Below the pieces are notes generated by a model. That model ran no database searches and had not been told where the DNA came from. It saw only the letters and a program-made list of their open reading frames with translations. This document shows positions 1-64,000 of a stretch of 64,000 bases of DNA, one piece after another (the stretch's first letter is position 1; each line of letters starts with the position of its first letter). Origin of the DNA: Actibacterium sp. (GTDB lineage Bacteria > Pseudomonadota > Alphaproteobacteria > Rhodobacterales > Rhodobacteraceae); contig JADQCB010000002.1 in NCBI GenBank assembly GCA_016278325.1, forward strand, positions 186,001 through 250,000. Direction: 5' to 3'. Made by a program: the position numbers and the translations under genes.

Positions 1-222
1 CGCGCCGCGGCCGATGGTCACCAGCGCGCCCGGATCCTCCGACCCGTCGGCGACAATGCCCCGCGGCCGGTGATACTTGAACGACCGCCCGACCAGGCGA
101 ACGCCGTTGGCCAGCAGCGCCGAGGCCAGCGTGTCACCCTCGTGCCCCCAGAAACGGCGCCCGTCAAAGGTGAAGGGGATGGTGACCCTGCGGTCCACCC
201 GCCCATGGCCGGCGACCCTCAT
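1..222 (-). CDS. soxA: Sarcosine oxidase alpha subunit, N-terminal part (runs off window)
   Basis: Only the first 74 codons are inside the window. They match the SoxA amino-terminal domain: an FTFDG stretch, then GDTLASALLANGV and a GRSFKYHRPRGI motif near residues 48-59, which is the 2Fe-2S-ferredoxin-like noncatalytic Fer2_4 region of alpha subunits. In heterotetrameric sarcosine oxidase the alpha subunit carries NAD+ and the folate-binding domains. The ATG at 222 overlaps the end of soxD by 4 bases (ATGA), indicating translational coupling. The gene is the seventh of an operon that starts near 6.67 kb. A soxG gene would be expected beyond the left edge. Confidence 0.9.
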   Translation of the reverse strand, partial: MRVAGHGRVDRRVTIPFTFDGRRFWGHEGDTLASALLANGVRLVGRSFKYHRPRGIVADGSEDPGALVTIGRGA

Positions 223-491
223 TGCGCACCCGCCCGGACATCGCTGGCCAGCCTCACCGACAGCACCGCGTGGCTGAGCGTGTTGCGCCCGACCACCAGC
301 CAGGCACCGCAGCCGGCCGCGTGCTGCCACAAATCGCGCGTCTCGCCCGCCGGGTTGTCGCGCAGATGCAGGTAATCCTCCCATGCCTCGGGCGGCGCCT
401 GGGGGCCGGGGCGATCCAGATAGACCGCGCAGCCCAGGTAATGGAACTCGCGCCGGTCGCGCGCCCCGCACAGCGGGCATGTGATCCTCAT
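219..491 (-). CDS. soxD: Sarcosine oxidase delta subunit
   Basis: This 90-residue protein matches SoxD, the small zinc-binding subunit of heterotetrameric sarcosine oxidase. It begins MRITCPLCG, giving the first Cys pair (C5, C8), and has a later DLWQH...GC segment supplying the other probable zinc ligands, followed by a WLVVGRNT stretch typical of the family. The start at 491 was chosen because homologues begin MRI/MLL just before the first Cys pair; an upstream in-frame extension to 578 has no family similarity. It sits between soxB and soxA, the standard soxBDAG order, and overlaps soxA by 4 bases. Confidence 0.93.
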   Translation of the reverse strand: MRITCPLCGARDRREFHYLGCAVYLDRPGPQAPPEAWEDYLHLRDNPAGETRDLWQHAAGCGAWLVVGRNTLSHAVLSVRLASDVRAGAQ

Positions 492-559
492 TGCGCGCTC
501 CCTTCTTCTTCTCGGCCCAAATACTCTCGCCGAAGGCGGCGTCGGCGCAGGACGCCCCC

Positions 560-1810
560 TCAATGCAGATTGTGGCAAGAGCCTGTGCCCTCTTCATCCA
601 GCAGATCGCCGCGCGCGAACCGGTCCAGCCGGAACCGCGCCGCCGGGTCGTGGTGGCGCCCCGTCGCCAGCAGATGCGCGAACGACCAGCCAGAGCCCGG
701 CACCGCCTTGAACCCGCCATAGCACCAGCCGCAATTGACATAGAGCCCGTCCACCGATGTGCGGTCGATGATCGGGCTGCCATCGGGCGTCATGTCCATG
801 ATCCCGCCCCAGCTGCGCAGGATGCGCGCCTTGCCGATCATCGGCATCAGCGTCATCCCGGCCTCCATCACATGCTCGGCCATCGGCAGGTTTCCGCGTT
901 GCGCATAGGAGGCATGGAAATCCAGGTCGCCGCCAAAGACAAGCCCGCCCTTGTCCGACTGGCTGATATAGAAATGCCCCATGCCGAAGCTCACCACATG
1001 ATCGATCACCGGCTTCAGCCCCTCGGTGACGAAGGCCTGCAGGATATGGCTCTCGATCGGCAGGCGCAGGCCGGCCATCGCCGCCACCTGACCCGAGCGG
1101 CCGGCCACCACGATCCCGACCTTGCCCGCGCGGATCGGCCCGCGGCTGGTCTGCACCCCCCTGACCCGGCCGCCCTCGATGTCGATGCCCGTCACCTCGC
1201 AGTTCTGGATCAGGTCCACCCCGCGCGAATCCGCGCCGCGGGCATAGCCCCAGGCCACCGCGTCATGCCGCGCGGTGCCGCCGCGCGGGTGATACAACCC
1301 GCCATGGATCGGAAAGCGCGCCTGCTCGAAATCCAGATAGGGCAGGATCGCGCGCACCCCTTCGCGATCCAGCAGGATCGCGTCGTCGCCCTGGTTGATC
1401 ATCGCGTTGCCACGCCGGGCGAAAGCGTCGCGCTGCCCGTCGGAATGGAACAGGTTGATCAGCCCGCGCTGCGAATGCATCACGTTGAAGTTCAGTTCCT
1501 GCGACAGCCCCTCCCACAGCTTCAGCGAATGGCTGTAGAACTCGGAATTGCCGGGCAGAAAGTAATTGGCGCGCACGATGGTGGTGTTTCGCCCGACATT
1601 GCCGCCGCCCAGATACCCCTTTTCCAGCACCGCGACATTGCGCAGCCCGTGTTCGCGCGCCAGGTAATAGGCGGTGGCCAGCCCGTGCCCGCCGCCGCCC
1701 ACGATGACGATGTCGTAATGCGGTTTCGGCTCGGGGTCACGCCAGACCGGGCGCCAGCCCCGGTTTCCGGTGAGCCCCTGGGCGAGCAGCCTGAACCCCG
1801 AATATCGCAT
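560..1810 (-). CDS. soxB: Sarcosine oxidase beta subunit (FAD/FMN amine oxidase)
   Basis: This 416-residue flavoprotein oxidises sarcosine or a related secondary amino acid in the cytoplasm. It has a Rossmann FAD motif, IVIVGGGGHGLATAYYLA (about residues 34-51), followed by GGGNVGRNTT. The TARHDAVAWG segment (His about 182) corresponds to the histidine that, as I recall, covalently binds FMN in known SoxB, so the catalytic features look intact. The start was set at MRYSGF (1810), the conserved SoxB amino terminus, with AGGGACAGG upstream. It follows dctM by 78 bases and precedes soxD by 68, consistent with one operon. Substrate specificity is not decided by sequence: sarcosine, other N-methyl amino acids or cyclic imino acids are possible. 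Confidence 0.92.
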   Translation of the reverse strand: MRYSGFRLLAQGLTGNRGWRPVWRDPEPKPHYDIVIVGGGGHGLATAYYLAREHGLRNVAVLEKGYLGGGNVGRNTTIVRANYFLPGNSEFYSHSLKLWEGLSQELNFNVMHSQRGLINLFHSDGQRDAFARRGNAMINQGDDAILLDREGVRAILPYLDFEQARFPIHGGLYHPRGGTARHDAVAWGYARGADSRGVDLIQNCEVTGIDIEGGRVRGVQTSRGPIRAGKVGIVVAGRSGQVAAMAGLRLPIESHILQAFVTEGLKPVIDHVVSFGMGHFYISQSDKGGLVFGGDLDFHASYAQRGNLPMAEHVMEAGMTLMPMIGKARILRSWGGIMDMTPDGSPIIDRTSVDGLYVNCGWCYGGFKAVPGSGWSFAHLLATGRHHDPAARFRLDRFARGDLLDEEGTGSCHNLH

Positions 1811-1888
1811 GCGCCTGTCCCTGCCCTTCAGCAATGCATCAAAGCAACTCGGACCAGCCCGATCAATGCCTGATATTCGCGTCGCGCC

Positions 1889-3169
1889 CTACCTGTAGAC
1901 CAAGGTCGGCAGCCACATCGTGACCATCGGGACATAGGTGATGAACAGCAACACCAGGACCAGGGGGATCAGGAACGGCGCGGTGCCGACCACGGCACGC
2001 TCGAAGGGGATGTTGGCGACCCGGCTGAGCACGTATAGCACCATGCCGACGGGCGGGGTCAGCAGGCCCAGCATCAGGTTGAGAACCATGATCACGCCGA
2101 AATGCACCGGGTCCACCCCGATCGCCACCGCGACCGGCAGCAGAACCGGGACCATGATGGTGATCGCCGCAACGGTTTCCATGAAACAGCCGACCACCAG
2201 CAGGATCAGGTTGATCAGCAAAAGGATCACCCAGGGCCGGTCCGAGGTCGACAGAAGCAACGAGGCCACCGCCTCGGGCACCCGGTTCGAGGTGAGGATC
2301 CAGGCGAAGATCGAGGCCGCGGCGACCACGAACAGCACCACGGCCGTCGTCTCGATCGTGTCATAGCTGACGCGCAGGAAACGGCGCAGGCTCAGGGTGC
2401 GATAGACGACGAGCCCCAGGAAAAGCGCCCAGGCACAGGCCGCCACCGCGGCCTCGGTCGGGGTGAAGGCCCCCGACAGGATGCCGCCGACGATGATGAC
2501 CGGCGTCATCAGCGACAGGAAGGCACGCTGAAAGGTGGTGAACATCCGACCCAGCTGAAAGCGCTGGTCGCGGGGAAAGCCGCGCCGGCGCGCCATGAAG
2601 GCGACCATCAGCATCAGCGCCGCCGCCATCACCATCCCCGGCAGGAACCCCGCCGCGAAAAGCTGCCCGATCGAGGCCCCGGCCACGACGCCGTAGATCA
2701 CCATCGGCAGCGATGGCGGGATGATCGGGCCGATCGTCGAAGACGCCGCGGTGATGCCGACCGAGAACTCGGAATCGTAATCGGCATCGCGCATCGCCTT
2801 GATCTCGATGGAGCCGAGCCCGCCGGCATCGGCCACCGCGGCGCCCGACATGCCCGCGAAGATCACCGAGGCGCCGATATTCACATGGCCCAGCCCGCCG
2901 CGCATCCAGCCGACCAGGGACAGGGCAAAGTTGAAGATCCGCTCGGTGATGCCGGCGGTGTTCATCAGGTTGCCGGCCAGGATGAAGAACGGAACCGCCA
3001 GCAGCGGAAAGCTGTCGACGCCGTTGATCATGCGATGCGCAACCACCATCGGCGGGACGCCGCCGAAGGTCAGCAGGAACACCGCCGAGGATCCGGCCAG
3101 GGCGATGGCCACGGGCACGCCGAAGACCAGCAAGAGGAACAGAACGATGAAAAGGGTCGCGATTTCCAC
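1889..3169 (-). CDS. dctM: TRAP transporter large permease (DctM family)
   Basis: This 426-residue, very hydrophobic protein has about 12 predicted membrane segments. It carries typical DctM features: an early LAVPFFILAGNLM segment, ANIGASVIFAGMSG-like glycines around residues 97-112 and a PPSLPMVIYG loop. It is the ion-coupled transmembrane channel of a tripartite ATP-independent periplasmic transporter. The start is GTG at 3169, ten bases after the end of dctQ. It works with the DctQ and DctP proteins encoded immediately upstream in the same operon. Substrate cannot be told from the permease; the adjoining soxBDA genes suggest an N-methylated or cyclic amino acid. Confidence 0.93.
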   Translation of the reverse strand: MEIATLFIVLFLLLVFGVPVAIALAGSSAVFLLTFGGVPPMVVAHRMINGVDSFPLLAVPFFILAGNLMNTAGITERIFNFALSLVGWMRGGLGHVNIGASVIFAGMSGAAVADAGGLGSIEIKAMRDADYDSEFSVGITAASSTIGPIIPPSLPMVIYGVVAGASIGQLFAAGFLPGMVMAAALMLMVAFMARRRGFPRDQRFQLGRMFTTFQRAFLSLMTPVIIVGGILSGAFTPTEAAVAACAWALFLGLVVYRTLSLRRFLRVSYDTIETTAVVLFVVAAASIFAWILTSNRVPEAVASLLLSTSDRPWVILLLINLILLVVGCFMETVAAITIMVPVLLPVAVAIGVDPVHFGVIMVLNLMLGLLTPPVGMVLYVLSRVANIPFERAVVGTAPFLIPLVLVLLFITYVPMVTMWLPTLVYR

Positions 3170-3178
3170 GGCTGGATC

Positions 3179-3751
3179 CTACTCCATTCTTGGCACGTCA
3201 CCGGCGTGCAGTTCGGGGTCGATGAGCTTGGATGTGCCGCTGCGCAGATGGCGCCATGCATTGCGCAGCGCGTATAACGTCATCGCCGCGAAACAGGCGG
3301 CGACGAACCAGTAGACGATGGACTTGGGAACATTGATGGACACCATCATCTGCTGGGTGAGCCCGGCCACCTTGGTCGACATGTAGGCCAGGCCGCCGAA
3401 GAAGACGACATTGATCACGTCGATGATGAACTGGGCGACTCGGCGGACGCGCCTCGGCGCCCAGCGATAGAGAAACTCGACGGCGATATGGCTGTTCTTG
3501 CGCACCGCCATGACCGACCCGGTGAAGGTCACCGCGATCAGCAGGAAACGCGCGATCTCTTCGGTCCAGCCAAGCGAATCGTTCAGCACATAGCGTGTGA
3601 AGAACTGAAGGAAGACGACGAAGGCCAGCACCCAGAAGACAAGCAGAACCAGCGTGTCGTCCCACTTGATGTCTGACAGGTCGATCTCGGTCTCATCGAG
3701 CGCGAGATCATGCAGCGTCTCGTCGTCACGGTCGGCCCGCGTGTCGGCCAT
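3179..3751 (-). CDS. dctQ: TRAP transporter small permease (DctQ family)
   Basis: This 190-residue protein has four predicted membrane segments and the DctQ signature region LGWTEEIARFLLIAVTFTGS (about residues 59-78). An acidic amino-terminal extension of about 30 residues precedes the first membrane helix, which makes it longer than a minimal DctQ. An ATG start at 3751 with GCAGGAGA upstream is convincing. It couples to the DctM channel encoded just downstream. A perfect 9-bp hairpin lies between it and dctP and may set differential transcript levels of binding protein and permease. Confidence 0.92.
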   Translation of the reverse strand: MADTRADRDDETLHDLALDETEIDLSDIKWDDTLVLLVFWVLAFVVFLQFFTRYVLNDSLGWTEEIARFLLIAVTFTGSVMAVRKNSHIAVEFLYRWAPRRVRRVAQFIIDVINVVFFGGLAYMSTKVAGLTQQMMVSINVPKSIVYWFVAACFAAMTLYALRNAWRHLRSGTSKLIDPELHAGDVPRME

Positions 3752-3835
3752 GCTCGGTCTCCTGCTGAAAAACGCGGCACATCTGGCCGTCGTCGGGTCG
3801 TCGGGTCGTCACGCCGCCGGGGGCGGGGCGCGTGA

Positions 3836-3860
3836 CCGGCCGGGAAAGCCCCCCGGCCGG
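3836..3860 (-). other. Intercistronic hairpin between dctP and dctQ
   Basis: A perfect 9-bp GC-only inverted repeat (3836-3844 with 3852-3860, 7-base loop) lies just after the dctP stop codon. No U-tract follows it on the minus strand. Such hairpins after solute-binding protein genes often protect the upstream mRNA or partly terminate transcription, so more binding protein than permease is made. That role is inferred here from position only. Confidence 0.5.
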
Positions 3861-3873
3861 CCCGTGCCGGTGC

Positions 3874-4869
3874 TTACTTGCCGATGGCCTGAAGGCGATC
3901 ATAGGTTTCCTGGTCCCAGGTCGCCATTTCGCCGTTATGCATCTTCTTCACCGCCTCGATGAACGGGCCGCGATCGACCTCGTTGACCTGCACGCCCTGG
4001 TCGCGGAACCAGGCCACAAGCTCGTTCTCCTGCTCGATGATCTGGTCGGTGGCACAGCTGGCCGTGTCCTCCAGCACCTTGACCAGCGCATCGCGATCCG
4101 CCGCGTCCATGCTGTTCCAGGTGGGGCCGCCGACGATGGTCAGAAGCGCGTCGGTGATATGACCCGTGAGGTTGATATTGCTCTGCACCTCATAGAACTT
4201 CTTGGCCTTGATCGTGGGCAGCGGGTTCTCTTGCGCATCCACGGTGCCTTGCTGAAGCGCCAGATAGACTTCGGCAAAGGCGATCGGCGTCGGGTTCGCG
4301 CCGACGGCTTCCGGGAACATCATGTAGAGCGGCGCATTCGGCACCCGGATCTTCAGCCCCTCCATGTCCTCGGGCTTGGTGATCGGCTTGTTCGAGGTGA
4401 CGTGCCGGTTGCCGTAATAGGTCATCGCCACGATGTGGTTGCCGGTCGCATCGGCATAGCCCTGCGCCAGTTCCTTGAAGAGATCGGAATTGCGATAGGC
4501 GTCCCAGTGCTCGAAATCGCGGAACATGTAGGGCGCCCCGCCGATGGCGATCGGCCCATAGGCGCGGCCGGCAAAAAGCTGGCCGGTATAGATGATGTCG
4601 ACGGTGCCCAGGCCGAGCCCCTCGTTGATGTCGACCTCCTTGCCCAGAGAAGAGGCCGGATAGACCTCGATCCCGTAGCGGCCATCGGTCGCCTTCACCA
4701 GGTCGTCGTTGGCGGCGACGGCGCAGGTATGATACGGCTCGCTCGATTCATAGACATGGGCGAATTTCAGGACATTGTCGGCCTCTTGCGCGAAAGCGGT
4801 GGCGGTGCCGAAGGACAATGCCGCCGCGGCAGTGCTCGCAAGGGCGATGGCGTGGGTAACTGTCTTCAT
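3874..4869 (-). CDS. dctP: TRAP transporter substrate-binding protein (DctP family)
   Basis: This 331-residue periplasmic protein opens with a Sec signal peptide (MKTVTHAIALASTAAAAL..., cleavage near ATAFAQE, about residue 28). The mature part shows the DctP pattern: a KPEDMEGLKIRVP motif near residue 161, followed by an AFAEVYLALQQGTVDAQENP segment with the helix-backbone signature of TRAP receptors; the Arg of KIRVP normally binds the substrate carboxylate. ATG at 4869 has a strong AGGGAGGAG site. It lies 33 bases downstream of the regulator-dehydrogenase fusion gene. The ligand is probably an organic or amino acid with a carboxylate; operon context favours an imino or N-methyl amino acid. 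Confidence 0.93.
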   Translation of the reverse strand: MKTVTHAIALASTAAAALSFGTATAFAQEADNVLKFAHVYESSEPYHTCAVAANDDLVKATDGRYGIEVYPASSLGKEVDINEGLGLGTVDIIYTGQLFAGRAYGPIAIGGAPYMFRDFEHWDAYRNSDLFKELAQGYADATGNHIVAMTYYGNRHVTSNKPITKPEDMEGLKIRVPNAPLYMMFPEAVGANPTPIAFAEVYLALQQGTVDAQENPLPTIKAKKFYEVQSNINLTGHITDALLTIVGGPTWNSMDAADRDALVKVLEDTASCATDQIIEQENELVAWFRDQGVQVNEVDRGPFIEAVKKMHNGEMATWDQETYDRLQAIGK

Positions 4870-4902
4870 GGTTTCTCCTCCCTGGTAGATGCTGTCAGGC
4901 CG

Positions 4903-6666
4903 TCATGCAGACGGCCCGATCTTCAATGGCGAAATCTCGTGTTCGCCGGCGAAACGGGCAAGCAGGTCAAGCGTGGTCGTATCCAGCTTGATCCCCTTCG
5001 CCCGTCGGCGCGCAGCCTCGGCCCATTCGCGGTCGCCGGGGGCCATGACGGTCTCGCCCGGCGCACAGGCCGATCGGCGGATCGCGTCCAGATAGCGTGA
5101 AATCACGGCGCGGAATATCTCGGCGCCGCTGAATGCCTCGGGGTCGAGCGCCAGGACGAAGGCGCCCAGCCGGCGCGGGGTTTTCATGTCGTCGCTGATC
5201 ATCGGCGGTATCTCGAAGCTCAGCGGCGCGTCGCCGAGGGCGGTCGACAGGATTTCCGACAGCCCGGCAAGCCCCGCGCCCTTGTAGCCGAACAGGGCCC
5301 CGCCCAGCGGGGCCAGCATCTCGACCAGCGCCGGGTCGGTGACATTGACCCCCTGCGCGTCCGAGGCCACGTCATCGGGCAAATCCACCCCCAGGCTGCG
5401 CGAAAGCTGCACCTTGTTGAACGGAATCGCGCTGGTGGCCATGTCCAGAAGCCAGGGCTCGCCCGCGGTGGCGGGGGCGGCGGCGGCAATCGGGTTGGTG
5501 CCGTGAAACCGCTCGGCCCCGCCATGCAGCCGCACGAAGGAATCCGAGTTGCACACGCTCAGCCCCATCATGCCGTTGCGCGCGATTTCCATCGCATAGG
5601 CCCCCGAAGCGCCGAAATGCGACGAGCCGCGAATCGCAACGGCGCCCAGGCCGTGGATGCGTGCCCGCGCGACGGCGATGGACGCGGCCTCATAGGCGGC
5701 GCGGGCGCCATGGGCGTTGTCGGCCTCCAGCACGCAGGCGCCGCCCTTCTCGTTGAGAATACGCATCGCGGGCACCGGGTTCAGACGCCCGCCTGCGAAA
5801 CCCGCCAGGTAATGCGGCAGCAGTCGAAACCCGTGCGTGTCCACGCCCAGGCCCGACGCATGCAAAAGCGCGCGCGTGACCGCGTCGACGGTCGGCTGGT
5901 CGGCCCCCACCGCGGCAAGCGCGGCACGCGAAAAGCGTTCCATCTCGGCCAGATCGATCCGTTCCGATCCGGGCGCGGCGGCGCCCGGCCCGCGTTCGCG
6001 GTCCAGCCGGTCGAGATAATTGCGCGTCGTGTCGGCAACGTGGCCGCGAAGGATGCGAAGGGCATCGTCGCAGCGGCCTTCGGCCAATGCGTCGCGGATC
6101 GCGATATGCTCTTCCAGCGAGCGATCGTTCAATGCCGGATCCAGAGACAGCCGGTTGCGCAGCGCCTGCACCCGGAACGACAGCGTCGCGAACTGTCTTT
6201 CGAGATAGCTGTTGCCGCATTCGGCGAAGATCGCGCGGTGATAGTCGTTGTCCAAGGCCTTGTAGGCGTCGGTATCGCCCTGCTCCAGCGCGGCCTGCAT
6301 CGCGGTGACGATCTCGCCCAGCCGCCGGCTCAGCGACTCGGGGTTGCGGTCGCAGGCCAGGCGCATCGATTCGATTTCCAGAATCTGGCGCAGCTCGCCC
6401 AGCTCCGCGATCTCCGAGCGATCCATGGTGAAGACGCGGGTGGTGCGCCCCGGGAACATCTTGACCAGCCCCTCGCGTTCGAGCTGCAAGAGCGCCTCGC
6501 GGATCGGACTCTTGCTCATCCCGAGGATCTCGACGAGCTCTGCCTCGGGCAACCGGCGCCCCATCGGGAATCCGCCCGAAACGATCCTCTCACGGATCGT
6601 TTCACGCGCCAGCGCCGAGAGCTTCTGCCGGTCCGCCGGCGTGTTCCGCGACATCGTGGTGGTCAC
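4903..6666 (-). CDS. GntR/FCD transcription regulator fused to Ldh-family oxidoreductase
   Basis: A single uninterrupted reading frame of 587 residues joins two complete proteins. Residues about 15-80 form a GntR winged helix-turn-helix. Residues about 85-220 are an FCD ligand-binding domain retaining the Asp-His-His-His metal site (D139 or D141, H143, H187, H209). After a short Gly/Ala/Pro linker (about 225-236), residues 237-587 are a full malate/L-lactate/ureidoglycolate dehydrogenase-like (Ldh_2) domain: [10 protein letters not shown] with the family catalytic His (H278), [29 protein letters not shown] and a [10 protein letters not shown] segment. Relatives reduce 2-oxo acids or cyclic imino acids (for example piperideine- and pyrroline-2-carboxylate). 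GTG at 6666 is preferred because GGAGG lies 5 bases upstream; ATG at 6654 is an alternative. It heads the dctPQM-soxBDA operon and probably controls it. Confidence 0.88.
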
Positions 6667-6687
6667 ATGCTCCTCCCTCAGAGGCGC

Positions 6688-6715
6688 AGGATATATCATA
6701 TATCACATCGTTCAA
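6688..6715 (-). promoter_or_regulatory. Promoter and candidate GntR operator of the fusion/TRAP/sox operon
   Basis: A perfect 15-bp palindrome of two 7-bp GATATAT/ATATATC arms around a central base occupies 6690-6704. Its AT richness stands out in very GC-rich DNA. On the minus strand TTGAAC (6710-6715) and TATCCT (6688-6693) form a -35/-10 pair with a 16-base spacer, so the palindrome fills the spacer and touches the -10. A bound FCD-type repressor would block RNA polymerase. The likely ligand-controlled binder is the fusion protein itself; this is inferred, not shown. Confidence 0.65.
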
Positions 6716-6778
6716 CCCCCGTGTTTTCCTGTCCGCCTGTCCCGGCAGGCGCGCGATAGGTGATGCCACGGGGACTTG

Positions 6779-6805
6779 CATGTGCCCGGCGCGGCCGGGC
6801 ACATG
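6779..6805 (-). terminator. Hairpin downstream of the ferredoxin gene
   Basis: A perfect 12-bp inverted repeat with a 3-base loop (6779-6790 and 6794-6805, core TGTGCCCGGC) lies 65 bases after the end of the ferredoxin gene and before the promoter of the next minus-strand operon. It lacks a clear U-tract, so termination may be inefficient or factor-assisted. Confidence 0.55.
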
Positions 6806-6869
6806 GCAGCAGGGCCAGGGCAGAACGGTCGGGGACTCCTGTCGCGTGGCGACGGCCGCCGCGCGGGTG

Positions 6870-7235
<366 letters not shown>

Positions 7236-7272
7236 TCACATCGCCCGCATTTGCCACCCCCGGCGCAACGGG

Positions 7273-7305
7273 TTGCCGGGCTTTCAGGATGTTCTATAAT
7301 TGTTC
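7273..7305 (+). promoter_or_regulatory. LexA (SOS) box overlapping a consensus -10
   Basis: GTTC at 7291-7294 and GTTC at 7302-7305 are separated by exactly 7 bases, the GTTC-N7-GTTC operator known for alphaproteobacterial LexA. The seven bases between them include a perfect TATAAT (7295-7300). TTGCCG at 7273-7278 gives a 16-base spacer. LexA bound here would cover the -10. The predicted transcription start falls at or next to the ATG at 7308, implying a leaderless mRNA. Confidence 0.75.
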
Positions 7306-7307
7306 TC

Positions 7308-7685
7308 ATGACCGAACCCGCAGACGCCCCCGCCCCGGCCCCGTGGCCACGCCCGCCCGCCTGCATCCCGCATGCCCGCCTGGCAGAGCCCCCCGCCGGG
7401 GCCCGCGTCACGGTGGCCGGGCTGGTGCTGGTGCGGCAGCGGCCGGGCACCGCGAAGGGGGTGATCTTTGTCACGCTCGAGGATGAGACCGGGGTGGCGA
7501 ATGTGGTGATCTGGGCCAATGTCTATGAACGATTCCGTCGCGCGGTGATCGCCGGGCGCCTGCTGCGCGTCACCGGGCGCGTGCAGCGCGACGCCGGGGT
7601 CGTGCATGTCATCGCCGAGGTGATCGAGGACATCTCGGCGATGCTGGACGATCTGCTTGCCCCGCTTCCGGATGCGACGCGCTGA
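7308..7685 (+). CDS. Stand-alone OB-fold protein resembling the C-terminus of DnaE2 (ImuC)
   Basis: This 125-residue protein corresponds to the carboxy-terminal OB-fold region of the error-prone polymerase DnaE2: [19 protein letters not shown], then [34 protein letters not shown] and [11 protein letters not shown]. No polymerase, PHP or thumb domains precede it; upstream lies a promoter and a divergent ferredoxin gene. The first 20 residues are Pro/Ala rich. There is no Shine-Dalgarno sequence and the start lies seven bases after a TATAAT, so translation is probably leaderless. A LexA box covers the promoter, which fits an SOS role. It could be a remnant of dnaE2 that kept its promoter, or a separate OB accessory protein; the intact frame and regulated promoter favour function. 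Confidence 0.8.
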
Positions 7686-7765
7686 CCTGCGCGCTTTCGC
7701 GGCGGTGCGAAACACGCTATCCTGATGGAAAGAGCAGAATGGCCACACGCCCCGAGCGAGCAGCA

Positions 7766-8311
7766 ATGACCCGAGCCTTCCTTCTGAGCGGCCTTGCCGC
7801 GCTGAGCCTTGCGGCCTGCCAGAGCGCGGCCGAACCGGACCGGGTCAGCCGCCAGCAGGTCTCGCCGGCGGCGGCCGGAACCCCGGGCGCCGCGCCCCCC
7901 GGTGCCGACCCCGGCACATGCTGGACCCGTCAGACCCTGCCGGCCGTGATCGAAACCGTCACCCGGCACAGGCTGGTCGAAGCCGCGAAAACTGCCCCGG
8001 ACGGCCGGGTTCTGACCCCGGCGCGCTATCGCACGGAAAGACGGCAGCACATCGTCGAAGAGCGTCGCGCGATCCGGTTTCAGACCCCCTGTCCCAACCA
8101 GGTCGACCGCGAATTCATCGCTTCGCTGCAACGCGCCCTGGCGACGCGCGGCCTCTATCGGGGGGAGGTTTCGGGCCGCTACGACACCGCCACCCGCCTT
8201 TCGGTGCGCAGCTACCAGGCCGAAATGGGCCTCGAAAGCGGGGTCCTGTCGCTGAAGGCCGCCCGGACCCTCGGGCTGGTGCCCTACCCGCGCCCGCAGG
8301 CTGAAAACTGA
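7766..8311 (+). CDS. Putative lipoprotein with peptidoglycan-binding domain
   Basis: This 181-residue protein has a lipoprotein signal (FLLSGLAALSLAAC, Cys about 18). A low-complexity Ala/Pro linker follows, then a conserved middle region containing two Cys (CWTRQTLP and TPCPNQVD). A carboxy-terminal PG_binding_1-like helical repeat (FIASLQRALATRGLY, TATRLSVRSYQ, SLKAARTLGLVPY) closes the protein. It is probably an inner- or outer-membrane lipoprotein that contacts the cell wall. Start at 7766 puts the signal peptide at the amino terminus; an ATG at 7739 would add nine residues. Function beyond wall binding is unknown. Confidence 0.8.
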   Translation: MTRAFLLSGLAALSLAACQSAAEPDRVSRQQVSPAAAGTPGAAPPGADPGTCWTRQTLPAVIETVTRHRLVEAAKTAPDGRVLTPARYRTERRQHIVEERRAIRFQTPCPNQVDREFIASLQRALATRGLYRGEVSGRYDTATRLSVRSYQAEMGLESGVLSLKAARTLGLVPYPRPQAEN

Positions 8312-8435
8312 GCCGCGCGGCAGCCCGCCGCGAGCGGCCGGGCGCAAACCTGAGCGCCCAGGGGGCGCGAGGCAAGGGGAATGGCCCGGCCACGGGCCGC
8401 GATCAGGTCAGGCAATAATCCCGGTAAACGCAAGA

Positions 8436-8460
8436 ACGGGGCGCCGAAACGACGCCCCGT
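8436..8460 (-). terminator. Terminator of the hflKC-degP group
   Basis: An 8-bp perfect inverted repeat (ACGGGGCG at 8436-8443 with its complement at 8453-8460, 9-base loop) lies 43 bases after the degP stop codon. On the minus strand it is followed by TTCTTG, a weak U-tract. The plus-strand lipoprotein gene also ends upstream of it (8311), so it may serve both converging transcripts. Confidence 0.6.
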
Positions 8461-8502
8461 CATCGATATTGACGCCCGCGCGCGTTGCGCGGGCAGCGCC
8501 GC

Positions 8503-9975
8503 TCACTCTTGCAGCGACAGCGCCACGAAGCGCGGCTCGCCCTGGCGACGGATCAGCAGCAGGATCGACTTGCGCCCCGCCTCTTTCGTCGCATCGATCC
8601 GCGCCTGAAGATCGGCTGCGGTGGCAACCTTCTGCTGGCCGGCCTCGGTGATCACGTCACCGGCCCGCAGGCCCTTTTCATAGGCGCCGCTCATCTCGTC
8701 GACATTGGTGATGGCCAGGCCCTCGGTGCCTTCCTCGACCTGAAGCTGGGCGCGCATCTCGTCGGTCAGCGGAATCACGGTCAGCCCCAGCATCTGCATT
8801 TCCCTGGGCTCGCGCGAGTCCGGTCCGGTCGCAGCCGGAACCGCAGCTTGCGCGGTCTCGCGCCGGCCCAGCGTCACCGTCACCGTTTCGCGCGCGCCGT
8901 CGCGGAAGACCACGACATCCACCGGCTTGCCGATCGCTGCATTGGCGACCATCCGCACCAGTTCGCGCGTGTCGGGCACCGGCTTGCCGTCGAATTCGAC
9001 GATGACATCGCCCGATTCGATCCCGGCCTCTTTCGCCGGACCCTCGGGCACCGAGGTGACCAGCGCGCCGATGGCCTTGTCCAGGCCGATCGCCTCGGCG
9101 ACATCGGGGGTCACGTCCTGGATGCGGACACCCAGCCAGCCACGGCGAGTCTCACCGTATTGCTTCAGCTGTTCGACCACGTTCTTGACCACGTTCGAGG
9201 CCATCGAGAAGCCGATGCCGATCGAGCCGCCATTGGGGCTGAGGATCGCCGTGTTCACGCCGATCACCTCGCCATCCATGTTGAACAGCGGCCCGCCGGA
9301 ATTGCCGCGGTTGATCGCCGCGTCGGTCTGGATGAAATCGTCATAGGTGCCCGACAGGGCCCGGTTCCGCGCCGACACGATCCCGGCAGAGACCGAGAAC
9401 CCCTGGCCCAGCGGGTTGCCCATGGCCATCACCCATTCGCCCACGCGCATCTTGTCGCTGTCGCCGAAGGGGACATAGGTCAGCGGCGTGTCGCTTTCGA
9501 CCTTGAGCAGGGCGATGTCGGTGTTGGGGTCGGTTCCGACCACTTTTGCTTCCAACGTCTTGCCCGAGAAGAACTCGATGCTGATCTGGTCGGCCTTTTC
9601 GATGACATGGTTATTAGTGACGATATAGCCATCCTCGGAAATCACGAAGCCCGATCCGAGCGCCTGGCCCCGGCGCTGTTGCGGCTGGCCATTGCCGTTC
9701 GGTCCCATGAAATCGCGGAACAGGTCGTCGAAAGGCGTGCCCTCGGGAAGGTTCGGCATCGGGCCGGCCCCGGTCGAAATGGTCGTCGTGGTGGTGATGT
9801 TGACAACCGCGGGGCTCACCTTCTCGGCGAGGTCGGCGAAACCCTCGGGCGTGCCGCGTGCCTGCACCGCCATCGCCTGCGCAAACAGCATGGCCACCCC
9901 GAGCACCAGGGCAAGGAAACCGCGCATCACCGCGGTCTCACGCCGCGCAGTCAATTCTATCGTCTGAGGTTTCAA
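8503..9975 (-). CDS. degP: Do-family periplasmic serine protease (DegP/MucD)
   Basis: This 490-residue envelope protease/chaperone has a signal peptide, a trypsin-like domain and two PDZ domains (about 280-370 and 400-485). The catalytic triad is visible: H123 in TNNHVIE, D153 in NTDIALLK and S226 in RGNSGGPL. It degrades or refolds misfolded periplasmic proteins. The start is TTG at 9975, supported by AGGAGG eight bases upstream; ATG at 9927 would leave a shorter signal peptide and no good ribosome site. It lies downstream of hflK, hflC and a DUF2065 gene, a conserved membrane-proteostasis cluster. A 162-base gap separates it from the DUF2065 gene, so it may have its own promoter. Confidence 0.93.
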   Translation of the reverse strand: MKPQTIELTARRETAVMRGFLALVLGVAMLFAQAMAVQARGTPEGFADLAEKVSPAVVNITTTTTISTGAGPMPNLPEGTPFDDLFRDFMGPNGNGQPQQRRGQALGSGFVISEDGYIVTNNHVIEKADQISIEFFSGKTLEAKVVGTDPNTDIALLKVESDTPLTYVPFGDSDKMRVGEWVMAMGNPLGQGFSVSAGIVSARNRALSGTYDDFIQTDAAINRGNSGGPLFNMDGEVIGVNTAILSPNGGSIGIGFSMASNVVKNVVEQLKQYGETRRGWLGVRIQDVTPDVAEAIGLDKAIGALVTSVPEGPAKEAGIESGDVIVEFDGKPVPDTRELVRMVANAAIGKPVDVVVFRDGARETVTVTLGRRETAQAAVPAATGPDSREPREMQMLGLTVIPLTDEMRAQLQVEEGTEGLAITNVDEMSGAYEKGLRAGDVITEAGQQKVATAADLQARIDATKEAGRKSILLLIRRQGEPRFVALSLQE

Positions 9976-10137
9976 TTGGACGTCCTCCTGGTAAGCTGAT
10001 CCCGGCCCCCGCGCGCTGCGGCGCGTGCCGGGTTTCGTGTCGCTCTTTTCAGATAGGCGGGACGCGACTGCAATTCAAAGCCCGTCGCGCCACGTCACAT
10101 GGACGTGACGGCCCGTGCGCCCCCGGGTGCGCGCCGC

Positions 10138-10332
10138 TCAGATCCCCATGCTGCGGGCGAGCCAGACCAATACCACGCCAAGCGCGAGCCCGCCCAGCCC
10201 GATCATGCGCCGGGTTTCGACCGGCAGCGCCCTGAGCGCCTCGAGCATATCCTCAAGACGCGAAGGGGCCAGTGCGAACACCAGCCCCTCCACGGTCAGA
10301 ACCAGCCCGATGGCCAGAAGCAGCATCGCCAT
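10138..10332 (-). CDS. DUF2065 small membrane protein (YjeT-like)
   Basis: This 64-residue protein has two hydrophobic helices (MAMLLLAIGLVLTVEGLVFAL and MIGLGGLALGVVLVWLA) flanking a polar segment with PSRLEDMLEALRALP, the DUF2065 pattern. E. coli YjeT belongs to the same family and lies near hflKC, as here. Its start overlaps the hflC stop (TGATG), indicating coupled translation. Its role is unknown but it is probably an inner-membrane partner of HflKC. Confidence 0.88.
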   Translation of the reverse strand: MAMLLLAIGLVLTVEGLVFALAPSRLEDMLEALRALPVETRRMIGLGGLALGVVLVWLARSMGI

Positions 10333-11210
10333 CAGGGGCGATCCGCATTGCGCAGATAATCGAAGAATTCGCCCTTCGGCGTCATCACCATGGTCGATGT
10401 GTCGCCCTGCAAGGCCCGCTCATAGGCCTGCATCGAGCGATAGAAGGCGAAGAACTCGGGATTCGCGCCATAGGCTTCGGCATAGATGCGGTTTGCCTTC
10501 GCATCCGCCTGGCCGCGGACGATCTGTGCCTCGCGCTCCGCCTCGGAGATGGTTTCGGTCACCGTCCGGTCGGCAAGGGCGCGCACCCGCGCCGCCGCCT
10601 CGTTACCGCGGGCGATCTCGTCAGCCGCCTCGCGCTGGCGCTCGGCGCGCATCCGCGCGAAGGTCGCATCGAGGTTCTGCGCCGGCAGGTTGGTCTGCTT
10701 GAGCCGCACGTCCACCACGTCGAGCCCAAGGCCCTGGGCGCTGGCCTGGGCCTGATCGCGGATCCGGCGCATCAGCTCGCGCCGGTCCTCGGACAGGATC
10801 ACGTCCGAGGTCACCTGGTCGGCCCCCAGAACCTCTCGGATCTGCGAGTTCAGGATCGATTGCATCCGGCTTTCGGCGACCTGCAACCCGCCGACGCCCA
10901 CGGCCTGGCGGAACTGCACCACGTCCGAAATCCGATACCGCGCGAAGGCATCGACGACCAGCCGGCGATCGTCCGACGGCGTGACCTCGATCGTTTCGGT
11001 GTCGAGCGACAGGATCCGGTCGTCATAGCGCACGACATTCTGGATCAGCGGGATCTTGAAGTTCAGCCCCGGCTCTTCGCGCACGGCCTTGATCTGGCCG
11101 AATTGCAGCACCAGCACCTTCTGGCGTTCATCGACCACATAGACCGACGACATCACCACGATGATCGCGATCACCGCGAGCGGCAGCAAGAAATAACCTA
11201 GTTTGCGCAT
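10332..11210 (-). CDS. hflC: HflC, SPFH/band-7 modulator of FtsH
   Basis: This 292-residue protein has one amino-terminal membrane helix (YFLLPLAVIAIIVVMSSVYVV) with the remainder a periplasmic SPFH domain (GLNFKIPLIQNV, then SLDTETIEV). A long coiled coil rich in Arg/Glu/Ala (RAERQREAADEIARGNEAA...) ends the domain. HflC pairs with HflK in a large membrane cage around the FtsH protease and tunes its degradation of membrane proteins. The gene begins three bases after hflK. Confidence 0.94.
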   Translation of the reverse strand: MRKLGYFLLPLAVIAIIVVMSSVYVVDERQKVLVLQFGQIKAVREEPGLNFKIPLIQNVVRYDDRILSLDTETIEVTPSDDRRLVVDAFARYRISDVVQFRQAVGVGGLQVAESRMQSILNSQIREVLGADQVTSDVILSEDRRELMRRIRDQAQASAQGLGLDVVDVRLKQTNLPAQNLDATFARMRAERQREAADEIARGNEAAARVRALADRTVTETISEAEREAQIVRGQADAKANRIYAEAYGANPEFFAFYRSMQAYERALQGDTSTMVMTPKGEFFDYLRNADRP

Positions 11211-11213
11211 GGA

Positions 11214-12404
11214 TCAGTTTCCTTCCGCGGTCGTGCCGGAGGACGGCGCCATCCCGGTCTCGGCGCTGGTGCCGGAGCGGCGCAGTTCGTTCAGCGGCAG
11301 GTAGGGAACGATTCCGCCCTGGCCATTCTCGCCCGACAGGCTTTCGTCGAGGATGACCTTGTCCACCTTGCCCAGCACGTTTTCCATCGTTTCCAGATAC
11401 ATCCGCTTGCGGATGATCTCGGGCGCGGTGGCATATTGCTCGACGATCGAGGTAAAGCGGCTTGCCTCGCCCTGGGCAATGTTGACCACTTTGGCGCGAT
11501 AGCCTTCGGCGGCTTCCCGGATCTGGGCAGCCTCGCCGCGGGCCTCGGCCATGACGCGGTTGGCATAGGCGTCGGCCTGACTCTGAAGCCGATCGCGTTC
11601 CTGCTCGGCGGCCTGCACCTCGCGGAAGCTGTCGATCACCTCGGCCGGCGGGTCGGCCTTCAGAAGGTTGACCCGGACGATCCGGATCCCGCTGTCATAC
11701 GCATCCAGCGTTTTCTGGATCCTTTCCTTCGCGGTCTGGGTGATGAGCGCGCGGTCACGGTTCAGGATCGGCGCCAGCTTGCTGGCCGAAATGATCTCGC
11801 GCATCACGGATTCGGACACGGCCGCCACGGTCTGCTGCGGATCGCGGATGTTGAACAACAGCTTGGCCGGGTCGGAAATGTTCCAGACCACCTGAAAGTT
11901 GATGTCCACGATATTGGCGTCCGTGGTCAGCATCAGGCCCTGCGGTCCGCCGCCGCTCTGGCGCTCGCCCAGGGTCTCGGTCCGTTCGCTGGTGACATTC
12001 ACCACCTCGGCAGTGACCAGGGGCCAGGGCGCGAAGTTCAGCCCCGGCTGCCCGATGGACGAGAACGAGCCCAGGAACAGCTCGACCGACTGTTCCTCGG
12101 GCTTGACGGTGTAGAAGGACGAGAACGCCCAGAGCGCAACCGCCGCCAGGATGCCCAGACCGACGGTGCCGCGGCCGAAAGCCGGCCCACCCGACCCGCC
12201 GCCGGGTCCGCCGGGGCGGTTGCCGTCGCCGCGCCCGCCCATCAGCATGCGAAGGCGTTCCTGCCCCTTGCGCATCAGGTCGTCAATTTCGGGAATCTGC
12301 GACGGCCGATCGCCGCCGCCGTTACCGCCGCCGGGCCGCCGGTCGCCACCGCCCCCCTTGTTGGAGCCGCCGGTTCCCCAGGGCCCCCCGTTGTTACCAG
12401 CCAT
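11214..12404 (-). CDS. hflK: HflK, SPFH/band-7 modulator of FtsH
   Basis: This 396-residue protein has a Gly/Asn/Arg/Pro-rich cytoplasmic amino terminus of about 80 residues, then a membrane helix (VGLGILAAVALWAFSSFYTV) and an SPFH domain starting at VKPEEQSVELFLG. A coiled coil (QAAEQERDRLQSQADAYANR) follows. It ends with a loose Ser/Thr/Glu-rich tail. It forms the HflKC complex with the product of the next gene. The glycine-rich head with an IDDLMRKGQERL helix is typical of HflK and absent from HflC. Confidence 0.94.
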   Translation of the reverse strand: MAGNNGGPWGTGGSNKGGGGDRRPGGGNGGGDRPSQIPEIDDLMRKGQERLRMLMGGRGDGNRPGGPGGGSGGPAFGRGTVGLGILAAVALWAFSSFYTVKPEEQSVELFLGSFSSIGQPGLNFAPWPLVTAEVVNVTSERTETLGERQSGGGPQGLMLTTDANIVDINFQVVWNISDPAKLLFNIRDPQQTVAAVSESVMREIISASKLAPILNRDRALITQTAKERIQKTLDAYDSGIRIVRVNLLKADPPAEVIDSFREVQAAEQERDRLQSQADAYANRVMAEARGEAAQIREAAEGYRAKVVNIAQGEASRFTSIVEQYATAPEIIRKRMYLETMENVLGKVDKVILDESLSGENGQGGIVPYLPLNELRRSGTSAETGMAPSSGTTAEGN

Positions 12405-12473
12405 ACTGGATGTTTCCCCCTTGCTTCGTGTCCGTCACAGACTTTTCCTAACGTGGTCGTGCGGGTGCGGAAT

Positions 12474-13832
12474 TCAAGCGCTGCGCACCGGCGCCTTCAT
12501 CGTGACCAGTTCTTCGGACATGGTCGGATGCACCGCGACGGTGCGGTCGAAATCCTCTTTCGTCGCGCCCATCTTGATCGCCACCGCCGCCAGCTGGATC
12601 AGCTCGCCCGCGTGATCGGCGACAATATGGCAGCCCAGCACCTTGCGGCTGGCCTGGCTGACGATCAGCTTCATCATCACGCGGTCAGGGCGCCCTGCGA
12701 AAGCCGACTGCATCGCCCGGAACGAATTGCAATAGACCTCGATCGGCTCCTGCGCGCGCGCGGCTTCCTCGGTCAGGCCGACCGACCCCAGCTCGGGCTG
12801 GGTGAAGACGGCACCGGGTACCAGATCGTGGTCGGGCCGGGTCGGGTTGCCCTTGAACACCGTCTCGACAAAGGCCGCCCCCTCGCGGATCGCCACGGGG
12901 GTCAGGTTGATGCGGTCGGTCACGTCGCCCACCGCATAGATCGACGGCACCGATGTCTGCGAATATTCATCGACCTCGATCTGCCCCCAGCGGCCGAGCT
13001 TCACGCCCGCCTCTTCCAGCCCCAGCCCGGCGGTGTTGGGCCGCCGGCCGGTGGCATAAAGCACCTTGTCGTAATCCATCTCGCGCCCGTCGGTGGCCTT
13101 CACCCGGATGCCCTCTCCGGTCTGTTCGATGTTCAGCACCTCGGTGCCCACATGCAGGTTGACGCCATGTTCGCGCATCAGTTCCGCGACATGGCCGCGC
13201 GCTTCCTCGTCGAAGCCGCGCAGGATCTGCGCGCCGCGGTAATATTGCGTGACCTCGACACCCAGCCCGTTCAGGATACAGGCGAATTCGCAGGCGATAT
13301 AGCCCCCGCCGACGATCAGGATGCGGTCGGGAAGCGTATCCAGCTTGAACACGTCGTTGGAGGTGATGACATGCTGCCCGCCCTGCATCTCGGGGACGAA
13401 GGGGGCACCGCCGGTGGCGATCAGGACATGCTTGGCGGTAAGGCGCGCGCCGTCGGCCAGCCTGACCGTATGCGCATCTTCCAGAACCGCGCGCGTGTCG
13501 AAGATCTCGACGCCGGCCTTGTCCAGGTTGCCGCGATAGGCCGCTTCGAGCCGGTCGAGCTCGGCATCCATCCGGGCGCGGAAGGCGGGCCAGTCGAAGG
13601 CGCCGGTCGTCACCTGCCAGCCATAGGCCCGGGCATCGGCCATCGCCGGCGCGAAACCCGAGGCGAAGACCATCAGCTTCTTCGGCACGCAGCCGCGGAT
13701 CACGCAGGTGCCGCCCATCCGGTATTCCTCGGCCAGGCCCACCCGTGCGCCGCCCTCCGATGCCGCAAGCCGCGCCGCGCGCACCCCGCCCGAGCCGCCG
13801 CCGATGACGAAAAGATCGTAATCGAAAGTCAT
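12474..13832 (-). CDS. gor: Glutathione-disulfide reductase
   Basis: This 452-residue pyridine-nucleotide disulfide oxidoreductase has FAD motif VIGGGSGGVRAARLAA, redox-active disulfide GGTCVIRGCVPKK (about residues 40-52), NAD(P) motif ILIVGGGYIACEFA and the carboxy-terminal HPTMSEE motif holding the catalytic His. The CVIRGCVPKK form, rather than CLNVGC, is typical of bacterial and plant-type glutathione reductases and not lipoamide dehydrogenase. It keeps cytoplasmic glutathione reduced with NADPH. It starts 10 bases after rpiA, forming a two-gene unit. Confidence 0.92.
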   Translation of the reverse strand: MTFDYDLFVIGGGSGGVRAARLAASEGGARVGLAEEYRMGGTCVIRGCVPKKLMVFASGFAPAMADARAYGWQVTTGAFDWPAFRARMDAELDRLEAAYRGNLDKAGVEIFDTRAVLEDAHTVRLADGARLTAKHVLIATGGAPFVPEMQGGQHVITSNDVFKLDTLPDRILIVGGGYIACEFACILNGLGVEVTQYYRGAQILRGFDEEARGHVAELMREHGVNLHVGTEVLNIEQTGEGIRVKATDGREMDYDKVLYATGRRPNTAGLGLEEAGVKLGRWGQIEVDEYSQTSVPSIYAVGDVTDRINLTPVAIREGAAFVETVFKGNPTRPDHDLVPGAVFTQPELGSVGLTEEAARAQEPIEVYCNSFRAMQSAFAGRPDRVMMKLIVSQASRKVLGCHIVADHAGELIQLAAVAIKMGATKEDFDRTVAVHPTMSEELVTMKAPVRSA

Positions 13833-13842
13833 TGCGCCCCTT

Positions 13843-14625
13843 TCAAAGGTCGATGAACAGGTTCTCGTTTTCCAGGAAATCCACGCGATCCTCCTCGACG
13901 GTGCCGGCGTTGATGTCGCGCACCTCCACCCGGCCGTCGCCGTGACCGATCACCACGATGTCGCAGATGTCGATGAACAGGCCGTTCTCGACCACCCCGG
14001 GGATCTGGTTGACGATCAGCGCCAGTTGCCGCGGATTGCCGATGCGCGACAGGTGCATGTCGATGATGTAATTGCCCTCGTCGGTCACATAGGGCGCCTC
14101 GCCGTTCATCCGCAGCGTGGTGTCGCGGGTCAGCACGTCGACATTGATCAGGGTCTCCTCGACCAGCGCCTTGGTCGTCTGCCAGCCGAAGGGGATCACC
14201 TCGATCGGCAGCGGGAACGCCCCCAGCTGCCCGACCTCCTTGGCGGCGTCGGCGATGACGATCATCTGGTCGCTGGCGGTCGCCACGATCTTTTCCTGCA
14301 ACAGCGCGCCGCCGCCGCCCTTGATCAGGTTCAGATCCGAATCGACCTCATCGGCGCCGTCGATCGTCAGGTCCAGCCACTTGGCCTCGTCCAGCGAAAT
14401 CACCTCGATGCCGACCTGGCGGGCAAGCTCGGCGGTGCGGGTCGAGGTCGGAACCCCACGGATCTTCAGCCCCTCTTCGCGCACGAGCTCGCCCAGGCAC
14501 CGCACCATCCAGGCCGAGGTCGAGCCGGTTCCGAGCCCCACGCGCATGCCATCCTCGACGAAATCCACCGCCCGCTTGGCGGCAACGAATTTCGCCTTGT
14601 CGATCGGGGAAAGCTGTCCGCTCAT
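13843..14625 (-). CDS. rpiA: Ribose-5-phosphate isomerase A
   Basis: This 260-residue enzyme interconverts ribose 5-phosphate and ribulose 5-phosphate. Diagnostic motifs are GLGTGSTSAW (about residues 30-39, phosphate loop), DGADEVD (about 89-95) and KGGGGALLQEK (about 102-112) with the catalytic Lys/Glu. It is slightly longer than the usual 220-230 residues because of a carboxy-terminal tail (GTVEEDRVDFLENENLFIDL) common in Rhodobacterales. An ATG at 14625 is preceded by AGGAGATAAGC. gor lies immediately downstream. Confidence 0.94.
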   Translation of the reverse strand: MSGQLSPIDKAKFVAAKRAVDFVEDGMRVGLGTGSTSAWMVRCLGELVREEGLKIRGVPTSTRTAELARQVGIEVISLDEAKWLDLTIDGADEVDSDLNLIKGGGGALLQEKIVATASDQMIVIADAAKEVGQLGAFPLPIEVIPFGWQTTKALVEETLINVDVLTRDTTLRMNGEAPYVTDEGNYIIDMHLSRIGNPRQLALIVNQIPGVVENGLFIDICDIVVIGHGDGRVEVRDINAGTVEEDRVDFLENENLFIDL

Positions 14626-14950
14626 TGCTTATCTCCTGTCCGTTGCCGGCCGTTATAGGCAAGAAGCGCGCGCTCCGCGAGGGTCAATCGTCCGACGGGG
14701 GGCCTGGAAAGCGGCCCCGGATCGCTGTTTTCACCGGTTCGACCGGTTCTGACAGGGGGGCGGCATCGAAAGCGGGCGGCCAGGATCGGGCCTATGGACA
14801 TCGAGGCATCCCCGACAGACCCCCGCCGACCGCGCCGTGCCCGGGCCCGGCGCGTGCAAGCGCCATCGCCCAGGGCCGTTGCTCTGGCGCCGGTTGGCGA
14901 AATGTGAAATTCTGCCAGCGCGCGCGCCCTCAATCGCCCGGGATATCCTC
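14626..14950. other. Divergent intergenic region between rpiA and MFS gene
   Basis: These 325 bases separate the divergent rpiA and MFS genes and must hold both promoters. A minus-strand frame (14622-14933) exists, but it is Arg/Ala rich, has no ribosome site or family resemblance and reads like GC-rich noise. I see no convincing -35/-10 pair, riboswitch or RNA gene. Confidence 0.5.
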
Positions 14951-16114
14951 ATGATCGCAAGACTTGGTCCTGGCCGGCGCGGCGTGATCGTGGCCGCGCT
15001 CGGCACATCCCTCACGGTCAGCTGGGCGTCGAGCTATTACATCCCGGCGGTTCTGGCCGTGCCGATGGCCGAAAGCTTCGGCCTGTCCCCGGTCTGGATC
15101 TTCGGGGCGTTTTCCATGGCGATGGTGGTCTCGGCAATGGTTGGCCCCTGGGCCGGGGCACGGATCGACAGGTTCGGCGGGCGCGGCATCCTGATGCTGT
15201 CGAATCTCGTATTCGCGGGCGGGCTTGCGTTGCTGGCCGTGGCCCCCGCGCCGCCTGTCCTGTTCGCGGGTTGGGCCGTGGTCGGGCTGGGAATGGGGAT
15301 CGGCCTTTACGAAGCCGGCTTTGCCACGCTGACCGGCATCTATGGGCGCGATGCGCGCGGTCCGATCACCGGCATCACCCTTATCGCCGGGTTTGCGAGC
15401 ACTCTCGGATGGCCGCTGTCAGGTCTGATGCTGGCGACCTGGGGCTGGCGCGAGGCCTGTCTCGGCTGGGCGCTGATCCACCTTTGCCTCGCGCTGCCGC
15501 TCAATGCCTGGCTGCCGAAAGGGACCGAAGCGATACGCCCGTCCACGGCGCCCCCGGCAGAGGATGGCCCGCCACCGTCGCGCCTGGCACTGGCGCTGCT
15601 GGCCTTCGTCTTCGCGGCGACCTGGTTCAACTCCACCGCCATGGCCGCGCATCTGCCCGGCCTGCTGCAAGAGGCCGGGGCCAGCGCCGCCATGGCGATT
15701 GCCGCCGGCGCCCTGATCGGCCCGGCGCAGGTGGCCGCGCGGATGCTGGAATTCGGCCTTCTGCGCCGGGTCCACCCGCTGGTGTCGACGCGCGTGGCCG
15801 CCGCCGCACATCCGGTCGCCGCCATGGCGCTGGTAGGTTTCGGCGGGCCTGCGGCATATGTCTTCGCGGTACTGCATGGGGCGGGCAACGGGATCCTGAC
15901 CATCGCCAAGGGCACCCTGCCGCTGGCCTTGTTCGGAACGGCAGGCTACGGGCGGCGGCTGGGATGGCTGAATGCCCCGGCCCGCATCCTGCAGGCGGCC
16001 GCCCCGCTGATCTTCGGCGCCGCGCTGACCGCATGGGGAGTGTCCGCGATCTGGCTGACGGCGGGGATCGGCCTGGCCGCGCTGGCCGCGCTTGCGCTGC
16101 TCAAACGGACCTGA
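14951..16114 (+). CDS. MFS transporter
   Basis: This 387-residue major facilitator protein has about 12 hydrophobic helices. The loop between helices 2 and 3 has GARIDRFGGRGILM, a version of the MFS motif A. The two halves are joined by a Pro-rich polar loop near residue 200 (TAPPAEDGPPPS). ATG at 14951 places the first helix directly after a short basic leader (MIARLGPGRR). No substrate can be deduced. Neighbours are unrelated housekeeping genes. Confidence 0.82.
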   Translation: MIARLGPGRRGVIVAALGTSLTVSWASSYYIPAVLAVPMAESFGLSPVWIFGAFSMAMVVSAMVGPWAGARIDRFGGRGILMLSNLVFAGGLALLAVAPAPPVLFAGWAVVGLGMGIGLYEAGFATLTGIYGRDARGPITGITLIAGFASTLGWPLSGLMLATWGWREACLGWALIHLCLALPLNAWLPKGTEAIRPSTAPPAEDGPPPSRLALALLAFVFAATWFNSTAMAAHLPGLLQEAGASAAMAIAAGALIGPAQVAARMLEFGLLRRVHPLVSTRVAAAAHPVAAMALVGFGGPAAYVFAVLHGAGNGILTIAKGTLPLALFGTAGYGRRLGWLNAPARILQAAAPLIFGAALTAWGVSAIWLTAGIGLAALAALALLKRT

Positions 16115-16272
16115 GCAGGCGCCGGGTGGCCGCGGAGGAGGCCGGGCTTTCGCCACGCGGCCGGATTCATTAGGATCGACCGGCCGAAACGGGGCCCGGA
16201 GCGTCGTTTCCGAACCGGCGCAGATATCGACATGGATCAATGATCCGTCAGACAAGGCAGGGACCGCCAGCG

Positions 16273-17652
16273 ATGTTTCTTTCCGTTTTCGAGATGTTCA
16301 AGGTGGGGATCGGCCCGTCATCGTCGCACACGATGGGGCCGATGATCGCCGCGGCACGGTTTCTGGACCTCTTGCGCAAATCGCCATTCGCCGCGCACGG
16401 GCTGCGCGCGTCGCTGCATGGCAGCCTGGCCTTCACCGGCGTGGGCCACGCCACCGACCGGGCGGTCAAGCTGGGGCTCGCCGGCTTCACCCCCGAAGAC
16501 TATGACGCCGAGGCGGCCGAGGCGGCGCTGGCCGAGATGCAGGCGCAGAAGGCCGTCACGCCCGACGGGCTGGGCCGGCTGGTCTTCGATCCCGACCATG
16601 ACGTGACCTTCGATTACGGCGCGCCGCTGAAGGGACATTCCAACGGCATGATCGTGATGGCAACCGACGCCCAGGGCGACGTGGTGCTGCGCGAGACCTA
16701 TTATTCCATCGGCGGCGGCTTCGTGGTGACAGAGGCCGAATTGCAGGGTGGCGAGAAGGCGGCGCTGAAACAGCTCAGGCCGATCCCCTACCCGTTCGGC
16801 TCTGCCGCCGAAATGCTGACGATGGCCCGCGACAGCGCCAGGTCGATCGCCGAGATGAAACGCGCGAACGAGCTGGTCTATCGCACCCCGGTGGAGCTGG
16901 ACCGCGGCATGAACCGCCTGTGGCAGGTGATGGAGGACTGCATCGATCGCGGCCTGGCGACCGACGGCATCCTGCCCGGCGGGCTGAACGTCCGCCGCCG
17001 CGCCCATGCCATGCACGAGGCGTTGAAATCCGAACAGGGCCGCAACCTGACCGCGCCGCATATCATCAACGACTGGATGAGCGTCTACGCCATGGCGGTG
17101 AACGAGGAAAACGCCGCCGGCGGCCAGGTCGTCACGGCGCCCACCAACGGCGCGGCCGGGGTGGTGCCGGCCACAATCCGCTACTGGCTGGACCATGTGC
17201 CGGGCGCAAGCCGCGCGCGGATTCCCGAATTCCTGCTGACCGCGGCGGCGATCGGCGGCCTGGTCAAGCACAACGCCTCCATCTCGGGGGCCGAATGCGG
17301 CTGCCAGGCCGAGGTGGGCAGCGCCGCCGCGATGGCCGCGGCGGGGTTCGCGGCGGTCATGGGCGGCACCCCCGAGCAGGTCGAGAACGCCGCCGAAATC
17401 GCGCTGGAACATCACCTCGGGATGACCTGCGACCCGGTCAGGGGGCTGGTGCAGGTGCCCTGCATCGAGCGCAACGGGCTGGGCGCGATCAAGGCGGTCT
17501 CGGCCGCCTCGCTGTCGCTGCGGGGCGACGGCCAGCACCTCGTGCCGCTCGACGCGGCGATCGAGACGATGCGCCAGACCGGCGCCGACATGAGCGAGAA
17601 ATACAAGGAAACCTCGCTTGGCGGGCTGGCGGTGAACGTGCCCAATTGCTGA
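16273..17652 (+). CDS. sdaA: L-serine dehydratase (Fe-S, single chain)
   Basis: This 459-residue enzyme deaminates L-serine to pyruvate. The beta domain opens with [20 protein letters not shown], the family signature that binds serine. The alpha domain has the Cys residues for the 4Fe-4S cluster in [15 protein letters not shown] and [14 protein letters not shown]. Start at 16273 (MFLSVF) matches homologues; AGGGA lies about ten bases upstream, and an earlier ATG at 16240 adds an unconserved leader. It is followed 49 bases on by an EamA permease in the same direction, possibly co-transcribed. Confidence 0.93.
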
Positions 17653-17701
17653 ACGGTAGGGCCGCGGGGTTGACGCGATCGGCCGCCCGGGCGAAAGCGG
17701 C

Positions 17702-18619
17702 ATGATGATGAATGCACCCGATCGCGTGGTCCTCGGCATCGTGCAGATGATCGGCTTTACCGTCACCGCGCCGCTGATGGACAGCTTTGCCAAGCTGGCA
17801 TCGGCGCAGTTGCCCGTCGGCCAGATCGTCGCGACACGCTTCGCGATCCAGGTGCTCGTGCTGATCCCGCTCGCGGCCTGGCTGGGGGCGCTGCGCCGCC
17901 CGCCGGCGCGCGACGCGGCGATCCATGTTGCCCGCGCGGCGTTGATCCTGCTGGCGACCTCGGCCTTCTTCACCGCGCTTTCGGTAATGCCCGTCGCCGA
18001 CGCGATCGCCATCTTCTTCGTCGAGCCGTTCATCCTGACGCTTCTGGGCGGGTTCTTTCTGGGCGAGCAGATCGGCTGGCGCCGCATCCTGGCCTGCGCC
18101 ATCGGTTTCGCCGGCGCGCTGTTGGTGATCCGGCCCAGCTTCTCGCAATTCGGCCCGGTGGCGATGTTGCCGCTGCTCACCGCGTTGTGCTTCGCCTTCT
18201 ACATGGTCCTGACGCGGCGCATGGCCCGGCGCCTGCACCCGGTGGCGTTGCAGGGCTGGACCGCGCTGGCCGCCACGGTCCTGATCCTGCCCTTGCTGGT
18301 GATCTTCGACGACGCCGGAATCGCGGTGCTGGACCCGGTCATGCCGCAGGGGCGATTCTGGGCCTTTCTGGCCGGCGTCGGCCTGACCGCGACCGTCGCG
18401 CATCTTTTCATCAGCTTCGCGCTGCGCTTTGCACCGGCGGCCACGATCGCACCGCTGCAATACCTGGAGATAATCGCCGCAACGGTGCTGGGTTTCGCGA
18501 TATTCGGCGACCTGCCCGACGCGCAGACCCTGCTGGGGATCGCGATCATCATGGGCTCGGGGCTGTTCGTTTTCCTGCGCGAGCGGAAGCTGGACCGCCC
18601 GCCGCCGCCGGCGCCGTAA
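17702..18619 (+). CDS. EamA/DMT family permease
   Basis: This 305-residue protein has ten predicted helices in two EamA repeats (about 10-140 and 150-290), the drug/metabolite transporter pattern. The segments VADAIAIFFVEPFILTLLGG and FAPAATIAPLQYLEIIAATV match the conserved ends of each half. Three consecutive ATG codons begin the frame; any may be used. Such proteins export amino acids or other metabolites, and serine or its breakdown products are conceivable given the preceding sdaA, but this is only context. Confidence 0.82.
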   Translation: MMMNAPDRVVLGIVQMIGFTVTAPLMDSFAKLASAQLPVGQIVATRFAIQVLVLIPLAAWLGALRRPPARDAAIHVARAALILLATSAFFTALSVMPVADAIAIFFVEPFILTLLGGFFLGEQIGWRRILACAIGFAGALLVIRPSFSQFGPVAMLPLLTALCFAFYMVLTRRMARRLHPVALQGWTALAATVLILPLLVIFDDAGIAVLDPVMPQGRFWAFLAGVGLTATVAHLFISFALRFAPAATIAPLQYLEIIAATVLGFAIFGDLPDAQTLLGIAIIMGSGLFVFLRERKLDRPPPPAP

Positions 18620-18722
18620 GCGCCCGAATCGAGCCATGCCTCCAATGCCCGGGGCGACCGGACCCGCGGCGCATCTGATGCGCAGGACTGCGCGCCATGC
18701 ACCTTGTTGCGCGAACGCCGGC

Positions 18723-19385
18723 TCAGCCGGGCAACGCGCCGGCCACATCCGCAAGCGCCGCCCGCGGCAATATCGCCACCAGCGCCGGTGTGTCGGTGCG
18801 CAGCCGCACCAGCGGCGCCGAGACCCGGTTCGACGTGCCGATCCGTCCGCCCGGCGCCAGTTCCAGCCCATCGATCGGCCATTCCAGCCCCTGGCTTTCG
18901 CCGCGCACCGCCCCGAATGGGAAAAGCGACAGGCGCATCCCGACCGCCAGGCGCAATGACAGCTGCGGCGGCACCAGGAACGCGATATCCGCCGTCCCGA
19001 TCAGGATGCAGCGCGTTCCGGGCGCTCGCAGCAAGCCCGACAGCGCCGCAAGCTCATGATCCAGCCGCGCCCCCAGGAAGCCCAGCCCAAGGACCAGCGG
19101 GGCGCAGATCCGCGCCAGGCATTTGTCGAAATCCGTAGTCTCCTGCTCCGCGATGCGGTGCTGCCGCTCTGGCGGCACCGCCGCCCGGGTCGCCGCCGAA
19201 ACCGAATCGAAATCGCCGATCACCGCGGCGGGCATCACGCCGGCCTTCAGCGCGGTGTCGGCCCCGCCATCGGCCGCCACCAGCACCGGCGCCAGTTCCA
19301 GCGCCATGGACAGGTCGCCGGATGCCACCGCCCCGGCACCCAGAAGCGTCACGTTTTCCGGGGATTGCACGATCGCGTCGGTCAT
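18723..19385 (-). CDS. thiN: Thiamine diphosphokinase
   Basis: This 220-residue protein transfers pyrophosphate from ATP to thiamine, giving thiamine diphosphate. The amino domain has VAADGGADTALKAG and AVIGDFDSV, the nucleotide and metal-binding motifs, then EQETTDFDKCL. The carboxy domain is the small beta sandwich that binds thiamine (GLEWPIDGLELAPG...GTSNRVS). The enzyme salvages thiamine, so it normally sits with thiamine transport or stands alone; here it stands alone. No TPP riboswitch is visible upstream. Confidence 0.9.
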   Translation of the reverse strand: MTDAIVQSPENVTLLGAGAVASGDLSMALELAPVLVAADGGADTALKAGVMPAAVIGDFDSVSAATRAAVPPERQHRIAEQETTDFDKCLARICAPLVLGLGFLGARLDHELAALSGLLRAPGTRCILIGTADIAFLVPPQLSLRLAVGMRLSLFPFGAVRGESQGLEWPIDGLELAPGGRIGTSNRVSAPLVRLRTDTPALVAILPRAALADVAGALPG

Positions 19386-19525
19386 GGCGCCCTAAGTGAC
19401 GGATCCGGGCGAAAACCACAATCTCGTCATGAATAATCCCCCCAAATATCCCGTTTCCGGTCCATTCAGGAATTCGCCCTGTGGTAAAACATCAGCTGTT
19501 GGGAAAGATAGAAAGCGAGTCCAGG

Positions 19526-21991
19526 ATGGTCGGCACAAGTAAGATTTTAACGGTTTCCTACGGCACTTTCTCATGCACCTTGGAGGGATTCGACGATTCC
19601 TTCGGCACGATGAAAGCGATTGCCGAATATTTCCGGGATCTCGCCTCGGACGATCGCTATTTCGGCGCCGAGCCGCCGACCCCCGACACCGAGATGCTGC
19701 AACGGATCGCCGAGCGCGAGATCCGCAAGCAGGTCGAGGCGCGGCGAGAGGGCGACGGCGTGGTGCTGCGCGCCCGCACAGACGACAAGGCACTGGCCCG
19801 GCCGCAGCCCGACACCCCTGCCCCGCAGCAGGAACCGCCCCGCGAATCGCAGGCGCAAGCCGACGCGGCCGCGGCATCGTCCGAACCGGCCCCCGCGACG
19901 CAGGCCGAGCCCGGCACAAGCGACCTGGGCTCGGTGGCCGCCCGGCTGGCACGGATTCGCGCCGTCGTGGACAACGCAAGAAACACGCCGCCGACGGCAC
20001 AAGCGCCGGCACCTGCCGCGCCCGCGTCCCCGGACGAGGATGAGACATTCGAAGACGAGATCGACGCCGGGCCGACATCCCCGCAGGCCGGGGACGCCGC
20101 CAGTGACCCCACCACGGTGGCCAGCCATGACGGGTCGGAAACGCAAGACAAGGCGCCAAGGGACGTTTCGCCAGAACCGGTCGCGCCCGCGCCGGCGCAA
20201 TCCGAAACCGTCATCGACCAGGGTGACGCGGAACGATCCCCGACCGCGGAGATGGCAAGCGAGCCGGAAACGCCGGTGCCGGACGACGCGGACGAGATCT
20301 TTCCCGAAGACGGCGACGAAACCGGCCAGTTGCCCGATGCCGTCCTCTCTGCCGTGGACACGCCGGATGATGATGACGCGGGCGACACGGCCTCGGATGA
20401 CGAGGCCGCGATTCTGAGCGCGGTGTCCAGCGGCCTTGCCGCACAGGCCGCGACGGCCGAACCAGATGTCGCGCCCGCCGCCGGGCCCGACGTGGAGGTC
20501 GATGCCGACAGCTCCACGCCCTCCATCGGCGCGGCACACGACGACAGCCCGGCGCCGCCCGCCGAAACCGGGGACACCGGGGACACGGCGCCCGCCCCGC
20601 AGGCGGATGCGACGGCGGAAGAACCGCAGCAGGACGAAGACATCAGCGCACGGGCGGAAGAACCGCAAGCCGAGAAGGGCCTACAGGACTTCGCGGCGCA
20701 GGCCGCCCCGGAACCGAAAGTGGCGGAAGACCCGGAAGCGACGCTCGAAGCGGAGGCCACGACCGAAGCGGATGAAGCGCCCGAGGCGGAAACCACGGCC
20801 GAAGCAGACGAAACACCCGAAGCGGAAACCACGCCCGAAGCAGATGAGGCGCCCGAGGATCGGCGCGCCCGCCGCCAGTCCCGCCGCGCGGAAAAGGCCC
20901 GGCGCGCCGATCCCGGCGAACCCGACCACACCAGCGCCGTCGCCGCGCGTGCCCGCGCCCGCGTGATGAAGATGAAGCGCAGCGAACTGGCGCCGGCGGA
21001 AGAGGATCCCCAGGCGCAATCGCCCGCGGCCGAGCAGGCCACGAAAGATGCGCGTCCCTCCGCGCCCGAAGCAGCCCCCCTGACCCTGGAAAACCCGGTC
21101 CGCCCGCAAAAGCCGGAGCGGACCGAAAGGCGCCGGGCCAGCGACACGCCATCCCCCGACGCGGCCACGCCCGACGACGCTGCGGCCGAGGAGAAGACCG
21201 ACCTCACCCCCGAGCAGGAAGCCGACCTGATGGCCGAACTGGCCGAGCTGGAAAGCGAAACCGCGGCCGGGCGGACCAGGCCGGAAATGCAAAAGCCGGC
21301 CGGTGACGATGCCGCGGTCAGCCGGCTGATCGACCAAGTGAATACCCGGATGGACGGCCCCGAACAAAAGCGCCGGCGCTCGGCGATCGCGCATCTCAAG
21401 GCCGCGGTTGCGGCGACCGTGGCCGATCGCGGGCTGCTGCCTCGCAAGAACCAGGAAGCCGAGGTCGAGGCCCAGAAAGCCCCTTATCGGCGCGACCTTC
21501 GCGAAGTCGTGCGCCCGACGCACCCGTCCCGCGGCGCTTCCGGGCAGATGCCGCCCCTGATGCTGGTCTCCGAACAGCGCATCGACCGCGCCCGTTCCGG
21601 TGATGCGCGCCCCGCGGCGCAGGGGAACCTGGCGCTCCAGCGCGACGAGGATGAAGCCGAGGCCGAGGCCGAGGAAAACCCGGTGTCGCGCAACATCTTC
21701 TCGGACGATGACAGTTTTGCCGATTTCGCCGAACGCATGGGCGCGCATGATCTGCCCGACCTGCTGGAAGCCGCGGCCGCCTATTGTCTTTCGGTCGAAA
21801 AGCACCAGACCTTCACCCGCCCGCAGGTGATGCAGCTTGCCGCGGAACAATACGCCGCGGATGAATTCCCGCGCGAGGATGGCTTGCGGGCCTTCGGGGC
21901 GCTCTTGCGCGAAGGCCCGTTCGAACGGGTGCGCCGCGGCGAATTCACGATTGCCGGGGCCTCGCGCTTCATGACCTCACAGACCCGGTGA
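19526..21991 (+). CDS. Large acidic protein with long disordered centre, function unknown
   Basis: This 821-residue protein has two ordered ends and a huge Ala/Glu/Pro/Asp/Thr-rich disordered middle (about residues 100-600). The amino end (TSKILTVSYGTFSCTLEGFD..., then AIAEYFRDLASDDRYFGAEP) is conserved in Rhodobacteraceae proteins often called hypothetical or, without support, CheA. The carboxy end (about 720-821) is a helical domain with FADFAERMGAHDLPDLLEAA and FGALLREGPFERVRRGEFTI. Neither CheA kinase motifs nor membrane segments are present. Start at 19526 fits homologues; a GTG at 19481 is an alternative. The gene carries a 36-base tandem repeat at 20747-20854. It may be a scaffold protein, but no function is assignable. 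Confidence 0.75.
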   Translation: MVGTSKILTVSYGTFSCTLEGFDDSFGTMKAIAEYFRDLASDDRYFGAEPPTPDTEMLQRIAEREIRKQVEARREGDGVVLRARTDDKALARPQPDTPAPQQEPPRESQAQADAAAASSEPAPATQAEPGTSDLGSVAARLARIRAVVDNARNTPPTAQAPAPAAPASPDEDETFEDEIDAGPTSPQAGDAASDPTTVASHDGSETQDKAPRDVSPEPVAPAPAQSETVIDQGDAERSPTAEMASEPETPVPDDADEIFPEDGDETGQLPDAVLSAVDTPDDDDAGDTASDDEAAILSAVSSGLAAQAATAEPDVAPAAGPDVEVDADSSTPSIGAAHDDSPAPPAETGDTGDTAPAPQADATAEEPQQDEDISARAEEPQAEKGLQDFAAQAAPEPKVAEDPEATLEAEATTEADEAPEAETTAEADETPEAETTPEADEAPEDRRARRQSRRAEKARRADPGEPDHTSAVAARARARVMKMKRSELAPAEEDPQAQSPAAEQATKDARPSAPEAAPLTLENPVRPQKPERTERRRASDTPSPDAATPDDAAAEEKTDLTPEQEADLMAELAELESETAAGRTRPEMQKPAGDDAAVSRLIDQVNTRMDGPEQKRRRSAIAHLKAAVAATVADRGLLPRKNQEAEVEAQKAPYRRDLREVVRPTHPSRGASGQMPPLMLVSEQRIDRARSGDARPAAQGNLALQRDEDEAEAEAEENPVSRNIFSDDDSFADFAERMGAHDLPDLLEAAAAYCLSVEKHQTFTRPQVMQLAAEQYAADEFPREDGLRAFGALLREGPFERVRRGEFTIAGASRFMTSQTR
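20747..20854 (+). repeat. Three tandem 36-bp units in coding sequence
   Basis: Three consecutive 36-base units encode the 12-residue motif EAE(A/T)TxEADExP, starting at 20747, 20783 and 20819. Copies differ mostly at third positions and two variable residues. The repeat keeps frame, so copy number could vary between strains without inactivating the protein. Confidence 0.8.
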
Positions 21992-22022
21992 AGCCCGCCT
22001 TGCCGGCCGGCGCGGGCTTCAC
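21988..22022. terminator. Bidirectional terminator between converging genes
   Basis: An 11-bp perfect inverted repeat (21988-21998 with 22012-22022, 13-base loop) lies between the plus-strand acidic protein gene and the minus-strand ppx gene. The stop codon of the acidic protein (21989-21991) is inside the left arm. The plus strand continues ATTTGCC; neither side has a strong U-tract. Confidence 0.65.
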
Positions 22023-22056
22023 ATTTGCCGGGTGAACCCCGCGAAATGGCCAGCGG

Positions 22057-23631
22057 TCATTTCGTTTTGCCCGCACTGTGGCTCAGGCGTTTGCGGACCT
22101 TGACATCGGTTTCCACCCCCAACGCCTTGGCCAGCGCGGCAAAGCGGATCTCGGCCACTTCGCCGAACAGATCCCGGGCCCATTTTTCCAGCCACAATTC
22201 CAGCCGCTTGCGCTTGGGGAAATAGCGTAATTCCGCCAGCGTATCCGGCGCCTGGGTCGAGAACATGGCGCCGAAGCGCATCGCCTTGCCCAGCACTTCG
22301 GCCTGGGCAATCTCCTTTTCATCCAGAAGCCTGAAAAGCGGATCGAACCGGCTGCCGCTGCGGTTGTTCTTGTAGCGATGCAGCAGGGCCACCCCGATGA
22401 ACACCCGCCCGCGATGGTCCAGACCGCCCAGGTTGGCGCGCGTGGCATTGTCGAAACAGACCTCGTGGCGGTAATCGGGATGCGCCCGCCAGGCGGTGTC
22501 ATGCAACAGGCAAGCCGCCCGGATCAGGCGCAGCCGTTCCTCGCTGGCACCCGAGAAAAGCGGCCGCACGAAACTGTAGAGCCGCCGTCCGAATCCCGGC
22601 AGCCGCGACTGGCTTGCCTCGGCAAAGCGCGCGGCCTCGATCAGCGGGTCGCGATTGCGCAGGCGTTCGGGCATCTGCTCGAACAGCAGGCCCTCGCGGA
22701 TGCCATAGCTGGACACGAAGATCTCGCGCGGCATGAGCGTCGCCAGAAGCTGCTTGAGCACCTGCGCCGCGATCGGAACCAGCGACATCCGCTCGGCCGA
22801 GGTGCCGGTAAGGGCGCGCAGATCGTCGGGATCGTTCTCGGCGATCCACTTGATCGTGTCGAGGATGGATTTGCGCGTCATACGGTATTCGTGCAGCACC
22901 AGCAGCGGATAGCCGCGCCGCTCCATGTCCAGCCGCGCGATCGCGCGCCACGACCCGCCGACAAGATAAAGCCGCTCGTGACTGGTGCCGACCTTTTCGG
23001 CCAGTTCGGCCAGCCGCGCCGCGATATATTTCTTCAGCCCCTTCTTGCCGCCCTTCACGTCGCGCAGCTTGAGCGGCCCCAGTGCCGAGCTCACGCGCCG
23101 GCCGACCCGCCCGTCGGACACTTCGGCCAGTTCCATCGACGACCCGCCGATGTCGCAGACCAGCCCCTCGGCCCCCGGCCAGCCCAGAAGAACCCCCTGC
23201 GCCGACAGCCGCGCCTCTTCCTCGCCGTCGATCACCCACAGCTTCAGCCCCGTCTCGCGCTCGACCTCGGCGCGAAATTCCGGCCCGTCCTCGGCATCGC
23301 GCACCGCTGCGGTGGCCACCACCGTCAGCGGCGTGGCGCCCATCGCCTCGGCCAGCAGGGCGAAGCGCCTGAGCGCCGAAAGGGCGCGCCGTCGTCCGTC
23401 CGGGTTCAGCCGGCCGCTTTCCGACAGCCCGGCGCCCAGACCGCACATCAGTTTCTCGTTGTAGAAATAGGCCGGGCTGCGCGCCGCCCCGTCGAACACC
23501 ACCAGCCGGACCGAGTTCGACCCGACATCGACCACCCCGACCCGCGACAGCGCGCGGGCCTCGGGGTCGTTGAAAAGCGGGCGGCCGAACGGCCCCCAAT
23601 CGTCAGAGCGCTGCTCGGCGCTGCCATCCAT
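22057..23631 (-). CDS. ppx: Exopolyphosphatase/guanosine pentaphosphatase (Ppx/GppA)
   Basis: This 524-residue enzyme removes terminal phosphates from polyphosphate. It has the actin-like ATPase fold motifs VGVVDVGSNSVRLVVFDG (phosphate loop, about residues 30-47) and GLVCDIGGSSMELAEV (about 160-175), then an HD-like carboxy domain with LLHDTAWRAHPDYRH and a basic carboxy terminus. Start at 23631 (MDGSAEQ) has GGGGGAAAG upstream and gives the usual short leader; a longer frame to 23715 is not needed. It follows ppk1 by 52 bases, so the polyphosphate-making and -degrading enzymes are probably one transcript. Confidence 0.92.
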   Translation of the reverse strand: MDGSAEQRSDDWGPFGRPLFNDPEARALSRVGVVDVGSNSVRLVVFDGAARSPAYFYNEKLMCGLGAGLSESGRLNPDGRRRALSALRRFALLAEAMGATPLTVVATAAVRDAEDGPEFRAEVERETGLKLWVIDGEEEARLSAQGVLLGWPGAEGLVCDIGGSSMELAEVSDGRVGRRVSSALGPLKLRDVKGGKKGLKKYIAARLAELAEKVGTSHERLYLVGGSWRAIARLDMERRGYPLLVLHEYRMTRKSILDTIKWIAENDPDDLRALTGTSAERMSLVPIAAQVLKQLLATLMPREIFVSSYGIREGLLFEQMPERLRNRDPLIEAARFAEASQSRLPGFGRRLYSFVRPLFSGASEERLRLIRAACLLHDTAWRAHPDYRHEVCFDNATRANLGGLDHRGRVFIGVALLHRYKNNRSGSRFDPLFRLLDEKEIAQAEVLGKAMRFGAMFSTQAPDTLAELRYFPKRKRLELWLEKWARDLFGEVAEIRFAALAKALGVETDVKVRKRLSHSAGKTK

Positions 23632-23683
23632 AGGCTTTCCCCCGCTGGCCCCCCGCGACCTTGCCAACACGGCGCGGTCGGCG

Positions 23684-25852
23684 TCAATCCTTTGAATGCG
23701 CCAGGTTCGGCACATCCGCCGCCCCGGCCGTGCCCCGCCCCGACAAGGACGGATTTTCCATGAAGAAGCGGTGGCAACTGAATGCCTCGGGCCCCACCGG
23801 ATGCCGGGTAAAGCTGTTATCGGGATTCATCACCCAGCTTTGCGCGGTATCGGCCAGGTTGGCGGCCATGATCTGGTCGACGATCTGCGCCTTGACCGTG
23901 TCGTTGCAGATCTCGACCAGCGCCTCGACCCGGCGGCTCAGGTTACGGCCCATCCAGTCGGCCGAAGAGATGAAGACCTTGGCCTTGCGCGACGGCAGGC
24001 CGTGGCCATTGCCGAAACAGGCGATCCGGGAATGTTCCAGGAAACGACCGACGATGGATTTGACCCGGATATTCTCGCTCAATCCCCGGATTCCGGGCCG
24101 GATGCCGCAAATGCCCCGCACCACCAGGTTGATCCGGACCCCGGCCGCGCTGGCCGCGTAAAGCGCGTCGATCACGTCCGGCTCGATCAGCGAGTTGACC
24201 TTGGCCCAGATCTCGGCCGGCTTGCCCTGCTGCGCGAAGGCGGCCTCGCGCCCGATCAGGTCCAGCAGCCGCGACTTCAGGTTCAGCGGCGAAATCGCCA
24301 GGTTCTCCAGCTTTTCCGGCTCGGCATAGCCGCCGACATAGTTGAACACCCGCGTCGCGTCGCGCCCCAGGGCCGGGTCACAGGTGAACAGGCTGAGATC
24401 GGTATAGATCTTGGCGGTGATCGGGTGATAGTTGCCGGTCCCGTAATGGGTATAGGTGACAAGCTGGTCACCTTCGCGCCGGACCACGGCGCTGATCTTG
24501 GCGTGGGTCTTGTAGTTGATGAAACCATAGATCACATGCGCACCGGCCCGTTCCAGCCGCCGCGACTGCTGGATATTCGCGGCCTCGTCGAACCGGGCCT
24601 TGAGCTCGACCAGCGCGGTCACCGACTTGCCGTTCTCGGCCGCCTCGCACAGCGCGCCCACGATCGGCGAATCCTTCGACGTGCGATAGAGCGTCTGCTT
24701 GATCGCGACCACGTCGGGATCCTGCGCGGCCTGTTGCAGGAACCGCACCACCATGTCGAATGTCTCGTAGGGGTGATGCAGCAGCATGTCCTTCCGGCGG
24801 ATGGCCCGGAACATGTCGCCATCGTGATCCTGCACCCGTTCGGGCACCCGCGGGGTGAAACTGGGCCACAGCAGGTCGGGACGGTCGTCCAGCACCAGTT
24901 CGGACAGGTTGGCCAGACCGATCAGCCCGTGCACCTCGACGACCTCGGTTTCGGTGATATGCAGCTCACGCATGATCAGCGCGCGCAGCTCCTCGGGGGC
25001 GCCGGCCGACAGTTTCATCCGAACCACCTCGCCGCGCCGGCGACGCTTGAGAGCGACCTCGAATTCGCGCACCAGGTCCTCGGCCTCTTCCTCCAGTTCC
25101 AGGTCGCTGTCGCGCAGCACGCGGAAGGCGCAGCTGCCGCACAGTCGATAGCCCGGAAACAGCGATCCCAGATGGATCAGCAACAGCTCTTCCAGCGGCA
25201 GGAACCGGTAATGCCCGTCAGGGCCCGGCAGCGGCACGAAACGCGATATCTGATGCGGAATCGGCAGAAGCGCCTGCAACTGGCGGCCGTCCGAGGCACG
25301 CTCAAGCTGCAAGGCCAGGCAGAACCCCGCGGTCGGGATGAACGGGAACGGGTGTGCCGGATCGATGGCCAGCGGCGCAAGCACCGGGAAGACCTTGTTC
25401 AGGAAATAGTCCTCCAGATAGGTCATGTCGCGCCGCTTCAGCCGGTCACGGCCCAGAAGTTCGATCCCCTCGTGCTCCAGCTGATGGCGCAGCTTGTTCC
25501 AGACCTGCTGCTGCGCCTGCAACAGCTTGCGCGCGTCGCGGTCGATCAGCACCAGTTGCTGCGCCGGCGTCAGCCCGTCGGCGGCGGGGGTGGTATGCCC
25601 GCCATTTGCCAGTTCCCGCAGGCCCGCCACCCGGACGGTATAGAATTCGTCCAGATTGGCCGCCGAGATCGAAAGAAAGCGCATCCGCTCCAGCAGCGGC
25701 ACGCGGGGGTTGCGCGCCTCGTCCAGAACCCGCCAGTTGAACCCCAGCCAGCTGAGTTCGCGGTTGCCGAAGCGCTTGGGCCCGGTGCGCTGCGCCTCGG
25801 GCAGATCCACCGGTTCGGGCATCGGCGCATTCAGGAAATCGGCTGCATTCAT
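23684..25852 (-). CDS. ppk1: Polyphosphate kinase 1
   Basis: This 722-residue enzyme reversibly moves the gamma phosphate of ATP onto polyphosphate. Domains in order are the amino helical domain (NRELSWLGFNWRVLDEA), the middle domain (FFRAI-like DGDMFRAIRRKDMLLHHPYE), and the two phospholipase-D-like domains with HAKISAVVRR, GTGNYHPITAKIYTD (autophosphorylated His region) and VRGICGIRPG. Length is typical of the family. ATG at 25852 begins MNAADFL, seven bases after the end of hdaA. Gene order hdaA-ppk1-ppx is well conserved in Rhodobacterales. Confidence 0.95.
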   Translation of the reverse strand: MNAADFLNAPMPEPVDLPEAQRTGPKRFGNRELSWLGFNWRVLDEARNPRVPLLERMRFLSISAANLDEFYTVRVAGLRELANGGHTTPAADGLTPAQQLVLIDRDARKLLQAQQQVWNKLRHQLEHEGIELLGRDRLKRRDMTYLEDYFLNKVFPVLAPLAIDPAHPFPFIPTAGFCLALQLERASDGRQLQALLPIPHQISRFVPLPGPDGHYRFLPLEELLLIHLGSLFPGYRLCGSCAFRVLRDSDLELEEEAEDLVREFEVALKRRRRGEVVRMKLSAGAPEELRALIMRELHITETEVVEVHGLIGLANLSELVLDDRPDLLWPSFTPRVPERVQDHDGDMFRAIRRKDMLLHHPYETFDMVVRFLQQAAQDPDVVAIKQTLYRTSKDSPIVGALCEAAENGKSVTALVELKARFDEAANIQQSRRLERAGAHVIYGFINYKTHAKISAVVRREGDQLVTYTHYGTGNYHPITAKIYTDLSLFTCDPALGRDATRVFNYVGGYAEPEKLENLAISPLNLKSRLLDLIGREAAFAQQGKPAEIWAKVNSLIEPDVIDALYAASAAGVRINLVVRGICGIRPGIRGLSENIRVKSIVGRFLEHSRIACFGNGHGLPSRKAKVFISSADWMGRNLSRRVEALVEICNDTVKAQIVDQIMAANLADTAQSWVMNPDNSFTRHPVGPEAFSCHRFFMENPSLSGRGTAGAADVPNLAHSKD

Positions 25853-25859
25853 GACAGGA

Positions 25860-26579
25860 TTATGAAGAGTCTCGGTAACGCGGGGATGACATATGTCGCG
25901 CACCCGCGTCCCGGTTGTCCAGCAATTCGGCCGCCAGCGTCCGGTTGATCCGGCGCCCGGTGGCCAGCGCGCGGCGATCCAGCGCCGCAACGATATCGCG
26001 CGCCGCGGCCGAGGACCGCTCCATCCGGCCGACCAGGTAGGACACCAGCGGCGGCGCGATGGCAAGCTGGCGATCGGCGAACTGTTTTACCAGCAACGCC
26101 CCCAACAGCGCGTCGTCGGGCGGCGCGAGCGTGGCAGTCGCGGTGCCCTCGACCCGGCTTTTCAGATCGGCCAGCCGCAGCGGCCAGCCGCGCGGCGCCC
26201 GGCGCGCGGTCAGCAGCAGCACGCCGCCCTCGGCCAGCAGCAGGTTGTGAAGGTGGAAAAGCGCCTCTTCGCAGGCGCGATCGCCGGCGAGGCGGTCGGC
26301 ATCCTCCACCGCCAGGGCCCGCAAGCGGGCCAGCGCCGGGATGTCGGCCCCGGCCAGATCGCCCGCATCGACGATCCGGGCATCGGCGAGATCCGCCCAG
26401 ACATGGGCCAGATGCGTCTTGCCCGCGCCTTCCGGCCCGACCAGCACCAGCTTGCCCTGGGGCCAATGCGCCCAGCCCTCGATCGTGGCCACTGCCAGCG
26501 CATTGGCCGGCGAGACGAAGAAATCCTCGCGCCCGCGGGCGGTCCGGTGGGGCAGCGCAAAGGTCAGCTGCTCGGCCAT
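25860..26579 (-). CDS. hdaA: DnaA-like regulatory protein HdaA
   Basis: This 239-residue protein resembles the AAA+ part of DnaA without its DNA-binding domain. A Walker A motif is seen in GPEGAGKTHLAH (about 48-59) and a modified Walker B in ALAVEDADRLAG. The amino terminus has QLTFALP, a beta-clamp-binding motif (QLxF type). HdaA with the loaded clamp promotes hydrolysis of DnaA-bound ATP, limiting replication initiation to once per cycle. The start is directly adjacent to the stop of the AI-2E permease gene upstream. Confidence 0.9.
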   Translation of the reverse strand: MAEQLTFALPHRTARGREDFFVSPANALAVATIEGWAHWPQGKLVLVGPEGAGKTHLAHVWADLADARIVDAGDLAGADIPALARLRALAVEDADRLAGDRACEEALFHLHNLLLAEGGVLLLTARRAPRGWPLRLADLKSRVEGTATATLAPPDDALLGALLVKQFADRQLAIAPPLVSYLVGRMERSSAAARDIVAALDRRALATGRRINRTLAAELLDNRDAGARHMSSPRYRDSS

Positions 26580-27662
26580 CTACTCGTCCTCATGCACCGT
26601 CAGGTCCCGCGTTTCGAGACCGCGGTAAAGCCGGCTGTTCATGTATTGCCCGACGCCGTAACGGGCCAGCACGCCCAGGGCCGCGGATACCGGCACCGCC
26701 ACCAGCATGCCGACGAAACCGAACAGCATGCCGAAGGCGGACAGCGCGAAGATCAGCCAGACCGGGTGCAGCCCGACCGAGCCGCCGACCAGGTTGGGCG
26801 TCAGGATGTTGCCTTCGAGCATCTGGCCGGCAACGAAGATCGCGCCCACGGCGCCGATCATCCACCAATCGCCCCAGAACTGGAACAGCGCCAGCCCGAC
26901 CGCCAGCACGCCGCCGACGATCGCGCCGATATAGGGAATGAAAGAGATCAGCCCGGCGACGAACCCGACGATCAGCCCGAACTGAAGCCCCGCCAGCATC
27001 AGCGCGACCGCGTAATAGGTTCCCAGGATCACGCAGACCGTGCCCTGCCCGCGGATGAAGGCGGCCAGCGTGGCGTCGATGTCATGCGCCAGCCGCCGGA
27101 TCACCGGCGCGTGGTCGCGCGGCAGCAGCCTGTCGATCTGCGCCACCATCCGGTCCCAGTCCATCAGCAGATAGAAGGTGATGACCGGCACCAGCACCAC
27201 CAGCATCGCCAGGTTCAGCAAGGACGCGGCCGAGGCCAGGACCCCGTTCAACAGCTCGATCCCGCGCGACTGGATCGCCGATCCCAGCGTGGTCAGCGAC
27301 TGGCGCAGGGTCGAGCCTTCGTCCATCAGCGAGGGGAACCGTTCGTTCAGGAAGGTCTGGAGGTTCTGGAACATCTGCGGCGCCGTGTTGGCCAGCGCCA
27401 TGGCCTGCTCCACGATCATCGGCACGATCAGCAGGGCCAGCAGGACAAAGAAGATCGCCGCCAGCGCCGTGATCGTCACCGTGGCCCAGACGCGGGACAG
27501 GCCCAGCCGCTCCAGCCGGTCGGCGACCGGATCCAGCAGATAGGAAAAGGCCATGCCCAGCACGAAGGGCAACAACGTGCCGCCAAGAAACCACAACGCC
27601 GCCAGGAACACCGCCGCGGCGATGCCCCAGTATTTCAATTGCTGTTGAACTGGCAGGGCCAT
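26580..27662 (-). CDS. AI-2E/PerM family permease
   Basis: This 360-residue membrane protein has about eight helices with the PerM/TqsA-type arrangement: two amino-terminal helices, a soluble stretch (FQNLQTFLNERFPSLMDEGS), then the hydrophobic core with GLIVGFVAGLISFIPYIGAI and a FGFVGMLVAVPVSAALGVL end. Family members export diverse small molecules or ions; despite the name most are not autoinducer transporters. It is the first gene of the minus-strand permease-hdaA-ppk1-ppx series and lies back to back with proS. Confidence 0.88.
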   Translation of the reverse strand: MALPVQQQLKYWGIAAAVFLAALWFLGGTLLPFVLGMAFSYLLDPVADRLERLGLSRVWATVTITALAAIFFVLLALLIVPMIVEQAMALANTAPQMFQNLQTFLNERFPSLMDEGSTLRQSLTTLGSAIQSRGIELLNGVLASAASLLNLAMLVVLVPVITFYLLMDWDRMVAQIDRLLPRDHAPVIRRLAHDIDATLAAFIRGQGTVCVILGTYYAVALMLAGLQFGLIVGFVAGLISFIPYIGAIVGGVLAVGLALFQFWGDWWMIGAVGAIFVAGQMLEGNILTPNLVGGSVGLHPVWLIFALSAFGMLFGFVGMLVAVPVSAALGVLARYGVGQYMNSRLYRGLETRDLTVHEDE

Positions 27663-27795
27663 GGCGTCTCCGGAACAGTTTCTCAGTCATCGCCCAAGGC
27701 CCGGATGGTTGCAAGGGGCGCGAACGCTTGTCTGGCCCGCGCCGATGCCATAGACGGGGGCGGAAACCGTCATACCGCTTGAGGCAAAGCCCGCC

Positions 27796-29190
27796 ATGCG
27801 CCTGTCCCGCTATTTCCTTCCCGTCCTGAAAGAAACGCCCGCCGAGGCCCAGGTCGTCAGCCACCGCTACATGCTGCGCGCCGGCATGATCAAGCAGGCC
27901 AGCGCCGGGATCTATTCCTGGCTGCCGCTGGGGTTCAAGGTGCTGCGCAATATCGAACGGATCGTGCATGAGGAACAACAGCGCGCCGGGCACATCCCGA
28001 TGCTGATGCCGACCTTGCAGCCGGCCGACCTGTGGCGCGAATCCGGCCGCTATGACGCCTACGGGCCGGAAATGCTGCGCATCCGCGACCGGCATGAGCG
28101 CGACATGCTCTATGGTCCCACGAACGAAGAGCTGATCACCGACATCTTCCGCAGCCATGTTGGCAGCTATCGCGACCTGCCGCTGACGCTCTATCACATC
28201 CAGTGGAAGTTCCGCGACGAGATCCGGCCGCGCTTCGGGGTGATGCGCGGGCGCGAGTTCTACATGAAGGACGGGTACAATTTCGACCTGACGCGCGAGG
28301 ATGCGCTGCACGCCTATAATCGACACCTGGTCAGCTACCTGCGCACCTACGAACGGATGGGCCTTCAGGCGATCCCGATGCGGGCCGAAAGCGGCCCGAT
28401 CGGCGGCGACGATACGCATGAATTCCTGGTCCTGGCAGAGACCGGCGAATCCGAGGTTTTCTATGACAGCGAGATCACCGAGCTGAAATTCGGCGCGCGC
28501 GAGATCGATTACGACGACCGCGCCCAGTGCCAGGCTGTGCTGGAAGAGTTCACCTCGCGCTATGCGCGCACCGACGACACCCATGACGAGGCCGCCTTCC
28601 ACGACCAGGTGCCCGAACCCCGCCGCCGCAGCGCGCGTGGCATCGAGGTCGGGCAGATCTTCTATTTCGGCACCAAGTATTCCGAGCCCATGGGCGCGAC
28701 CGTCACCGACCAGGACGGCAACCGCGTGCCGGTGCACATGGGCAGCCACGGCATCGGCGTGTCACGCCTGGTCGGCGCGATCATCGAGGCCAGCCATGAC
28801 GAGCGCGGCATCATCTGGCCCGAAGGCGTGACGCCCTTTCATTGCGGCATCGTCAACCTCAGGCAGGGCGACGAGGCCACCGATACGGCCTGCGAGTCGC
28901 TCTATGCCGGCCTGGCCGCACTGGGGCTGGAACCGCTTTACGACGACACCGAGGACCGCGCCGGCGCCAAGTTCGCCACGATGGACCTGATCGGCCTTCC
29001 CTGGCGGATCACGGTCGGTCCGCGCGGGCTGAAGAACGGGGTGGTCGAACTGACCAGCCGACGCACCGGCGAAAGCGAAGAGCTGAGCCCCGAGGATGCG
29101 GTCCGGAAAGTCGCCGAGATCTATGCCCCGCATCACGACATGGCGATGCAACAGCCGATGCCGCAACGCGCCTTTCATACCTGGATGTAG
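27796..29190 (+). CDS. proS: Prolyl-tRNA synthetase (short, alphaproteobacterial form)
   Basis: This 464-residue class II synthetase charges tRNA-Pro. It lacks the INS editing domain found in E. coli ProS, giving the short form usual in alphaproteobacteria. Motifs seen are [15 protein letters not shown] (dimer interface), [12 protein letters not shown] and [27 protein letters not shown] split over motif 2, and the late [19 protein letters not shown] (motif 3). The anticodon-binding domain is the last about 100 residues, with a short added tail ([16 protein letters not shown]). It is transcribed away from the AI-2E permease. Confidence 0.95.
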
Positions 29191-29273
29191 ACGGCGCGCC
29201 GGCGCCGGGCCGGTCGGCTTGACCCGGCCGGGCGATCGCCGCACTGTCCGCACCGGCTGAAGCAGGAGAAGAC

Positions 29274-30560
29274 GTGGCCAACCGCACGCCGCCTTTCGCA
29301 GGGTTCGAATGGATGATCGCCTGGCGCTATCTGCGGGCGCGGCGCGCCGAGGGCGGGGTCAGCGTGATGACCTGGATCTCGCTGATCGGGATCACCCTGG
29401 CCGTGTTCGCGCTGATCGCCACCCTGGCCGTTCGCGCCGGATTCCGGGCGGAATTCGTCGACACGATCCTGGGCGCCAATGCGCATGTCACGCTCTATTC
29501 GGCCCCGGTCGCCACCGCCGCAGGGCAAACCGAGCGCGTGATCGAGGATTATGCCGCCCTGGCCGCGCGGGTTGCCGACATCCCCGGCGTGACCCGCGCC
29601 GCGCCGCTGGTCAAGGGCCAGGTGATGGCCAGCGCCAATGGCCGCAATGCCGGTGTCGAGGTCTTCGGCATCGCCGAATCCGACCTCAAGACGATCCCGC
29701 GCATCGCCAACCCCGACGAGGCCATCGGCGACATCGACCGTTTCGGTGCGGGCATTGCCATCGGCATCGGCGTGGCCCAGTCGCTCGGCGTCACGGTGGG
29801 CGACCGGGTCAGGCTGATTTCGCCCGACGGGGTCAAGACCGCCTTCGGCACCTCGCCCCGGGTCAATGCCTACGAGGTCACCTATATCTTCAAGGCCGGG
29901 CGCTATGACATCGACCGCACCCGGGTCTACATGCCCTTTGCCGCGGCCCAGAGCTTTTTCAACCGCGAGGGCGCGGCCGACGAGATCGAGGTCATGGTGA
30001 GCGAGCCCGAGCGGATCGACGACTGGGCCCCTGCCCTGCGCGCGGCCGCCGGTCCGAACATGCTGTTATGGACATGGCGCGATTCCGCCAGTTCCTTCCT
30101 GCGCGCGCTGGAGGTCGAGGACAACGTGATGTTCGTGATCCTGTCGATCCTGGTGCTGATTGCCGCGATGAACATCATCTCGGGGCTGATCATGCTGGTG
30201 AAGAACAAGGGCCGCGATATCGGGATCCTGCGCACGATGGGCCTGACCGAGGGGTCGATCCTGCGGGTGTTCTTCATTTGCGGCGCCTCGGTGGGGCTGA
30301 TCGGCACCGGCGCCGGGGTGATCCTGGGATGCCTTTTCGCGATCTATATCGACCCGATCTTCTCGACCGTGAACTATCTCGCCGGCGGCGGCGTGTGGGA
30401 TCCGTCGATCCGCGGCATCTATCACCTTCCGGCCAGGTTGCAGCCCGGCGACGTCCTCTCGGCGGTGGCCCTGTCGCTGGGCCTGTCCTTCGTCGTGACG
30501 ATCTTCCCGGCCCGCCGCGCCGCCCGCCTGAACCCGGTCGAGGCGCTGCGTTATGAGTGA
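29274..30560 (+). CDS. lolC: LolC/LolE lipoprotein-releasing permease
   Basis: This 428-residue inner-membrane protein has one amino-terminal helix ([22 protein letters not shown]), a large periplasmic domain and three carboxy-terminal helices ([20 protein letters not shown] and onward), which is the MacB/FtsX layout. It ends with the NPVEALRYE tail typical of Lol permeases. It extracts mature lipoproteins from the inner membrane for hand-over to LolA. Alphaproteobacteria usually have a single LolC/E hybrid that forms a homodimer, and only one gene is present. Start is GTG at 29274 with AGGAG five bases upstream. It overlaps lolD by 8 bases. Confidence 0.92.
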
Positions 30561-31230
30561 TCCGGTTCTGCGCCTCGACGGGATTTTCAAGACCTACAAC
30601 AAGGGCCTGCCCGGCCAGGTCGAGGTGCTGCGCGGCGCATCGCTGGATGTCGCACCGGGCGAAATGGTGGCGCTGGTCGCGCCATCCGGGGCGGGCAAGT
30701 CCACCTTGCTGCATATCGCCGGATTGCTGGACCTGGCCGATTCGGGAACGGTCGAGATCGACGGGCAGGACATGACCCGCCTGTCCGACCGCCGCCGCAC
30801 CGCCATGCGGCGCGACGCGGTCGGCTTCGTCTATCAATTCCATCACCTGCTGCCCGAATTCTCGGCACAGGAAAACATCATCCTGCCGATGCTGGCCAAC
30901 GGGATGTCGCGCGCCCATGCCAGCGCGCGCGCGATAACCCTGCTGGGGCAGGTCGGCATCGCCGGGCGCGCCGATCACCGGCCGGCCGCGCTGTCGGGCG
31001 GGGAGCAACAGCGCGTGGCCGTCTGCCGCGCCCTGGCGAATGCGCCGCGGCTGCTGCTGGCCGACGAACCGACGGGCAATCTCGACCCCGACACCTCGGA
31101 TCGGGTGTTCGCCGCGCTGATCGCGCTGGTGCGCGACACCGGCCTGTCGGCGCTGATCGCCACCCATAACCGGGATCTGGCGGCCCGCATGGACCGAACC
31201 CTGCACCTGGAGGCCGGACGCCTGGTCTGA
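30553..31230 (+). CDS. lolD: LolD lipoprotein-releasing ATPase
   Basis: This 225-residue ABC ATPase has Walker [13 protein letters not shown] (about residues 45-56), Q-loop [16 protein letters not shown], signature [16 protein letters not shown] and Walker [13 protein letters not shown]. The [10 protein letters not shown] segment is characteristic of LolD. It powers the LolC/E permease encoded just upstream, with which it overlaps, so the two are translationally coupled. Confidence 0.94.
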
Positions 31231-31248
31231 ATCCGGGCGCCGGGGGTC

Positions 31249-31695
31249 TCAGGCCCGTTGCGTCACGAAAACCCCGAGCGCCATCAGCGCCAGCCCCGCC
31301 GCGCGGGTCAGGCCGATCGGTTCCGGGCGGACGCCCATCAGGCCGAAATGGTCGATCGCGGCGGCCGAAACCAGCTGGCCCAGCAGGACGAAGAACACCG
31401 CGTTCCCGATGCCGAATTTCGGCGCGATCCAGGTGATCGAAAGAACGTAGAACGCCACCAGAAGTCCGGCCAGGAACAGGTGCCGCGGGGCCGCGGCGAT
31501 GCCCGCCAGGGCGGCGGGGCCGGTCAGCGCCAGCACCACCGCCGCGCCGGCAAGGGCCACGATGAACAGCATGAAAGCCGCGGCGGCCGGGTTGCCCAGC
31601 CGCAGGCCAAGCTGCGCGTTCAGCGCCGCCAGAACCGGAATACCGACCCCGGCCGTCAGCATCACGGCGGCATATTTCATCGTGGTGATATCCAT
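31249..31695 (-). CDS. YdcZ/DUF606 family DMT permease
   Basis: This 148-residue protein has about five hydrophobic helices and matches the single-domain DUF606 (YdcZ) branch of the drug/metabolite transporters: LAALNAQLGLRLGNPAAAAF near the start and GLLVAFYVLSITWIAPKFGIGNAVFFVLLG split across the centre. Such half-size proteins act as dimers. ATG at 31695 is preceded by GGGAGGAGCGGGA, a strong site. It is convergent with lolD. Substrate unknown. Confidence 0.85.
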   Translation of the reverse strand: MDITTMKYAAVMLTAGVGIPVLAALNAQLGLRLGNPAAAAFMLFIVALAGAAVVLALTGPAALAGIAAAPRHLFLAGLLVAFYVLSITWIAPKFGIGNAVFFVLLGQLVSAAAIDHFGLMGVRPEPIGLTRAAGLALMALGVFVTQRA

Positions 31696-31858
31696 TCCCG
31701 CTCCTCCCCGGTTGGCCGGCGCCAGACTAGCGGGCGGGACGGGCGGCGCAAAGGCCGTTTCCGGCCCTGCCCGTCACATCTTCCGCTCTCGGACGATTGC
31801 CACCGGGGGCCGCGACGTGCCATTCTGGACGCGGGGCATCTGGCAGGAGAACACGGGA

Positions 31859-32263
31859 ATGCGGCCTTTCATGATCGCGGCCGGAATGGCACTGACGCTG
31901 GGGATATTGGCGGGATGCGAACCGCAGGACGCGCTGTCGGGCCGCAACGATTTCCAGACCTATTGCGCCGGCTGCCACGGCACGGACGCGACGGGCGGCG
32001 GGCCGTTGGCGCGCGACCTGGGGCTTCAGCCGCCGGATCTGACGCTGATTTCACGGCGCAATGGCGGCGCGTTTCCGTTCACCCGCGTGATGTCGGTGAT
32101 CGACGGCTACACGCGGAAGAACCAGCATGGCAGCAAGATGCCCGCCTTCGGCCCGTTGCTGGAAGGTCCGAAAGTGATGCTGCCCTATGATAACGGGGCC
32201 GTCACGCCAACGCCGGCGGCATTGGTGGCGCTGGCGCGGTATCTCGAAAGCATCCAGCGATAA
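31859..32263 (+). CDS. Single-heme c-type cytochrome, predicted lipoprotein
   Basis: This 134-residue protein starts with a lipoprotein signal (MIAAGMALTLGILAGC, Cys about 20) and a class I cytochrome c core. The heme motif is CAGCH (about residues 37-41) and the distal Met is probably in KMPAFG. It would be membrane-anchored in the periplasm and carry one electron. Start at 31859 (MRPFMIAA) was chosen because it opens the signal peptide. No oxidase or dehydrogenase gene is adjacent, so its partner is unknown. Confidence 0.85.
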   Translation: MRPFMIAAGMALTLGILAGCEPQDALSGRNDFQTYCAGCHGTDATGGGPLARDLGLQPPDLTLISRRNGGAFPFTRVMSVIDGYTRKNQHGSKMPAFGPLLEGPKVMLPYDNGAVTPTPAALVALARYLESIQR

Positions 32264-32281
32264 CCGGCGATCGCCTGCCGC

Positions 32282-32638
32282 TCACAGCTCGACCGCCCCG
32301 CCGGGTGCCTGGCCGTCCTCTGGTGCCGGCAACGGATGATCCGGCTTGCGGCGGATTATGATGTCGCCATTGGGCAGCATTTCGGGCATTTCATAGGCGT
32401 TGAAATCGTCCACGAGGCGCAGCAATTCCTTCATCGCGGGCTCGACATTCTCGGCCAGCTTGCGCATCGCCGGCTCCATCTCGTCGGCCAGCCCCTTCAT
32501 GAACAGGCGCGCGCCGCGTTCCAGCAGGCTGAGCCCCTCTGTCATGTCGCCGTCCGGCGGCGCCTTTTCGGCCTCTTGCGCCGGCACCGGGGCGGCGGCG
32601 AGACAGACGACCAGCGCGAATGCGGAAATTCGTTTCAT
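32282..32638 (-). CDS. Periplasmic protein of unknown function
   Basis: This 118-residue protein has a Sec signal peptide (MKRISAFALVVCLAAAPVPAQ, cleavage near residue 21). The mature part is largely helical and acidic: GLSLLERGARLFMKGLADEM and an EPAMKELLRLVDDFNAYE stretch, then YEMPEMLPNGDIIIRRKPD, a Pro-rich tail. The two imperfect EPAMxxLxxxV heptad-like repeats suggest helical packing. Similar short proteins occur across Rhodobacteraceae, but no function is known. Confidence 0.75.
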   Translation of the reverse strand: MKRISAFALVVCLAAAPVPAQEAEKAPPDGDMTEGLSLLERGARLFMKGLADEMEPAMRKLAENVEPAMKELLRLVDDFNAYEMPEMLPNGDIIIRRKPDHPLPAPEDGQAPGGAVEL

Positions 32639-32676
32639 CCTTCCAATATAGGGGCAGGCGCCGCGGGTTCAAAGCG

Positions 32677-33711
32677 TCACAAGGCGATATCGAGCGTGAC
32701 CGGGAAATGATCCGAGGCCTGCAACAGCGCCCGGCGCAGCTCCGGCAGGCCGGCGCAGCCCGGATCGTCCAGCGGATGCCAGACCCGCCAGCGCGGCGCG
32801 CGGCGGCGCAGGTCATCCGAGATCATGATATAGTCGATCGCCACCGAAAGCGGCCCCCGCCCGTCGCCCCGGATGAATCGCGCGGTCGCGGGCACGTCGG
32901 CGATCCGTCCCGAAAGCGCCATCTCGGCATGCGGGTCGTGCAAGCGCAGCGCAGGCGGGGAATCCGCCGGGCCCAGCACGATTTCCACGCCCGACCGGCC
33001 GAACAGGTCTTCGTATTCGTCCAGCCCGGGGCCATCATTGAAATCGCCCAGGACGATCAGCGACTCGCCGGCCTGCAGATGCATCGCCACGCGCTGGCGC
33101 AGCCACAGGCATTGCGCAAGCTGCTTGCGCCGGTTCTCGATCGCCATCCGCATCAGCGCCTGCGGTGTATCCGCCCCGTGCGGGGCCTTCGACTTGGCAT
33201 GGACCCCGATCATGCGGAAGCTTCGGCCGGCCTTGCTCTGCACCGCCAGTTCCAGCGGCGGCTTGGAAAACACGATCAGCTCGGGCGCGCCATCGGCATC
33301 CAGATCCCAGCGGAACACCGAATCGAAGCGCGGCGCATCGGCAGACCCCTTCTTGCCGGTCCGCGCGCCCTGCGGATCGTGGCGCGGCACCAGCACGGCG
33401 GGGTCGTATAGCAGGGCGATTTCCTGCTGCGTGTCGCTGCGAAACCCGGAAATGGCCCGGGTCGTGCGCAGCTGCATTTGCGCGGCGAAACCCTCCAGCG
33501 CGGCGACACAGGACCGCGTGGCGCTGTCGTCGGGCGCCTCGATCACCATGATCGCATCGGCGTCGATCGCGCGCAGCACGATCCCCAGCGCGGCGATCTG
33601 CCGGTGCCGCGTCACGCCTTGCCGGCCGGACGGCCCGGCATCGTCCAGAAGGTTGGCTTCGGCATCGAAAAGCGCGTCGAACCATTCGACGTTGTAGGTG
33701 GCGATCCTCAC
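32677..33711 (-). CDS. Endonuclease/exonuclease/phosphatase-fold protein
   Basis: This 344-residue protein has the EEP fold motifs: IATYNVEWFD at the start (Asn metal ligand region), VIEAPDD near residue 57, MIGVHAKSKAP, LGDFNDGP (catalytic Asp/Asn) and SDHFPVTLDI at the carboxy end (active-site His). Metal-dependent phosphodiesterase or phosphatase activity is expected; nucleic acid, phospholipid or small phosphoester substrates are all possible. No signal peptide is visible. It overlaps the end of the upstream J-domain gene by 4 bases (ATGA). Confidence 0.85.
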   Translation of the reverse strand: MRIATYNVEWFDALFDAEANLLDDAGPSGRQGVTRHRQIAALGIVLRAIDADAIMVIEAPDDSATRSCVAALEGFAAQMQLRTTRAISGFRSDTQQEIALLYDPAVLVPRHDPQGARTGKKGSADAPRFDSVFRWDLDADGAPELIVFSKPPLELAVQSKAGRSFRMIGVHAKSKAPHGADTPQALMRMAIENRRKQLAQCLWLRQRVAMHLQAGESLIVLGDFNDGPGLDEYEDLFGRSGVEIVLGPADSPPALRLHDPHAEMALSGRIADVPATARFIRGDGRGPLSVAIDYIMISDDLRRRAPRWRVWHPLDDPGCAGLPELRRALLQASDHFPVTLDIAL

Positions 33712-34391
33712 CCCGCGCGCTCCAGCGAAATCTCCTCCCAGGCGCGGTTTATCGCCACAAGGCGCTTTTCGGCGAGTTTCACCGCCTCTTGCGGAACGCC
33801 GCGGGCCATCATGCGGTCGGGGTGGCTGTCACGCACGGCCTGCCGCCAGGCGGCGCGAATCTGATCCATCGGCATCTCGGGGCTGACCCCCAGAACGGCG
33901 TAGGGGTCCGGTTCGGCATCGGGCACGAAACGCGCCTTGAGCGCGCGGAAACATCGCCCGTGAAGCCCGAATATCTCGGCCACGCGGTACAGGAAGCGAT
34001 CCTCGTCGGGGTGATAATCGCCATCGGACACGGCGATATAGAAAAGCCCCTCCAGCAGATCCTCAAGCGGCCCGCCATCGCCGCGGAACATGCGCGCGAT
34101 GCGGCGGGCATACTCCTCGAACCCGGCCACGTCCTGCCGGGCCAGGTTGAAGACCCGTGCCGCGTTGTCGGTTTCCGAGGGCGGGATCGTGAACACCTCG
34201 CGAAAGGCCGTGACCTCGTTGCGGGTCACAAGACCATCGGCCTTGGCCATCTTCGCGCCGAGCGCAATCACCGCGATGGTGAAGGCCACGCTGCGTTCGG
34301 GCGGGGCGCGCAACCGGTCGAAAACCGTTGCAAGGCTTTCGCCCTTGGCCAGGGCCGCAACAGCGTCGGATATGCGGGTCCAGATCGACAT
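33708..34391 (-). CDS. TerB-like/J-domain co-chaperone (DjlA-like)
   Basis: This 227-residue protein combines a TerB-like helical domain (about 20-150; FTIAVIALGAKMAKADGLVT and FYIAVSDGDYHPDEDRFLYR) with a carboxy-terminal J domain (about 165-227) that has DPYAVLGVSPEMPMDQIRAA and the invariant HPD in DSHPDRMMARG. It lacks the amino-terminal membrane helix of E. coli DjlA, so it is probably soluble. J domains stimulate DnaK ATPase. Start at 34391 (MSIWTRI) is typical of relatives; a longer frame to 34439 has no support. Confidence 0.88.
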   Translation of the reverse strand: MSIWTRISDAVAALAKGESLATVFDRLRAPPERSVAFTIAVIALGAKMAKADGLVTRNEVTAFREVFTIPPSETDNAARVFNLARQDVAGFEEYARRIARMFRGDGGPLEDLLEGLFYIAVSDGDYHPDEDRFLYRVAEIFGLHGRCFRALKARFVPDAEPDPYAVLGVSPEMPMDQIRAAWRQAVRDSHPDRMMARGVPQEAVKLAEKRLVAINRAWEEISLERAG

Positions 34392-34435
34392 GGCGTCAAG
34401 ATTATCGTCCCCGGGCCGGGAAGTCAGGCGGAGAA

Positions 34436-34924
34436 TCACAGAATTTTCTGCATCAGCACAAGATCCAGCCAGCGGCCGAACTTGAACCCGACCTCGGGCA
34501 GGGTTGCCAGTTGCGCATAGCCAAGCGCGGCGTGAAAGGCCACGGCGGCGGGATTGGCGGCACTGACCCCGGCGATCATGGAATGGACGCCGCGTGTGCG
34601 GGCGTGATCCTCAAGCGTGCACAGCAGAACGCGGCCGGTGCCCCTGCCCCGGGCCCCGGGCGCCAGGATGATGGAATGTTCCATCGTACGGGCATAGCCC
34701 GCGCCGGCGCGGAACTGGCCGTAGGTGGCGAACCCGGCAACGCGCCCGTCCTGCTCGGCGACCAGGAACGGGTGATCCTGCGCCGCCTTCGAGATCAGCA
34801 TCGCGGCCAGGGCGTCATCGGTCTTTTCCTCCGGCGTGAAGGTGATCGGCGTGTCGCGGATCACCGCGTTCCAGATCTGCCGGATCCCGGCAATGTCGGC
34901 GGCGCCGGCCGGGCGGATCGTCAC
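34436..34924 (-). CDS. GNAT family N-acetyltransferase
   Basis: This protein of about 162 residues matches phosphinothricin-acetyltransferase-like GNATs: opening TIRPAGAADIAGIRQIWN, then FLVAEQDGRVAGFATYGQFR, EHSIILAPGARGRGTGRVLL (acetyl-CoA-binding loop R-G-R-G-T-G) and FHAALGYAQLATLPEVGFKF. GTG at 34924 gives the usual family start; an in-frame GTG at 35002 would add 26 residues and has a purine-rich run directly before it. It lies downstream of methylmalonyl-CoA mutase, a frequent arrangement, and may be co-transcribed. Substrate is unknown. Confidence 0.8.
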   Translation of the reverse strand: MTIRPAGAADIAGIRQIWNAVIRDTPITFTPEEKTDDALAAMLISKAAQDHPFLVAEQDGRVAGFATYGQFRAGAGYARTMEHSIILAPGARGRGTGRVLLCTLEDHARTRGVHSMIAGVSAANPAAVAFHAALGYAQLATLPEVGFKFGRWLDLVLMQKIL

Positions 34925-35030
34925 GCCGCCCCCCGCATTGCGCCACCACGGACGCGGTGGCCGCGAAACAGCGAATGATGATCCGTCGGCGGCATCGTCC
35001 ACCCCTTCTTTCCCGGCGCCGGCGAGGCGG

Positions 35031-37172
<2,142 letters not shown>

Positions 37173-37261
37173 CGGATCATCCCTTCGTCTGTCTTGCGGC
37201 CGGCATGTCGGCCTTCGCTTTCACCGCCCCGTCGCCTATATGGAACCAGGCAGGAGGTGCC

Positions 37262-37714
37262 ATGAAAACGCTGATCAAATTGGTTCTGGCCGCGGTCCTT
37301 GCCACCGGTCCCACGCTTGCCCGGGCGCTGGACGGCACCCCGGTCGAGCGCTGGCAACAGGACCGGACCGTCGTGCTGGAGGCCACCGGGCTTGAACTGT
37401 CGGATTTCCGATGGATCGCCAGGCCCGTCGTCGTCTTCGCCGATTCCCCGGCGGACCCGCGGTTCCGCGAACAGATGAAACTTCTGGCCGCGCGCCCCGA
37501 GGCGCTGGCGGCGCGCGACGTGGTCGTGATCACCGATACCGATCCGGCCGCGAACTCGTCGATCCGCCAGGCGCTGCGCCCGCCCGGGTTCATGGTGGTG
37601 CTGATCGCGAAGGACGGTGCGATCAACCTGCGCAAGCCGGTGCCATGGGACGTGCGCGAACTGACCCGCAGCATCGACAAGATGCCGCTGCGCCAGGACG
37701 AACTGCGCCGCTGA
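37262..37714 (+). CDS. DUF4174 secreted protein
   Basis: This 150-residue protein has a signal peptide (LIKLVLAAVLATGPTLARA, cleavage about residue 22). The rest resembles DUF4174: LEATGLELSDFRWIARPVVV, then FADSPADPRFREQMKLLAAR and GFMVVLIAKDGAINLRKPVP, a thioredoxin-like beta-alpha arrangement without redox Cys residues. It is encoded on the opposite strand between the mcm and pccA genes. ATG at 37262 is preceded by AGGAGG. Function is unknown; a periplasmic location is likely. Confidence 0.85.
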   Translation: MKTLIKLVLAAVLATGPTLARALDGTPVERWQQDRTVVLEATGLELSDFRWIARPVVVFADSPADPRFREQMKLLAARPEALAARDVVVITDTDPAANSSIRQALRPPGFMVVLIAKDGAINLRKPVPWDVRELTRSIDKMPLRQDELRR

Positions 37715-37742
37715 ACGCGGGGCGAATGGCCGGTCGTGCAGG

Positions 37743-39743
37743 TCACTCGAACTCCATGATGATATCGTCCACCGCAAGGCTGTCGCCCGGCCCGGCATTG
37801 ATCCGGCTGACCACCGCCTTGCGCTCGGCGCGCAGGATGTTTTCCATCTTCATCGCCTCGACGGTGCACAGGGCCTGGCCCTCCTGGACCTCCTCGCCTT
37901 CCGCGACATCGACCTTCACGATCAGCCCCGGCATCGGGCAGAGCAGGAATTTCGTGGTGTCGGGCGCCTGCTTTTCGGGCATCAGCGCGGCCAGCTCGGC
38001 ATGGCGCGGGGAATAGACGGCCACGTTCATGTCCGCCCCGCGGGTGCGGATGCGAAAGCCGGTGGCACGGCTTTCGACCTTCAGCACCAGCGTCGTTCCG
38101 TCGATATCCAGCCGCGCAAGGCTGTCGCCCGGTGTCCAGGCCGAGGCAACGCGATGCGTCGTGCCATCGGCGAAGGTCACCGTCGCACCGTCGCGGTCGG
38201 CGGCAATCGACAACGCGAAGCTTTCGCCCTGGGCGACAACCACCCAGTCGCTGCCCACCTTGCGCTCATGATTGCCCATTCGCCCCGAAATCCGGGCCCG
38301 CCGGATCTCGGCGACGCGGTGCATTGCCGCCACCGCCGCGGCCACCCGGCGCAGCGCATCGCCCGGCAGCCGCACCCCGTCGAACCCGTCGGGATACTCC
38401 TCGGCGATGAAGGCGGTAGTGATGTCGCCGGCAACGAATTTCGGATGATCCATCACCGCCGACAGGAACGGCAGGTTGTGGCCGATCCCCTCGACCTCGA
38501 AGGAATCCAGCGCCACGCGCATCCCCTCGATCGCCTCTTCGCGGGTCGGCGCCCAGGTGCACAGCTTGGCGATCATCGGGTCGTAATACATGCTGATCTC
38601 GCCACCCTCGAAAACGCCGGTATCGTTGCGCACCGCGTGATCGGCGGCCGCGACCTCCTGCGGCGGGCGATAACGCGACAGCCGGCCGATCGAGGGCAGA
38701 AACCCGCGATAGGGATCCTCGGCATAAAGCCGGCTTTCCATCGCCCAGCCCTTCAGCTTCACATCGTCCTGAGCGATCGGCAACCTTTCGCCGGCCGCCA
38801 CCCGGATCATCTGTTCGACAAGGTCGATGCCGGTGATCAACTCGGTCACCGGATGCTCGACCTGAAGCCGGGTATTCATTTCGAGGAAATAGAAATTCCG
38901 CGCGCCATCGACGATGAATTCCACGGTTCCGGCGCTGGCATACCCCACCGCATGGGCCAGCGCGACGGCCTGTTCGCCCATCCGCTTGCGCGTCTCGGCA
39001 TCGAGAAACGGGCTGGGCGCCTCTTCGATCACCTTCTGGTTGCGCCGCTGGATCGAACATTCCCGCTCTCCCAGATAGATGCCGTTGCCATGCGCGTCGC
39101 ACAGCACCTGGATCTCGATATGGCGCGGCTGGGTCACGAATTTCTCGATGAAGATCCGGTCGTCGCCGAAACTGCTGGCCGCCTCGTTCTTCGAAGACTG
39201 GAATCCCTCGCGCGCCTCGTCGTCATTCCAGGCGATGCGCATCCCCTTGCCACCGCCGCCGGCGCTGGCCTTGAGCATCACCGGATAGCCGATCTCGCCG
39301 GAAATCTTCACCGCCTCATCCGCATCCGCGATCAGGCCCATGTAGCCCGGCACGGTCGAGACCCCGGCCTCCTGCGCCAGCTTCTTCGAGGTGATCTTGT
39401 CGCCCATCGCCTCGATCGCGCCTTTCGGCGGGCCGATGAAGGCCACGCCGGCGGCCTCCAGCGCCTGTGCGAATTTCGGGTTTTCGGAAAGGAAGCCGTA
39501 GCCCGGATGCACCGCCTGCGCGCCCGTGGCGCGGATCGCCTCCAGGATGCGGTCGATCACGATATAGGATTCGCTGGCCGGCGCCGGGCCGATATGCACC
39601 GCCTCGTCGGCCATCGACACATGCAGCGCATTGCGGTCGGCATCGGAATAGACCGCAACGGTGGCGATTCCCATCCGCCGCGCGGTCTTGATCACACGGC
39701 AGGCGATTTCGCCACGATTCGCGATCAGGATCTTTTCGAACAT
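37743..39743 (-). CDS. pccA: Propionyl-CoA carboxylase biotin-containing alpha subunit
   Basis: This 666-residue protein carries a biotin carboxylase module (MFEKILIANRGEIACRVI start; ATP-grasp loop KASAGGGGKGMRIAW, about residues 159-173), a BT linker domain and a carboxy-terminal biotinyl domain with EAMKMEN, the biotinylated Lys being about residue 632. With PccB it carboxylates propionyl-CoA to methylmalonyl-CoA. The gene lies between a strong hairpin (39800-39832) and the convergent DUF4174 gene. Two terminator-like structures separate it from pccB, so pccA and pccB are probably not one simple transcript. Confidence 0.95.
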   Translation of the reverse strand: MFEKILIANRGEIACRVIKTARRMGIATVAVYSDADRNALHVSMADEAVHIGPAPASESYIVIDRILEAIRATGAQAVHPGYGFLSENPKFAQALEAAGVAFIGPPKGAIEAMGDKITSKKLAQEAGVSTVPGYMGLIADADEAVKISGEIGYPVMLKASAGGGGKGMRIAWNDDEAREGFQSSKNEAASSFGDDRIFIEKFVTQPRHIEIQVLCDAHGNGIYLGERECSIQRRNQKVIEEAPSPFLDAETRKRMGEQAVALAHAVGYASAGTVEFIVDGARNFYFLEMNTRLQVEHPVTELITGIDLVEQMIRVAAGERLPIAQDDVKLKGWAMESRLYAEDPYRGFLPSIGRLSRYRPPQEVAAADHAVRNDTGVFEGGEISMYYDPMIAKLCTWAPTREEAIEGMRVALDSFEVEGIGHNLPFLSAVMDHPKFVAGDITTAFIAEEYPDGFDGVRLPGDALRRVAAAVAAMHRVAEIRRARISGRMGNHERKVGSDWVVVAQGESFALSIAADRDGATVTFADGTTHRVASAWTPGDSLARLDIDGTTLVLKVESRATGFRIRTRGADMNVAVYSPRHAELAALMPEKQAPDTTKFLLCPMPGLIVKVDVAEGEEVQEGQALCTVEAMKMENILRAERKAVVSRINAGPGDSLAVDDIIMEFE

Positions 39744-39799
39744 CGACTGTCCCTTCCAGTATCGGGCCGCCGCATCGCCGCGGCGGCCAAGACAAACGA

Positions 39800-39832
39800 A
39801 AGGCCACCGGGGCGGCTCGCCCCGGTGGCCTT
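39800..39832 (-). terminator. Strong hairpin between small lipoprotein gene and pccA
   Basis: A perfect 15-bp inverted repeat (39800-39814 and 39818-39832) with a 3-base loop lies 43 bases after the stop of the lipoprotein gene. On the minus strand the stem is followed by CGTTTGTC, a modest U-tract. It should end or weaken transcription before pccA. Confidence 0.75.
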
Positions 39833-39875
39833 GTCATCCGCGATTGCCGGGCCCGTGCCCGGCCGTTTCACGATG

Positions 39876-40076
39876 TCAGTTGCAGATGCCCGCGTCGTCG
39901 CAAAGCGCCCCGCCGGCGGCGCCGGCCGCGGCCCCTGCGACCGCGCTGCCACCCAACGCATCCGCGACGATCGCACCGCCCGCCGCACCGGCCAGGGCGC
40001 GCTCGCCATCATTGTCAAGGCATCCCGACAACGCAAATGCCATTGCCGGCACGACCAAAAGTTTGAGAATTCGCAT
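39876..40076 (-). CDS. Small glycine-zipper lipoprotein
   Basis: This 66-residue protein begins with a lipoprotein signal (MRILKLLVVPAMAFALSGC, Cys 19). The mature part is Ala/Gly rich (ALAGAAGGAIVADALGGSAV, AGAAAGAAGGAL), resembling glycine-zipper proteins of the outer membrane, and ends with a pair of Cys (CDDAGIC). Start at 40076 has GGAG four bases upstream. It sits between terminators in the pcc region; a 27-bp inverted repeat overlaps its probable promoter. Function unknown. Confidence 0.8.
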   Translation of the reverse strand: MRILKLLVVPAMAFALSGCLDNDGERALAGAAGGAIVADALGGSAVAGAAAGAAGGALCDDAGICN

Positions 40077-40110
40077 GCTGCTCCGCCTTCTTTGTGGGTT
40101 GAACTGCAAT

Positions 40111-40140
40111 CAATATGGCGACTGTCGCACCATATTGCAA
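40111..40140 (-). promoter_or_regulatory. Promoter and inverted repeat upstream of the small lipoprotein gene
   Basis: An 8-bp perfect inverted repeat (CAATATGG at 40111-40118, complement at 40130-40137) flanks a smaller CGAC-T-GTCG hairpin. On the minus strand TTGCAA (40135-40140) and CATATT (40112-40117) form a -35/-10 pair with a 17-base spacer. The TTTGCAA at its upstream edge resembles half a PccR box, but only half. Regulator unknown. Confidence 0.5.
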
Positions 40141-40196
40141 AGGCTGAATCGTCCGCCACAGCCGCGGTGGCGAAGCCTTGCCATGCCCACGAGGAG

Positions 40197-40233
40197 AAAA
40201 AACCTGGCCTGACCCGAAACGGGCCAGACCAGG
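40197..40233 (-). terminator. Rho-independent terminator after the 40399-40758 gene
   Basis: A 14-bp stem (40203-40216 with 40220-40233, including two G-U pairs, AAA/UUU loop) is followed on the minus strand by six U residues (40197-40202). This is the clearest intrinsic terminator in the window. The remaining bases from 40234 to 40398 show nothing else recognisable. Confidence 0.85.
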
Positions 40234-40398
40234 GAGAAGGGGAAGGGTAACGGTAGATATGGAACGGACCACATGCGGGCACATGCGGCGCCCTTCCGAC
40301 ACCGATCCTGCGCCAGGTCCGGGCCGGCGCATACGAAAATTTCGCCTGCCCCCGGCGCTGAGCCGGATTTCGCTCAGAAAACCTGCCCGCGCGCAAGA

Positions 40399-40758
40399 TC
40401 ATGCCCAATCCCGGCCCTCGAAAACCTCGGGAAAGCTTGCCCGGGCGCGCGCCACGTCGATCCGCAGCATGGCATCATAGCTTGTCGGGTCGAACGGGTC
40501 TTCGGCGGGCACCACCTCGCGCCCGAACAGCCACGAAAGCCGCCCGGCGTCGAGATTGCCGCGCTCGAACGGGGCATCCCCGAAATGATCCCACAATGCC
40601 GCCAGGAAGGCCGCGTCGGCCCGGCGGTCGGGCGCACGCCGGTCGGCATAGCGTTGTCGCGCCACGATCGGCGTTGCGCCCCTGGGATTGTCCCGCCGTA
40701 TGGTGAACTGGAAATCGGTGCCGGGCAGCCGGCCTGGAAATCCGCGATGCTTCAGCAT
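40399..40758 (-). CDS. Conserved hypothetical protein in the pcc locus
   Basis: This 119-residue protein is basic at the front (MLKHRGFPGRLPGTDFQFT) and acidic behind, with AFLAALWDHFGDAPFERGNL and LSWLFGREVVPAEDPFDPTS segments. It has no signal peptide, membrane helix or cysteine cluster. It looks like a small soluble helical protein. Start at 40758 was preferred over an in-frame ATG at 40830 because GGCGGG precedes it and the longer leader is compositionally odd. It lies between pccB and pccA, where a small hypothetical gene is common in Rhodobacteraceae. Function unknown. Confidence 0.7.
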   Translation of the reverse strand: MLKHRGFPGRLPGTDFQFTIRRDNPRGATPIVARQRYADRRAPDRRADAAFLAALWDHFGDAPFERGNLDAGRLSWLFGREVVPAEDPFDPTSYDAMLRIDVARARASFPEVFEGRDWA

Positions 40759-40914
40759 GGGATTTCCCGCCGTGCCATTGCCGAAAGCGGATTCAGACGG
40801 CGCGAAAATCCGCGCCCCGAAAATGCGCAATGCCCGAACACGTCAATCCCGACCGCAAGGCCGGGTTTCGGGCGGGCCTGCGGGACGGGCGCCAAGGCCC
40901 GCCCCGAAAGCGGT

Positions 40915-41046
40915 TCAGTACTTGCTGTAGGTCTGCTCGGCCGAGACGGGCTCGGGCTCGACATAAACGACCTTTTCTTCCGTGGCGCAGGCCGCGGTAA
41001 AGGCCAGCGCACAGATTGCCACCAGAACCTTGAAGCTGCTGGGCAT
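40915..41046 (-). CDS. Very small lipoprotein (43 residues)
   Basis: Translated directly from the minus strand, 44 codons run from ATG at 41046 to TGA at 40915. The protein starts MPSSFKVLVAICALAFTAAC, a clear lipoprotein signal with lipobox TAAC (Cys 20). The mature peptide is only about 24 residues (CATEEKVVYVEPEPVSAEQT then YSKY). GAGGAG lies six bases upstream of the ATG. It follows pccB on the same strand and is likely part of that transcript unless the hairpins at 41121-41160 terminate it. Function unknown. Confidence 0.75.
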   Translation of the reverse strand: MPSSFKVLVAICALAFTAACATEEKVVYVEPEPVSAEQTYSKY

Positions 41047-41379
41047 GTTCTACTCCTCATCCATTTTTCCGTCGGCTGGGCATGCGTCCACATCCCCCCG
41101 ACCGGCTTCAATAAGCGAACCGCAGGATCGCGGCCCGCGATCACCATAGCGAATCCTGCGCAAGTTGCACATGCCCAAGCGATTGCACCATGCCCCTGTG
41201 GCGGGAATGCCGCATCGGAGCCGCGCCCTGCGCAGACCCGCGCAAGATCGCGACGACGCGCCGAAACACGCGCCACACGCGACGCCGGGCCGGATTGCCC
41301 CGCGCGGTGCGCCCGCGCCCCCGGCGCCCGGGCGATCGCGGCGTGGAAATTCGCGATTTGGTCCATCTTTACGATCCCC
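41047..41379. other. Intergenic stretch after pccB with nested hairpins
   Basis: These 333 bases hold no recognisable gene. At 41121-41160 an 8-bp outer inverted repeat (CGCAGGAT with its complement at 41153-41160) partly overlaps an inner 7-bp one (GATCGCG at 41126-41132, complement at 41136-41142), so the two stems compete for three bases. No U-tract follows. It may attenuate transcription from pccB into the small lipoprotein gene or lie in that gene's leader. Confidence 0.45.
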
Positions 41380-42912
41380 TCACAACGGGATGTTATCGTG
41401 CTTTTTCCACGGGTTGCTTTGCTTCTTTCCGCGCAACGAAGCGAAGGCCCGGGCCACCCGGCGACGGGTCGAATGCGGCATGATCACCTCGTCGATGAAA
41501 CCGCGCTCGGCGGCAACGAACGGGTTGGCGAAACGCGCCTCGTATTCCCGGGTGCGCCCGGCGATCTTTTCGGCGTCATCGAGTTCCGCGCGATACAGGA
41601 TCTCTGTCGCCCCCTTGGCCCCCATCACCGCGATCTGCGCCGTGGGCCAGGCATAGTTGAAATCGCCCCGCAAATGCTTGGAACTCATCACGTCATACGC
41701 GCCGCCATAAGCCTTGCGGGTGATGACCGTGACCTTGGGCACCGTCGCCTCGCCGAAGGCGAACAGCAGCTTGGCGCCATGCTTTATCACGCCGCCGAAT
41801 TCCTGGCTGGTCCCCGGCAGGAAGCCCGGAACGTCGACGAAGGTCAGGATCGGGATCTCGAAGGCATCGCAGAAGCGCACGAACCGGGCCGCCTTGCGCG
41901 AGCTGTCGATGTCCAGGCATCCGGCCAGCACCATCGGCTGGTTCGCCACGACGCCAACGGTCTGCCCCTCCAGGCGGATGAACCCGGTGATGATGTTCTT
42001 GGCGAACTCGGCCTGAAGCTCATAGAAATCGCCCTCGTCCGCCGTCTTCACGATCAGCTCCTTCATGTCGTAGGGCTGATTGGGGTTGTCGGGGATCAGC
42101 GTGTCGAGGCTTTCCTCGATCCGGCCTGGATCGTCGAAGAACGGGCGCACCGGCGCCCTCTCGCGGTTCGACAATGGCAGGAAATCGACCAGCCGGCGCA
42201 CCTCGGCCAGCGTCTCGACATCGTTCTCGAAGGCCGCGTCGGCGACCGAGGATTTGCGGGTATGCGTGGTGGCCCCGCCCAGCTCTTCCGCCGTGACCTG
42301 CTCATTGGTCACCGTCTTGACCACGTCGGGCCCCGTCACGAACATGTAGGAGCTGTCCTTGACCATGAAGATGAAGTCGGTCATCGCCGGGGAATAGACC
42401 GCGCCGCCGGCGCAGGGGCCCATGATGACGCTGATCTGCGGGATCACGCCCGAGGCCATGATGTTGCGCTGGAACACCTCGGCATAGCCGGCAAGGCTGG
42501 CCACGCCCTCCTGGATGCGGGCGCCGCCGGAATCGTTGATCCCGATCACCGGCGCCCCGTTCTGCATCGCCATGTCCATGATCTTGCAGATCTTCTGAGC
42601 GTGGGTCTCGGACAGCGACCCGCCGAAAACCGTGAAATCCTGGCTGAAGACATAGACCATCCGGCCGTTCACGGTGCCCCAGCCGGTCACGACGCCGTCG
42701 CCATGCGGGCGGCTGTCCTCCATCCCGAAATCGGTGCAGCGATGCGCGACGAAGGTGTCGAACTCTTCGAAACTGCCCTCGTCGAGCAGCAGGTCGATGC
42801 GTTCGCGCGCCGTCAGCTTTCCCTTGGCGTGCTGGGCGTCGATCCGCTTCTGCCCGCCGCCCAGCCGCGCGGCGGCGCGGCGCGCATCGAGTTCCTGAAG
42901 GATGTCTTTCAT
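41380..42912 (-). CDS. pccB: Propionyl-CoA carboxylase beta subunit (carboxyltransferase)
   Basis: This 510-residue crotonase-fold carboxyltransferase accepts carboxybiotin from PccA and forms methylmalonyl-CoA. Recognisable motifs are [20 protein letters not shown] and [20 protein letters not shown] (acyl-CoA oxyanion hole), later [16 protein letters not shown] and [19 protein letters not shown] (biotin site). The start at 42912 (MKDILQEL) is the normal family start; an upstream in-frame codon at 42945 adds a basic leader. Its upstream region has TTTGCAAA and TTTGCGAA boxes expected for PccR, which is encoded nearby at 44380. Confidence 0.95.
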
Positions 42913-42987
42913 CGGCGTGCCTCCCCCGCGTCGGATTTGCCGCAACCTAACCGGCGCGGGGGCAGAGACAAAGCGGAATCGGGCATA

Positions 42988-43035
42988 TTTGCAAACTATT
43001 GCCAGAGGTTGGCGCGCAAAGTGAATATTTGCGAA
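42988..43035. promoter_or_regulatory. Candidate PccR boxes between pccB and the MFS gene
   Basis: TTTGCAAA lies at 42988-42995 and TTTGCGAA at 43028-43035, starts exactly 40 bases apart. The second is also part of an inverted repeat CGCAAA-N7-TTTGCG (43015-43033). The described ScfR/PccR motif is, from memory, TTTGCAAA-N4-TTTGCAAA, so each site here has one good half and a degenerate partner. The boxes could serve pccB and the divergent MFS gene. Confidence 0.6.
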
Positions 43036-43094
43036 CTGCCGCGCGCCGCCGCCACCTTATGGACAAGCTGACGAATTGCGCCTAAGCGGCCTTG

Positions 43095-44309
43095 ATGACG
43101 CCAAGACAACCGATGCGCACGACCCCGCCTCACATCCTGACACTTGTCCTGCTGGCCGGGTTGTCGGCGCTTTCGATGAACATTTTCCTGCCGTCGCTGC
43201 CGAACATGACGGCGTTTTTCGATACCGAATACCGGCTGATGCAGCTTTCGGTGGCGCTGTATCTTGCCGTGAACGCCGTCCTGCAACTCTTCGTCGGGCC
43301 GATTTCCGACAAATACGGGCGCCGGCCGGTGCTGCTGGGGGCGGTCGCGCTGTTCATCCTTGCGACCATTGGCTGCCTGCTGACCAGCAATGTCTATGTC
43401 TTTCTCGCCTTTCGCATGGGCCAGGCGGTCATCGTGGCCGGCATGGTGCTCAGCCGCGCGGTGGTGCGCGACACGGTTCCGCAGGACGAGGCGGCCTCGA
43501 AGATCGGCTATGTCACCATGGGCATGGCACTTGTGCCGATGCTCGGGCCGGCGGCCGGCGGCGTGCTGGACGAGGCGTTCGGCTGGCAGGCCAATTTCGC
43601 CATGCTGCTGATCGGCGGGATCGGCGTGCTGGCGCTGATCTGGGCCGACCTGGGCGAAACCGCGCGGCCCAGCGACATCACCCTGCTGGCCCAGTTCCGG
43701 GAATATCCCGAACTGATCCGCTCGCGCCGGTTCTGGGGCTATGCGCTGGTCATGGCCTTCACCTCGGGGGCCTTCTTCGCCTTCCTGGGCGGCGCGCCCT
43801 TCGTGGGCACCAATGTCTTCGGCCTGTCACCCTCGGCACTGGGGCTCTATTTCGGGATGACGGCCCTGGGATACATGGCCGGCAATTTCGTTTCGGGGCG
43901 GTATTCGGTCCGGGCCGGGATCAACCGGATGATATTGTGGGGGACGCTGATCGTGACCGCCGGCCTGGCGGTCTGCCTGATGTTGTTCCTTGCCGGCGCC
44001 GCGCATCCGCTCGCCTTTTTCGGGTTCATGACGACGGTCGGGCTGGGCAACGGGCTGGTCCTGCCCAATGCGACCGCCGGGATGCTTTCGGTGCGACCGC
44101 ATCTGGCCGGCACCGCAAGCGGGCTGGGCGGGGCGATCCAGATCGGCGGCGGCGCCGCGCTCAGCGCACTGGCCGGCGCGATGCTTGTCCCGGGCTGGGG
44201 GGTCTTCCCGCTGCTCGGCCTCATGTTGTCCACCTCGATCGCCTCGGTCCTGGCGGTGCTGTTCGTCCTGCACATCAACCGGATCGCCGGCGATCTGCCC
44301 GGGCTGTGA
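43095..44309 (+). CDS. Bcr/CflA-type MFS efflux transporter
   Basis: This protein of about 404 residues has 12 predicted helices and the drug/H+ antiporter (DHA1, Bcr/CflA) signature: SMNIFLPSLPNM in helix 1, QLFVGPISDKYGRRPVLLGA (motif A) and RMGQAVIVAGMVLSRAVVRD. Exporters of this group move bicyclomycin, chloramphenicol, cysteine or other small molecules. It lies between pccB and pccR, unlike loci where pccR directly abuts pccB, so it could export a propionate-related metabolite; this is speculative. Start is uncertain: ATG at 43095 or 43113, neither with a strong ribosome site. Confidence 0.85.
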   Translation: MTPRQPMRTTPPHILTLVLLAGLSALSMNIFLPSLPNMTAFFDTEYRLMQLSVALYLAVNAVLQLFVGPISDKYGRRPVLLGAVALFILATIGCLLTSNVYVFLAFRMGQAVIVAGMVLSRAVVRDTVPQDEAASKIGYVTMGMALVPMLGPAAGGVLDEAFGWQANFAMLLIGGIGVLALIWADLGETARPSDITLLAQFREYPELIRSRRFWGYALVMAFTSGAFFAFLGGAPFVGTNVFGLSPSALGLYFGMTALGYMAGNFVSGRYSVRAGINRMILWGTLIVTAGLAVCLMLFLAGAAHPLAFFGFMTTVGLGNGLVLPNATAGMLSVRPHLAGTASGLGGAIQIGGGAALSALAGAMLVPGWGVFPLLGLMLSTSIASVLAVLFVLHINRIAGDLPGL

Positions 44310-44320
44310 GCGCAGGTGCC

Positions 44321-44370
44321 TTGCGCCGCCGCTTTGCAAAGGGATAAAATTCCGAAAGCAAAACTGCAAA
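44321..44370 (+). promoter_or_regulatory. pccR promoter with internal PccR box
   Basis: TTGCGC (44321-44326) and TAAAAT (44345-44350) form a -35/-10 pair with an 18-base spacer. A perfect 10-bp palindrome CTTTGCAAAG (44332-44341) lies inside that spacer, and GCAAAACTGCAAA follows at 44359-44370 region. Binding of PccR there would block its own promoter, fitting autoregulation. Confidence 0.65.
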
Positions 44371-44379
44371 GGCACGATC

Positions 44380-45783
44380 ATGGCCAACCAGAAACTCTAT
44401 GCCGGGGTAAAGCTGCGCGAAACCCGCACCCGCCTGGGCCTCACCCAGAAGGATTTCGCCGCGAAACTGGGCGTTTCCCTGCCATATCTCAATCAGATGG
44501 AGAACAATAACCGCCCGGTCTCGACCGGGGTGGTGCTCGCCCTGGCGCAGGAATTCGGTTTCGATGTCACCGAGCTGTCGACCGGCGATGCGGAACGAAT
44601 CGTCGCCGACATGCGCGAGGCGCTGGCCGATCCGGTCTTTGCCGACGCGGCGCCGCCGCTTGCAGACTTACGACTTGCGGCGTCGAACGCGCCGGCGCTG
44701 GCCCGGGCCTTCCTGGACCTGCATCGCGCCTATCGCCAGGGGCGTGAAAGGCTTGCCTCGCTTGACGAGGCCCTGGGGCGCGAGGATGCCCGCGTGCAGC
44801 CCTCTCCGTGGGAAGAGGTCCGGGATTTCTTTCACTATTGCGACAATTACCTCGACGCGATCGACCGTGCCGCCGAACGCTTCGCCTGTCCGGGCGGCGC
44901 ACGCGGGGACGTGATGCAGATGGCGCGCGAGACGCTGCGCAAGGCGGGAATCCGGGTTGTCGAGGGCGATGGCGACATGCTGCGCAGCTATGACGCGGCC
45001 GAGCGGAAACTGACCCTTTCGGCGAAGGCGGCCCCGGCCACGCAACGCTTTCAGCTGCTTCACCAGCTGGCGCTGCTCACCCAGTCCCGGTTGCTGGATG
45101 CGACGCTGGATTTCGCCCGATTCCAAAGCGAAGCCGCCCGCGCCATCGCCCGGATCGGGCTGGCGAACTATTTCGCAGGGGCCGCGCTGTTACCCTATGG
45201 TCCGTTTCTTGCGGCCGCGTGGGAAACGCGCCACGACCTGGAACTGCTGGCCGGCCGGTTCGGCGCGTCGATCGAGCAGGTCGCGCACCGGCTGTCCACG
45301 CTCCAGCGCCCCGGCGCCAAGGGTGTGCCGTTCTTCTTCGTCCAGGTCGACCAGGCCGGCACGATCACCAAGCGGCACTCTGCGACCCGGCTGCAATTCG
45401 CCCGCTTCGGCGGCGCCTGCCCGCTGTGGAACGTGCATCGCGCCTTCGAAACGCCGGGCCGGTTCCTGCGGCAACTGGCCGAGACGCCGGACGGTGTGCG
45501 GTTTTTCTGCCTGGCGCGGGACGTGTCGAAACCCGGCGGCGCGTGGAAGGCCCCGGTGCGCCGATTCGCCATCGGGCTGGGATGCGAGGTGCAGCACGCG
45601 GACCGGATCGTCTATGCCGACGACCTGGATCTTGCCCGCGGCGCCGCGTTCGAGCCGATCGGGATTTCCTGCCGGATCTGCGAACGCCGGCACTGCCACC
45701 AACGCTCTGTGCCGCCGCTGGAACGCCGCCTGCATGTATCGCCCGACCAGCGCGGCGTCCTGCCCTATACGATTGCCGATTAG
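44380..45783 (+). CDS. pccR: PccR-type short-chain fatty acyl-CoA regulator
   Basis: This 467-residue regulator belongs to the ScfR family described in Rhodobacter sphaeroides. It has an amino-terminal XRE helix-turn-helix (LGLTQKDFAAKLGVSLPYLN, about residues 19-38), an IrrE-like/DUF955-derived middle region and a carboxy-terminal domain with the Cys cluster CRICERRHCHQ (about residues 430-440), all typical of PccR/MccR. PccR senses propionyl-CoA-related acyl-CoA and controls pccB. Start ATG at 44380 follows the helix-turn-helix start expected (MANQKLYAG). TTTGCAAA boxes lie upstream of it and of pccB. Confidence 0.9.
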   Translation: MANQKLYAGVKLRETRTRLGLTQKDFAAKLGVSLPYLNQMENNNRPVSTGVVLALAQEFGFDVTELSTGDAERIVADMREALADPVFADAAPPLADLRLAASNAPALARAFLDLHRAYRQGRERLASLDEALGREDARVQPSPWEEVRDFFHYCDNYLDAIDRAAERFACPGGARGDVMQMARETLRKAGIRVVEGDGDMLRSYDAAERKLTLSAKAAPATQRFQLLHQLALLTQSRLLDATLDFARFQSEAARAIARIGLANYFAGAALLPYGPFLAAAWETRHDLELLAGRFGASIEQVAHRLSTLQRPGAKGVPFFFVQVDQAGTITKRHSATRLQFARFGGACPLWNVHRAFETPGRFLRQLAETPDGVRFFCLARDVSKPGGAWKAPVRRFAIGLGCEVQHADRIVYADDLDLARGAAFEPIGISCRICERRHCHQRSVPPLERRLHVSPDQRGVLPYTIAD

Positions 45784-45795
45784 CGACCGGTGCGC

Positions 45796-46044
45796 TCAGC
45801 CGGCCTCGGCGGAGGAAAGGATCTCGGCGATTTCATCCTTCAGCGCCAGGCGCTGCTTGCGCAGGTCCTGTTCATGCGCCTCGTCGGTCGGTTCGACATT
45901 GGTTTCGGCCCGGTGAACCGCCCGGTTGATGTCGTGATATTGCTCGATCAGCCGGGTGAAATGCGGGCTGGATTTCTTCAGTTCCGTAATCCGGTCGCCT
46001 TTTCCGGGAAATTCCTCGGCCAGTTCATGCGGGACATGGGACAT
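45796..46044 (-). CDS. YdcH/DUF465 family small protein
   Basis: This 82-residue helical protein (MSHVPHELAEEFPGKGDRIT, then HFTRLIEQYHDINRAVHRAE and LRKQRLALKDEIAEIL) matches DUF465, a two-helix coiled-coil hairpin family found across proteobacteria. Start at 46044 is the family start; an in-frame extension upstream overlaps the hemerythrin gene and is Gly/Gln rich. Function unknown. Confidence 0.88.
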   Translation of the reverse strand: MSHVPHELAEEFPGKGDRITELKKSSPHFTRLIEQYHDINRAVHRAETNVEPTDEAHEQDLRKQRLALKDEIAEILSSAEAG

Positions 46045-46132
46045 CGCGTTACCTTTTCCTTCCTGTTGACCTTGGCCTTTTAGACCGCCATTCGACGCAC
46101 CACCTTGACCCTGATCAATTCCCGAACCGACG

Positions 46133-46693
46133 CTACAGCCCGGCGCCATGTTTCAGGATCACCGGCACGACCAGGTCTTCCTCGTCCAGCAGGTGACGAT
46201 CCAGGAACGGCTCGAACCCTTCCAGGGCGATGTGCAGCGCGCCGGCTGCATCGTTGAACCCCTGCGCCGGCGCCTGAAGCATCGCGTTGGTGCGATCGGC
46301 CAGCCCGTGGATATGCCCGTCGAGCTGGTGATGATCGGCATCCAGGATCTCGAAGCCCCGCCCCAGCCGCGATTCGAGCGCGGAAAGCTGCGGGAAATAC
46401 TGGTGATCCTCGATCATGTGATGACCGTGCAGCTGGTTGAGGAAGAACCCGGCCAGCCGGGCCGTGTTCTGGCGATAGCGATCGGGATCGACGCGACCGT
46501 CCAGCGCCGCCTCGGCCTCGTCGCGCAACCGCGCCAGAGCCTGGCGGAACATCAGGTGACGCTCCAGCCAGAACCGCGTCAACCCATCGAAATTGCGATG
46601 GCTTTGCCAGATGTCGCGCGGATATTCGGCCAGCAAAACGCGCAAGGCGTCGGGCAGGCGGTCGCGTTCGTCTAGGGCGATACTCTTTTCCAT
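46133..46693 (-). CDS. Hemerythrin HHE domain protein
   Basis: This 186-residue all-helical protein has the scattered metal-binding His/Glu pattern of hemerythrin-like HHE proteins: YPRDIWQSHRNF, NQLHGHHMIEDHQYFPQLSA, ILDADHHQLDGHIHGLA and DRHLLDEEDLVVPVILKHG. A di-iron centre sensing or binding oxygen, nitric oxide or related species is expected. It is soluble and stands alone beside the DUF465 gene, which follows on the same strand. Confidence 0.85.
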   Translation of the reverse strand: MEKSIALDERDRLPDALRVLLAEYPRDIWQSHRNFDGLTRFWLERHLMFRQALARLRDEAEAALDGRVDPDRYRQNTARLAGFFLNQLHGHHMIEDHQYFPQLSALESRLGRGFEILDADHHQLDGHIHGLADRTNAMLQAPAQGFNDAAGALHIALEGFEPFLDRHLLDEEDLVVPVILKHGAGL

Positions 46694-46759
46694 GCCACGC
46701 AGGTAAGCGCGAAGGCGATATGCGGCAAGCCCGTGGTTGCACAGCCCGTGTGCGCCGGT

Positions 46760-47671
46760 TCAGAACTTCGTCGCCTCGGGGGGCGGCGTGACCGCGCGGC
46801 GCTTTCGCATCGCCTCGCGCCAGGTGATGAATGTCACCGATCCGAGGATCAGCCCGCCGCCGAGGATCACCCACGCATCCAGCGCCTCGCCGAACACCAG
46901 CCAGCCCAGCAGCGTCGCCCAGATCAGTTGCAGGAAGGTCACCGGCTGGGTCACGGTCATCGGCGCCGCGGCGAAGGCCCGCGTCATCGCGTAATGGCCC
47001 GCCGTTGCGAAGGCGGCGACCAGGAACAGCCAGGCCAGCTGCGTCAGCGTCGGCGTGACCCAGACCGCCGCGGCGACCGGGGCCAGCCCGATCGTGACCG
47101 AAACCGACAGCAGCGCAACCACAGCCGATGGCCGCACCTCGCCGCTGAGAAATCCCGCAAGAAGATAGGAGATGCCGAAGAACATGGCCGTCAGCAGCAT
47201 CGCCAGATGCCCGGGCGAGATCTCGCGGAATCCCGGTCGCAGGATGATGACCACGCCCACCAGCGCAACGCAGATCGCGATGATCCGCGGCCGGTGCAAT
47301 TTCTCGCCCATGAACAGCGCTGCGCCGATCGTGACATAGACCGGGTTGAGATAGTTCATCGCCGTGACCTCGGCGATCGGGATCTGGGTCATCGCGTAGA
47401 ACCAGAAGATCACCCCCAGCGCATGCGCCGCGCCGCGGGCGGAAAAGAGGATCAGGAGCCGACGGCTCAGCCCGGCCCGCACCATCGGGCCGAACATCGG
47501 GATGAAAAAGACCAGCCCCAGCAGATAGCGCAGAAACGCCGCCTCGGGCGCCGGCACCCCGGCACCGACATGCTTGACGATTGCCGTCACTGCCACGAAA
47601 TTGAATCCCGCCAGCAGCATCCAGAAGATCCCCCGCCCGGGGTGCAGGTATTCGCGCGCAAGCATGGCCAT
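46760..47671 (-). CDS. EamA/DMT family permease
   Basis: This 303-residue protein has ten predicted helices in two EamA repeats: FVAVTAIVKHVGAGVPAPEA, then EVTAMNYLNPVYVTIGAALF in the first half and TVTQPVTFLQLIWATLLGWL in the second. Relatives include S-adenosylmethionine and amino-acid exporters of Rhodobacteraceae; nothing here fixes the substrate. It is transcribed away from fabF. Confidence 0.85.
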   Translation of the reverse strand: MAMLAREYLHPGRGIFWMLLAGFNFVAVTAIVKHVGAGVPAPEAAFLRYLLGLVFFIPMFGPMVRAGLSRRLLILFSARGAAHALGVIFWFYAMTQIPIAEVTAMNYLNPVYVTIGAALFMGEKLHRPRIIAICVALVGVVIILRPGFREISPGHLAMLLTAMFFGISYLLAGFLSGEVRPSAVVALLSVSVTIGLAPVAAAVWVTPTLTQLAWLFLVAAFATAGHYAMTRAFAAAPMTVTQPVTFLQLIWATLLGWLVFGEALDAWVILGGGLILGSVTFITWREAMRKRRAVTPPPEATKF

Positions 47672-47844
47672 GGCGCGACTTGATCCGATCCGGCGCCCGG
47701 GGACAAGGGGCTTTGCGCGCCGGCGCCCGGCGCGGCGGGCGCCGGGGCGGTGGCAAAATCCCGCGCGCCCGGTGCATCCGCTTGCCCCGGGCGGGAAAAC
47801 CGCGATAACAGGGATGCCGGAAGTCCGAGGCAGGAGGAACGGAA

Positions 47845-49101
47845 ATGCGTCGTGTGGTCGTCACCGGAATGGGAATGGTTTCGCCGCTCGCCTGCGGGGT
47901 CGAGGAAACCTGGAAACGCCTGCTCGACGGACAGTCCGGCGCCGGCCGGATCACCCGGTTCGACCCGGAGGGCTATGTCACCACCTATGCCTGCGAGATC
48001 CCCTTCGGCGACGGCAGCGACGGCACGTTCAACCCCGATGACTGGATGGAGCCCAAGGAACGCCGCAAGGTGGACGATTTCATCCTTTACGGAATGGCCG
48101 CAGCCGACCAGGCCGTTGCCGATGCCGGCTGGACCCCGACCGACACCGCGGCGCAGGAACGCACCGGGGTGATGATCGGCTCGGGGATCGGCGGGCTTTC
48201 GACCATCGCCGACACCGCCCTGCTGATCGAGGCGCGCGGCCCGCGCCGCGTCTCGCCCTTCTTCATTCCGTCCTCGCTGATCAACCTGGTGTCCGGCCAG
48301 GTCTCGATCCGCTACGGCTTCAAGGGGCCGAACCATGCCGTGGTGACGGCCTGTTCCACCGGTGCGCATGCGATCGGCGACGCGGCGCGGCTGATCATGC
48401 TCGACGATGCCGACGTGATGATCGCCGGCGGTGCGGAAAACCCGATCTCGAAGATCGGAATCGCCGGGTTCAATGCCTGCAAGGCGCTTTCGACCAAGCG
48501 GCCGGATGCCCCGCAAACGGCGTCGCGCCCATGGGACATCGACCGCGACGGTTTCGTGATGGGCGAAGGGGCCGGCGTCGTGGTGCTCGAGGAATACGAA
48601 CATGCCAAGGCCCGCGGCGCCAAGATCTATGCCGAGGTGCTGGGCTATGGCCTGTCGGGCGATGCCTATCACATCACCGCCCCCTCGGAAGACGGGAATG
48701 GCGGCGAACGCTCGATGCGCGCGGCACTGAAACGCGCGGGGCTGCAACCCGGCGATCTGGATTACATCAACGCGCATGGCACCTCGACCATGGCCGACGT
48801 GATCGAGCTTGCGGCGGTCGAACGGTTGCTGGGCAATGCGGCCGCGAAGGTGACCATGTCCTCGACCAAGTCCTCGATCGGGCACCTGCTTGGCGCCGCC
48901 GGCGCGGTCGAGGCGATCTTCGCGATCCTGGCGCTGCGCGATCAGGTGGCGCCGCCCACGATCAACCTGGACAACCCCGCCGTCGAGGCCCGGGTCAGCC
49001 TGGCCCCCAACGCGGCCGAACCGCGCGAGATCAATTTCGTGCTCTCCAACTCGTTCGGCTTCGGTGGCACCAACGCGTCGCTGATCCTGGGAAGGGCATA
49101 A
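47845..49101 (+). CDS. fabF: Beta-ketoacyl-ACP synthase II
   Basis: This 418-residue condensing enzyme elongates acyl-ACP with malonyl-ACP in fatty-acid synthesis. The Cys-His-His active site is visible: C170 in VVTACSTGAHAIG, His in NAHGTSTMADVIE and His in KSSIGHLLGAAGAVEA. The SNSFGFGGTNASLILG end is typical. It starts with a strong AGGAGGAAC site. mltG follows four bases later, and fabF-mltG is a conserved pair in this group. Confidence 0.95.
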   Translation: MRRVVVTGMGMVSPLACGVEETWKRLLDGQSGAGRITRFDPEGYVTTYACEIPFGDGSDGTFNPDDWMEPKERRKVDDFILYGMAAADQAVADAGWTPTDTAAQERTGVMIGSGIGGLSTIADTALLIEARGPRRVSPFFIPSSLINLVSGQVSIRYGFKGPNHAVVTACSTGAHAIGDAARLIMLDDADVMIAGGAENPISKIGIAGFNACKALSTKRPDAPQTASRPWDIDRDGFVMGEGAGVVVLEEYEHAKARGAKIYAEVLGYGLSGDAYHITAPSEDGNGGERSMRAALKRAGLQPGDLDYINAHGTSTMADVIELAAVERLLGNAAAKVTMSSTKSSIGHLLGAAGAVEAIFAILALRDQVAPPTINLDNPAVEARVSLAPNAAEPREINFVLSNSFGFGGTNASLILGRA

Positions 49102-49105
49102 GCGC

Positions 49106-50266
49106 ATGTGGCGCAACATCGCTTCCAATGCGCTGACCCTGTTCATCGTCCTGCTGCTGCTTGCCGGCGGCGTGATAATGTGGGCGAAATCGCAATACAC
49201 CGCGGCCGGCCCGCTGGACCAGGCGATCTGCCTGCGCGTCGAAAGCGGCAGCACCATGCGCCGGATCGCGAACCAGCTTCAGGCACAGGACGCGATCACC
49301 AGCCGCGCGATCTTTCGTGCCGGGGCCGACTATTCGGGACGCTCCGCCGAACTCAAGGCCGGCAACTTCCGGATCCCCGAACATGCCTCGATGGCGCAGA
49401 TCGTCCAGGCGATCACCAGTTCGGGCCGCTCGACCTGCGGCACCGAGCTCAATTTCCGGATCGGTATCGCCAGCGCCGAGATCCAGGTGCGCAAGCTCGA
49501 CCCGGCGGAAAACCTCTATGAGGAAATCCTCTCTTTCGCCCCGGGCACCGACACCCCGCCCGCCCGATATGCCGAGATCGCCGCGCTTCCCGATCTGCGC
49601 TACCGGGTGGTGCTGGCCGAGGGCGTGACCAGCTGGCAGGTGGTCGAAGAGCTGAAACAGGCCGATTTCCTGACCGGCGACATCGCCGACATTCCCGCCG
49701 AGGGCAGCCTGGCACCGGACAGTTACGAGGTCACGAAAGGCATGGCGCGCAGCCAGTTGCTGGCGCAGATGCAGGAGCGCCAGCAGAACATCCTGAACGA
49801 GCTCTGGCCGCAACGCGCCGAGGGGCTGCCGCTGGACACCCCGCAAGAGGCGCTGATCCTCGCCTCGATCGTCGAAAAGGAAACCGCCGTTCCCGCCGAA
49901 AGGCCGATGGTCGCCAGCGTCTTCATCAACCGGCTGGAACAGGGCGTGCGCCTGCAGACCGACCCGACGGTGATCTACGGCATCACCGACGGTCGCGCCC
50001 CGCTCGGGCGCGGCCTGCGGCAAAGCGAACTGCGCCGCGAAACGCCCTATAACACTTACGTGATCGACGGTCTGCCGCCCACGCCGATCGCAAATCCGGG
50101 GCGCGCGTCGATCGCGGCGGTGCTGAACCCGGCCGAGACCGATTACCTCTATTTCGTGGCCGACGGCACCGGCGGCCACGCCTTCAGCGAAACGCTGGCC
50201 GAGCATAACGAGAATGTGGCGCGGTGGCGCGAGATCGAGGCCGAGCGCAACAAGCCCGACCAGTAA
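49106..50266 (+). CDS. mltG: Endolytic murein transglycosylase MltG
   Basis: This 386-residue inner-membrane enzyme cuts nascent glycan strands and sets their length. It has an amino-terminal membrane helix (ALTLFIVLLLLAGGVIMW), a LysM-like region (VESGSTMRRIANQL) and the YceG catalytic domain with ILASIVEKETAVPAERPMV, containing the catalytic Glu, followed by LQTDPTVIYGITDGR and NTYVIDGLPPTPIANPGRAS. It is closely spaced after fabF and likely co-transcribed. Confidence 0.93.
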   Translation: MWRNIASNALTLFIVLLLLAGGVIMWAKSQYTAAGPLDQAICLRVESGSTMRRIANQLQAQDAITSRAIFRAGADYSGRSAELKAGNFRIPEHASMAQIVQAITSSGRSTCGTELNFRIGIASAEIQVRKLDPAENLYEEILSFAPGTDTPPARYAEIAALPDLRYRVVLAEGVTSWQVVEELKQADFLTGDIADIPAEGSLAPDSYEVTKGMARSQLLAQMQERQQNILNELWPQRAEGLPLDTPQEALILASIVEKETAVPAERPMVASVFINRLEQGVRLQTDPTVIYGITDGRAPLGRGLRQSELRRETPYNTYVIDGLPPTPIANPGRASIAAVLNPAETDYLYFVADGTGGHAFSETLAEHNENVARWREIEAERNKPDQ

Positions 50267-50341
50267 CATCCGCCCCGGTGCGCGGGCTTGCGCGGATCAC
50301 GCGCCCGTCCCGCCAGCCTCCGGGACCGGTCGCGCAAAGCA

Positions 50342-50368
50342 AAGGGCCGCGCGATCCGCGCGGCCCTT
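50342..50368. terminator. Bidirectional terminator between mltG and rpmG
   Basis: A perfect 12-bp inverted repeat (50342-50353 and 50357-50368, 3-base loop) lies between two converging genes. The minus strand continues CTTTGCTTTG after the stem; the plus strand ends CCCTTGCC. It probably terminates both. Confidence 0.75.
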
Positions 50369-50393
50369 GCCTGTTCGTCCCCCGAAGCGGGAT

Positions 50394-50561
50394 CTACTTG
50401 ATCTTGCCTTCCTTGTACTCGACATGCTTGCGCACGACCGGATCGTACTTGGAGACCGTCATCTTCTCGGTCATCGTGCGGGCGTTCTTCTTGGTCACAT
50501 AGAAATGCCCGGTGCCCGCGGTCGAGTTCAGGCGGATCTTGATGGTTGTCGGTTTCGCCAT
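50394..50561 (-). CDS. rpmG: Ribosomal protein bL33
   Basis: This 55-residue protein reads [20 protein letters not shown], followed by [20 protein letters not shown] and [14 protein letters not shown], the bL33 sequence of alphaproteobacteria. It has the Cys-free form that does not bind zinc. AGAAAGACC precedes the ATG at 50561. It is a stand-alone gene with its own promoter and terminator. Confidence 0.96.
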
Positions 50562-50618
50562 GGTCTTTCTCCGTCGCGCGGGCGGGCGGTCCCGCCCCTG
50601 GAAATCCTTGAAGCCCGC

Positions 50619-50646
50619 CTTTTATACGCCATGCCGGCCAAGTCAA
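50619..50646 (-). promoter_or_regulatory. rpmG promoter
   Basis: On the minus strand TTGACT (50641-50646) is followed 16 bases later by TAAAAG (50619-50624), with TATAAA overlapping at 50621-50626 (14-base spacer). The start would be about 50 bases before the rpmG ATG. It is the only AT-rich stretch in this gap; the rest to the rnpB end (50647-50800) shows nothing recognisable. Confidence 0.55.
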
Positions 50647-50800
50647 CCGCAAGTTCGGTGTTTTCCGCCCGGCAGGCGGATCCGGCGGCCACGGCATGGT
50701 GCGCCGGGTCGGTTTCCGCCCGCATCGCGCGGGCCACAACGCCGCGTCCGCCATAGCCGGGGCGGACAAACGGGTGCGATTGCCCGCGATGGGCGGGATA

Positions 50801-51186
50801 TGCGCGGATGGCCTGTAAGCCGGATTCTGTCCGGGGGCACGGATGCCCCCTGGATGACCATTCCTCTGGGCCTGCCGTTACCGACAGGCTCTAGCTGCCA
50901 ACCCGGATCTCGGGCCAAGGCGGCCCTGCGCGGCACTGCTGCCCCGCACGAGATCCCTATTCGGCATTGCTCCCGGTGGGGCTTGCCGTGCCGGTCCTGT
51001 TGCCAGGCCCGCGGTGGGCTCTTGCCCCACCGTTTCACCCTTGCCCCGGACGGATCCGGGGCGGACTGTTCTCTGTGGCGCTTTCCCTCGGGTTTCCCCG
51101 GCCGGGCGTTACCCGGCACCGTTGCCTTGTGGAGTCCGGACTTTCCTCGGGACATTGCGGCCCCGCGGCCATCCGGCCATCCGCGC
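50801..51186 (-). ncRNA. rnpB: RNase P RNA component (type A)
   Basis: The minus strand carries the universal RNase P RNA elements: GAGGAAAGTCCGGACTCC near the 5' end, AGAACAGTCCGCC, AGGGTGAAACGGTGGGGCAA, then AGAGGAATGGTCATCC and ACAGAATCCGGCTTACAGGC near the 3' end. The first and last about 11 bases (GCGCGGATGGC and GCCATCCGCGC) pair as helix P1, which fixes the ends at about 51186 and 50801. The RNA cleaves the 5' leader of tRNA precursors with the protein RnpA. Its promoter lies at 51193-51221, inside the end of the amidase gene. Confidence 0.95.
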
Positions 51187-51192
51187 CCCCTG

Positions 51193-51221
51193 CATCTAGG
51201 AAGTCGCGCCGTGGCGGTCAA
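51193..51221 (-). promoter_or_regulatory. rnpB promoter overlapping the amidase stop codon
   Basis: TTGACC (51216-51221) and TAGATG (51193-51198) on the minus strand are separated by exactly 17 bases. Transcription would start about 7 bases on, at 51186, which is the independently deduced 5' end of rnpB. The first three bases of the -10 (TAG) are the stop codon of the amidase gene. Confidence 0.8.
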
Positions 51222-51873
51222 CGGGAAACCGACTTGCCAGATCGCGCGCCTGCACCCGGTCCGCGCGCGTCACCGGGCCCGTGACCCAGGGGCGAAAGCG
51301 CAAACGGAACGCGGCGAGCAGCACGTCCGGCGGCGCGTCGGGATAGCCAAAGCGCCGCAGATCCCCGGGCAGATCCCCGTCCTCCCGCGCATCGGATCGC
51401 GGCCAGACCGACAATCCCTGCCGCGCCAGCCGGCACCAGTCGAAGCGCGGGCCCGGATCGGCCTTGCGCCCCGGCGCCATGTCGGAATGCGCGATCACCC
51501 GTTCCGGGCGGATCGCCCAGCGGCGCATCAGCGCCTCCAGCAACCGCTCCAGCGCCGCCATCTGCGTCTCGGCAAAGGGCTGCGCGCCGGTATTGGCCAG
51601 TTCGATCCCGATCGAGCGGGAATTCACATCGGTCACATCGCCCCAGGCCCCGGCCCCGGCATGCCAGGCCCGGCGGGCCTCGTCCACCAGGTGGCAAAGC
51701 CGCCCGTCCGTGCAGATCAGGTAATGCGCCGAAACCTCGGCCTGCGGATCGCAAAGCCGCGCCAGCGCGGCCTCGGCACTCGGCATCGCGGTATAGTGCA
51801 GCACGATCAGGTCCGGGCGCGCCCTGCCCCGGCGCTCACCGTGATTTGGCGAGGGATGCGTCAGGCCGGCCAC
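51196..51873 (-). CDS. N-acetylmuramoyl-L-alanine amidase, AmpD type
   Basis: This 225-residue Amidase_2 protein has the zinc and catalytic residues in VLHYTAM (H26), SIGIELANTG (E91) and VIAHSDMAPGRKADPG (H129, K137, D139). It would release the peptide from muramic acid, probably acting on recycled anhydro-muropeptides in the cytoplasm, since no signal peptide is seen. Start is GTG at 51873, seven bases before the end of the upstream lipoprotein gene. Its last bases carry the rnpB promoter. Confidence 0.88.
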   Translation of the reverse strand: MAGLTHPSPNHGERRGRARPDLIVLHYTAMPSAEAALARLCDPQAEVSAHYLICTDGRLCHLVDEARRAWHAGAGAWGDVTDVNSRSIGIELANTGAQPFAETQMAALERLLEALMRRWAIRPERVIAHSDMAPGRKADPGPRFDWCRLARQGLSVWPRSDAREDGDLPGDLRRFGYPDAPPDVLLAAFRLRFRPWVTGPVTRADRVQARDLASRFPVDRHGATS

Positions 51874-51879
51874 GGCCGC

Positions 51880-52572
51880 TCAGTTCTGCACCGCTTGCCG
51901 GAACGGGGCCGGATCCCAATAGCAGGCGAAACCGTCGCCATCGGGGTCCAGCCCCTTGCGGTCACGCTCCGGCCCGCCGGCCGCAAGGAAGGCCAGCTGC
52001 GCCTTGTCCGATGACGCATAGCGCGCGCAGCGTCGCGCCAGCGCCTCGGGCGAATCGAGAAGGTTGAACCGGTCATACCGCTTCTGCCCGACCGAGTTGG
52101 TGGTGCGCAGCGCGTATTGCACGATATTGGGCCCGGTATCTTCGGGGCGCGGGGGCAGCGGCTGGGGCGGAATCACCTTGTAAAGCTCGCGCTGCAATTC
52201 CAGCCGGGCGCGATCGCTCTCGATGGTCTGGCGCGCGGTCACCGCCTCGAAGGATTGCTCGTCCGAGATTCCGGGGTTGTTCGTGTCAACGTCCAGCGCC
52301 GCGCGCGGCAGCCCATCGCCGCCCGGTTCCGCCGGTGCGCCTGCCCCGTTCGCGACGCTGCCCTCGGCCGGCGGCCGGGCGGGCGTGCCGGCCCCCGCCG
52401 CACCGCTGCCCCCGGCAGGCGGTCGAACGCTGGTTCCGCCGTTCAGGGCCGCCTCGCGCTGCTGGCGATAGGCGCCGTAATCGTCAAAGCCGACACCGGC
52501 GGCCGAGTCGGGGATCTCGGGCGCACATGCCGCCAATGCGATCAGAGCGATTGCCGAAATGCCGTGGCGCAT
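51880..52572 (-). CDS. Lipoprotein with excalibur-like calcium-binding tail
   Basis: This 230-residue protein starts with a lipoprotein signal (MRHGISAIALIALAAC, Cys 16). A Gly/Ala/Pro-rich disordered linker (about 45-90) is followed by a folded region (QSFEAVTARQTIESDRARLE, YALRTTNSVGQKRYDRF) and a carboxy-terminal LDPDGDGFACYWDPAPFR, similar to the excalibur motif (DxDxDGxAC). It probably resides at an envelope membrane surface and binds calcium. It is next to the AmpD amidase gene. Confidence 0.78.
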   Translation of the reverse strand: MRHGISAIALIALAACAPEIPDSAAGVGFDDYGAYRQQREAALNGGTSVRPPAGGSGAAGAGTPARPPAEGSVANGAGAPAEPGGDGLPRAALDVDTNNPGISDEQSFEAVTARQTIESDRARLELQRELYKVIPPQPLPPRPEDTGPNIVQYALRTTNSVGQKRYDRFNLLDSPEALARRCARYASSDKAQLAFLAAGGPERDRKGLDPDGDGFACYWDPAPFRQAVQN

Positions 52573-52605
52573 TTTTGGGTCCTCCACTCGGCGCGTCTTC
52601 GCGCC

Positions 52606-54087
52606 CTACCACCATTTCGCGGGCTTGGAAACAAAGCCCGCCGCCGCTTCCAGCGCATAAGCGGTGTTCAGCAGATCGTCCTCCGCCCAGGGCCGTCCGA
52701 TCAGTTGCAGCCCCAGCGGAAGCCCCTTGCCGTTCAGACCGACCGGAACCGAAATGCCGGGCAGGCCGGCCAGGTTCACGGTGACCGTGAACACGTCGTT
52801 GAGATACATCTGTACCGGATCCGCCTCGCTCATCTCGCCCAGGCCGAAGGCGGCCGAGGGCGTGGCCGGGGTCAGGATCGCATCGATGCCATCGGCGAAG
52901 ACATCCTCGAAATCCTTCTTGATCAGGGTGCGAACCTTGCGGGCGCGGTTGTAATAGGCATCGTAGAACCCGGCCGACAGCACATAGGTGCCCACCATCA
53001 CGCGGCGCTGAACCTCCGGGCCGAACCCCTCGGCGCGGGTCTTTTCGTACATCTGCACGATACCGTCGCCCTGCGCCAGCTTCGCCCGGTGGCCATAGCG
53101 CACCCCGTCATAACGCGCCAGGTTCGACGAGGCTTCTGCCGGGGCGATGACGTAATAGGCCGGCAGCGCGTATTTCGTGTGCGGCAGGGAAATGTCGACC
53201 ACCTCGGCCCCCGCGGCGCGCAGCATCTCTGCCCCCTCGTGCCAGAGCTTCTCGATCTCCGCGGGCATTCCGTCCATGCGATACTCGCGCGGGATGCCGA
53301 TCACCTTGCCGCGAATATCGCCGGTGAGCATCGCCTCGAAATCGGGCACCGGAATATCGGCCGAGGTGCTGTCCTTCGCATCGTGCCCGGCCATCGCCTG
53401 CAACATGATCGCCGCGTCGCGCACCGATTTGGTCATCGGACCGGCCTGATCCAGCGACGAGGCGAACGCCACGATCCCCCAGCGCGAGCAGCGGCCATAG
53501 GTGGGTTTCAGCCCGGCGATCCCGGTAAACGCGGCCGGCTGGCGGATCGACCCGCCGGTATCGGTGCCGATCGCTGCCAGGCACAGGTCGGCCGCGACCG
53601 CCGCCGCCGATCCGCCGGAACTGCCGCCCGGGGTCAGCTTGCGGTCGTCCACCTTCCACGGGTTCACCGCGTCGCCATAGATGCTGGTCTCGTTGCTGGA
53701 GCCCATGGCGAACTCGTCCATGTTCAGCTTGCCCAGCATCACCGCGCCGGCATCGCGCAGCTTCTGCGTCACGGTGGATTCGTATTCCGGGCGGAACCCG
53801 TCCAGGATCCGGCTGGCCGCCTGGCTCGGCACGCCCTCGGTGCAGAACAGATCCTTGATGCCCAGCGGGATGCCGCACATCGCCGGCGCGTCGCCCGCCT
53901 TGATCCGCGCATCCGCGGCCGCGGCCCGCGCCCGCGCCAGATCGGCGGTCTTGTGCACGAAAGCCCCCAGCGCATCGGCCGCCTCGATCTCGGTCAGGCA
54001 GGCCTCGGTCAGTTCGACCGCGCTCACATCCCCGGCGCGCAGCGCATCGCGCGCGTCGGCGATCGTCATCTTGCTCAGCTCGGACAT
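52606..54087 (-). CDS. gatA: Asp-tRNA(Asn)/Glu-tRNA(Gln) amidotransferase subunit A
   Basis: This 493-residue amidase-signature enzyme frees ammonia from glutamine for transamidation of misacylated tRNA. The Ser-cisSer-Lys site is seen in [14 protein letters not shown] (Lys), [15 protein letters not shown] and [14 protein letters not shown] (Ser pair). Length is standard. It starts at the GatC stop codon (TGATG), so the two are coupled. gatB is not in this window. Its presence implies that the organism makes Gln-tRNA and/or Asn-tRNA indirectly. Confidence 0.95.
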
Positions 54088-54374
54088 CACTCGACCACCT
54101 TCGGAACCGCGAAGAACCCTTCCCGGGCATCGGGCGCGTTCGACAGGATCTTCTGCTGGATATTGCCGTCGGTCACCTCGTCCGCGCGACGCTTCAGCCG
54201 CATCGGCGTGACCGAGGTCATCGGCTCCACCCCGTCGACATCCACCTCGTTGAGCTGCTCGACGAAGCCGAGAATTGCGTTGAACGAACTGGCGAGCGCC
54301 GGCAGGTCGTCATCGGCCACGGCGATCCGGGCCAGATGCGCGACGCGGCGGGCGGTGTCGACGTCGATGGACAT
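54087..54374 (-). CDS. gatC: Asp-tRNA(Asn)/Glu-tRNA(Gln) amidotransferase subunit C
   Basis: This 95-residue helical protein stabilises GatA and GatB. Typical GatC features are the opening [20 protein letters not shown], the centre [20 protein letters not shown] and the end [12 protein letters not shown]. Start at 54374 is the family start. It is directly coupled to gatA. Confidence 0.93.
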
Positions 54375-54407
54375 GGGCAAAGCTCCGTCAAACAGGTCAC
54401 GCATGGT

Positions 54408-55070
54408 TTATCCGCGCACGGGGCAGGCTGCAAGCATGTGCCGGCGGTAAACCTCGATCATCCAGCCCAGCATCGCGGCGTTCAGGACATGCCACATGAA
54501 ATGCGTGCCGACGGGCAGCGCCCGGCAAAGCGGCGCGTCAAGCGTGCGGAACACCAGCGAGATCACCAGAAGCACCGCGCCCAGCATCAGCCCCCGCGCC
54601 GTGACCGGGGCCCGGCCGCGCAGCAACACCGCGTAGATGCCGATCAGCAGCGGCACCGGCGCATAGGCCGCCGACGTGCCCAGCCCGGGGATGGCCCCGA
54701 ACAGCGGCACGGTCAGCGCAGCATAGGGCACGAAACCCGCGGTGAGACCCAACGCGCGCCACCGCCCCAGGCGCCAGAAATGCCGATTCGCCGCGTAGAG
54801 ATAAACCACGATGAACAGCATGATCGGAAGAACATCCGCCATCGATGCCCAGACCGTCGCGTAGCCGTGGAACAGGAACGAGCCGACACCGATCGCCGCC
54901 AGGATCACGACCAGGAACCGCCCCAGCGCCAGCCCCGACCCACGCAATCGCCGCCACATGACCAGCGCCGCCAGAAGAAACGCGACATTGGTCAGCGCGT
55001 TGACAGGCTCGGCCCAGAAAGCCGGCCCCAGCCTTTCGCAATAGCCGTCGATCTGGCGCGCCCAATCCAT
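54408..55070 (-). CDS. Ceramidase-family membrane protein
   Basis: This 220-residue protein has seven predicted helices and the CREST/alkaline ceramidase pattern: YCERLGPAFWAEPVNALTN near the start (the Tyr-Cys-Glu and Glu-x2-Asn of the family), GVGSFLFHGYATVWASMADV (Ser and His) and HFMWHVLNAAMLGW (His pair). These His/Ser/Asp residues bind zinc in known family members. A hydrolase acting on an amide lipid of the membrane is expected; the natural substrate is unknown. It is back to back with the UPF0173 hydrolase gene. Confidence 0.85.
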   Translation of the reverse strand: MDWARQIDGYCERLGPAFWAEPVNALTNVAFLLAALVMWRRLRGSGLALGRFLVVILAAIGVGSFLFHGYATVWASMADVLPIMLFIVVYLYAANRHFWRLGRWRALGLTAGFVPYAALTVPLFGAIPGLGTSAAYAPVPLLIGIYAVLLRGRAPVTARGLMLGAVLLVISLVFRTLDAPLCRALPVGTHFMWHVLNAAMLGWMIEVYRRHMLAACPVRG

Positions 55071-55124
55071 GTGACAAATCCCGTTGCTCTGCTAGTCTTC
55101 GTGCAAACAGATAGGGAGAAGGAC

Positions 55125-55817
55125 ATGAAAATCACATGGCTGGGCCATTCGGGTTTCCGGATCGAGATCGGCGACCAGGTTCTGCTCATCGACCCATGGC
55201 TGACCGGGAACCCGATGTTCCCCGAAGAGCGCCGGGACGAAGCCGTGGCCGGCGCAACGCATATCCTGATCACCCATGGCCATGGCGACCATACCGGCGA
55301 TGCGCTGACCCTGACCCGTGACCTGGGCGCCCCGCTGGTCGGCATCTACGACCTGATGACCTGGTGGGCCGAAACAGAGGATGTCGAAACCGTCGGTTTC
55401 AACAAGGGCGGTACGGTTCACCTTGGCGATGTCGCCGTCACCATGGTCCATGCCATCCATTCGTCCTCTGTCGGCGGCAATCACGGGCCGATCTATGCCG
55501 GCTCCGAAGCCGGGTTCATGATCTCCCATGCGGACCGCACGATCTATGTGACCGGCGACACCGACGTGATGGCCGACATGAAACTGTTCAACGACCTGCA
55601 CAAGCCGGAAATCGGCATCCTCTGCGCCGGGGGACATTTCACGATGGACATGAGGCGCGCGGCCTATGCCGCGCGGACCTTCTTCGATTTCAAGACAGTG
55701 ATTCCCTGCCACTATCGCACCTTCCCGCTGCTGGAGCAGTCGGCCGATACGCTGAAACAGGGGCTGCCCGGCGTCGACGTGATCGAACCGCAGGTGCTCG
55801 ACCCGATCACGTTGTGA
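55125..55817 (+). CDS. UPF0173 metal-dependent hydrolase
   Basis: This 230-residue metallo-beta-lactamase-fold protein resembles the UPF0173/UlaG-like group: MKITWLGHSGFRIEIGD at the start, then ITHGHGDHTGDAL (HxHxDH metal site), YVTGDTDVMADMKLF and VIPCHYRTFPLL for the remaining metal ligands. AGGGAGAAGGAC precedes ATG at 55125. The substrate of this common family is not established. Confidence 0.9.
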   Translation: MKITWLGHSGFRIEIGDQVLLIDPWLTGNPMFPEERRDEAVAGATHILITHGHGDHTGDALTLTRDLGAPLVGIYDLMTWWAETEDVETVGFNKGGTVHLGDVAVTMVHAIHSSSVGGNHGPIYAGSEAGFMISHADRTIYVTGDTDVMADMKLFNDLHKPEIGILCAGGHFTMDMRRAAYAARTFFDFKTVIPCHYRTFPLLEQSADTLKQGLPGVDVIEPQVLDPITL

Positions 55818-55830
55818 CCAATAGGCGCGC

Positions 55831-55870
55831 CTGCGGTTCAAGGCGTCTTCCTGCGGTGCAAGGCGTCTTC
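55831..55870. repeat. Two 20-bp tandem units after the UPF0173 gene
   Basis: CTGCGGTTCAAGGCGTCTTC (55831-55850) is followed by CTGCGGTGCAAGGCGTCTTC (55851-55870), differing at one base, and by the start of a third unit (CTGCGCCGCA). The repeat lies between converging genes; no coding function is apparent. Confidence 0.7.
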
Positions 55871-55891
55871 CTGCGCCGCAGGCCCTGCCTG

Positions 55892-56362
55892 TCAATCCAC
55901 CCCCCCGCGACGCCGGGCGAAGAACGCCTTCAGCAATTCTTCCGCCGCGGTGGCCGCGATGCTGTCATAGACTTCGGGAACGTGGTGGGATTGCGGATGA
56001 TCGAAGATCCGGGGGCCATGCGCAACGCCACCCGATTTCGCATCGCTCGCGCCGTAATACAGCCGGGCGATCCGCGCCTGGCCGATCGCCGAGGCGCACA
56101 TCGGGCAAGGCTCCAGCGTGACATAGAGGTCATGGCCCGGCAGACGTTCCGACCCCGCCATGGCACAAGCCGCCCGAAGCGCCAGGATCTCGGCATGGGC
56201 GGTGGGGTCATGTCTCTCGCGGGTGCGGTTTCCGGCGCGCGCGACGATCCGGCCGTCCGGCGCGACGACCACCGCGCCCACCGGCACCTCGCCGCGCGCT
56301 GCCGCGGCGCGGGCCTCTTCCAGCGCGGCGGCCATATGGCTCCTGAACGAACTCATCTTCAT
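55892..56362 (-). CDS. tadA: tRNA adenosine-34 deaminase
   Basis: This protein of about 156 residues changes A34 to inosine in tRNA-Arg. Zinc and catalytic residues are seen in PTAHAEILALR (His and proton-shuttling Glu) and EPCPMCASAI (two Cys). The start is uncertain among ATG codons at 56368, 56362 and 56356; 56362 has AGGG seven bases upstream. An open frame farther upstream (to 56644) is basic and unrelated, so it was excluded. It lies 97 bases after the last GTA gene on the same strand. Confidence 0.92.
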   Translation of the reverse strand: MKMSSFRSHMAAALEEARAAAARGEVPVGAVVVAPDGRIVARAGNRTRERHDPTAHAEILALRAACAMAGSERLPGHDLYVTLEPCPMCASAIGQARIARLYYGASDAKSGGVAHGPRIFDHPQSHHVPEVYDSIAATAAEELLKAFFARRRGGVD

Positions 56363-56465
56363 CGTCATGCCCTGCCGACTTGCCGATGCGCAAGCCGCTT
56401 TCGCGGCAGGGGCCGCGACCGCCCGCCACTTGCGCGTCACTTGCCAATGCCGGTTCGGTTCGCGT

Positions 56466-59400
56466 TCACCCCCCGATCTCGATCCGCGTGAACGGCCCCG
56501 GCCCGTAACGGTCGGAAACCTGCGCCACCTCAACCGCGAAGGGCTCAACGACCCCGTCGGCCGTCTGTTCGGCCGCCGAATAGAGCCATCGCATGGGCGT
56601 GACATGCGCCTCGCGCAGCACCTTGCCCTGGGCATCACGCACACGCACCAGAAACAGCTGCGATGCCTCGCCCAGCGGCACGTCGAAGCCTTCCCAGCTG
56701 TCGCCGTCGATCCGTGTCCGGCGCATCCAGTCGAAGGTCAGCCCGCCGTCAGCCTCCGCTTTCACCCTCAGGTGGACCGGCGAATAGGGGCGCAGCCCGG
56801 CGCCGTCGAAGGCCCGCACGACATGCCGATAGGACGGGTCATCGAAGGGCCGGCCGGCGGGTCCGATCCGGTAATGCCGTGCAAGGCCGCGATCTGCGGC
56901 GGGCATCGGGATCTGCCTTGGCGCCCCGTCCAGCGCCACGACATGGCTGCCCGCGGGCCAGACATCGGGCATCAGCGCGTCGCTGCCGGCCTGCCCGCGC
57001 AGACGCAGGGAAAGGTCATAGGTATCCGGCGCCACCAGCGTCGCCTCGACAAACTGGATGATTTCCCACATGGCGCCCGATCCATCGCCGATCGCCAGCA
57101 CATTTGCCCCGTTCAGCACCGCTTCGGGGGTCGCGCTGGCCAGGGGTCCGCCCTGAACCTTGACCCGCAGCGCCGGCCCCCTGTCCCAAAGACCCGAACG
57201 CGCCCGGAACAGCGGCGACTCGGTCACGCCAACCAGGGCACGCCTCGAAAGGGTGCTGTTCAGCTCATAGCCGCTGTCCTGCGCCGCGCGGAACACCGCG
57301 ACCGAGCCGGGCCACGGAGAGGCCGTCACCGCCAGATGCGGCGCATGTGCGATCTCGTCCCCGCGCAACAATGGCAGGTCCATGAACAGCGCAAGCACCG
57401 GCAGCGGCGGGACGAAGGGGGCCAGCGAAACCCTCTCGACCGCCTGGTCGGACGCGACATAGACCTGCGGCTCGATGCGCGTCGCCTCGACCTGCCGCGC
57501 CTCGCCCTGCTCGACCCGGTCCAGCCGATACATCGCCGATCCCGCCCCGGCATCCAGCTCGACCACGTCGCCCGCCCCCAGGCCCATCCGCGACAGCGGC
57601 AGCGCGAACCGCGCCCGATCGCGCGCGATGCGCGCCTCGGCCAGCCAGCGTTCGACGATTCCCCGGCCCTCGGCCCCGGTCAGCACAAGCGGCATCTCGG
57701 TGGCCGCCACGCCGCGGCTGACCTCGTCGGGAAACACCGCCTCGGCCACGCGCGTTTCGTAATCGGCCTCGGATTCGACGAATGTCAGGCGCACCCGTCC
57801 GGCGATCTCGGCCTGCGGGGCGCGGATCGTCTCCAGGCTGCCACGCTCTTCGGCGGCGACTAGCGCCTCGGGCCTCACCACCTCTGCCGCCGCCCCGCCC
57901 CGGCTGCGGAAGACAAGCCGGCCATCGCGTTCGATCGCGTCGAAGCCATGGGCCAGCATCAGCGGTTGCAGGGCGGCACGGGCATCGCCGACCCGGTCGA
58001 TCACATACCCGCGCAGGACACCATGCAGGCGCGACACATCCGCATCCGCGACGCCCGATGCGGCGCAGACCTCTGACACCACGGCGCCCAGCGCCTCGGC
58101 CGAGGCGCGCCCGTTCAGCCAATGCCCGCGCGCATAATTGCCACCGTCCCCCCACAGCTCGGTATTGGCCGGGAACCAGGGAAACGGGCGCGTGTCCCAG
58201 GCCCAGACATTGGCCCGGCCCATGTCGATCATCGGCCCGCCATATTCGCGCGACACCGGGTTGATCTGCGGATCGCCCCAATAGGCATTGATCGCACGCA
58301 GATACTGCTGCTGGATGAAGTCGTCGCGCCGCCCGTTCGAATGGGCCGGCAACCCCGATTCCGAGGATTTCGGATCAAGAAACCTGTTGGGCGCGTTCGT
58401 GCCCTTGTCGATCGCCGCACATCCATATTCGGTGAACCACACCGGCTTGGACTGCGGCACCCAGGCCGTGGGCACGGCCTGCCGCACCCCTCCGATGCGC
58501 TCGTGATGCGGGTTCAGCCACCAGTTGCGGATGTCCTTGTAGCGAAACACCCAGTCCTCGCCATGGGCGCCATCGGCGATCGGCACGCGCCGTTGCGCCG
58601 CGGCCGCTTCGGGCGAGGGGTAATACCAGGCATAGCCCTCTCCCCCCTCTATATTGGCCCTGAGATAGCCCAGGTCATATATCGACCCCCAATGCGCATC
58701 GGCATGATCCGTCCCGTCGCGCCAGTCCGACAAGGGCATGTAATTGTCGATCCCGATGAAGTCGATCGCGTCATCGGCCCAGAGCGGATCCAGGTTGAAA
58801 TACACGTCGCCCGACCCGTCCTGCGGGTGATAGCCGAAATATTCCGACCAATCGGCGGCATAGCCAAGCTTCACATCCGGGCCAAGGATCGCCCGCAGAT
58901 CGGCCGCCAGCGCGCGCAGCGCGGCAACCGCGGGAAACCCGCCATCGGCCCCCCGGATCCGGGTCAGCCCGCGCATTTCCGAGCCGATGCAGAACGCGGA
59001 CACACCGCCGGCGGCCGCGCACAGATGCGCGTAATGCAGCACGAAGCGGCGATAGGACCATTCCGCCGGCCCATCATAGGCGACCGTGCCATCGGCCCCC
59101 GGGGTGAAATCCCACGCTCCGGCCTCTCCGAAAAAGGCCGCGACCTCGGCCTCGGCGGCCGCGGTGCCATCGGTGCTGCCCTCGACCAACGGCGCACGCG
59201 CGGTGGTGATGCGCCCGCGCCAGGGCAGCGCGGGCTGCCCCGTCTCGCCACTCCAAGGATCGGTCAGCGTGTTGCCGGCAAGCTGCTCCATCAGGATGAA
59301 CGGATAGAATGTCACCGCCTTGCCCGCCGCGTTCAGCGCCGCGATGGCCTCGGCCACCGCCGCGTCGGTCGGGGTGCCGCCATAGACCGGCCGGCCATCC

Positions 59401-60380
59401 TGCCGCGCCACGGGCTGAACGTCGCCGCGCCCGACCCCCGACACCCGCCAGGGCATCGGATCGCCATCGTGATCGCCCTGCTCGGGCCGCGGCCTTATCC
59501 CGCATTCGCCGCAACGCAGGTCGTCGCCGAACCAGGCGGCGACCAGAAGAGTCGAGCCGCATTCGGGCAATTCCTCGTCGAGCATCTCCAGCGAGACCGC
59601 GAAATCCGTCTTGCCCGCGGGCGTGTTCACATTGGCGCTGCTCGCCACGCCGGGGCCGGTGCCGTAATGCACCGGCGTCGTGGCCAGGGCATATTCCCCG
59701 GTGCCCGGGATCAGGGCCGCGCCGCGCAGGATCCGCGACAGGCTGCGCGTGGCCGGGTCGTCGCCGGGCGCGGCGCGCACCACCTCGAAGCTGAACTGCG
59801 GCACCCGGTTGCCAAAGCGCGCAAGCGCCAGATCCTCGATCACCACATAGGCCAGGCCGCGAAACCCGGGCACCCGCCCGGCCCCCTCCACCGCCTCGAT
59901 CTTGGGGTCCGGCTGCTGGTCGGGGCTGCCGGTATAGACGCGCAGGTTCAACCCGTCGCGGGCGATCTCGGTCCCGTCGGCCCAGATCCGGCCCAGCCGC
60001 GTGATCTCGCCCTCGCACAGCGCAATGGCCAGGCTGACCGAATAGGAATAGCGCGTCACCGCGGGCCCCGAGCCCTTGCCACCGCCGCTGGTCTCGCTGC
60101 TCTGCTCAAAGCGCGACGCCCAGATCACCTGCCCGCTGATGCGCATCCGGCCGTAAATCCGGTTCACCGCCGCCCCCTCGCCGGCCCCGGTCAGGCGAAA
60201 ACGATCCACCCGGCCGACCTCGACCGGGGCCGAACCGCCGCCCAGAAGCTGCTGGTCGAGCGCCTGTCCCAGCGTGGCGCCGACAGCCCGGCCGATCACC
60301 ACGCCGGACAGGCCAAGCACCGACCCGCCCACGGCCGAGCCGGCCGCGGCCCCCGCCGCCGACAGTAAAATCGTCGCCAT
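56466..60380 (-). CDS. GTA baseplate megatron protein (RcGTA g15-like)
   Basis: This 1304-residue protein is the largest GTA gene product. Its amino end has a hydrophobic Gly/Ala segment (LLSAAGAAAGSAVGGSVLGL) and early region (PVEVGRVDRFRLTGAGEGAA). The central part (about 440-760) is the GTA_TIM domain, with FIGIDNYMPLSDWRDGTDH and SKPVWFTEYGCAAIDKGTN. The carboxy third contains the tail-protein (Phage-tail_3) region and fibronectin-like parts. It forms the host-contacting tip of the GTA tail. Start ATG at 60380 overlaps the end of the preceding peptidase gene by one base. Size agrees with the Rhodobacter protein. Confidence 0.94.
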   Translation of the reverse strand: MATILLSAAGAAAGSAVGGSVLGLSGVVIGRAVGATLGQALDQQLLGGGSAPVEVGRVDRFRLTGAGEGAAVNRIYGRMRISGQVIWASRFEQSSETSGGGKGSGPAVTRYSYSVSLAIALCEGEITRLGRIWADGTEIARDGLNLRVYTGSPDQQPDPKIEAVEGAGRVPGFRGLAYVVIEDLALARFGNRVPQFSFEVVRAAPGDDPATRSLSRILRGAALIPGTGEYALATTPVHYGTGPGVASSANVNTPAGKTDFAVSLEMLDEELPECGSTLLVAAWFGDDLRCGECGIRPRPEQGDHDGDPMPWRVSGVGRGDVQPVARQDGRPVYGGTPTDAAVAEAIAALNAAGKAVTFYPFILMEQLAGNTLTDPWSGETGQPALPWRGRITTARAPLVEGSTDGTAAAEAEVAAFFGEAGAWDFTPGADGTVAYDGPAEWSYRRFVLHYAHLCAAAGGVSAFCIGSEMRGLTRIRGADGGFPAVAALRALAADLRAILGPDVKLGYAADWSEYFGYHPQDGSGDVYFNLDPLWADDAIDFIGIDNYMPLSDWRDGTDHADAHWGSIYDLGYLRANIEGGEGYAWYYPSPEAAAAQRRVPIADGAHGEDWVFRYKDIRNWWLNPHHERIGGVRQAVPTAWVPQSKPVWFTEYGCAAIDKGTNAPNRFLDPKSSESGLPAHSNGRRDDFIQQQYLRAINAYWGDPQINPVSREYGGPMIDMGRANVWAWDTRPFPWFPANTELWGDGGNYARGHWLNGRASAEALGAVVSEVCAASGVADADVSRLHGVLRGYVIDRVGDARAALQPLMLAHGFDAIERDGRLVFRSRGGAAAEVVRPEALVAAEERGSLETIRAPQAEIAGRVRLTFVESEADYETRVAEAVFPDEVSRGVAATEMPLVLTGAEGRGIVERWLAEARIARDRARFALPLSRMGLGAGDVVELDAGAGSAMYRLDRVEQGEARQVEATRIEPQVYVASDQAVERVSLAPFVPPLPVLALFMDLPLLRGDEIAHAPHLAVTASPWPGSVAVFRAAQDSGYELNSTLSRRALVGVTESPLFRARSGLWDRGPALRVKVQGGPLASATPEAVLNGANVLAIGDGSGAMWEIIQFVEATLVAPDTYDLSLRLRGQAGSDALMPDVWPAGSHVVALDGAPRQIPMPAADRGLARHYRIGPAGRPFDDPSYRHVVRAFDGAGLRPYSPVHLRVKAEADGGLTFDWMRRTRIDGDSWEGFDVPLGEASQLFLVRVRDAQGKVLREAHVTPMRWLYSAAEQTADGVVEPFAVEVAQVSDRYGPGPFTRIEIGG

Positions 60381-60841
60381 CACTCTCTCCCGTCTGGAAA
60401 TTCGAACCGCGCCACGATGCGACGCGCCCAGGGCGCCGTCAGCGGGCTTTCGACCACCCCGTGCCCGCAATAGGCATGGACGAAACTGGCCGATGCCCCG
60501 CACCCGGCCTGAAGCCCCAGGTGCTTGGCCACCGCGCCCGGCATCATCCGCATCAGGATCACGTCACCCGGGGCGGCATGCGCGACCGGCTTTTCACGCA
60601 TATGCGTGGCCAGCGCCCGCCACAGATCCTCGGCCCCGCCGGTCTCGGCCCAATCGGCCCGATAGGCCGGCAGTGGCGCCGGTTCACGGCCGAACAGCGC
60701 CCGCCACACGCCGCGCAGCAAGCCCAGGCAATCCGCCCCCGCGCCCGGCACCGATCCGCGGTGGCGATAGGGCGTGCCGATCCAGCGCCGCGCCTCGGCA
60801 ACCGCCCGCTCTGCCAGGATCACCCGCTCAGGCCCCGCCAT
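60380..60841 (-). CDS. GTA cell wall peptidase, NlpC/P60 family (RcGTA g14-like)
   Basis: This 153-residue cysteine peptidase has the catalytic Cys in GAGADCLGLLRGV (C38) and His in GAVAKHLGLQAG (H107). In RcGTA the homologue sits at the tail tip and is thought to cut the recipient cell wall peptide. It overlaps g13 by 14 bases and g15 by one base. Confidence 0.93.
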   Translation of the reverse strand: MAGPERVILAERAVAEARRWIGTPYRHRGSVPGAGADCLGLLRGVWRALFGREPAPLPAYRADWAETGGAEDLWRALATHMREKPVAHAAPGDVILMRMMPGAVAKHLGLQAGCGASASFVHAYCGHGVVESPLTAPWARRIVARFEFPDGRE

Positions 60842-61703
60842 CGCCGGCCCCGACCTGCGCCGGGGCGGCGATCAGCCAATCCTCCCCGGGCAGATGCGGG
60901 AACCCCTGGAAATTGACCATGTTGGCGAACTTGACCCGGCAGGTTTCGGCGCGCTTGTCGCAGCCCGCCTCCAGCCGCAGCATGTCGCCCGCCGCCACCT
61001 CGGCGCGCAGGCCCTGCCACAGCTCGATCACCCGCACGCCGTCCTCATGGCGGTCGTTCTTGACGATGCCGCTCAGCCCCGCCGCCGACCCGCCGGTCAC
61101 GATCAGGCGCCCGGCCTCGAACCAGCGCGGTGCGAACTGGTCAAGCCCGGCAAAGCGGAACAGGCGCGCCCCCTCGATCAGCTCGGCGGCGAGGTCATGT
61201 GCATATCCCGGCTGGCCCAGGTCGAACCGGCAGCGCGCGTCGCCCAGAACCGCCGAACAGCGTTTCTGATAAACCTGGCCCCGGGGCTGGTTCAGCGCCT
61301 CGGTCAACCCGCGCAGCTCGGCCGAAAACCCGCCATCGGCGCGCGAAATCTCGCCCAGACTGCCGGAAAACTGCAACAGCCGCTGCGCCGGGTCGCGCCA
61401 GTCGACAAGCCAGATCCTGATCCCTGCACCGTCGAATCGCCCGGCCAGGATGTCGGCCTCGGTGATCGCCGCGTCGCTCAGCGCACCGACCGCCTCGGAA
61501 TTGTCCACCGACAGGCCGGTGGTCTGGCTCAGCGCGCGGGCGGTCATCCCCGAGTCGGGCCTGAACGCGATCCCCTCGAACGCGATCGCGCGGTCATGAT
61601 CGGTGAATCCCATCACCACACCGTCGCGCCGCGTCAACGCCCAGGCCCGGCACAACGTGGTCGCGCCGCCCGCCAGCCGTGCCTGAAAGGATGGTGAAAT
61701 CAT
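60828..61703 (-). CDS. GTA baseplate hub protein, DUF2163 (RcGTA g13-like)
   Basis: This 291-residue protein matches DUF2163: LTRRDGVVMGFTDHDRAIAF near residue 24, LVDWRDPAQRLLQFSGSLGE in the centre, and the FAD_C-like four-Cys carboxy part with CSAVLGDARCRFDL and LEAGCDKRAETCRVKFAN. These Cys residues bind an Fe-S cluster in RcGTA g13, as I recall. It forms the hub ring of the GTA baseplate. The ATG overlaps the end of g12 by 4 bases. Confidence 0.93.
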   Translation of the reverse strand: MISPSFQARLAGGATTLCRAWALTRRDGVVMGFTDHDRAIAFEGIAFRPDSGMTARALSQTTGLSVDNSEAVGALSDAAITEADILAGRFDGAGIRIWLVDWRDPAQRLLQFSGSLGEISRADGGFSAELRGLTEALNQPRGQVYQKRCSAVLGDARCRFDLGQPGYAHDLAAELIEGARLFRFAGLDQFAPRWFEAGRLIVTGGSAAGLSGIVKNDRHEDGVRVIELWQGLRAEVAAGDMLRLEAGCDKRAETCRVKFANMVNFQGFPHLPGEDWLIAAPAQVGAGDGGA

Positions 61704-62332
61704 GGCCGGACCTCCACCACAGGCACCCGCGGCACGTCGCCGGCACGGGAACTGGATACCGAGGTCCGGATATTGTCGGTGTCAAAGCGCACCGGCACGT
61801 CGAATTCGAACCCGGCGCTGACCGTGGCACCGATATCGGGCGCATCGGCCAGGGTGACGATCCCGCTTGTCGTATCGACCTCGAAATGAACGCTCTCCAC
61901 CAGCGCGGCGCCATCGACGGCCAGCCGCACCGTGCCCGGGACCGGCTTGACGATCGGCCGGACATAGGCATGCCCGCCCGAGGCATAGGTCTTGGTCAGC
62001 TGGAACGCGACGGTCTTGCCATCGCCTGTCGCGATCCGCTGATCCTCGAAGCTCACATCGTCCAGCGGGCGGCCGGACTTGAAATCCGACCAGTCCTTCC
62101 AGCGGAACCCGTAAAGCTGCCCGCGCCGGGCCTCGAAAAAGGCGATCAGCGTCTCGACATCGTTGAGCGAGCGCATCCCCACGCCCGCGTCATAGCGCCG
62201 GCGCGCATCGGCCCAGGGGGTGTTTCGCTCTTCATGGCCGCTGGCCAGGGTCACGATCTCGGTGCGCCGCTCGGGCCCGCCGATCGAACCGAAGCTCAGA
62301 TTGGCGGGGAAACGGACCTCGTGAAAATTCAT
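61700..62332 (-). CDS. GTA distal tail protein, DUF2460 (RcGTA g12-like)
   Basis: This 210-residue protein opens MNFHEVRFPANLSFGSIGGP and has PWADARRRYDAGVGMRSLND, typical of DUF2460 tail proteins. It caps the tail tube and joins the baseplate. The start at 62332 is the family start; an in-frame extension to 62425 overlaps g11 and is unconserved. It lies 10 bases after g11. Confidence 0.94.
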   Translation of the reverse strand: MNFHEVRFPANLSFGSIGGPERRTEIVTLASGHEERNTPWADARRRYDAGVGMRSLNDVETLIAFFEARRGQLYGFRWKDWSDFKSGRPLDDVSFEDQRIATGDGKTVAFQLTKTYASGGHAYVRPIVKPVPGTVRLAVDGAALVESVHFEVDTTSGIVTLADAPDIGATVSAGFEFDVPVRFDTDNIRTSVSSSRAGDVPRVPVVEVRP

Positions 62333-62342
62333 CGCGCTCTCC

Positions 62343-63008
62343 TCAGACGTTGCGGCGGCCACGCCCCAGCGCGCGGCCCAGCTCGGCCGCGATCTGGCTC
62401 TGGCTGCGGCGGAAGCCCTGCACATCGGGCGTGGTGATGTTCATCGTGATCGCCACCGGCCGCGCCGCGGCGGTGCCGCCCTCGCTGCGCACGCCCAGCC
62501 GCCCGTCCGGCCCGCGTGCAAGCGGCATGATCGCCTCGGGTCCGGCCTCGCCCATCAGGCCGGTGCCGCCGCGCATCGGAAACAGGGTCGGCCCGCCGAC
62601 GACCCCGCCTCTGGCAAAGGGCATCACGCGACCCTGGGTAAATCCGGCCCCATTTGAAAAGGGGACCATGCTGCCCACCAGCGCCTCGATGCCACCGGCC
62701 ACCAGCCCGCCGAAATGGGCCTGCACCGGCTTGAGCGCGGCGTTGTAGGCCGCGGCCGAGATCGAGGCGCCCATGTCGCGCAGCGCCTCCGACAGTTTCG
62801 CGCCGTCGAAGACCAGCCCCTCGAAGGCCCCGCGCAACCCGCGCCCCACGGCCCGCGACAAACTGCCGACCTCGCGGCTGGTCAGCGTCACGCTCTCGCG
62901 CATCCGCACCATCTCCAGGTCGAAGGCCGCGGTCACCGCGCGGGCATCGCCCAGCGTTTCCTCCAGCGCCGCCACCTGGTCCTCGAACTCGTCCAACCGG
63001 GCCATCAT
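62343..63008 (-). CDS. GTA tail tape measure protein (RcGTA g11-like)
   Basis: This 221-residue protein is short for a tape measure, as in RcGTA. An amino-terminal coiled coil (DEFEDQVAALEETLGDARAV) is followed by GLRGAFEGLVFDGAKLSEAL, a hydrophobic/Gly stretch and a carboxy tail with FRRSQSQIAAELGRALGRGR. It sets tail length. Two ATG codons (63008, 63005) overlap the stop of the upstream small chaperone gene. Confidence 0.9.
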   Translation of the reverse strand: MMARLDEFEDQVAALEETLGDARAVTAAFDLEMVRMRESVTLTSREVGSLSRAVGRGLRGAFEGLVFDGAKLSEALRDMGASISAAAYNAALKPVQAHFGGLVAGGIEALVGSMVPFSNGAGFTQGRVMPFARGGVVGGPTLFPMRGGTGLMGEAGPEAIMPLARGPDGRLGVRSEGGTAAARPVAITMNITTPDVQGFRRSQSQIAAELGRALGRGRRNV

Positions 63009-63202
63009 CCATCCCCTTGCCTGTCATCGGGAAAGGCGCGCGCCAACTCTTCCAGCCGCGCGCGCCCCATCGGTGCCGGGCCACTGCCATGGCCCAGCAT
63101 GATCAACAGTTCCGCCGGGCTCAGCGCCCAGAACGCGGCCGGCGGCAGGCGCAGCCCGACCAGCCCCGCGCGCATCAGCCCGGACCAGTCAAACCGCGCC
63201 AT
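63005..63202 (-). CDS. GTA small tail chaperone (RcGTA g10.1-like)
   Basis: This 65-residue protein (FDWSGLMRAGLVGLRLPPAA, FWALSPAELLIMLGHGSG) matches the DUF2376/TAC-type phage chaperone of GTA clusters. In lambda-like phages such proteins assist tail assembly and are often made by frameshifting, but here it is a separate frame. It overlaps g10 by 14 bases and ends within the start of g11. Confidence 0.9.
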   Translation of the reverse strand: MARFDWSGLMRAGLVGLRLPPAAFWALSPAELLIMLGHGSGPAPMGRARLEELARAFPDDRQGDG

Positions 63203-63518
63203 CGTCGCCCGGCACCGTGAACGCCCGCGTCAGCAACTCTGCGGCCACCCGCGCCGCCGCCACCGGCCCGCCGGCGATCTCGGCGCGGGCCAGATCCTCG
63301 GCGCTGCCCTGCCAGCCGCCACCGCGCAGCCCCGCCAGTAGCAGGGCCAGCACGTCGCGGGTGGCAAAGCGCCCGCCCTCGAACCGTTCGATCAGCGCCA
63401 CCAGCGTGTCCGCCCCGAGCTGCGATTCAAGCTCGGCCAACGCGCCCAGCGTCAGTTTCAGCACATGGCGCCGGCCATCCAGCACCAGGGCCGCTTCGCC
63501 CGCGTAAGGATTGGCCAT
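63189..63518 (-). CDS. GTA tail assembly protein (RcGTA g10-like)
   Basis: This 109-residue protein (MANPYAGEAALVLDGRRHVL, then TLGALAELESQLGADTLVAL) is the GTA TAC family chaperone. ATG at 63518 follows the g9 stop (TGATG), and an upstream GTG at 63521 is an alternative. It precedes g10.1 with an overlap of 14 bases, the same layout as RcGTA. Confidence 0.9.
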   Translation of the reverse strand: MANPYAGEAALVLDGRRHVLKLTLGALAELESQLGADTLVALIERFEGGRFATRDVLALLLAGLRGGGWQGSAEDLARAEIAGGPVAAARVAAELLTRAFTVPGDDGAV

Positions 63519-63931
63519 CACAGCGCCGTGAAGCTCAGTGCGCCGGCCGAGGCAAGGCTTAGCTCATAGGTCGCTTCGCCATCGTGACTGCCGGCATATT
63601 CGATCGCCCCCACCTGGAACGCCCCCTGCACCGTTCCGAAACCGGGGATGATGACCTGGAACTCCGGCGTCTCGCCGTCGAAAAAGATCTGCCGCGCGCG
63701 TTCGTCTGTCCCGGCATCCTTGAACACGCCCGAGCCGCTGATCGCGGCCGATTTCACACCGGCGCCGGCCAGTAATTCGCGCCAGCCGCCCTGGCTTTCC
63801 AGGCTGGTCACGTCCACCTGCTCGGCGTTGAAGCTGATCCGCGTGGCGCGCAGCCCCGCGATCGTCTCGAACTGGCCGGCACCGGTCAGGTCGAGCTTGA
63901 TGAGAAGATCCTTGCCGCTCTGGGCCACCAT
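63518..63931 (-). CDS. GTA major tail protein (RcGTA g9-like)
   Basis: This 137-residue protein matches RcGTA g9: MVAQSGKDLLIKLDLTGAGQ, ATRISFNAEQVDVTSLESQG and ISGSGVFKDAGTDERARQIF. It polymerises into the tail tube. The ATG at 63931 has GGAG eight bases upstream; a GTG at 63940 is less likely. It is the first complete GTA gene in the window. Confidence 0.94.
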   Translation of the reverse strand: MVAQSGKDLLIKLDLTGAGQFETIAGLRATRISFNAEQVDVTSLESQGGWRELLAGAGVKSAAISGSGVFKDAGTDERARQIFFDGETPEFQVIIPGFGTVQGAFQVGAIEYAGSHDGEATYELSLASAGALSFTAL

Positions 63932-63955
63932 GTCATTCACTCCAGATTGTTCGGT

Positions 63956-64000
63956 TTACTGGTCGTCCACCCGGGCACGGAACCTCAGGTCGACCCGGCG
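63956..64000 (-). CDS. GTA protein g8-like, C-terminal end (runs off window)
   Basis: The last 14 codons and stop (TAA at 63956-63958) of a gene read RRVDLRFRARVDDQ on the minus strand. This fits the carboxy terminus of the DUF3168 tail-completion protein (g8), which precedes g9 in GTA clusters. Only position and this short end support the call. Confidence 0.7.
   Translation of the reverse strand, partial: RRVDLRFRARVDDQ

Follow-up and report, generated by a model that had tools for sequence, protein, structure and literature searches.

To our knowledge, few bacterial transcription factors double as working catabolic enzymes, and the textbook case of a transcription factor combined with a catabolic enzyme is PutA. 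We know of no separate effector domain of the FCD kind in PutA and of no FCD domain in MocR/GabR-type regulators. In the trifunctional PutA of E. coli and Salmonella, an N-terminal DNA-binding domain represses the protein's own gene and the substrate-transporter gene, as set out in PMC5293562. MocR/GabR-type regulators join a GntR winged helix to an aminotransferase-fold domain, which PMC5320631 describes as sensory. For the protein reported here, a GntR/FCD regulator fused to an Ldh_2 dehydrogenase in Actibacterium sp., PutA is the closest described system by working principle and MocR the closest by layout; neither is a membership match.

The protein resembles PutA in carrying a DNA-binding domain at the N-terminus of a probable catabolic enzyme, and its gene order and conserved upstream repeat fit autogenous control. 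Its parts differ, however: PutA combines a ribbon-helix-helix domain with a flavin proline dehydrogenase and a P5C dehydrogenase, whereas here GntR/FCD is combined with Ldh_2. No RHH, PRODH or P5CDH domain and no class I aminotransferase domain was found among the Pfam matches of the window protein (the window being the whole 64,000-nucleotide stretch analysed). The protein is like MocR/GabR in fusing a GntR winged helix to an enzyme-derived domain but, unlike the sensory domain described for that group, its dehydrogenase keeps both catalytic histidines. It shares the winged-helix and FCD layout of DgoR, CitO, TM0439, PmiR and Atu1419, matching the fold of the last three, and shares the Asp/His metal-site residues with DgoR and related structures, whereas all five are free-standing regulators. 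Similarly, it has the complete Ldh_2 fold and both catalytic histidines of 1z2i (Agrobacterium tumefaciens), AllD, YiaK and DpkA; those enzymes are free-standing (solved chains of 330-360 residues), whereas here about 230 regulator residues precede the enzyme. No published description of a GntR/FCD-Ldh_2 fusion was found, by title and opening of the abstract, among the papers listed from the open full-text literature, a scope outside which most subscription papers lie, and the terms 'FCD', 'Ldh' and 'dehydrogenase' do not occur in PMC5882156.

The fusion gene occupies positions 4903-6666 on the minus strand as a single unbroken frame of 587 residues, with a GTG start at 6666 and a stop at 4903. 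The GTG comes after a ribosome-binding sequence, GGGAGGAG, read at 6670-6677 (minus strand), and agrees with the starts of homologues; a 598-residue frame beginning at the ATG at 6699, within the inverted repeat described below, represents this same gene, and GTG 6666 was preferred. Pfam placed a GntR winged helix-turn-helix at residues 21-78 (6433-6606, minus strand; PF00392, 52.6 bits), an FCD effector domain at residues 88-211 (6034-6405, minus strand; PF07729, 77.6 bits) and an Ldh_2 dehydrogenase domain at residues 238-568 (4963-5955, minus strand; PF02615, 294.3 bits), each above its curated cut-off. The Ldh_2 domain is whole, with positions 2-331 of 333 of PF02615 covered (294 bits), and the inter-domain linker has its core at residues 226-232 (5971-5991, minus strand). 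The same GntR-FCD-Ldh_2 architecture was recovered in all seven fused relatives scanned (eight relatives in all). The original prediction of a regulator and a dehydrogenase in one polypeptide is confirmed by the frame, the Pfam matches and the nine fused species described below. Met242 (ATG, window 5941-5943), at the head of the Ldh_2 half, is Met in 9/9 fused proteins, and the corresponding position in 33 unfused enzymes is never Met (0/33) and is mostly Leu, Ile or Val. An internal translation start at Met242 was considered and not adopted, because no common ribosome-binding sequence was seen ahead of this codon in the upstream bases of the fused genes.

An AlphaFold2 model of the fusion, built on a 48-row alignment, had a mean pLDDT of 88.8 and a pTM of 0.62, and it was used instead of a nine-row model with a mean pLDDT of 68.4 and a poor Ldh_2 half. 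With a pTM of 0.62, the model tells little about the contact between the halves. Segments of at least three residues with pLDDT below 50 occurred only at residues 1-6 and 226-231, the latter being the join. Foldseek matched the Ldh_2 half to 1z2i_A (TMt 0.97, rmsd 1.3, 54% identity in the Foldseek alignment) and the regulator half to PmiR (7xp1, TMt 0.81), TM0439 (3sxy_A, TMt 0.89) and also Atu1419. Selection was estimated by dN/dS (NG86) in four species pairs that leave out L043 and L044, the latter being the most divergent. The ratios were 0.05-0.08 for the helix-turn-helix (residues 14-80), 0.16-0.36 for FCD, 0.10-0.23 for Ldh_2 and 0.47-1.5 for the linker region (residues 223-235, 13 codons only). 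The results showed that the helix-turn-helix, FCD and Ldh_2 domains, but not the linker, are under purifying selection in these four pairs.

A search of Rhodobacterales for the architecture, suggested with the original prediction, returned nine fused species after removal of duplicates (G001 = L010; G153 = L014/L042; G639 = L060 = L011), with 57-84% identity to the window protein; homologues in which the two parts are always separate, named beforehand as the finding that would count against the fusion, are therefore not what was seen. The nine are the window, Actibacterium sp. Soudan_11 (a MAG of the window's genus), Psychromarinibacter sediminicola, two Limimaricola, Oceanicola granulosus, an uncultured Rhodobacteraceae and the genomes G189 and G026. 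Six of the nine belong to the window's family, and the named genera looked up in NCBI taxonomy belong to the order Rhodobacterales. A scan of genome contigs gave seven loci, six matching both halves and one (L016) matching Ldh_2 only. The family sample (394 genomes, E ≤ 1e-60) gave 25 matching genomes, 5 with both halves (window included) and 20 with Ldh_2 only; the order sample (390 genomes) gave 20, with 4 fused and 16 unfused; the class sample (385 genomes) gave 4, only the window's own genome being fused and 3 unfused; and the phylum sample (398 genomes, E ≤ 1e-50) gave 9, again with only the window's own genome fused and 8 unfused. The samples overlap one another, and scoring was limited to three candidates per genome. 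Unfused Ldh_2 is thus the commoner state among matching genomes (20/25, 16/20, 3/4 and 8/9), and no fusion outside the window's family was found among the matches in the class (385 genomes) and phylum (398 genomes) samples at the thresholds used. The regulator half was covered in none of the 28 plasmid records having a match, and a long open frame in L111, considered as a further fusion, holds an unfused Ldh_2 gene.

In a midpoint-rooted Ldh_2 tree of the 9 fused and 33 unfused domains (all unfused loci from the family, order and class samples), the fused domains formed one side of a branch with support 100/100. Nearest to them were the unfused L021 and L061, of one genus (94/86, under the tool's star threshold). 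The GntR/FCD halves of the fusions also grouped together against 18 standalone relatives (SH-aLRT 100) in a quick tree in which long branches were flagged. Because the nine fused proteins group together in the trees of both halves, a single fusion event probably lies behind them. A sequencing or assembly error joining two genes is scarcely conceivable: the same in-frame join is present in nine species, which excludes both chance and assembly error, and no support for such an error was found. In a sister genus, Ldh_2, a GntR/FCD regulator, DctP, DctQ and DctM are separate genes in that order (L046:7520-12742, where the regulator was identified by Pfam; also in L103). The sister-genus regulator gave no match to the fused one at 1e-6, that of L103 reaching 30% identity over 182 residues (E 5e-6), and the closest standalone regulators in the family sample have 42% identity or less to the fusion.

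Downstream of the fusion lie the genes of a TRAP transporter, all on the minus strand: the solute-binding protein DctP (3874-4869; PF03480), the small permease DctQ (3179-3751; PF04290) and the large permease DctM (1889-3169; PF06808). All eight fused loci with sequence beyond the fusion, the window among them, share the order fusion, DctP, DctQ, DctM, and each of the three genes is 67-89% identical where aligned; the ninth locus (L009/L010) is a short contig that ends inside DctP, the start of which is present. In the window, 33, 122 and 9 bases separate the successive genes from the fusion through dctP and dctQ to dctM, and genes beyond this unit vary among the fused loci as judged from ORF lists. 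A terminator-like site at 1862-1849, within the 54 bases between dctM and a soxB-like gene, gives a weak hint that the fusion-dctPQM unit ends there (the scan of 1800-6900 returned 8 sites against a shuffle mean of 3.1). The soxB-like gene, 54 bases past dctM in the region 219-1834 (minus strand), belongs to the sarcosine-oxidase beta-subunit family (TIGR01373, over cut-off), and a SoxD-like gene was seen by eye downstream of dctM in the same region. No counterpart of the window SoxB or SoxD turned up (E ≤ 1e-6) in the seven remaining fused loci that extend downstream, and the pair was therefore not used for substrate inference. Genomes G184 and G590 carry a closely related TRAP system (DctM about 82% identical) with an unfused Ldh_2 gene at the end of the operon (L049:7630-11525; L104:5517-9477), and neither of two regulator queries gave a tblastn match (E ≤ 1e-4) within a 16-17 kb stretch; this arrangement speaks for TRAP and Ldh_2 being paired even where no fusion exists. 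Apart from the fusion, no Ldh_2 gene was found in the genome of the window.

The site 6690-6704, named in the original prediction as a DNA-binding target, proved to be a perfect inverted repeat, GATATATGATATATC, which lies 24-38 bases upstream of the start codon and is regarded here as the probable operator. Its core, ATATSATAT, was present with at most one mismatch within 60 bases upstream of 8/9 fused genes (6 exact), beginning 33 to 43 bases ahead of the start codon, and was found nowhere else at this tolerance in 173,612 bases of fused-locus records. The 15 unfused loci (222,860 bases) contained no exact and 13 one-mismatch matches. These counts are descriptive only, because the upstream regions in which the pattern was counted are those that yielded it. 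A 14-base form, TATGATATATCATA, occurred in the 3.25 Mb window genome at up to two mismatches only at 6690-6704 (two overlapping registers). At three mismatches the form is unspecific, each of eight other genomes holding 4 to 35 sites among the matches listed, so its uniqueness is limited to the window genome at two mismatches or fewer. At up to three mismatches it was found in 7/9 fused loci, 0/15 unfused Ldh_2 loci and 7/8 of the loci that hold the nearest standalone regulators. In this third set the matches are variants, TCTGAGATATCAGA among them, and lie before or after the regulator gene at a distance of no more than about 200 bases. G026 had five sites, the only exact match being the fusion promoter and one two-mismatch site lying elsewhere, and the repeat of L010 gave no match to the 14-base form even at three mismatches. 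A sigma-70 consensus scan found 0 promoters (shuffle mean 0.8), so the repeat could not be positioned relative to a promoter.

The segment SKSPIR, which we take from family knowledge to lie in the DNA-reading helix, was present in 8/9 fused proteins, and the repeat was present upstream of the same eight. In 18/18 standalone relatives the helix conforms to S(K/R)(S/T)P(V/I)R, a similarity that agrees with the related sites found near both fused and standalone regulators. Because the conserved repeat sits at the upstream site 6690-6704, the fusion likely controls its own operon through it. L043 alone among the nine lacked the upstream repeat and departed from SKSPIR, so repeat-based control is not indispensable within the fused group, and the L043 regulator half is possibly losing or changing its target. 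In that protein (L043:7984-9759), TGRRE stands where the others have MSKSP. By eye, the nearest standalone regulators (L092, L093, L094, L096 and L097) lie beside apparent sugar-acid catabolic gene clusters, and a TCTGA-type variant of the repeat was seen near the regulator gene in 4/5 of them (not L092).

In the FCD half, the metal-site residues D139, H143, H187 and H209 were invariant in 9/9 fused proteins and matched the pattern Asp/Asn-x3-His ... His ... His of metal-binding members. The metal site proposed at the outset is therefore present, but D141, offered as an alternative to D139, is replaced by A or Q in two of the fused relatives and drops out. The residues are spaced 4/44/22, as in Ps5454, whose metal site is given as Asn144, His148, His192 and His214 in PMC7674646. 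In DgoR (same source) and CitO, a divalent metal in the FCD site is proposed to touch a carboxylate ligand. Four further residues, R165, Q167, R172 and D176, were invariant in the nine fusions and variable among 18 standalone proteins. This conservation, together with the metal site, suggests that the FCD domain still binds a ligand of its own.

In the Ldh_2 half, His278 and His350 were conserved in 9/9 fused and 33/33 unfused rows and align with AllD His44 and His116. The catalytic role had been assigned to His278, which is indeed present and invariant; the equivalent of AllD His116, the general base proposed in PMC3527362, is His350. In the alignment to AllD, H278, Y286, H350, S374, D375, M489 and R498 were invariant in 9/9 fused proteins, corresponding to AllD His44, Tyr52, His116, Ser140, Asp141, Met251 and Arg259, respectively, the roles of which are given in the same source. 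The predicted NAD(P) motifs, GTNP (389-392) and DMATS (408-412), were likewise present and invariant in all nine. AllD Arg48, described there as essential, is Leu282 here, as in 33/33 unfused enzymes, with the adjacent Arg281 invariant, and the position of AllD Ser43 is Thr in 8/9 fused proteins and Ser in one, so AllD chemistry cannot simply be assumed. The score against the AllD equivalog TIGR03175 was 164.7 bits, below the cut-off of 496.2, and no NCBIfam Ldh_2 equivalog among the matches listed exceeded its cut-off. Among solved relatives, the Agrobacterium 'malate dehydrogenase' 1z2i (E 9.9e-112) was far closer than the pyrroline/piperideine-2-carboxylate reductase 1wtj (E 1.8e-32). With 1wtj distant and the equivalogs under cut-off, the earlier idea of pyrroline- or piperideine-2-carboxylate as substrate is not specifically supported. 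The best solved relatives of DctP are named C4-dicarboxylate or sialic-acid binders but are not close enough to name its ligand. By their conserved residues, both halves look functional.

Family membership points to carboxylates for all three components, namely the TRAP importer, the probable metal-carboxylate sensor and the dehydrogenase of the hydroxy/oxo-acid type. We consider it probable (about 0.7) that the protein is a bifunctional autogenous regulator-enzyme of the TRAP operon, in which GntR represses, FCD senses a carboxylate and Ldh_2 consumes it. The GntR half would bind the inverted repeat ahead of its own start codon and control the four-gene unit fusion-dctP-dctQ-dctM. Control would most likely be repression rather than activation; the closeness of the repeat to the start codon favours this, and CitO shows that an FCD regulator can activate as well. 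FCD would take the carboxylate through its bound divalent metal, so that repression is relieved when the TRAP-imported compound is present: the imported acid or its product would fill FCD and the regulator would let go of its own promoter region. The Ldh_2 half would oxidise or reduce the imported compound, or a derivative, with NAD(P). The FCD signal and the Ldh_2 substrate may be the same or linked compounds, and repression would return because the regulator's own enzyme half removes the signal.

Three other readings were weighed against this one. Both halves may be active yet uncoupled, the fusion only fixing a 1:1 ratio and saving a gene boundary. The linker without clear constraint, the same parts as separate genes in the sister genus and the unfused TRAP-Ldh_2 pairing without a nearby regulator match in G184 and G590 all agree with this; however, nine species have retained the fusion after an apparently single origin, and a repressor present at enzyme-level amounts would presumably need a balancing response. 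We hold the uncoupled arrangement possible but somewhat doubtful, and it overlaps with the preferred autogenous reading, which requires no allosteric coupling. That the regulator half is vestigial, leaving a plain enzyme with a relic N-terminus, would suit L043, with its changed helix and absent repeat, but is very improbable given the low dN/dS of the helix-turn-helix in four pairs and the retention of SKSPIR in eight of nine proteins together with the repeat in the same eight.

The third reading moves the sensing to the enzyme. As in PutA, which shows that such switching exists (PMC5293562), Ldh_2 would be the main sensor, binding of substrate or NAD(P)H changing the dimer and freeing the DNA, with FCD mostly a scaffold. 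The short linker would suit such a switch, but FCD keeps its metal site in all nine fusions as well as four invariant residues that vary in the 18 standalone proteins, and the pTM of 0.62 offers little information on inter-half contact; we judge this reading unlikely. A broader version, a second and independently evolved PutA-type switch in which Ldh_2 occupancy (substrate or NAD(P)H) is passed through the short linker to FCD/GntR, is speculative and rather improbable. In such a switch, one molecule would combine the carboxylate signal of FCD with the redox or catalytic state of Ldh_2 at its own operator.

If the autogenous reading is true, the protein is a PutA-like regulator-enzyme built from unrelated domains, and it widens the range of domains known to follow an FCD domain. 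The family also supplies material for comparison, namely separate-gene relatives in the sister genus, L043 with a seemingly lost or changed target, and one small candidate operator. Because such relatives and an operator exist, what is gained from fusing a regulator to its pathway enzyme would be testable by splitting one gene.
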